DNA from: a virus
DNA: 20,311 bases
Virus record (IMG/VR): IMGVR_UViG_3300009370_000214
Location: 1 to 20,311 of that record
Reading direction: 5' to 3' (one strand)
This document shows positions 1-20,311 of the stretch, piece after piece. Both the position numbers and the translations under genes were made by a program. Within the stretch, counting starts at the first letter, position 1. Each line of letters opens with the position of its first letter. A model generated the notes under the pieces. The model ran no database searches and was not told the origin of the DNA. It saw only the letters and a program-made list of their open reading frames with translations.

Positions 1-25
1 TACTAAATCTGGGCAAAATTGTCAA
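1..25 (-). promoter_or_regulatory. Sigma-70-type promoter, cut by window edge
   Basis: On the minus strand TTGACA lies at 25-20, followed by a 17-base spacer (19-3). The first two bases of the -10 box, TA, are then the last bases of the window. The -35 and spacer length match the six complete promoters in this window exactly, so I infer a promoter reading leftward out of the window. The rest of the -10 box cannot be seen. Confidence 0.6.
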
Positions 26-78
26 GCATTTTTTTCGGGGGTGATCTCAAAATGAGAACTTTTTTGGTTGTGACCTTT

Positions 79-324
79 TCATGCTACTTTTTCAAGCTCA
101 CTCTCTCTGAAATAATCTTTTCTGCCATTGGCTAGTTTTACTTCCCAATAGGGCTCTTCTATCTCGATCATAATGTCGTCTTCAATCTCGCCAAAGAAAT
201 CAAATTCTGGAAGTAGCATCTCGTCTGACCATCTCTTTATTAGTACGCCAATCATTGTTTTTTTATCTGGCCATTCCTTGGGAATAAATCTAAGTTTTAT
301 TCTCACTAGATCACCGGGCTGCAT
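79..324 (-). CDS. Small acidic hypothetical protein (81 aa)
   Basis: I do not recognise a named family. The 81-residue protein begins MQPGDLVRIK and ends in a W-E-V-x-L-x-N-G-x-x-x-Y-F-R-E-S-E-L-E type segment. It has alternating hydrophobic residues suggestive of a small beta-barrel (SH3-like) fold. I have the impression that short phage proteins with a 'GDLVRI ... WEV ... ESELE' pattern are common in marine phages, but this is memory, not a search. The ATG at 324 lies 10 bases after the stop of the membrane-protein gene upstream, and I see no clear ribosome site, so translation may be coupled. It is the last gene of the four-gene unit that starts at the promoter near 1432. A new promoter follows it at 25. 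Confidence 0.7.
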   Translation of the reverse strand: MQPGDLVRIKLRFIPKEWPDKKTMIGVLIKRWSDEMLLPEFDFFGEIEDDIMIEIEEPYWEVKLANGRKDYFRESELEKVA

Positions 325-334
325 ACAGTAAATA

Positions 335-625
335 CTATGCGGCTTTCAGTTTCTCCAGTTGTTTCTCTAATTTCTCAATTCTTTTTTCTGGATTTAGGTA
401 AGGTATTACATACATTCCATAAAGAGCACAGAAAACAGATATCAAAATAAAAGAAATGTAAATACTTAAACAAACTGCTCCTGAATCTCGTCCAAATTTG
501 AAAGTTACAGCAACTGTTGTCGGCATCATAAGTTTTCCAAGAAAAAAGAACATAAACCCCACCTTATTGAGAGTTGACATTCCATGACCTAAAGAACCGA
601 ACATGGTAAAAAAACTATTATCCAT
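335..625 (-). CDS. Small predicted membrane protein with C-terminal coiled coil (96 aa)
   Basis: The protein is unrecognised. The reading frame is open back to a GTG at 646, but I chose the ATG at 625. It is preceded by GGAG with 4-5 bases of spacing, while the GTG has no ribosome site. From this start, a moderately hydrophobic stretch at about residues 18-43 is followed by a strong transmembrane segment at about 49-77. A short lysine/glutamate-rich amphipathic tail then follows (K-R-I-E-K-L-E-K-Q-L-E-K-L-K), which looks like a coiled coil. There are no lysis-gene hallmarks such as a catalytic domain. A two-helix holin-like protein is possible but unsupported, since no endolysin is visible nearby. 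It is the third gene of the small-gene operon. Confidence 0.65.
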   Translation of the reverse strand: MDNSFFTMFGSLGHGMSTLNKVGFMFFFLGKLMMPTTVAVTFKFGRDSGAVCLSIYISFILISVFCALYGMYVIPYLNPEKRIEKLEKQLEKLKAA

Positions 626-677
626 TAATTCTCCGAAAATAGACACCTGATAACCCTGTGCCTTACCCGTGGGTGAA

Positions 678-728
678 GTAACAATTGTATCCCTCGGATC
701 ACCCCCTTTGGAATACTATTGTTGTTAC
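678..728 (-). other. Imperfect hairpin in the gap after the 153-aa gene
   Basis: On the minus strand GTAACAA (728-722) pairs with TTGTTAC (684-678), and GTATTCC (716-710) pairs with GGGATAC (693-687) with one G-U pair. That gives two 7-bp helices separated by a small asymmetric internal loop, with a 16-base apical loop containing AAGGGGGTGATC. The structure starts at the stop codon of the upstream gene. No T-run follows, so it is not an ordinary intrinsic terminator. An RNA processing or stability element is one possibility. The rest of the roughly 100-base gap (626-724) shows nothing else. Confidence 0.45.
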
Positions 729-1186
729 TCGATCTCCAATTCACCTGCCTGGATTTGAACTTTCATATTCCATCCATCTACGTCTGAATCGTTTAGGTTG
801 AGTACTTCTCCAACTGTAGTTTCTACTTCTGCTGTAACTTTGGAAAAACCACGTTTGTGATCATAGTGTTCCGTAATTACATCCAGCAGACCGCAGTCCC
901 TCCAGCTTCTCTCAATGGCATCAGTCACATAATCTTCAAAAGTTCCATCACCTCTTTCATAATCTTCGAGCAAATCCCAACTTCGCATTTCTGTAATGAA
1001 AGTGTTGTTGGTAATTGCTCTTTGAGTAATCAGCGATGCCACCTTTGAAGCAATACGTGTTTCAGTAACTGTATCGCCTTCGTGATCAGCGTCGGTAAAA
1101 TGAAAGACATCTTGACCGTCAGAACACGTAAGCGTTACATGTAGTTTATGTGGCAGACCCAGTTTTTGTAGTTGTTTAAGCTTCAT
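725..1186 (-). CDS. Acidic hypothetical protein (153 aa)
   Basis: I do not recognise this protein. It is soluble and acidic, with no signal peptide or membrane segment. It has a predicted mixed alpha/beta content and a central helical stretch rich in charged and aromatic residues (about 60-105), and it ends in acidic beta-like sequence. The ATG at 1186 overlaps the stop of the 65-residue gene in an ATGA arrangement and has an AAGGA ribosome site 7 bases upstream, so the two are very probably co-translated from the promoter near 1432. No catalytic motif is visible. Confidence is in the gene call, not in any function. Confidence 0.75.
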   Translation of the reverse strand: MKLKQLQKLGLPHKLHVTLTCSDGQDVFHFTDADHEGDTVTETRIASKVASLITQRAITNNTFITEMRSWDLLEDYERGDGTFEDYVTDAIERSWRDCGLLDVITEHYDHKRGFSKVTAEVETTVGEVLNLNDSDVDGWNMKVQIQAGELEIE

Positions 1187-1380
1187 TTATTATCCTTATT
1201 ATAGTTATGACTTTCTAAAATCTCAACTACTCTCCAGTCTTCCCCTGAGTTTGATATTTTGGTGTGGCAAAGATTGTAAGCCACGCTAGCAGCAAATGAG
1301 AAAGAATTTTGAGTAGTAAAATGTAGTTCATCAAGATTGGCTTTACTGTTTCGAATCCGAATAGCATATTTCCGTTCCAT
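1183..1380 (-). CDS. Small basic hypothetical protein (65 aa)
   Basis: This is an unrecognised 65-residue protein, first gene of the small-gene unit. It has a strong ribosome site, AAGGAGG, five bases before the ATG, and a near-perfect sigma-70 promoter directly upstream, so it should be well expressed early in infection. The sequence (MERKYAIRIRNSK start, lysine/asparagine-rich end) has no cysteine pair, helix-turn-helix or other motif I can name. Its stop overlaps the next start as ATGA. Small, strongly expressed phage proteins next to replication genes are often host-takeover or anti-host proteins, but nothing in this sequence demonstrates that. Confidence 0.7.
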   Translation of the reverse strand: MERKYAIRIRNSKANLDELHFTTQNSFSFAASVAYNLCHTKISNSGEDWRVVEILESHNYNKDNK

Positions 1381-1403
1381 AGAACCCTCCTTTGTGTTTA
1401 GTC

Positions 1404-1432
1404 AGTATAAACTATCTGGAAGGTAATGTCAA
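1404..1432 (-). promoter_or_regulatory. Sigma-70 promoter for the small-gene operon
   Basis: TTGACA at 1432-1427, a 17-base spacer, and TATACT at 1409-1404 on the minus strand. It begins one base after the stop codon of the ribonucleotide reductase gene. The expected start of transcription is near 1397, giving a short leader (containing AAACACA and the ribosome site AAGGAGG) before the ATG at 1380. Confidence 0.85.
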
Positions 1433-1433
1433 G

Positions 1434-3290
1434 TTATTTTATTTCACAAGCGCCGCCTGCACAAGCAAGCTCTCCTTGTAGATCTGTGTTATCATCTGTC
1501 TCAATAATCTTTGTCAGATCAACCTTTGATAAACTGCGGGATAGAACTTCGTGCCTTTCTCTGGAACAGTCCTCAAAAGGGGCTTGCTTATAGGTTCCAC
1601 CGTCAGCAGGTAGAACTGATAAGCCGTTGTATTTATCTCTATTATTCCACATCCAATCTCCGACGTCTTGCCATTCTGCTTCTTTGATGGAAATTGTTGC
1701 TGAAACATTATGAGTGTTTTGCCCTTTTCTGTGACCTGACTTGACCCATTCTTGTGCCACTTGTACAACTCGCCTTAAAAGTTGTAGGGCTGATTCGTGT
1801 CTGGTTATTGCGCCTTCTGGAGCCATTTGTGGGACACTAATAACAGCGGTGTCATGTGGTCTAAAAAACTCGTCCTCTACCATTTCAGGATGGTTCATAT
1901 AAAGGTGTTCGTAGATCGCTTCGTTTTTGCCAACACGGATCCTCCGAATGTAATGGTCACTATGCCAAGCGTGAATGCCGCTGGAAGTTCCCAATACCAA
2001 AGAAGAAGTTCCAGCCGGCTTTACTGTTGTACAGCGGGCAGCTGGATTTATTCCTAACTTCTTTGCCACTCTGGAGTTTTCTTTTTTGACAACCGCAGCT
2101 GCCCTCTTCATGTCCAACTCTAAAACATTACCAGAAGCAATACCGGTCATAGAAACACCTATAAGTGCTTCTTTTTCTGTTGTTCTCTGCCAACAATCAC
2201 GAAGGTAATGAAAATCCGTATAGCCTGCCTGCAAAGTTCCAATAAAGGCAGCGTATTTGACACGCTCTTCTAGATCTTCTTGGCATTCTACATTACTTAC
2301 ATTAACTTCTACAAGATTACAAAATTGATATGGTCGTAGAGCGATTTCACAGCACGGATTCGTGCCCCAGTCTTTGTCATTAGAGAAATAGAAACCGGGC
2401 TCTCCTGCGCCGGATGCTTTTACTCTTTCCCAGAGGTTCTGGAAGTAATCCTCTGTAATTCTGTGCCTCAAAAGGAACACAGAGTTGTTTGCTCGTCCTC
2501 TTTGCGGATTCTTCTCCCACCAATTGCCAGTTTTGGCAGTTAGCATTTCATCATCATCTGCGCTAAATAAAGAAATAAGTGCAGCCCTGCGGATACCCCC
2601 AGCAAGGACAGCATCAGCAATATAACAAATGATATCGTGTACTTCAATTGGCTCCAACTTGTCGCCATCTTCTTTTTCATCTAAAACTCCTCTTATCTTA
2701 ACTAGGCACTCACGAAGTGGTTGTGGTCCCGGTGCTTTGCCGCCAGAAGTAACCAATCTCTCTCCCTTTGCCCGAATGTCGCTGAAGTCAAAACGGATTT
2801 TTGATCCGCCCTGAAAATAGCTTCGCATCAGTGCCTTTACTGAGTCTGCCCAACCTTCAATACTGTCTCCAATAAGAAACCTTCGTGATCTCTTTGAGTT
2901 TGGTCTTCGGATCTCTGGAAGTTTTTCTACGTGGTGCTGTTGGACGCTGAAACCTACACCTGTTCCTCCTAATAGAAGAAACATAACTTCACTGAATACT
3001 CTCCAATCATCGACAGGAGCATAAGCGCAATTGTAAATCCTGCTTGGGTTGATTTCTATTGGTTTTCCACCGAACTGCATTGATCGCATCGATGGCAAAA
3101 TCTTTTTATTTGTGACAAATTTATAAGCATCGTTGATCTCGTCTTTGAGTCCTGGGTAGGTCTTCATGTGCATTTTCTTGTTTCTACTGACCAACTCTCT
3201 CCAAGTTTCTCGACGGTTCTTCTTTGGAAGATACTTCGCATACTTCATATGCACCGTGATGTCTGACAGAATTTCTTTTTCTAGATCCAT
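1434..3290 (-). CDS. nrdJ: Class II adenosylcobalamin-dependent ribonucleoside-triphosphate reductase
   Basis: Reduces ribonucleoside triphosphates to dNTPs for phage DNA synthesis using adenosylcobalamin as radical source (monomeric RTPR type, Lactobacillus leichmannii family). All expected catalytic residues are visible. C88 in Y-N-C-A-Y matches C119 of the reference enzyme. N311-P-C313-C-E315 matches N406, C408 and E410, and C324, nine residues after the glutamate, matches C419. A C-terminal C-x4-C pair (C610, C615) matches the shuttle cysteines C731/C736. A V-K-P-A-G-T-S-S phosphate-binding segment lies near 423-430. No N-terminal ATP cone is present. At 618 residues it is shorter than the roughly 740-residue reference. 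The start shares one base with the helicase stop (TAATG) and has an AAGGAG ribosome site, so it is co-translated with the helicase. No thioredoxin or second subunit gene is in the window, consistent with a single-subunit enzyme using host reductants. Confidence 0.93.
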   Translation of the reverse strand: MDLEKEILSDITVHMKYAKYLPKKNRRETWRELVSRNKKMHMKTYPGLKDEINDAYKFVTNKKILPSMRSMQFGGKPIEINPSRIYNCAYAPVDDWRVFSEVMFLLLGGTGVGFSVQQHHVEKLPEIRRPNSKRSRRFLIGDSIEGWADSVKALMRSYFQGGSKIRFDFSDIRAKGERLVTSGGKAPGPQPLRECLVKIRGVLDEKEDGDKLEPIEVHDIICYIADAVLAGGIRRAALISLFSADDDEMLTAKTGNWWEKNPQRGRANNSVFLLRHRITEDYFQNLWERVKASGAGEPGFYFSNDKDWGTNPCCEIALRPYQFCNLVEVNVSNVECQEDLEERVKYAAFIGTLQAGYTDFHYLRDCWQRTTEKEALIGVSMTGIASGNVLELDMKRAAAVVKKENSRVAKKLGINPAARCTTVKPAGTSSLVLGTSSGIHAWHSDHYIRRIRVGKNEAIYEHLYMNHPEMVEDEFFRPHDTAVISVPQMAPEGAITRHESALQLLRRVVQVAQEWVKSGHRKGQNTHNVSATISIKEAEWQDVGDWMWNNRDKYNGLSVLPADGGTYKQAPFEDCSRERHEVLSRSLSKVDLTKIIETDDNTDLQGELACAGGACEIK

Positions 3291-4657
3291 TATTTGTCTC
3301 CTTTCATAAGTTGTTTGTATTTGTCTTTCAACAATTGTTCTTGATCTTTTGCTGGTGTTTGAGAAAGTGTACCAGCACTCGGCTGGTTTTTTAAGATCTT
3401 TATCAAAACTTTGCTGGTATCCATATGGATTTCCATTGGAATACCGTCCATACCAAATCTATTCTTTGCTACAAAAAATCTACCCCCGTTATTAGCTTTG
3501 TCCTCAATTGTTCGCGATAAAGTAAAAATAAAATCAGACACAAAACACTTGGAAAATGCTTCCGAAATGCTTTCTATTGTGACTAACTGTGCATTATAAC
3601 CTTGACGATTTGTTTGAGATACAGTCCATACAGGACACTCGTGGATTTGAGCAGTTTTTCGTAACTCTTCATAAATAGATTCCAAATCGTGTCTTTTCTC
3701 CGAGTATGCTTTTTTTGCACTGATTAAATCAGCATAATCAACAATAATAAGATCAGGTTTTATTCCCTTTATTTTCAGTTTTTCCAAATGGTTGTTTATG
3801 TTGTTGATTGTGATTGATTTTGTTGGGTATTCTTTGACAATAAGTGCTCCTTCGATCTCTTGAATGCTCTCCAAGATTTGATCTTTGAAAGTGTTGAGTT
3901 CTCCCAAAGGAGTTTGAGTTATACAACTATCATAGCGTCTGGCAATCACAGTGTCTGATAATTCCAGAGTATAATGGACAACAGTTTTGCCAGCCTTTAA
4001 AGCTTGGGATCCCAAATGAACAAGGATGTGGCTTTTTCCTGCTCCCGTTCCTGCGAGGGCAACTCCAAGTTCGCCTTTGCCTAATCCACCACCCATAATG
4101 TCGTCGAACTCTTTCCAGCCAGTAGATACTGGATTTCTGGACTTTATCAAGAACCGCTCCTCAAAATCTTTAATGTAGTCATAACCAAAGTCATTTGTTT
4201 GTCCGAGCTTTAGCGCATCATTGATCAGAGTTGCGATCTCGTCAAAAGAAGATTTCTTGAGTAGGTTCACTGATTTTAGGATTGCTTCTTTTAGTTTCTG
4301 TTTCTTACAGAAATCAAGTGCTGTGTCTTTTATAAAATCTTCAGCGTCCAGTTCTGGATTGGAGTAGATCCGAACAAGGAAATCTCTTATTCGTTTCTTG
4401 GTTATATCGTCTAAATCTTCTGCCTCTACTTGGATAACAGAAGCCATGGTCTCCAAAGTTGGATGAACCTTATACTTCTCTTTATAGGAGTAGATAAGAT
4501 TTGTAAATTCTTGTAGGTAACGTGTTTCAAAATAGCTTGTCTCGAACACTTCACCGATTTGGTCGGCAAATGTCCTATTCAGCATTATTAGTTTGGCTAA
4601 GTTCTCTTGGAACTTGACACCAAATTTTGAAAAATCAACCTTTTCAGTTGGCTTCAT
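3290..4657 (-). CDS. Replicative DNA helicase, DnaB/T4 gp41 family
   Basis: Hexameric 5'-3' helicase that would unwind the replication fork and recruit primase. The 455 residues follow the DnaB plan and are close in length to T4 gp41 (475). A helical N-terminal domain covers about 1-150. A RecA-type motor follows with Walker A G-T-G-A-G-K-S at 203-209, the catalytic glutamate in T-L-E-L-S at about 232, Walker B L-I-I-V-D-Y-A-D at 303-310, the S-Q-T-N-R-Q sensor loop at 347-352, and a late K-N-R-F-G at about 398-402 in the usual arginine-finger region. A near-perfect sigma-70 promoter lies immediately upstream (4709-4681), and GAGG sits just before the ATG. It is followed by the reductase with a one-base overlap. 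I see no primase fused to it or elsewhere in the window. Confidence 0.92.
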   Translation of the reverse strand: MKPTEKVDFSKFGVKFQENLAKLIMLNRTFADQIGEVFETSYFETRYLQEFTNLIYSYKEKYKVHPTLETMASVIQVEAEDLDDITKKRIRDFLVRIYSNPELDAEDFIKDTALDFCKKQKLKEAILKSVNLLKKSSFDEIATLINDALKLGQTNDFGYDYIKDFEERFLIKSRNPVSTGWKEFDDIMGGGLGKGELGVALAGTGAGKSHILVHLGSQALKAGKTVVHYTLELSDTVIARRYDSCITQTPLGELNTFKDQILESIQEIEGALIVKEYPTKSITINNINNHLEKLKIKGIKPDLIIVDYADLISAKKAYSEKRHDLESIYEELRKTAQIHECPVWTVSQTNRQGYNAQLVTIESISEAFSKCFVSDFIFTLSRTIEDKANNGGRFFVAKNRFGMDGIPMEIHMDTSKVLIKILKNQPSAGTLSQTPAKDQEQLLKDKYKQLMKGDK

Positions 4658-4680
4658 AAAATCCTCGTCTGTGTTTGATT

Positions 4681-4709
4681 ATTATAGTAAAAAATGAGGA
4701 GTTTGTCAA
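4681..4709 (-). promoter_or_regulatory. Consensus sigma-70 promoter for helicase-nrdJ
   Basis: TTGACA at 4709-4704, a 17-base spacer, and TATAAT at 4686-4681, a full consensus match. The TGA stop codon of the upstream nuclease gene (4708-4706) is embedded in the -35 box. The predicted transcript starts near 4674 with AAACACA close to the start, and the helicase ATG is at 4657. Confidence 0.9.
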
Positions 4710-5656
4710 GCATTAGCTGCGATACGATTACAAGCAGCAAAGAGGTCGTCCATTCTCAAAGTTGGGAAGCCGTCTTCAATCATCATTTTTTTCATATTAG
4801 TTTTAGCAAAGATCGTTGGGTAATCCTCAATAACATTACGAATAAAGGTTCTTGTTTTGACTGAAACTCCTGGATTGTATAGTTGCATAATCTTATAGTT
4901 GGCTAATATAAGTTTATCGCTGTCTATTACATTCTCATAAATCTTCAACGGCTTCTCTGCTTCTTTCGCTGTCTTTACAAGATCTTTAACTGTGTAATCT
5001 TTTTCCTCGGCAAGATAAGGAAATCGTTTTGCTATTGTTTTCAGTCCTGCTCCTGGAATACCGACCAGATTATCACTTGGATCACCAGCCATTGCCCTTG
5101 CGAGAGCAAAGTTTCTGGGGTGGATTCCAAACTCTTCTACAATCTTGTTTTTGTGGTACAACTTCTTCTGGATTGGTCTGTGTAAGATTGTTTCGTCGTC
5201 CAATAGTTGGAAGAAATCCTTATCGCTGGAAACTATTACCTTTTCCCACCCTTTGTATTCCTGACAAGCAATAGCAATAACGTCGTCTGCCTCAACATTT
5301 TCACTTACAATCTGGACGACTGGAAGTTGATTGAGGTATTCTGACAACCTCAATTGTTGAATGATTTTGTTTTCCATTTCCTCTTCCATCGTAAGCATGC
5401 TATCGTTACGATTGAGGCGGACTGCTTTTCTTCCTTCTTTGTAGTTCTTGTTCATTGATCTGCGACGTTGGCTTCCGCCTGCTCCGTCCCAACAGATAAT
5501 AACGTGATCTGGCTTGATCTCTCTTGTTAATTTTTGTAGGATTTTTAGAAACCCTGTGACACCGCCGATTGGTTTCCCATTTGTACTCAAAGTGGGATCA
5601 ACAATAAACGCTCTGTAAAAGTTGTTGGTGCCATCTACTATCATTACTCTTGACAT
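4706..5656 (-). CDS. FEN-type 5'-3' exonuclease / flap endonuclease (RNase H-like)
   Basis: Removes RNA primers and 5' flaps at the replication fork. It belongs to the structure-specific 5' nuclease family that includes T4 RNase H, T5 D15 and the N-terminal domain of Pol I. Metal-binding acidic motifs appear in order: I-V-D8-G, C-W-D57-G followed by an arginine-rich stretch, V-E122-A-D-D125, S-S-D145-K-D147 and G-D192-P-S-D195-N. A helix-hairpin-helix-like G-I-P-G-A-G-L-K-T segment follows near 199-207. I place the start at the ATG at 5656 (316 residues). The upstream in-frame ATG at 5698 lies inside the -10 box of the promoter, and the chosen start has a GGAGAAAG ribosome site. Because the polymerase in this window has no nuclease domains, this separate enzyme is probably its partner. 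Confidence 0.92.
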   Translation of the reverse strand: MSRVMIVDGTNNFYRAFIVDPTLSTNGKPIGGVTGFLKILQKLTREIKPDHVIICWDGAGGSQRRRSMNKNYKEGRKAVRLNRNDSMLTMEEEMENKIIQQLRLSEYLNQLPVVQIVSENVEADDVIAIACQEYKGWEKVIVSSDKDFFQLLDDETILHRPIQKKLYHKNKIVEEFGIHPRNFALARAMAGDPSDNLVGIPGAGLKTIAKRFPYLAEEKDYTVKDLVKTAKEAEKPLKIYENVIDSDKLILANYKIMQLYNPGVSVKTRTFIRNVIEDYPTIFAKTNMKKMMIEDGFPTLRMDDLFAACNRIAANA

Positions 5657-5696
5657 TCTTTCTCCATATAATAAAACCGTCGTTATAGACAGGCTC

Positions 5697-5725
5697 ATTA
5701 TAGATCATTTGGAGGGTTGTGTCAA
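5697..5725 (-). promoter_or_regulatory. Consensus sigma-70 promoter for the 5' nuclease
   Basis: TTGACA at 5725-5720, a 17-base spacer, and TATAAT at 5702-5697. The -35 box starts three bases after the stop codon of the fibre gene. Transcription should begin near 5690, about 34 bases before the nuclease start chosen here. This rules out the longer reading frame as the product of this promoter. Confidence 0.9.
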
Positions 5726-5728
5726 GGA

Positions 5729-6982
5729 TTATTCATACTCGATGAACGTTTCACCGGTTATCTCTTCAAGTTTACGGATCATTTTCTCCATCTTGATTCT
5801 AACAATCTTTCCTGTTTTTGTATTTCTAGAAAAGTATTGCCACTCGCCATCATCATTGTGAGGGGATAATTGAGTTTCATTACCAGACGCATCTTTTGTA
5901 TAAAGTTCACCAGATTTGGTATAAAGAAGAGAAGCATTTGTCGGAGTGTGGGTAGCAGAGCCAGTCAAATTGTTTATTTGAACTATATTCCGACTTCCAA
6001 GCACTATCGTGTCAGTAATAGCTGTAGTAGCACTTAAACCGATTGCTATAGCATTCACAGCTGTTGCTTCTGCGCTGTGACCAATTGCGACACTATCATC
6101 GGCTGTTGCTTGTGCGGCGTGTCCAACAGCAACAGCATCATCACCAGGACCAGCGTCGGAATCGTGCCCGATCGCAACACTGCTATCGCCGCTGGCGATG
6201 CCATAGTCGGCTTGATATCCGATTGCGATACTATAAGCATTAGATGTCTGCGCGTAATAACCAATCGCAGTACTATAATTACCAGTTGCTGTAGCACGTT
6301 GCGTAATTGCGACACTAGTGATGCCCAATGCCTGCGCTGTCATACCTATAGCAACAGCTTGTGCTGCTCTGGCTTTACTATCAGTGCCCAGGGAGACAGC
6401 ATAGTTACCATCACACAAAACGCTTTGACCGATGCCAATGCAGGCAGTTGCTTTAGCGTCTGGGGCATAACCAATTGCAATAGAGCCGGCATGTGTTGCT
6501 TCTGCCCAATATCCAATTGCAACAGCTTTATCTGAAGTTCCGTTTGCATTATAGCCAATTGCGACACTGTAGGCGGCTGATGAGTTTGCTTTGTATCCAA
6601 TTGCTGCGCTGTAAGATCCTGCTGCGGCTGGAGAAGCGCCGATTGCTATGCTGTCTGCTCCCGCGCCGGCTGGGTTAATAGCAGAAGAACTGATTATTCC
6701 TCCAAAAAGAGCAGAAGCAGAAATGTGTGTTAAAGACGTCAGTCTATAAATTGATGCGGATGAATATTCCAGCGTCGAGCCGCTAATTGAGGCAGTTAAA
6801 GTTGTTCCGTCGTAAGTAAGATTTGCAGAGCCGGCGAAAGAACCAGCATTATTATATTGGACTTGTGTATCGGATCCGCCAGGAGATCCTCCACCGCCGC
6901 CGCCTACGCGAGTGATCTCATCATATAGATCACCGCTATTCTTCTTTTTAGAATTGTTGAGATCTTTGTCGTAACGAGCCAT
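5729..6982 (-). CDS. YadA-head-type repeat fibre protein
   Basis: Probable trimeric fibre or virion surface protein. The N-terminus (1-30) is charged, then comes a glycine run and D-T-Q-V-Q-Y-N-N-x-G-S-F-x-G-S-x-N-L-T-Y-D-type sequence at 38-58, a segment widespread in phage tail fibres. About sixteen degenerate repeats of S-V-A-I-G-Y-x-A-type sequence, spaced roughly 14 residues apart, fill 111-331. Repeats of this kind form left-handed beta-rolls in the YadA/Hia head. A C-terminal region (338-417) has a Y-T-K-S-G-E-L-Y motif and an amphipathic helix. There is no signal peptide or outer-membrane anchor, so it is not a bacterial autotransporter adhesin. It follows the recombinase by 18 bases with no clear ribosome site, and it sits amid replication genes rather than in the tail module. 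A decoration or internal protein is an alternative. Confidence 0.8.
   Translation of the reverse strand: MARYDKDLNNSKKKNSGDLYDEITRVGGGGGGSPGGSDTQVQYNNAGSFAGSANLTYDGTTLTASISGSTLEYSSASIYRLTSLTHISASALFGGIISSSAINPAGAGADSIAIGASPAAAGSYSAAIGYKANSSAAYSVAIGYNANGTSDKAVAIGYWAEATHAGSIAIGYAPDAKATACIGIGQSVLCDGNYAVSLGTDSKARAAQAVAIGMTAQALGITSVAITQRATATGNYSTAIGYYAQTSNAYSIAIGYQADYGIASGDSSVAIGHDSDAGPGDDAVAVGHAAQATADDSVAIGHSAEATAVNAIAIGLSATTAITDTIVLGSRNIVQINNLTGSATHTPTNASLLYTKSGELYTKDASGNETQLSPHNDDGEWQYFSRNTKTGKIVRIKMEKMIRKLEEITGETFIEYE
5990..6652 (-). repeat. Tandem ~14-residue AIG-type coding repeats in the fibre gene
   Basis: About sixteen coding repeats of roughly 42 bases, visible as recurring A-I-G-Y/H (variants S-L-G, A-I-T, V-V-G, V-L-G). 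They are clear at protein level but diverged in DNA, so the array is old rather than freshly expanded. Long shadow reading frames on both strands arise from this bias. Confidence 0.8.
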
Positions 6983-7000
6983 GTGGTAAATAGTTCATTA

Positions 7001-8125
7001 TCATTCTTCTTTATCGATGTCATAAAAATCTTCAGCTGAACCTTGGCGCTTATCAAACTTCATTACAACTTCTTCTTCCATAAGTTGGATCACTCGGTTG
7101 TAAAACTTTTCATTTTCCAGTTTTTCGACCCAACTCTTTTGCTGGAACTTCTCTTCTGTGTCGTCTTCATAGACCAGAGTAAACCAAGACCCCGCATTTT
7201 TAAGATAATCAGACCCTTTGATTGCTTCAAACCAACTTTCTTTATCCATAATGTGAACATTATCACCGCCCCAGACAATCTTAAAGGTGCATAATCTTCC
7301 TTGTGTACCAAAGCGGCTTTTCTCAATCTTTGCCTTCACTTCTGTACCAGTACGGAAACCGCTGTCATCAAAGATAAAACTGGACTTTCCTTTTCTTGCT
7401 GTCAGCCAAATGCGTAATGAATACGAATACGACAATGCCTTGCCGCCGGGAGTAAAGTAAGGTGTTGTCATTGCTTCTGATGGCGATCTGGTTATGTTTG
7501 TTTTGAGTTGGTTTAGGATCAGTAATGTTGCTTTCTTGTTTGCTATCGGCTGAACCAGTTTTGCCAGTCCCTTTGATAGAATGCGGGGTTTTACAGCCAT
7601 CGTTGATAAAGGGTTGAAATCACTCTCGATGTCGCTGACAGAAGGTGTCAATGCCAAACTGTCCCAGATAAAAAGCATTTGACTGTCATTGACTGATAAT
7701 AGATTTTCAATCGTTTCCAGTACAAACTCAACTGATTGTGCCTGAACATACAGCAAGTTCTCTAAATCACAGCCTGCGTTCTGTAAAAATGCTGGATCAA
7801 TAGCACTTTCAGAATCAAAGTAGATCACATCAATTCCCATTTTTTGAGCGTTGGCGGCTACTTGTGCTGCCATATAACTTTTGCCTGTTGCTTCAAGTCC
7901 AGCAATTTCGCTCACTTTGCTGACTGGAATTCCACCCCATTCTCCTCTGCGAATAACTCCATCGAGCCATTTTGAACCAGTTGGGATCCATTGATCCACT
8001 TTGGTTGGATTGTCGTCTGTCAAATCATAAGCAACATCAGCACCTGCTGTTTTGTTGATTAGTTTTTTCATATCTGCGATACTTAATCGCCCTGTTGCTA
8101 CTTTATTTTTAGGTCTTTTTACCAT
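7001..8125 (-). CDS. RecA/UvsX-like recombinase
   Basis: ATP-dependent strand-exchange protein for phage recombination and recombination-dependent replication. I start it at the ATG at 8125 (374 residues), which has AAAGGAG with good spacing. The frame is open up to 8188, but that extension would run through a transcription terminator. Visible motifs are Walker A G-L-E-A-T-G-K-S at 76-83, a Y-F-D-S-E106 segment (catalytic glutamate region), Walker B L-F-I-W-D-S at 151-156, an N-Q-L-K-T-N-I segment at 205-211, and P-G-G-K-A-L at 226-231 like the DNA-binding loop 2 end of bacterial RecA. The core looks closer to RecA than to T4 UvsX. It lies downstream of the single-strand binding protein gene, its usual functional partner, and its expression depends on read-through of the terminator at 8142-8180. 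Confidence 0.92.
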   Translation of the reverse strand: MVKRPKNKVATGRLSIADMKKLINKTAGADVAYDLTDDNPTKVDQWIPTGSKWLDGVIRRGEWGGIPVSKVSEIAGLEATGKSYMAAQVAANAQKMGIDVIYFDSESAIDPAFLQNAGCDLENLLYVQAQSVEFVLETIENLLSVNDSQMLFIWDSLALTPSVSDIESDFNPLSTMAVKPRILSKGLAKLVQPIANKKATLLILNQLKTNITRSPSEAMTTPYFTPGGKALSYSYSLRIWLTARKGKSSFIFDDSGFRTGTEVKAKIEKSRFGTQGRLCTFKIVWGGDNVHIMDKESWFEAIKGSDYLKNAGSWFTLVYEDDTEEKFQQKSWVEKLENEKFYNRVIQLMEEEVVMKFDKRQGSAEDFYDIDKEE

Positions 8126-8141
8126 TTGTACTCCTTTATAA

Positions 8142-8180
8142 TAAAAAGAAGGGGAGTGCCATCGTGAAACAGCACTCCCC
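8142..8180 (-). terminator. Strong intrinsic terminator between ssb and recA
   Basis: On the minus strand GGGGAGTGC (8180-8172) pairs perfectly with GCACTCCCC (8159-8151) around a 12-base loop and is followed by TTCTTTTTA. This 9-bp GC-rich stem with a T-rich tail lies between the ssb stop and the recA ribosome site. With no promoter seen between it and recA, it should act as an attenuator, keeping ssb mRNA in excess over recA mRNA. Confidence 0.88.
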
Positions 8181-8191
8181 TCCCTCATCTA

Positions 8192-8208
8192 CGACGGAAA
8201 TGCCGTCG
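8192..8208 (-). other. Short GC-rich hairpin directly after the ssb stop
   Basis: CGACGG (8208-8203) and CCGTCG (8197-8192) form a 6-bp stem with a 5-base loop, starting one base after the TAG stop of ssb. No T-run follows. A 3'-end stabilising structure for the short ssb transcript is a reasonable guess. Confidence 0.6.
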
Positions 8209-8209
8209 C

Positions 8210-8941
8210 CTAACCAAGCAGTTCACTGAATGCCTTATCAACGGAATCTTGTTTAGCTGTTGCTGTGTATTTTGAGACACCAACAGAACCGTCATCCTCT
8301 GAAAGAAATTGATCCAACATTGTTTGAACTTCTTCAACTGTCTTTCGAGTGAACAGAGCATCGTAATCCACTTCTGTGTTTACAATCTCAGTCGAAAGCT
8401 CAGTGTCCTCCGTGATTGGAGAACTTCGCCGGCGAGGCTCCACATCAGTAGATGGAAACATCGCACCAGACTTCTTGCCATATCGCAAGACAATATCTGT
8501 TCCTTCTTCTGGGTCCGTAATGTCCCCATAATCAGGATTGAGCACGAGGCCCAGAAGCTTCTCATAAACAGTTCGACTATAACCCCAAAGCCTTACGCCT
8601 TTCTCTTCTTCGCCGCGCACAACAACCGGTGAGAAGAATCGCTGTTTAGCCATAAGCTTTTTAGCCAATTCCCGACTCTCGTCAGAACCTTCGTTGAAGA
8701 GTTTGCGAACAAACTTATCAAGTGGATCCTCCTCTCCAAAGTTCTTCTTTGGGCTGAGAAACGCCATGTTGTCTCCCAAGTTATAGTGAAACCAGAACTC
8801 CTTGAAGGGATCGCCATCGCTGGCTGGAATGATACGAATGGTCTGTTCACCGTCTTGCGGTTTCCAGAACCATTGTTTACCACCCCCCTTGTTAGAAAGT
8901 GCTGCCTGCTTTTGCTTCATTTTTTTAAGATCTAGTGCCAT
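8210..8941 (-). CDS. gp32-like single-stranded DNA-binding protein
   Basis: Coats single-stranded DNA at the fork and loads recombination partners. The 243 residues are somewhat shorter than T4 gp32 (301). A basic N-terminal peptide (L-D-L-K-K-M-K-Q-K-Q) stands where gp32 has its cooperativity domain. A core with W-F-W-K-P and F-W-F-H-Y-N-L-G at about 24-57 follows, then further aromatic and basic residues (for example R-L-W-G-Y-S-R near 118-124). The C-terminal region is acidic. There is not one cysteine, so the zinc site of T4 gp32 (one His, three Cys) is absent. A-A-A-G-G-A-G-type ribosome site, two upstream promoters, a structured leader and a downstream terminator all point to high, controlled expression. 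Its position upstream of recA supports the assignment. Confidence 0.8.
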   Translation of the reverse strand: MALDLKKMKQKQAALSNKGGGKQWFWKPQDGEQTIRIIPASDGDPFKEFWFHYNLGDNMAFLSPKKNFGEEDPLDKFVRKLFNEGSDESRELAKKLMAKQRFFSPVVVRGEEEKGVRLWGYSRTVYEKLLGLVLNPDYGDITDPEEGTDIVLRYGKKSGAMFPSTDVEPRRRSSPITEDTELSTEIVNTEVDYDALFTRKTVEEVQTMLDQFLSEDDGSVGVSKYTATAKQDSVDKAFSELLG

Positions 8942-8990
8942 AATAATTACTCCTTTTATGTTATAGGTTAGTTGATCTTTCTAACCCGCT
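8927..8990 (-). promoter_or_regulatory. Structured ssb mRNA leader, possible translational operator
   Basis: The predicted leader from about 8990 contains GGTTAG (8986-8981) pairing with CTAACC (8971-8966) around a 9-base loop. Then comes an A/U-rich unstructured stretch holding the AAAGGAG ribosome site. AAGATC in the loop (8979-8974) is complementary to GATCTT at codons 4-5 of the gene (8932-8927), which would make an H-type pseudoknot spanning the ribosome site and start codon. T4 gp32 is known to repress its own mRNA through a leader pseudoknot plus an A/U-rich region. The parallel here is an inference. Confidence 0.5.
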
Positions 8991-8996
8991 GTGTTT

Positions 8997-9025
8997 AGTA
9001 TACACTAATCCATAGTGTAAGTCAA
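8997..9025 (-). promoter_or_regulatory. Sigma-70 promoter P2 for ssb
   Basis: TTGACT at 9025-9020, a 17-base spacer, and TATACT at 9002-8997. It is the nearer of two promoters upstream of ssb. The transcript should begin near 8990 and carry the structured leader. Confidence 0.85.
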
Positions 9026-9045
9026 GGTTTTTCTTCACACGAAGT

Positions 9046-9074
9046 AAAAAACCACCTCTGTTCAAGAGATGGTT
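9046..9074 (-). terminator. Terminator-like hairpin upstream of ssb
   Basis: On the minus strand AACCATCTCT (9074-9065) pairs with AGAGGTGGTT (9059-9050; one U-G pair) around a 5-base loop. The run TTTTTT overlaps the end of the stem (9051-9046). It would end transcripts arriving from the tubulin-like and 70-residue genes. The promoter at 9104-9076 starts transcription inside its 5' arm. Confidence 0.7.
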
Positions 9075-9075
9075 C

Positions 9076-9104
9076 ATTATAGGTTATTTATGACTGGTTG
9101 TCAA
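9076..9104 (-). promoter_or_regulatory. Consensus sigma-70 promoter P1 for ssb, nested in a terminator
   Basis: TTGACA at 9104-9099, a 17-base spacer, and TATAAT at 9081-9076. The -35 box starts three bases after the stop of the 70-residue gene. The expected transcription start, about 9069, lies within the 5' arm of the terminator hairpin (9074-9065). A transcript from this promoter would therefore lack about half that arm. Confidence 0.87.
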
Positions 9105-9107
9105 GTA

Positions 9108-9320
9108 TTATTCGAGATTATCTAGATTATTAATAATGGTCAATAAATCTTCTTTTATTTCGTCTAAGTTGGGATTGCTGGCTTTAATTTTTTCCAAATT
9201 AGTTATCAAACTAACCTCCAGCGCAGCTAATTTAGGATCTGTGTCCATTTCATCTCGCTGATAAAGAGCACCCAACTCTTCCTGAATAATTTCTTTTAGT
9301 CGTTTAGCTGTAATTTTCAT
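9108..9320 (-). CDS. Small acidic helical protein with amphipathic N-terminus (70 aa)
   Basis: Function unknown. I start it at the ATG at 9320, preceded by AAGGAG at good spacing. The frame continues upstream into the tubulin-like gene but without support. The N-terminus MKITAKRLKEIIQEEL predicts an amphipathic helix. The remaining residues (about 28-70) are acidic and leucine/isoleucine-rich with heptad-like spacing, suggesting a second helix or coiled coil. I recall similar 'MKITxxxLKxIIxEEL' starts in hypothetical proteins of marine T4-like phages, where a targeting role is conceivable. That is recollection and inference, not proof. It follows the tubulin-like gene by 40 bases containing a perfect inverted repeat. 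Confidence 0.75.
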   Translation of the reverse strand: MKITAKRLKEIIQEELGALYQRDEMDTDPKLAALEVSLITNLEKIKASNPNLDEIKEDLLTIINNLDNLE

Positions 9321-9332
9321 TTTATTCTCCTT

Positions 9333-9348
9333 GCAAGAATGTTCTTGC
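9333..9348. promoter_or_regulatory. 16-bp inverted repeat before the 70-aa gene
   Basis: GCAAGAA-TG-TTCTTGC reads as a near-complete palindrome (7-bp arms, 2-base centre), sitting 4-5 bases upstream of the AAGGAG ribosome site. As DNA it could be an operator. As RNA it could form a tight hairpin hindering the ribosome site. No T-run follows on the minus strand. Confidence 0.5.
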
Positions 9349-9360
9349 TTATAAATAGTA

Positions 9361-10176
9361 TTACTCTTGAGTAAAATTCGTGTGTGCCAACAAATAAACA
9401 TAGTTCTCTTCATACGAAGTAGAAGTGATACTATAAGATACAGTAGTAAAATCTTCTTGTCCTGCATTCATTATCTGGTTGCTGATTTTGTTTAGTAGAT
9501 TTTTCTCTTCACTTAATGTTTTTTGACTGAAGGTATAGAAGAAGTTCTTCTCTCTAATGTTCTGTAAATCATAGAAATATTTCTCTTCACCCTCCGACGA
9601 ATCGTAGTAACCAAGAGTTGAGATCCTATTAACTTCTGCTGGCTCTGAAACATTTGACATAACAGAAGATGCGTTGTCCAGATAGTTCAGCATATGAAAG
9701 GTCGAGGCAATAGTTTTGTTGATAACCTCGAAGTATTCAACAATCGAAAGGTCACCCAAAATGTTTGAAATTGCGTCATTTCCAAGCAAAAACAACCGTT
9801 TTATAGCCCCAGACCGAGCGTATTCTTGTAAAACCTTATAAACCAAGTTTTCCCTCAGTTTGGCTCTAGGATTGAGGAAGTTCTTATCGGGACGAATGTA
9901 AGCAACACTAGTGTTTGCGTCCGTTAGAGAGCCTAATAGAGCCATTAGAGAGCCACTTACTATTCCTCCCCCCACAAGAAACACACAAGTTGGTCCTTTT
10001 ACCTTCTTTGTAAGTTCTGGGAAAGATTGGAAGTTCTTTTCTGCTTCTTCCATTGTTTTGCTTTTGGGCAGATTATATTCTTCATCGACATCAACACAGA
10101 AAATCTTGTACTGTGAGTACTGCTCAAACTGTTTGGCAATCTTACAGCCGCCTTGTCCTAATCCAATAATGTTCAT
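9361..10176 (-). CDS. Divergent tubulin/FtsZ-like protein
   Basis: Probable GTP-binding cytoskeletal-type protein of the tubulin/FtsZ/TubZ superfamily. The N-terminal strand and loop M-N-I-I-G-L-G-Q-G-G-C-K-I-A (1-14) resembles the tubulin/TubZ first nucleotide loop (G-Q-x-G). F-L-V-G-G-G-I-V-S-G-S at 66-76 stands where the family has G-G-G-T-G-(S/T)-G, but with an altered, longer loop. G-N-D-A-I-S-N at about 132-138 could be the start of the central helix. The 271 residues are shorter than FtsZ, so the C-terminal domain is reduced. I cannot identify the catalytic T7-loop acidic residues confidently. Its start overlaps the polymerase stop (ATGA), so the two are co-translated. Alternatives are a Rossmann-type nucleotide-binding protein or an inactive tubulin relative. 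Phage tubulins (PhuZ, TubZ) position DNA or replication centres, which would fit the location. Confidence 0.62.
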   Translation of the reverse strand: MNIIGLGQGGCKIAKQFEQYSQYKIFCVDVDEEYNLPKSKTMEEAEKNFQSFPELTKKVKGPTCVFLVGGGIVSGSLMALLGSLTDANTSVAYIRPDKNFLNPRAKLRENLVYKVLQEYARSGAIKRLFLLGNDAISNILGDLSIVEYFEVINKTIASTFHMLNYLDNASSVMSNVSEPAEVNRISTLGYYDSSEGEEKYFYDLQNIREKNFFYTFSQKTLSEEKNLLNKISNQIMNAGQEDFTTVSYSITSTSYEENYVYLLAHTNFTQE

Positions 10177-11345
10177 ACTTTCCTCATTTTACCATAACTC
10201 TTGCCCAAAGATAAGTTGGTTTTGAATTTGCCGATTGGTGTTTCTTCAAAAACCTTTATCAGTTCTGGGATTATCTCTTTATCTTCCTTCGCCAAATCAA
10301 TAACCAAACTGTCGTGAACCGAGAAAGCAATAAATGACTTCTTTTCCTTCAGCATCTCGTGAACTTTGACCATTTGTCTCAAAAACATCTCTGCTGTTGT
10401 GCTTTGGATAATGTAGTTGAGTGCGTGATGTCGATCCGAAGGGATCACTTTGTTAAAGATTGTCTTTACTTCTTTGCCGTCCCAGTATTTCTCTAATACT
10501 TTGTCTCTTTCATAAGCTCGATTGGATAAGTAGTCCTTTGACGCTGGATTATAAAGCCAAGCGAAGATCCTTTCTTTTGCTTCTTGTCTGGTTACCATTC
10601 CACGATAAACATTTTTAATATTCCATTCGTGAATGTCTTCTTTCGGCTGTTCCTTTTCAGACAGTGCCAAAAGCGTTCTCAATTCAGCAGCGTTATAATC
10701 TATTTCCATAAAGAGATCATTGTTGGGCAGAATAGCAGCACGGTGTTCTTTTTTCATCGTTAGAATAGGAAAACTTCCCGGCTCTGTTGTCAACCTGCCT
10801 GTTTTCGTGCCGTAAATGTTGTATTTCACCTTCTTGTCGAGAGTTTTTAGTTTTCTTACGAAGGTTCTTGTCTGTTGGTTGACCATCTGTTCTGATAAAG
10901 CGTGTAAGTCCAACCGAATGTTGTGTTTTTTGATGTCTTCCACCACTTTTGCGAGAGATAAAAGATAATCATAGTCCTCTGGCTTTTCATAAGTGTCAAG
11001 AACATGCTGTGTAATCTCATTCTTGAGTTCACAGTATTCCATTAAGAAATGCTCTGGAACCAAGTCATAAAAGCAGTGCTCTGTCAGGTCTATTTTGGCT
11101 GTGATAAAGGATTTTAAGTGAGCCTTCAGTTTCTGGCTGACCTTCTCCCATTTATGCTTGATACGTTCTGGACAAACTTCGTCCAACTCTTTATTACAAT
11201 AGAACTTGGCGTATTCTACATCCAAAGGCAAGTTCGCTGAATAACCCCAAGTGGCTGTTAGACCTTCTGGTGGTTCATTTAGGATTTGGTTGTTGAGATA
11301 GACGCCTTTACATTCAATTTTGTTGTCTAAAATCTGGAAGATCAC
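10173..11345 (-). CDS. Small family A DNA polymerase lacking exonuclease domains
   Basis: Replicative or repair DNA polymerase reduced to the polymerase domain (390 residues). Motifs run in family A order. G-T-K-T-G-R-L at 179-185 comes first. Motif A is D216-Y-N-A-A-E221-L-R (usually D-Y-S-Q-I-E-L-R). D-I-H follows at 237-239. Motif B is R253-x3-K257-x3-F261-x3-Y265, with F261 at the position of E. coli F762 and N266 replacing the usual glycine. Q-S-T-T-A is near 314, and motif C is V-H344-D345-S346, where the family normally has H-D-E. The N-terminal 150 residues show no 3'-5' exonuclease motifs. The start is GTG with only a weak ribosome site, 8 bases after the previous gene, downstream of a promoter at 11401-11373. 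It is unlike T4, whose polymerase is family B. The separate FEN nuclease at 4706-5656 may supply the missing 5' activity. Confidence 0.87.
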   Translation of the reverse strand: MIFQILDNKIECKGVYLNNQILNEPPEGLTATWGYSANLPLDVEYAKFYCNKELDEVCPERIKHKWEKVSQKLKAHLKSFITAKIDLTEHCFYDLVPEHFLMEYCELKNEITQHVLDTYEKPEDYDYLLSLAKVVEDIKKHNIRLDLHALSEQMVNQQTRTFVRKLKTLDKKVKYNIYGTKTGRLTTEPGSFPILTMKKEHRAAILPNNDLFMEIDYNAAELRTLLALSEKEQPKEDIHEWNIKNVYRGMVTRQEAKERIFAWLYNPASKDYLSNRAYERDKVLEKYWDGKEVKTIFNKVIPSDRHHALNYIIQSTTAEMFLRQMVKVHEMLKEKKSFIAFSVHDSLVIDLAKEDKEIIPELIKVFEETPIGKFKTNLSLGKSYGKMRKV

Positions 11346-11353
11346 TTGAAGCC

Positions 11354-12748
11354 CTAACTAAAGTTCATCAATATAATAGGATCTTTTTCGACAATTGTCA
11401 AGTCTTTTCGATCAATGGGTTTGCTAGTCGTTGCAATGGTACCTAGTGAGTATTCTACGTGCGTAATGGCTAATTCAGAGAACTTTCTATAATCCTCATT
11501 ATTACCTTCTTCCAGCTTTATAGCTGCATGTTTGATAATTTGCTTAAGATTTTTAATGAGCATCTTTAGTTTTCTTTTGGGTAAGGGACTGCCTCTTTCA
11601 GCGTTTCTTATCTTAGCATACCAAACAACCCACTTAGCCGGATTAAACCCTTTGTATTCTTTCCTAGGAAGTACTTGAATTTTAGTTTTACGTGTCGCTT
11701 TAAGGTGAGTAAGGTGCAACGTTTGATACGTTGGATTATCTTCAATAAATTGATTATACATTGCTGTCACATTTGCAGCAAAATCTCCTAAAAAACTCTT
11801 ATAATTGGCATGAGGTTTAAATACCTCCTTGAAAACCTTTTTTAAATCTGCTGATGCGAAGGGTTTGTCATCAAAACCCTTAAGATGATACTTCGCAAGA
11901 TAAGGCCACATCTTATCCGAACGAACATCAGCGACTAGGCGCCATGGAACATTTGGATCCACTTTGAAGCCGTGTTCTTTTGCTAAATAAACGAACGCTT
12001 CATAGTTTGGATCCTCTATAAACGATAGCTTCTCTACGTCTGATTGTGGATCGCCAGTATGAAAGTCATAAACCAACCCAGTAGCTAATGGATTATAATT
12101 ATTGCTCTCCAGAAAACCAGCACGGGTTATAACATCACCTGAATTTTCTACGTGCTCTAAAAGTAAATCATAAAAATCATCAATATTCTTTATTGCTTTG
12201 TTGGTTCTCAACTTGTCCAAATATTCCTGGTAAAAGTTTGTATAAACTCCTTCTATTTCTTCAGTGTAAAAGGCATCAGCATCTTGCCATCTACTTTTAA
12301 TTTTCAAATCCCTAAGAAACTTACTTTGCCTTGAGATAAATCTATTTCGAAAAGTATTAATAAAGTCAGTCATAGCATAGACTATAAATAATGGTGCTGT
12401 GTCATTGTCTCTTGGGATTGAAGAAATTGCGCCACTATCATTAATCTTACCATATAGCGGCATATCATACCAAATGTCTATAGCGTGTTCCTGAAAATCA
12501 TTGATTACTTTCTTATAGTTGTTTCGTCCTTCGAACTTTTGTTTTGTGTCGGCAGCATTAGTGACTGCTGAAACTTGACCAAACTTAGCTATTATTTCTT
12601 CTTGAAGTTGTTTCTTCTTATCGATCTTGGAAACCTCTTTGGTTTCCACCGCAGGAACTTTGTGTGCTGGCGAGAGATTAACAACCAACTCTTCAGTGTC
12701 GTCATCCAACTTATTAAAACCAACTATTTTTACTGCTTTTTTTATCAT
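11354..12748 (-). CDS. Uncharacterised probable structural protein (464 aa)
   Basis: I do not recognise a named family. The protein is soluble, with a lysine-rich N-terminal stretch (about 40-60), many aromatic residues, and a helix-rich basic region near the C-terminus (about 390-420, K-R-K-L-K-M-L-I-K-N-L-K). A segment D-P-N-V-P-W-R-L-V-A-D-V in the middle (about 263-274) recalls unnamed structural proteins of marine phages, from memory only. It begins four bases after the 977-residue gene and is the last gene of the tail module, so a baseplate or tail-associated role is inferred from position. No enzyme motif, signal peptide or membrane segment is visible. Its last 50 bases carry the promoter of the polymerase gene. 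Confidence 0.75.
   Translation of the reverse strand: MIKKAVKIVGFNKLDDDTEELVVNLSPAHKVPAVETKEVSKIDKKKQLQEEIIAKFGQVSAVTNAADTKQKFEGRNNYKKVINDFQEHAIDIWYDMPLYGKINDSGAISSIPRDNDTAPLFIVYAMTDFINTFRNRFISRQSKFLRDLKIKSRWQDADAFYTEEIEGVYTNFYQEYLDKLRTNKAIKNIDDFYDLLLEHVENSGDVITRAGFLESNNYNPLATGLVYDFHTGDPQSDVEKLSFIEDPNYEAFVYLAKEHGFKVDPNVPWRLVADVRSDKMWPYLAKYHLKGFDDKPFASADLKKVFKEVFKPHANYKSFLGDFAANVTAMYNQFIEDNPTYQTLHLTHLKATRKTKIQVLPRKEYKGFNPAKWVVWYAKIRNAERGSPLPKRKLKMLIKNLKQIIKHAAIKLEEGNNEDYRKFSELAITHVEYSLGTIATTSKPIDRKDLTIVEKDPIILMNFS
11373..11401 (-). promoter_or_regulatory. Sigma-70 promoter for DNA polymerase, inside the upstream gene
   Basis: TTGACA at 11401-11396, a 17-base spacer, and TATTAT at 11378-11373, all within the last 50 bases of the 464-residue gene. 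The transcript should begin near 11366, about 20 bases before the GTG start of the polymerase. It marks the boundary between tail genes and replication genes. Confidence 0.82.
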
Positions 12749-12752
12749 AACA

Positions 12753-15686
12753 TTATACCGATTTTATGCCAATCTTTTTTATCTTTGATTCAGACTTAAG
12801 GTGTTTTCTTGACGCATCGTTGATTTTTATTGCGCGTTCGTATTCTTCATAGTTTAGCCGCTTCTTATCATCCGAGTAATAGGTGTCAATTGCTGCCTCT
12901 AAGTCGGCGGTTCTTTCCGCGAGGGACAACTTATTCCAGTCCTCTCGGGACTCCCCGACGATCCCAGCTTTATTGACTAGATCATATATCTCTTGCTCCC
13001 CTAACGAAGTTGTCTGAGATTCTTCTTTACTTGTAGTAGGTTTTTGTGGAGCTTTTGATGCTACAGGACAATCGTCTTTCTTTTTCTCCTCTTTCTTTTT
13101 CCTTAGTCGATAATTCTTACTCATGTTCGGTGTTTGCAATAGATCATCAACTATGTAATCAGAAATTCTATGATGAACATGACTTTTAAGTATCTTTGTT
13201 TCTTTCTTCTCTGCCTCTTTCTTTTTGTTTTCTGCGATTTTTTGACCAGAAACAACATTTACGGCACTGACTGATGTATAATATTCTCCCGGAGATACAT
13301 TGTCAGAAACACGATTAATCTCATAATAACCCAACAAACCTGGATCGTCTTCCTTTCTAATTCCCAACGGATTATTAGCAATGACAAAATAAGCTCCATT
13401 GGAAAATAGATTATTCCCCATCATTCTCGCATCACCTTTATAGTTGTATTTCAAAAAGGGCATCATTCCGTCTGATCCTTTATCTCTCAGAATGGCATTT
13501 CGAAGATATTCGTCATCTTCGTAATTAAAGTCAATTGTCTGAAGTATACCACGATCCTCTCCAATCGTCAAATGATACATACCATCATCGTGATCCTCCG
13601 ATCGATTAAAGGCTCTATTAGACAGGTCACCAAAAAACAAATTATTTTCCATTTCAGAGAGTTCATCTGGAGCTTTCTGGCTATAATAAATAAATGGAAC
13701 TTTGTCATCACTTTTACTACTTTTTATTTCCTCTACCAATTTATTTACAATTGTTTGATTTATTAATTTGGGATCTGATTGCTTCTTTGCGGTGTCGCTA
13801 AAAAGTTCTTTAACGTTTTTATACCTAGCATTATAGAAGTATGGTTGTATCATACCTTGGTTAGTATTGGGTTGGTATCCCGTGTTATAGCTGTATAAAA
13901 CACGAGGAACTAAGTTATTCATAACCGAATCCATAAACTCCCCTAGTGTTAGTTTAGTCCTCTCTTTATTAATAAGCTCATCATAAAACCAGCGTTGGAA
14001 GACACCAACTTCTACCAGAATGTCCCCTATATTGACCCAATAGTCTTTACCTAAACTCCTGGTTATCATATTCCCCAAGCAAATAATCGGCATTTTCTCT
14101 TGTTTCTTTTTGCTTGCTCTAGAACATGCCCAATCAATTAACGCTTTCAATGGAAAGAAAAAGAAATTGCCAAACGCCTTCTTTTCTTCGCTATTTGTTA
14201 GTGCGGCAAGAATTTTATCTAATTCCTTCTCCATACTACTGACTGATTTACCCTTCTTTTTCTCGTCGATAAATTCTACGCCTTCTTTTATTTTCTTTAA
14301 GTCTACCTTCAGTGGTTTGTCCACACGGATGTAACCTTTCAGGGGATCGGACACGCGTTTGTCGCCGTCCTTTAATTTAACTGGTCCAAAACCCGTCCTT
14401 GTGACTTGCCTAATACCTATTTTAAGTCGAGGGGTCTTAGTTTCTGAAAGGAAGACTGTTTGAAAAACCTGCTTATTATCCATCATCTCGTTTAAAGCCG
14501 ATCGAGAAGTTTCTACTATAACTTTCTTTTTGATTTTAGAAATTTCTCTCTTCAATTTCTTTATTTCTTTGTTTTTGTCTTTCTGCATACACAACTCTTT
14601 CTCATCTGTAGTTTTTGATTCGCTGCCGCTGCATTTTAAATAAGTTCTTAACAATTTTCTCTTTTCTTTTAGATCTTTATACTTTTGTTTTACTTCGTCG
14701 TCTTGTATTTTAGAGATTTGAATTTCATTATCAAGACCAACAATGTCGTTTTGTTCTTCATCAACATCAGTAGTATTTTTATACATCAACTCTTCTGGGG
14801 TGCCGATATAGCGAACCGATAAGTCAATTTCTCCCGTTTGAGTAAAACTAAAGTCATGTTTAAACCAAGATAATGCAAAAGATTTCCTCTCTCGTCTTTG
14901 TACTATTTCTTTTATTTCATTTGGGATCAAGTCGAATGGCGTACTGTCTGCTATTTTCCAGCCATACTCTATATTCAATCTTTCCTCTGGAATTATCACT
15001 TCTTTGCCGTCGCGGCATTCTGTTGTCTGACCTCCCAAGTTTTTAATTAATTTAATATAATCTCTATCTGTTGTTCCCCGCAACGGATCAATGTGGTGTC
15101 CGTTTATAAATGTTTTCATACTACTAAAAAAGAAATCAATAGTAAAATAATAAGATTGCGAAGCTCCCCTATGCTCAAGATGTCTTTCCATCGACATCTT
15201 TTTTATTCCAGCAGAAGCTCCACGCGTAAATGAACTATTCAAGATTGGATTAATATCAGTAAAAGTTTTAAAAATAATATCTTTTTCTTCCCACTTGCTA
15301 CGATTTTTTCTACCTTCTGAGGCTGGTGGTCTTGTTTTGGTGAATATCCTCATATAAGGTGTGAATGCAGATGCTTGAGCAGGAGTTATATTCATCAAGA
15401 AGTTGACGTATTTCTTTTTTTCTAGCCACTCAGTGTTAGAGCCATAAACAGGAGCGTATTGCAATAGATTTAATTCTGCCCACCCTTTCCATGGTTTTGA
15501 AACTTTTTGTATTTCTTCTAAAAGTTTGTGTTTTAAATCCGGGTGGAGCTTAAAAACTCTCGATTTTGTGCTGTTGTTGTAAAGATTTTGTAAAAGAGTT
15601 TCATTGCCATCAGCGCGAAGTTGTGCCAACAACATATCTGTTAGCCACCCTTGGGGAGATAAATCGTATGGTAGAAAAAATTCCAT
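12753..15686 (-). CDS. Large probable baseplate protein (977 aa)
   Basis: This is the largest gene here and I do not recognise its family with certainty. The N-terminal 300 residues are mixed alpha/beta (L-S-P-Q-G-W-L-T-D near the start, F-Y-F-type strands around 170-200, a beta-rich D-F-S-F-T-Q-T-G-E-I-D-L-S segment at about 268-280). A highly charged coiled-coil-like region covers about 305-395, with C352 and C366 flanking an insertion. A long globular middle follows. L-G-Y-Y-E-I-N-R-V-S-D-N-V-S-P-G-E-Y-Y-T-S-V-S-type sequence at 785-808 resembles the end of baseplate-hub proteins, and a lysine-rich low-complexity stretch covers 815-890. Position after the gp53-like gene supports a baseplate role. 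A hub (gp27-like) role is a guess from the 785-808 segment. Confidence 0.75.
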   Translation of the reverse strand: MEFFLPYDLSPQGWLTDMLLAQLRADGNETLLQNLYNNSTKSRVFKLHPDLKHKLLEEIQKVSKPWKGWAELNLLQYAPVYGSNTEWLEKKKYVNFLMNITPAQASAFTPYMRIFTKTRPPASEGRKNRSKWEEKDIIFKTFTDINPILNSSFTRGASAGIKKMSMERHLEHRGASQSYYFTIDFFFSSMKTFINGHHIDPLRGTTDRDYIKLIKNLGGQTTECRDGKEVIIPEERLNIEYGWKIADSTPFDLIPNEIKEIVQRRERKSFALSWFKHDFSFTQTGEIDLSVRYIGTPEELMYKNTTDVDEEQNDIVGLDNEIQISKIQDDEVKQKYKDLKEKRKLLRTYLKCSGSESKTTDEKELCMQKDKNKEIKKLKREISKIKKKVIVETSRSALNEMMDNKQVFQTVFLSETKTPRLKIGIRQVTRTGFGPVKLKDGDKRVSDPLKGYIRVDKPLKVDLKKIKEGVEFIDEKKKGKSVSSMEKELDKILAALTNSEEKKAFGNFFFFPLKALIDWACSRASKKKQEKMPIICLGNMITRSLGKDYWVNIGDILVEVGVFQRWFYDELINKERTKLTLGEFMDSVMNNLVPRVLYSYNTGYQPNTNQGMIQPYFYNARYKNVKELFSDTAKKQSDPKLINQTIVNKLVEEIKSSKSDDKVPFIYYSQKAPDELSEMENNLFFGDLSNRAFNRSEDHDDGMYHLTIGEDRGILQTIDFNYEDDEYLRNAILRDKGSDGMMPFLKYNYKGDARMMGNNLFSNGAYFVIANNPLGIRKEDDPGLLGYYEINRVSDNVSPGEYYTSVSAVNVVSGQKIAENKKKEAEKKETKILKSHVHHRISDYIVDDLLQTPNMSKNYRLRKKKEEKKKDDCPVASKAPQKPTTSKEESQTTSLGEQEIYDLVNKAGIVGESREDWNKLSLAERTADLEAAIDTYYSDDKKRLNYEEYERAIKINDASRKHLKSESKIKKIGIKSV

Positions 15687-15688
15687 TA

Positions 15689-16036
15689 TTATAATCCATA
15701 TGCGTCTAAAACATTATTCAAAGGCAGAGGGATTTTAACTAAATCACCCAAACTAACATGTTGCTCGGTAGGCTTTTTGTTAAATTGAGCTATAACCCAC
15801 CAATACTTTGAGTCACCATAATAATGATGTGCTAGTTTGTAATATCTATCGCCAAGCTTCCAAATGTGATTGGCATAATTAAGTTTTTTCATCTCATCTA
15901 TAGAAGGGTATTCCAATTCTTGTGTTTCTAAATGCGGGAATGATTGGCGTCCTTCAAATTTATCTTTAAATTGTTTTTTATAATCTGCGTCCTGGTTTTG
16001 TATTATTTTTAAATCCTGGTATCTGGAAATCGCCAT
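15689..16036 (-). CDS. gp53/LysM-like baseplate wedge protein
   Basis: Small (115 residues) baseplate protein. Its C-terminal half carries a LysM-like segment: I-W-K-L-G-D-R-Y-Y-K-L-A at about 58-69, then Y-Y-G-D-S-K-Y-W-W-V-I-A-Q-F-N near 72-86, and finally G-D-L-V-K-I-P at about 97-103. This 'need to reside, wait, GD-x-hydrophobic-x-IP' layout is typical of T4 gp53 and of LysM-bearing baseplate proteins such as XkdP. LysM in this setting helps join wedge subunits rather than necessarily binding cell wall. GGAGG lies upstream of the ATG, overlapping the end of the preceding gene. The order gp48/54-like, then gp53-like, agrees with a T4-type tail module. Confidence 0.78.
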   Translation of the reverse strand: MAISRYQDLKIIQNQDADYKKQFKDKFEGRQSFPHLETQELEYPSIDEMKKLNYANHIWKLGDRYYKLAHHYYGDSKYWWVIAQFNKKPTEQHVSLGDLVKIPLPLNNVLDAYGL

Positions 16037-16040
16037 GTTA

Positions 16041-16880
16041 TTATCCTCCTAAGATTTCATCTTCTGTTATTTCTGCGCCGAGACCGACGCTGCTGTCCAT
16101 TTTAAGCTCTCTCTTAGATAAAACCGTATCATAAGGATAGTTTTCATTACCCAAGAATTTGTCTGCTGAAATTACCGAATCAAATCCAACCGTATGCTCG
16201 TGCAGAGGTGTAAATGTAATTGAAAATCCCAACGCCCTGGGGAACAACTTATCTTGTCCTAAGAACACTCCCCTCTCTCTGATCCCAAAATCAGATTGAA
16301 ACGAAGTTATATAACCCAACAATCCTTTATTGGGATTTTCATGGCTTGTAATTAAGTTGGCAAATTTGACCCTAATCAATGGAGGACTATCTAAAACTAA
16401 TGCTCCTGTGTTTAGTTTTTCATATCCAGGATACATATTCTTGATCAGCTTATTGAGTTTTTTAAGATTTTCATTTGAATCTGCGGCGTTAAAACAGGGA
16501 ATTAAAACTCCTATCTGTACAGAACGAGTAGTAGATTTATAAACAGGGATTGGATCCGAACGACCAAACACTTCTACACCACTGAAATTTGGAGTAAAGT
16601 TGTCAGAAAAAGTTTGAATATAAGCTGGAAATGCTATTCTATTTGAAAGGGTTCCAGCCTGTGTTGTGGGAAATTCAAACATTAAATCCGAGAACGGCAG
16701 TCTTGTTCTAACGGCTACTTCTGCTGGATCTGTTGTTTGCAAATTTGGGTCTGGTGTATCTTCATAATAGTTTGCAGTTTCAACCGTACCCTCTACCGCA
16801 TTTCTTGCAATAGAAGAATATTTCTTAACTATTTTTCCATATTTATCTATTGTTCCTAGTGTATCATCTAACCAACTCAT
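16041..16880 (-). CDS. gp48/gp54-like tail tube cap or initiator protein
   Basis: Probable protein joining baseplate hub to tail tube. In the 279 residues I recognise a pattern of T4-like tube cap/initiator proteins. R-I-A-F-P-A-Y-I-Q-T-F-S-D-N-F lies at about 81-95, then G-R-S-D-P-I-P-V-Y-K-S-T-T-R-S-V-Q-I at about 106-123. P-P-L-I-R-V-K-F-A-N-L-I follows near 166-177, and F-T-P-L-H-E-H-T-V-G-F-D lies near 228-239. The protein is rich in beta-strand-like sequence with no membrane segment. It sits directly after the tape measure, as gp48 and gp54 follow gp29 in T4. I cannot decide between gp48 and gp54 without alignment. Its ribosome site is weak (GGGGGA at long spacing). Confidence 0.7.
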   Translation of the reverse strand: MSWLDDTLGTIDKYGKIVKKYSSIARNAVEGTVETANYYEDTPDPNLQTTDPAEVAVRTRLPFSDLMFEFPTTQAGTLSNRIAFPAYIQTFSDNFTPNFSGVEVFGRSDPIPVYKSTTRSVQIGVLIPCFNAADSNENLKKLNKLIKNMYPGYEKLNTGALVLDSPPLIRVKFANLITSHENPNKGLLGYITSFQSDFGIRERGVFLGQDKLFPRALGFSITFTPLHEHTVGFDSVISADKFLGNENYPYDTVLSKRELKMDSSVGLGAEITEDEILGG

Positions 16881-16888
16881 TTATTATT

Positions 16889-18190
16889 TTATCCCCCGAC
16901 CTTCGTCATCGCTGTTGCCAACTTTGCTTGACTAGCCACGAGCTTATCGTTGTGTGCCTCTGCTCTTTTCATCAAGGTAGCTACAACATCAGACATCTCC
17001 TTGTGAAATTTCGTAGTTCTGAGGCCGGTTGCAGACTTCTCTGCTAGTTCATCTAACTTGGTAGCAACAAGTTGATAGATTTTACTAACTTCGGTAGTAG
17101 TTACTGCTTTAAATGCTGCAACAAATTCTGGAGCTGTGACACCAACTGCCTTGGCTGCTGTTCTCGTTAGGGCTTTATAAACGGCATCTTCTAGCGCGTC
17201 TGCTTGTTCCACCATGGTGGTTGCTCTTCTTGCTGCGGCGAATTCTCTACCAGCAGAAATTCCTGTTACCCTGCCTGCTAAAAGATCTCCCTCACCCATC
17301 ACCTGTCCAGGTTTATATTGCATCAGTTTTCTCATTTGTACCGAATCAATACCCAAAGAGTCTCGAAGCGATCTCATATATAAACGTTGTGCCCTAGGGT
17401 TAGATCTCCTGATGCGTGGCATAACTCGTTGAATTGCTGATGCTATGTAGTTCATCCTTTCGGGATAGTCTAGTGCTGATGCCTTTACAGAGTCGAAACT
17501 CCCCCCTAGTGCTGTCAAGGTAGCGTTCAGTTTTGCTCCCACTTTTTGTCCACCATCAATAGTCTCGAACTTATCCATAATACCCATAAGACTACCCATT
17601 GTCATTCCCATAGATCTTGCTCGACCTTGGAAGGTGAGCATCTGCTTGGTCATCTCTCCCTGATCTAAAATGTCAAAAAAGTCTTTTGCGCTGCCGTGGA
17701 GTTCCTTAAAAACTCTATTGGCGTCTTGTCCGGTTCTGGCGGCAAAATCGTGAAGAACACGACCGGTCTTTATAACCTGATTGGTAGATGAACCCAAAGC
17801 TGTTTGAAATAAATCTACAAATTCAGTAGTAGTTTCTGTTTGAACTCCCAACTGTTCCCAGATCTTTGTCTGCTGAACCAAGGCACCGGAAGAATCATCA
17901 AAGCCCTTCTTAACACGAGACGATAAATCCTTCGATAACTTATTATAAATCTCATTAGCCTCGCGGGCAGTCATGCCAATTTCTTTATTGGCTTCTGCCA
18001 AAGCCATTAGTCTTTCGTTGGCTTCGTTGGCGAGTTTGGGATTCTGTGCTAGAAGGGAATTGCTCTTACTTAACGCTTGATTAAAACGATCAATCTCGTT
18101 TACCTGTCCCTGGATCGATCGTGCTGCTTCTTTTGCTTTCTTTGCAGCTGCTGCTGCTGCCAGTTCGGCGGCGGTTGGTTTCTTAGCCAT
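16889..18190 (-). CDS. Tail tape measure protein
   Basis: Sets tail length and occupies the tube before DNA ejection. The 433 residues are almost entirely helical. They have an alanine/lysine-rich start (A-A-A-A-A-K-K-A-K-E-A-A), long stretches without proline, and T-A-L-G-G-S-F-D-S-V-K-A-S near 223-235, typical of tape measure cores. No hydrophobic transmembrane block is obvious. At about 1.5 angstroms per residue the length predicts a tail tube of roughly 65 nm, shorter than T4 (gp29, 590 residues). It lies directly downstream of the gp26/gp51 overlap, the usual position of tail assembly chaperones. Its ribosome site GGAAG is in the 3' arm of an 11-bp hairpin. Confidence 0.85.
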   Translation of the reverse strand: MAKKPTAAELAAAAAAKKAKEAARSIQGQVNEIDRFNQALSKSNSLLAQNPKLANEANERLMALAEANKEIGMTAREANEIYNKLSKDLSSRVKKGFDDSSGALVQQTKIWEQLGVQTETTTEFVDLFQTALGSSTNQVIKTGRVLHDFAARTGQDANRVFKELHGSAKDFFDILDQGEMTKQMLTFQGRARSMGMTMGSLMGIMDKFETIDGGQKVGAKLNATLTALGGSFDSVKASALDYPERMNYIASAIQRVMPRIRRSNPRAQRLYMRSLRDSLGIDSVQMRKLMQYKPGQVMGEGDLLAGRVTGISAGREFAAARRATTMVEQADALEDAVYKALTRTAAKAVGVTAPEFVAAFKAVTTTEVSKIYQLVATKLDELAEKSATGLRTTKFHKEMSDVVATLMKRAEAHNDKLVASQAKLATAMTKVGG

Positions 18191-18192
18191 AG

Positions 18193-18236
18193 TTTTTACT
18201 TCCCTCTGTTAGGTAAATAGTTTTTGGAAGTAAAAA
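18193..18236 (-). promoter_or_regulatory. Hairpin sequestering the tape measure ribosome site
   Basis: On the minus strand TTTTTACTTCC (18236-18226) and GGAAGTAAAAA (18203-18193) are perfectly complementary (11 bp) around a 22-base loop. The 3' arm contains the ribosome-binding GGAAG and ends 2 bases before the ATG at 18190. The 5' arm starts at the base after the stop codon of the gp51-position frame. A ribosome terminating there would open the stem, so tape measure translation should be coupled to translation of that frame. Confidence 0.65.
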
Positions 18237-18485
18237 TTATTCTGCTGTCTCGCTAAGTTCTTTATAATAATCTATCGTTTTCTTAATAAACCAATTTCTA
18301 AGCTTAATCGGAAGACAATAAAGCTCTGAGAAACCCCAATTGCCCTTCAACTTCATCATTAAAATTGTATTATAGATCTCGTCGATATACTCACTCGTCA
18401 GGCCAAAAAAACGTGCCCAAGATGGGCACTCCTCCTTCGCAAACCTTATCACACTCTTCGCAGGTGAGTGTGTAGGTGAAATCAA
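18237..18485 (-). CDS. gp51-position frame, probable frameshift extension of the gp26-like gene
   Basis: This frame overlaps the gp26-like gene by 95 bases and continues to the tape measure. As a free-standing gene it would have to start at TTG (18485) or GTG (18452), neither with a convincing ribosome site, and ATG codons come only far downstream. Read as a +1 (or -2) frameshift product at the T7 run 18411-18405, the gp26-like protein loses its last four residues (W-P-D-E) and gains 55. These include G-L-T-S-E-Y-I-D-E-I-Y and an aromatic, helical end (W-F-I-K-K-T-I-D-Y-Y-K-E-L). The new product would be about 322 residues. In T4 gene 51 follows gene 26 here. Tail assembly chaperones of many phages are made by frameshifting just before the tape measure. 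Real coding is likely, but the mode of translation is inferred. Confidence 0.6.
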   Translation of the reverse strand: MISPTHSPAKSVIRFAKEECPSWARFFGLTSEYIDEIYNTILMMKLKGNWGFSELYCLPIKLRNWFIKKTIDYYKELSETAE

Positions 18486-19206
18486 TATCTGGCGTGATTT
18501 CGTTATGAACTTTCTTAATGTACCTTGAGTCAGCGATTGGTAAAGTAGAGATGAAATTACCAGCTGCGATTAAATCATCATTTCCGTTAATTGAAATAAT
18601 CATCTGTCTCAATCTATCAGTTGCTGGGGATTCTGGCAAGTGGTGTCTTGCTTTCTGTTCTGCTTTTTTGCTGATCTCTTTTTCATCTTCTGAGGTTAGG
18701 AGTTTTATTTCTGTGACTGCTTGTGTCTTGGGCAGGGTTATTATAAACGTCCCCTTCTCGGTAAACTCTATTGTATCAACATTAGCTTCTCTTGGTTTTA
18801 CTGTTGATAAATCAACTGCTATCTCGTTCGAATGATAACAACCGTCACATTCAACATTTATTTTATATTCTTCACCATAAGCATTCATTCTCGCATTAAT
18901 AATGATAGCGTTCTTATCGCCCAACAACATCTTGCTTGCTTTAATTCTTTTGTCCACTAATAGACTATCTATCAATTTATCGAAAACAATTCCCTTTTTA
19001 TTATAGGCTGGAGAAGTTAGTATGTCTTCTTCTTTTGTTGTCATAAAAGAGATCTCCACATCTTCCTGATTATGGAGTGGGTGTTCTTCTGGATAAAACT
19101 TTCCTTTTGAAGGTAGTTTTACAAAATCAGTTGGTAGTGAATAGCCTGCTTGTTGTGTTGGGGGTTGTTCGGGAAATTGAATTTTTTTCAAATTGTCATT
19201 TCTCAT
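18391..19206 (-). CDS. T4 gp26-like baseplate/tail assembly protein
   Basis: Member of what I take to be the T4 gp26 baseplate family, 271 residues (T4 208). Visible hallmarks are V-K-L-P-S-K-G-K-F-Y-P at 29-39, I-S-F-M-T-T-K-E-E-D-I-L at 52-63, and F-D-K-L-I-D-S-L at 75-82. Two cysteine knuckles, C120-D-G-C123 and C249-E-E-C252 with C256, suggest zinc ribbons. The C-terminus is G-T-F-F-W-P-D-E. In T4, gp26 is counted as a hub protein but was not located in mature baseplate structures, so an assembly role is plausible. It starts 9 bases after the second tube gene with a GAGG ribosome site. The codons for F266-F267-W are TTT TTT TGG, forming the slippery run discussed for the overlapping frame. 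Confidence 0.78.
   Translation of the reverse strand: MRNDNLKKIQFPEQPPTQQAGYSLPTDFVKLPSKGKFYPEEHPLHNQEDVEISFMTTKEEDILTSPAYNKKGIVFDKLIDSLLVDKRIKASKMLLGDKNAIIINARMNAYGEEYKINVECDGCYHSNEIAVDLSTVKPREANVDTIEFTEKGTFIITLPKTQAVTEIKLLTSEDEKEISKKAEQKARHHLPESPATDRLRQMIISINGNDDLIAAGNFISTLPIADSRYIKKVHNEITPDIDFTYTLTCEECDKVCEGGVPILGTFFWPDE
18405..18429 (-). terminator. Intrinsic-terminator-like hairpin plus T7 inside the gp26-like coding end
   Basis: On the minus strand GTGCCCA (18429-18423), loop TCT, TGGGCAC (18419-18413), one G, then TTTTTTT (18411-18405). A perfect 7-bp GC-rich stem followed by seven T's is a textbook intrinsic terminator shape, yet it lies within coding sequence 12 bases before a stop codon. 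An AAGGAGGAG stretch lies just upstream of and overlapping the stem. The same bases could instead be a frameshift site, or both. Confidence 0.55.
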
Positions 19207-19215
19207 TAATACCTC

Positions 19216-19734
19216 TTATCTTGGTTTATAATCTAGTTCTGCCCAGTCGTATGATAAAGAAACATTGATATCAGTTAAAGCATCTGAATCATAAGTCAAA
19301 TCACTAAACTTAACAGCTGTAATGAATGCTCCGTGTAGTTTCCATTCTTCATAAATTTCACCTTCTGGATCTAACATCTGGATAGTGACGTTTCCTAGAG
19401 ACTCCATTAAAACAGATTTACTTAAATCTTTTAAGAGATTTGTATCAATATCGTTAGGATAGTCGTATGCTCCCCTTGTTAGCTTATCCATTAAAGTTTT
19501 TCCAACAGAGCTTGGAGTCTCCCTAGAAAACACCTCTCTGATAGTAAAGTTAATAGGATTCCATTTAATTTCTGCTGGATGATTGAAGTAATAATTTAAT
19601 AGTTTATAATCTTGTGTGCTTATTGTGTACTCTGGACGAGCTACATTTGTAATATAAGCCGCGTATAAATCATCTATCTTCAGATAAAATCTAAATGCTT
19701 GTTGTAGATCTGTTTGAAAGTTTCGTAGTTCCAT
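19216..19734 (-). CDS. Tail tube protein, gp19-like (second paralogue)
   Basis: Inner tail tube or tube-initiator-type protein, 172 residues (T4 gp19 has 163). Beta-rich, with the hallmark ending W-K-L-H-G-A-F-I-T-A-V-K-F-S-D-L-T-Y-D-S-D-A-L followed by I-N-V-S-L-S-Y-D-W-A (about 131-166), and an earlier P-A-E-I-K-W-N-P-I-N-F-T-I segment near 53-65. These regions line up with the preceding gene, so the two are tandem paralogues. The ATG lies 14 bases after the previous stop with no visible ribosome site, suggesting coupling. One copy may form the tube and the other cap or initiate it, or both may assemble in different tube zones. Confidence 0.82.
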   Translation of the reverse strand: MELRNFQTDLQQAFRFYLKIDDLYAAYITNVARPEYTISTQDYKLLNYYFNHPAEIKWNPINFTIREVFSRETPSSVGKTLMDKLTRGAYDYPNDIDTNLLKDLSKSVLMESLGNVTIQMLDPEGEIYEEWKLHGAFITAVKFSDLTYDSDALTDINVSLSYDWAELDYKPR

Positions 19735-19748
19735 TACAATAGTAATTA

Positions 19749-20297
19749 CTACTCAGCAGAAAAAGTTTCAAGGTTAGCGTAGTCATAAGACAAAGTTACA
19801 GAAATTGACATCAGTTCTTCGCTATCATATCCAACATCATCGTAATTAATGCTTTTAACCCAAGCATTATGCAGGGTCCACTTTTCAACATCTCTGCCGC
19901 TCGAATCAATGGTCTTAATAGCTACATCACCTTTGGTTGCATTAATAGAGTTAAGCTTTGACATACTCAACTTCCATCCTTGGTTTTCAGAAGTCCATGA
20001 AGACGGCACAGCATAACCGGCATCTTCAATAATCTTAAAAAGGACCGGCGCGACGTCGGGATCAATAGGATCTACCAAAGTAATATCGATATCATTCCAC
20101 GAAACTCTACCAGGAAATTTAAATTCATGAGCTAGAAAGTTATGTTTTGCGCCATCAGAGACAGTAACAGTTGGACGTGCAGCTGTTTTTACTACCCACG
20201 CTGGGATGTCCCCGAAAGTCAAAAGAAACTTAAACTTTCTTTTCGGCTCAATATTTGGCGATTGCCATTGTGGTAGGGGTGTTGCTTTTTTACCCAT
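19749..20297 (-). CDS. Tail tube protein, gp19-like (first paralogue)
   Basis: Tail tube protein of 182 residues, beta-rich, with H-E-F-K-F-P-G-R-V-S-W-N-D-I-D-I-T-L at about 57-74. The C-terminal pattern W-T-L-H-N-A-W-V-K-S-I-N-Y-D-D-V-G-Y-D-S-E-E-L followed by I-S-V-T-L-S-Y-D-Y-A (about 140-176) is typical of gp19-type tube subunits. It has a good ribosome site: AGGAG lies 9 bases before the ATG, in the last bases of the window. This copy is the better candidate for the main tube subunit because of its stronger translation signal, which is an inference. Tail sheath and portal genes would be expected upstream, beyond the window. Confidence 0.85.
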   Translation of the reverse strand: MGKKATPLPQWQSPNIEPKRKFKFLLTFGDIPAWVVKTAARPTVTVSDGAKHNFLAHEFKFPGRVSWNDIDITLVDPIDPDVAPVLFKIIEDAGYAVPSSWTSENQGWKLSMSKLNSINATKGDVAIKTIDSSGRDVEKWTLHNAWVKSINYDDVGYDSEELMSISVTLSYDYANLETFSAE

Positions 20298-20311
20298 TGT
20301 GATTATCTCCT

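Follow-up and report, generated by a model that had tools for sequence, protein, structure and literature searches.

The gene behind the family-A DNA polymerase (PolA) in a 20,311-bp virus record (the window, by which we mean the whole stretch of DNA analyzed) encodes a divergent tubulin-superfamily protein, tub1, and this protein belongs to a previously undescribed, abundant family. Tubulin is the protein that builds cell skeletons, and the phage tubulins whose function is known to us come from nucleus-forming jumbo phages or plasmid-like partition systems and are dynamic GTPases. An initial annotation had treated the window gene (9361-10176, minus strand, 271 amino acids) as a single unusual case of a tubulin beside a polymerase in a phage with a T4-like tail. 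Unusual it is, and the finding is also larger, as tub1 is a constant component of a large clade of uncultured marine phages, with relatives at no fewer than 588 confirmed IMG/VR loci recovered by alignment search. We found no account of a PolA-linked phage tubulin in the open-access literature searched. The explanation that we favor, with about even confidence, is that tub1 is a GTP-binding tubulin that would not hydrolyze GTP by itself, is made together with PolA, and would serve as a replisome scaffold or accessory.

The fold of tub1 emerges from structure prediction. Single-sequence searches with the window protein returned no match in Pfam, the PDB or phage records and only one locus in IMG/VR, and relatives were reached first via the polymerase and then via alignment search. 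The Pfam Tubulin profile PF00091 and the FtsZ profile TIGR00065 each matched 6 of 33 members with best E-values of 0.007 and 0.016, respectively, both under the cut-off, and no tub1 from the large contigs exceeded the PF00091 cut-off. Thus, the tubulin-like fold proposed from the loops in the initial annotation stays below threshold by profile search and is decided in favor of tubulin by structure. An AlphaFold2 model of the window protein, built on the 33-member alignment (pLDDT 92.8, pTM 0.90), has FtsZ and TubZ as its top Foldseek matches in the PDB (E about 3e-12), and VIA-align over residues 1-271 ranks CetZ first (3zid, Z 24.5 over 249 residues at 2.8 A), followed by CetZ2 (23.5), TubZ (23.3) and FtsZ (23.0), the leading PDB matches all being CetZ, TubZ or FtsZ. 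The 50 structural matches listed include no PhuZ structure, which counts neither way. A second member from a 188-kb contig (L033, 36% identical to the window protein) was predicted independently with the same fold (pLDDT 93.0) and the same order of matches (CetZ 24.7, CetZ2 23.7, TubZ 23.3, FtsZ 22.8), and the two-domain tubulin architecture of N-terminal GTPase domain, H7 and C-terminal domain is present in both models. Because two independent models give whole-length matches to FtsZ, CetZ and TubZ at Z 21-25, the predicted tubulin fold is secure. The same does not hold for the sub-family, because only 1-2 Z units separate CetZ, TubZ and FtsZ. Profile comparison adds weak support in a similarity to PhuZ covering T1 to T4 (hhalign, E 1.3e-5) and in one to tub2, a second phage tubulin described below (E 4.5e-4), while comparison with six FtsZ sequences was not significant (E 0.53). 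Weak N-terminal matches to Rossmann families would make tub1 an NAD(P)-binding enzyme instead of a tubulin, but they are confined to the first loop region and were rejected on structure; set against the whole-length matches of both models, this reading retains almost no probability and is already refuted at the level of the modeled fold.

The tub1 gene is a real open reading frame with an ATG start. The four-base overlap with the polymerase gene noted initially is present as ATGA at 10173-10176 (minus strand), read from the sequence, in which the tub1 ATG lies over the TGA of PolA with GAGGAAAGT just before it. Comparison with a 94%-identical copy gave a dN of 0.035 and a dS of 0.42, which together with the number of loci carrying relatives argues that tub1 is not a chance open reading frame. 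The family is under purifying selection, with dN/dS values of 0.08 against the L001 copy and 0.07-0.19 in five further pairs.

Residue conservation was assessed in 80 non-redundant members less than 80% identical to each other. Both loops quoted in the initial annotation are found where it placed them, namely IIGLGQGGCKIA at residues 3-14 and VGGGIVSGS at residues 68-76. The T1 loop, G5-L-G-Q-G-G-C11 (10144-10164, minus strand), is strongly kept (G5 98%, G7 96%, G10 96%). The T4 glycine loop, G69-G-G-I-V-S-G75 (9952-9972, minus strand; G69 88%, G71 85%, S74 81%, G75 73%), departs from the canonical GGGTG[ST]G, reading GGGIVSG in the window and G-[SAG]-G-x-[IV]-S-G across the family, so that the changed signature loop singled out at first is genuine but represents the family norm, the change in T7 being more telling. 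The asparagines at the guanine-contact positions in T6 and H7 are approximately 95% kept when matched by order as opposed to superposition: N133 (9778-9780, minus strand; 95% N), equated by order and spacing, presumably matches the guanine contact N206 of tubulin and N165 of FtsZ, and N153 (9718-9720, minus strand; 96% N) is the putative counterpart of what we take to be N228 of tubulin. Position 149 is aromatic, and Y23, Q117 and R121 are invariant. From loop order and conservation, we infer that the nucleotide pocket of tub1 binds GTP.

The opposite pattern is seen at the catalytic surface. In tubulins, hydrolysis of GTP in one subunit is triggered by its neighbor through the acidic residues of T7 and helix H8; we assume the catalytic residues to be D209 and D212 of FtsZ and E254 of tubulin, and N207, D209 and D212 are invariant in the FtsZ alignment. 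The end of H7 and the T7 region of tub1, H161-M-L-N164...V176 (9649-9696, minus strand), retains the histidine and asparagine of H161-M-x-N164 after H7 in 96% of members each, with the catalytic acidic columns empty. The T7 acidic residues whose presence had been raised as a check are therefore absent: columns 166 and 169 (catalytic +2 and +5) hold D or E in 0% of the 80 members, an assignment that depends on equating N164 with FtsZ N207 and tubulin N249, as a shift by one residue would bring column 170, acidic in 56% of members and serine in the window, into the catalytic place. The C-terminal half is indeed short, as first described, with no helix predicted after H7 and before the following strand, the place of H8 in FtsZ, nor at the H9 place in either model. 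Since the chain stops right after the last strand in both, tub1 has no PhuZ-type tail; it likewise has no linker and no FtsZ C-terminal peptide. T7 is thus predicted to be inactive, and tub1 would have lost GTP self-hydrolysis.

These losses weigh on the possibility that tub1 forms dynamic PhuZ/TubZ-like filaments, positioning or segregating phage DNA through GTP-driven assembly and disassembly. That is the role of the phage tubulins with known function (PMC4244570), and tub1 has the fold of the PhuZ/TubZ group as well as the profile similarity to PhuZ over T1-T4. However, its T7 acidic columns are empty, H8 is missing, and it has no C-terminal tail, whose contacts are required for the PhuZ filament (PMC4244570). 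Furthermore, neither the PhuZ profile (phrog_4733) nor the chimallin profile (phrog_4795) found a match in 11 large, possibly incomplete tub1 contigs, with phiKZ as a positive control for both. A dynamic filament is therefore unlikely.

The linkage to the polymerase extends throughout the family. PolA lies upstream of tub1 on the same strand in 113 of 123 loci with a tub1 open reading frame, a count that takes in some duplicated contigs as well as the copy in the window and of which about half was found through PolA; the gap is at most 30 nt in 87 of the 113. The remaining 10 loci have no more than 750 nt of upstream sequence, and PolA is thus present in 113/113 loci with enough of it. Nearly all of the 48 IMG/VR loci found through the polymerase have a tub1-homologous frame directly behind PolA, and among the 78 loci found via tub1 itself, PolA is upstream in 68/68 with enough sequence. 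Adjacency to PolA is by itself no proof of common function. The distances between tub1 sequences correlate with those of PolA (Mantel r 0.68), the single-strand DNA-binding protein SSB (0.71) and the recombinase UvsX (0.61) over 55 loci, and none of 500 permutations reached the observed r for any of the three; tub1 is co-inherited with PolA, SSB and UvsX. In some phages a small gene sits between PolA and tub1, and at L025 (6182-6520), L027 (1125-1433) and L243 (1103-1411) this insert resembles MazG-like pyrophosphohydrolases by eye (KLVRDKIPEI). Beyond IMG/VR, 50,697 phage records gave no tub1 match with two members as queries, and bacterial and archaeal genome contigs gave 52 pattern matches, none a tub1 relative, in a scan with a nine-member sub-alignment and two short patterns that distant cellular relatives could escape.

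The surrounding gene order, p279-p115-p977-p464-PolA-tub1-SSB-UvsX-exo-DnaB-RNR, is constant across the family. In the window, the order of transcription runs from tail-tube and baseplate proteins through p977, p464, PolA, tub1 and a small gene to SSB, then to UvsX, a repeat-rich protein, a 5'-3' exonuclease, a DnaB helicase and a ribonucleotide reductase (RNR). Two gp19-like tail-tube proteins, one baseplate hub and one baseplate wedge protein support the T4-like tail assigned initially. The gene p464 (11354-12748, minus strand), always syntenic just upstream of PolA across the tub1 clade, matches nothing in Pfam or PHROG. PolA itself (10173-11345, minus strand, 390 amino acids) matches Pfam DNA_pol_A (1.1e-16) and phrog_17 (3.6e-21); its motif A reads DYNAAELR, its O-helix RQEAKERIF and its motif C HDS, as recognized by eye. 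Downstream lie, likewise on the minus strand, SSB (8210-8941; phrog_1192, 1.6e-27), the UvsX/RecA-like recombinase (7001-8188; phrog_97, 3.7e-50), the 5'-3' exonuclease (4706-5698; PF02739, 3.3e-32), the DnaB-like replicative helicase (3290-4657; PF03796, 9.1e-17) and the ribonucleotide reductase (1434-3290; PF02867, 4.2e-10; PF21995, 6.8e-7). PADLOC gave weak, unrelated matches only. The small protein at 9108-9320 starts with MKITAKRLKEIIQEEL, and other small proteins encoded near PolA at related loci begin in a similar way (MKLSRQILEQIIKEEV, MNEEKLRKYIRRMLTEE), which is why this start may represent a shared N-terminal tag. The repeat-rich protein between UvsX and the exonuclease (5729-6982) has AIGYxA repeats resembling trimeric adhesin heads, and at L001 its place is taken by a different open reading frame with a similar N-terminus.

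This setting also bears on whether tub1 might be an FtsZ antagonist, a tubulin-like decoy that would stop division by capping host FtsZ or assembling together with it. Its fold is close to that of FtsZ, loss of T7 and H8 would yield a capping subunit, and unrelated phage proteins that stop FtsZ exist, such as lambda Kil (PMC3961180). Yet a constant position in the replication module across divergent phages fits replication better than a host-specific inhibitor, and we consider such an antagonist quite improbable.

Contigs carrying tub1 reach 155-188 kb, sizes that are lower bounds since IMG/VR classes these contigs as linear. Among cultured phages, Flavobacterium phage immuto (160 kb) and Microcystis phage Mel-JY01 (190 kb) share the order PolA-x-SSB-UvsX-exo-DnaB-RNR with the tub1 phages, but their PolA-SSB slot is filled by other, non-tubulin genes, and neither phage has a tub1 match. 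Because the PolA-SSB slot is otherwise occupied in cultured phages with the same module, tub1 is the mark of an uncultured clade. A tubulin remnant was sought in the immuto slot genes without a match, and a weak tub1-profile match in Rhodothermus phage RM378 was dropped as it covers 53 residues of an otherwise unlike open reading frame. The window RNR is much closer to that of Mel-JY01 (phmmer 8e-283) than are other module genes (DnaB 6e-89, PolA 8e-7), suggesting RNR transfer or strong constraint.

A Pfam Tubulin search of the large tub1 contigs matched a separate open reading frame, tub2, in two of them (L129, 1027-2121, G007; L130, 988-2028, G002); tub2 also occurs at 80 loci, L134-L213, and a search of IMG/VR gave 107 loci, with no match in phage records. 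It is an FtsZ/CetZ-like protein of 346-364 amino acids with a CetZ profile match in the PDB (E 4e-10), a canonical T4 (GGGGGTGS) and a canonical T7 (FDSKDLE), the key T4 and T7 residues being invariant in 23 members, D249 and D252 included. At L129, tub2 adjoins a frame resembling a sigma factor by eye. The pairing of a non-catalytic T7 surface on tub1 with an active one on tub2 would follow the logic of alpha- and beta-tubulin, each protein being half of a two-tubulin system, and it is consistent with eight large contigs that carry both genes and with tub1 and tub2 profiles that align colinearly from residue 3 to residue 174 of tub1 (E 4.5e-4). In contrast, tub2 was matched in only 3 of 13 tub1 contigs (71-188 kb) and tub1 in only 5 of 20 tub2 contigs, the other 10 and 15 being possibly incomplete; a long distance separates the two genes; and in six tub2 contigs without tub1, PolA is followed by an unrelated 165-195-residue protein or by nothing resembling tub1. 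Since most contigs carry only one of the genes, their distributions overlap in part and an obligate pair as a general rule was dropped. A two-tubulin system is possible in some phages and not general, and as the explanation of tub1 we judge it a long shot.

Returning to a tubulin that acts with the polymerase, tub1 would be a guanine-nucleotide-binding tubulin fixed in the replication module of a tailed-phage clade and, given the stop/start overlap in the window, probably made together with the replicative polymerase. It appears to keep the full core of two domains along with the pocket for the nucleotide, to have lost the T7 acidic residues and H8, and to have no C-terminal tail. GTP-loaded tub1 could build lasting, non-dynamic assemblies in which PolA, SSB and UvsX are kept together, or it could be a GTP-dependent partner of the polymerase; a replication role and assembly are what we infer from this context. 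PhuZ D190A, whose catalytic aspartate is disabled, still needs GTP to assemble and gives stable, non-dynamic filaments (PMC4244570), and by analogy filament formation by tub1 is plausible, although it might instead need a partner or not assemble. A stronger version, in which non-hydrolyzing tub1 is a core replisome part of a replication center without a phage nucleus in phages of 150-190 kb, sometimes together with tub2, seems to us rather doubtful. If tub1 acts in replication, it would be a tubulin at work within the machinery that replicates DNA, and it would then offer a clear way to ask whether tubulins remain useful once GTP-driven dynamics are lost. Profile databases hide this abundant phage cytoskeletal family, which is tied to a replicative polymerase in ordinary-size phages and has seemingly kept nucleotide binding while dropping self-catalysis, a pattern that suggests an unstudied way to organize viral DNA replication.

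Archaeal CetZ (3zid and 4b45) is the best structural match and is covered over both domains, but identity is only ~15%, and tub1 is viral and has neither the T7 acidic residues nor H8/H9. FtsZ has the fold and core size in common with tub1, which falls under the FtsZ profile cut-off and ends without the appended FtsZ elements. TubZ/RepX of Bacillus plasmids and phages shares the fold (4ei7), but TubZ extends into a long C-terminal helix and tail and its T7 is catalytic, whereas tub1 consists of the 271-residue core only and sits in a replication module. PhuZ of phiKZ-like jumbo phages is, like tub1, a phage-encoded tubulin, and the contrast that the initial annotation drew with it holds, as tub1 is tailless, lacks the T7 acidic residues, is linked to PolA and comes without chimallin or phrog_4733 matches. 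FtsZl-1 and FtsZl-2 are divergent cellular FtsZ-tubulin families with changed loops and a link to membrane remodeling; FtsZl-1 is without T6-H7 (PMC2875224), and tub1, similarly divergent and with changed loops of its own, keeps T6-H7.

Follow-up and report, generated by a model that had tools for sequence, protein, structure and literature searches.

The tail assembly chaperone genes of phages lambda (gpG/gpGT), P2 (E/E') and Mu (gp41/42) consist of two overlapping frames located ahead of the tape measure gene, from which a short and an extended form are produced by a -1 or -2 shift. According to a 2016 review (PMC5009743), this G-T frameshifting is conserved across long-tailed phages 'except T4', and a +1 shift is very likely in the chaperone gene of the haloarchaeal myovirus HSTV-2. 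For the T4-like phages, Vladimirov, Gautam and Davidson (2022, Virology 566:9-15) have proposed gp26 and gp51 as the tail assembly chaperone genes, with a mechanism that does not involve frameshifting, as reported in the papers citing that work. In T4, the two forms come from duplicated genes on opposite strands, without a frameshift. Outside the phage tail genes, a +1 slip combined with an upstream internal Shine-Dalgarno sequence is found in prfB (release factor 2), where the slip takes place at CUU-UGA after a spacer of 3 nt.

The sequence analysed here is a 20,311-base virus fragment (the window). It contains a gene that very probably encodes a tail assembly chaperone of the gp26/gp51 family and is decoded with a programmed +1 ribosomal frameshift. 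The gp26-like ORF (19206..18391, minus strand, zero frame, 271 aa) matches PF12322 (T4_baseplate) with 38.3 bits, against a curated cut-off of 24.5, and phrog_150 with an E value of 5e-14; it is the candidate short form (TAC-N). Its 3' end reads GGC ACG TTT TTT TGG CCT GAC GAG TGA. The proposed slippery site, seven T's at 18411..18405 (minus), is read TTT TTT TGG in the zero frame, and the stop TGA (18391..18393, minus) lies four codons beyond it. In the +1 frame, no stop codon occurs between a point 158 nt ahead of the T run and the stop at 18239..18237. A slip of tRNA-Phe at UUU-U would lead the ribosome into the extension GLTSEYIDE... (18237..18404, minus; 55 residues and the stop), a gp51-C-like domain, and the predicted read-through product is a 322-aa fusion with 55 residues past FF, reading FFGLTSEY....

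An earlier note on this DNA had proposed a programmed +1 (or -2) frameshift at this position, and its coordinates, its count of 55 added residues and its early stop in the -1 frame all proved correct on re-reading of the window. The T run alone carries no meaning, because the window holds 10 runs of seven T's on both strands, against a mean of 26 in shuffled sequences. The second frame indeed offers no good start: upstream of the overlap, TTG and GTG are the sole possible starts, and its first ATG lies 52 nt beyond the T run. The 82-aa ORF that opens with TTG (18237..18485, minus) gave nothing significant in a family search and is unlikely to be an independently initiated gene. A conserved start and ribosome site for it are absent from the 98 related loci described below, and the layout earlier named as evidence against the shift (no overlap, and a conserved start and ribosome site belonging to the second frame itself) was seen in none of them.

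Tail tube genes are the usual neighbours of tail assembly chaperones, and two gp19-like tail tube genes (19216..20297, minus; PF06841, phrog_4542) are situated upstream of the gp26-like ORF. These two genes, at 19216-19734 and 19749-20297 (minus), are adjacent and apparently duplicated. Downstream, the second frame ends just before a probable tape measure gene, as had been claimed; 46 nt separate the +1-frame stop from this gene (16889..18190, minus; 433 aa), which owes this assignment to its position and to a weak resemblance to the tape measure of Flavobacterium phage immuto. A family search with the 433-aa protein gave no match, and the similarity to immuto (BLASTP E 8e-5) is suggestive, since it comes from one pairwise comparison. 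The overlapping frames are likewise placed between tail tube and probable tape measure genes in immuto, SP-15 and LIS04; in immuto and LIS04, the tape measure is annotated downstream of the gp26-like/extension locus. This layout, with a short and an extended form, resembles those of lambda, P2 and Mu, although the shift proposed here is +1. The HSTV-2 gene shares with it a likely +1 frameshift in a chaperone gene; HSTV-2 is an archaeal virus, and the likeness noted is one of mechanism.

The earlier note had called for a comparison of the T run and of the overlapping frame in homologous loci. A first scan of IMG/VR with the window protein as query provided 49 loci. A second scan with an alignment as query gave at least 593 confirmed relatives, of which 80 were taken. 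Together with six isolate or assembled phage genomes, 126 usable junctions were obtained, which form a non-redundant set of 98 (less than 90% identity across 300 nt). The outcome was strongly positive, with the site and the open +1 frame kept in 97 of the 98 loci: the +1 frame is open across UUU-Y and stays open for no fewer than about 43 codons more, or as far as the contig reaches. The slip site is TTTTTTTGG in 85 loci and TTTCTTTGG in six, while TTTCTATTC, TTCTTTCGT, TTTTTTAGT, TTTTTTCAC, TTTTTTCGG, TTTTTTTAC and TTCTTCTGG are found in one locus each. The one feature that all 97 loci share is UUU-Y (Y = U or C), which allows perfect re-pairing of tRNA-Phe one base downstream. Codons of the type UUU-Ynn have been described as especially prone to +1 shifts in bacteria (PMC5009743).

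In the relatives, the zero-frame stop lies at most nine codons from the site, and the residues FFGL directly past the slip are near-invariant. Both Phe codons are TTT in 29/29 first-set loci with the site, compared with a TTT share of 79% for the rest of the gene, the loci being related to each other; no further run of seven T's was present in the 29 gp26 genes checked. Most loci carry seven T's, on which RNA polymerase, instead of the ribosome, could slip. The longest T run in TTTCTTTGG (6 loci), TTTCTATTC and TTCTTTCGT is three, however, and the +1 design is retained there. With the design intact in loci that lack a long T run, transcriptional slippage is rejected as extremely unlikely. The one exception among the 98 loci, L154, reads TTC TTC TGG and has its extension in the -1 frame; it may represent an indel error or a genuine switch of direction inside the +1 clade.

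Beyond the zero-frame stop, nucleotide changes are distributed 38:21:130 over positions 1:2:3 of the +1-frame codons (8 disjoint pairs, p = 2e-24), a pattern which indicates that the extension is evolving as protein-coding sequence in the +1 frame. These data also bear on the idea that the overlap is an artefact of a sequencing or assembly indel, or the remnant of a once in-frame gene. Homopolymers are error-prone, but the layout recurs in 98 distinct loci from many assemblies as well as isolate genomes, and the extension is under codon-level selection. For the family as a whole, this vanishingly improbable explanation is already refuted by the recurrent layout and the selection.

A second conserved element is present upstream of the slip site. 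In the window, it is the internal Shine-Dalgarno-like AAGGAGGA (18430..18437, minus), 18 nt ahead of the first TTT. AGGAG or GGAGG is found at most 40 nt upstream of the site in 75/98 loci, compared with 2.2% of equivalent 40-nt windows from other parts of gp26, and GGAGG itself in the upstream zone of 72/98 loci. The 76% of loci with AGGAG/GGAGG compare with 22% (maximum 31%) when synonymous codons are redrawn. In 22 loci, GGAGG begins at -24 and is read GGA GG(T), coding for Gly-Gly, whereas in 42 loci it begins at -22 and is read xTG GAG GTN, coding for x-Glu-Val; the same nucleotides are therefore kept in two coding phases that specify different peptides. In the codons of the element, Glu is GAG in 45/46 cases and the Leu/Val codon has G as its last base in 20/20, again in loci that are related. 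In the relatives, GGAGGU is mostly separated from the first UUU by 16-18 nt.

Such a strong internal Shine-Dalgarno sequence could also serve to start a separate small protein, initiated inside gp26 or by reinitiation, and the +1 frame of the window and of many relatives does contain TTG/GTG or ATG codons upstream. Of the 72 GGAGG loci, however, only 14 offer a start in this frame at a plausible distance. The upstream region of the +1 frame has no ATG in 62/98 loci and no ATG, GTG or TTG at all in 23/98, and the position of the start is conserved nowhere. In the loci without an upstream start, FFGL is conserved ahead of the first possible start. Moreover, GGAGG is retained in 13/18 loci where a stop codon interrupts the +1 frame on the way from the Shine-Dalgarno region to the slip site. 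Internal initiation is thus rejected as a general mechanism, in view of the 23 loci without an upstream start and of GGAGG being kept despite +1-frame stops, and a separately made extension is considered very unlikely. For the same reasons (a plausible start in only 14/72, GGAGG kept in 13/18 with an intervening stop), the internal Shine-Dalgarno sequence does not appear to serve an initiation role.

A frameshift on the ribosome has to be considered in its direction, since the earlier note had left a choice between +1 and -2. A -1 shift is ruled out in the clade of the window, where the -1 frame is closed. A -2 slip on the same seven U's, as in phage Mu, would enter the same frame as a +1 slip and add one extra Phe. 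Re-pairing of tRNA-Phe two bases back is possible in 89/98 loci, and it is conceivable that a distant Shine-Dalgarno hybrid pulls the ribosome backward. In two divergent relatives, the uncultured phage LR756508 (L003, TTT CTA TTC) and Streptococcus phage GXN1 (L004, TTC TTT CGT), +1 re-pairing is possible but -2 re-pairing is impossible. The site TTT CTT TGG (6 loci, five of them with an internal Shine-Dalgarno sequence) also favours +1, as the move from UUU to UUC gives perfect pairing. No locus among the 98 permits -2 but not +1. As L003 and L004 allow +1 only and the reverse is seen in no locus, +1 is preferred and the -2 slip is judged unlikely; the programmed shift proposed in the earlier note is supported in its +1 form.

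For a +1 frameshift, a role of the Shine-Dalgarno sequence as stimulator is plausible. The 2016 review gives a Shine-Dalgarno spacing of 3 nt for +1 and of 9-14 nt for -1 shifts, and states that the hybrid breaks once another 5-7 nt are translated (PMC5009743). The 16-18 nt spacer lies outside both known spacings. The window and its clade share with prfB the +1 slip and the upstream Shine-Dalgarno sequence, but differ by UUU-Y instead of CUU-UGA, by the longer spacer (18 nt in the window instead of 3 nt) and by an A site without a stop codon. It is somewhat short of an even chance that the Shine-Dalgarno sequence 16-18 nt from UUU-Y acts as a stimulator in an undescribed geometry, with the hybrid rupturing, or putting strain on the ribosome, at the moment of entry into the site, in a family that uses the three routes of +1 shift, -1 shift and duplication. 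Structure prediction on 17 aligned loci gave no conserved RNA element downstream of the site, and a search of the window for phage tRNA genes able to bias decoding found none. The apparently new elements are the +1 version and the conserved internal Shine-Dalgarno sequence (GGAGGU) 16-18 nt upstream. The probable +1 site is natural and widespread, and its Shine-Dalgarno sequence, under strong selection, lies at an unexplained distance. As far as found, the +1 clade is undescribed in the literature, in which the 2022 Virology work is represented by the papers that cite it.

T4 gp26 and gp51 both match PF12322 and phrog_150, and gp51 is made of a gp26-like body with an additional C-terminal part. 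T4 is therefore like the window locus in having a short form and a longer form with an extra C-terminal domain, although it uses two genes where the window has one gene and a proposed +1 shift. No match was obtained between the +1 extension and T4 gp51 directly, and the comparison with the phrog_634 HMM (0.84) was not significant. The link is provided by relatives in which the extension lies in the -1 frame. The profile of the +1 extensions (A1) matches that of the cyanophage-type -1 extensions (A2) at 95% (E 2e-8) and that of the jumbo-phage -1 extensions (A3) at 85%, with 0/60 column shuffles in both cases. All seven A2 extensions match phrog_634, and so does T4 gp51. Judged from these profile matches through the -1-frame extensions, the extension is probably a remote homologue of the gp51 C-terminal domain, so that gp26 would correspond to the short chaperone and gp26 plus extension, or gp51, to the long one. 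The fusion suggested in the earlier note, of a gp26-like frame with a gp51-position frame, is supported for the C-terminal part of gp51, not for the whole of gp51. Its tie between gp26/gp51 and tail assembly chaperones stands as well, but is not new, as it had been proposed in 2022 (Vladimirov et al., as cited by later papers).

An extension in the -1 frame, with U UUU UUC/U located at the gp26 end or close to it, is found in the cyanophages S-RIM8 and C48C1, in Melnitz-1, the KVP40-like phi-ST2, ZPAH1 and Delftia PhiW-14, and in many jumbo phages, among them PA5oct, PBECO4, CBB, RaK2, SCTP-2, Phosso, Atu_ph07, XacN1 and CM1. These relatives share with the +1 clade the homologous extension, FF at the gp26 end and a U-rich slip site. 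The base before UUU UUY is T at the -1 sites, compared with C, G or A in the +1 clade, so that a single base separates the two designs. The window departs from the -1 heptamer (X XXY YYZ), as a G precedes its T run and the -1 frame closes almost immediately. At the -1 sites of L068 and L070-L074 (cyanophage, KVP40-like, PhiW-14), weak Shine-Dalgarno-like stretches were observed at a shorter distance than in the +1 clade; the best 9-nt windows begin at -16 to -19, versus -24 to -26 in the +1 clade. Such a stretch near the -1 site is absent from most of the jumbo phages examined.

When a tree was built from the gp26 portion, the +1 phages clustered: the starred node contains 39 rows, of which 37 are +1, one is -1 (on a long branch) and one is L154. 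Two direction changes are seen overall, in what is a quick tree with some long branches. Sequence comparison indicates that three solutions exist in one family, namely +1 (the clade of the window), -1 (cyanophages, KVP40-like and jumbo phages) and gene duplication (T4). One homologous chaperone family, T4's own, would alternate between them for the same short and long proteins, which helps to account for T4 as the exception among long-tailed phages. For several of the -1 extensions, the annotation shows an independent small gene named 'baseplate hub assembly catalyst'. The isolate or assembled genomes with a -1 heptamer and a gp51-type extension (L062-L074, L056 and L058-L060) have it annotated as a separate small gene or omitted. 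Annotations that overlook the extension or give it such a label can be corrected in many phage genomes.

The AlphaFold2 model of the fused window protein has a mean pLDDT of 92 and a pTM of 0.86, with the extension predicted as a helical domain. Its matches in BFVD are gp26-like baseplate hub proteins, including that of SP-15. A fold search of this model against solved structures returned nothing significant; the HK97 chaperone 2ob9_B was listed below significance (E 3.7, probability 0.15, TM 0.44 by target length). A sequence search of solved structures with gp26/gp51 gave no match. No sequence homology of the gp26-like family to the lambda, P2 or Mu chaperones was found here, and to our knowledge none is known with gpG/gpGT, E/E' or gp41/42.

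In the proposed mechanism, the majority of ribosomes would terminate at the zero-frame TGA, producing the short gp26-like protein. In a minority, tRNA-Phe would move one base downstream, from UUU to the UUU (or UUC) that overlaps it, and translation would continue for around 55 more residues, which would form a C-terminal domain of the gp51 type. On the model of lambda gpG/gpGT, the tape measure protein would be covered by a coat of many short and few long copies, with the extension drawing in the tail tube subunits.

The window contains some other features. A 417-aa protein (5729-6982, minus) carries many YadA head repeats (PF05658) and is likely a fibre with repeats of the bacterial adhesin type. 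The 271-aa protein at 9361-10176 (minus) is without family matches; the N-terminal glycine pattern GLGQGGCKIA, FLVGGGIVSGS looks tubulin/FtsZ-like by eye. Close to RecA/UvsX-like and gp32-like genes, a 390-aa fragment of a DNA polymerase is encoded at 10173-11345 (minus). It belongs to family A (PF00476), whereas the T4 polymerase is of family B.
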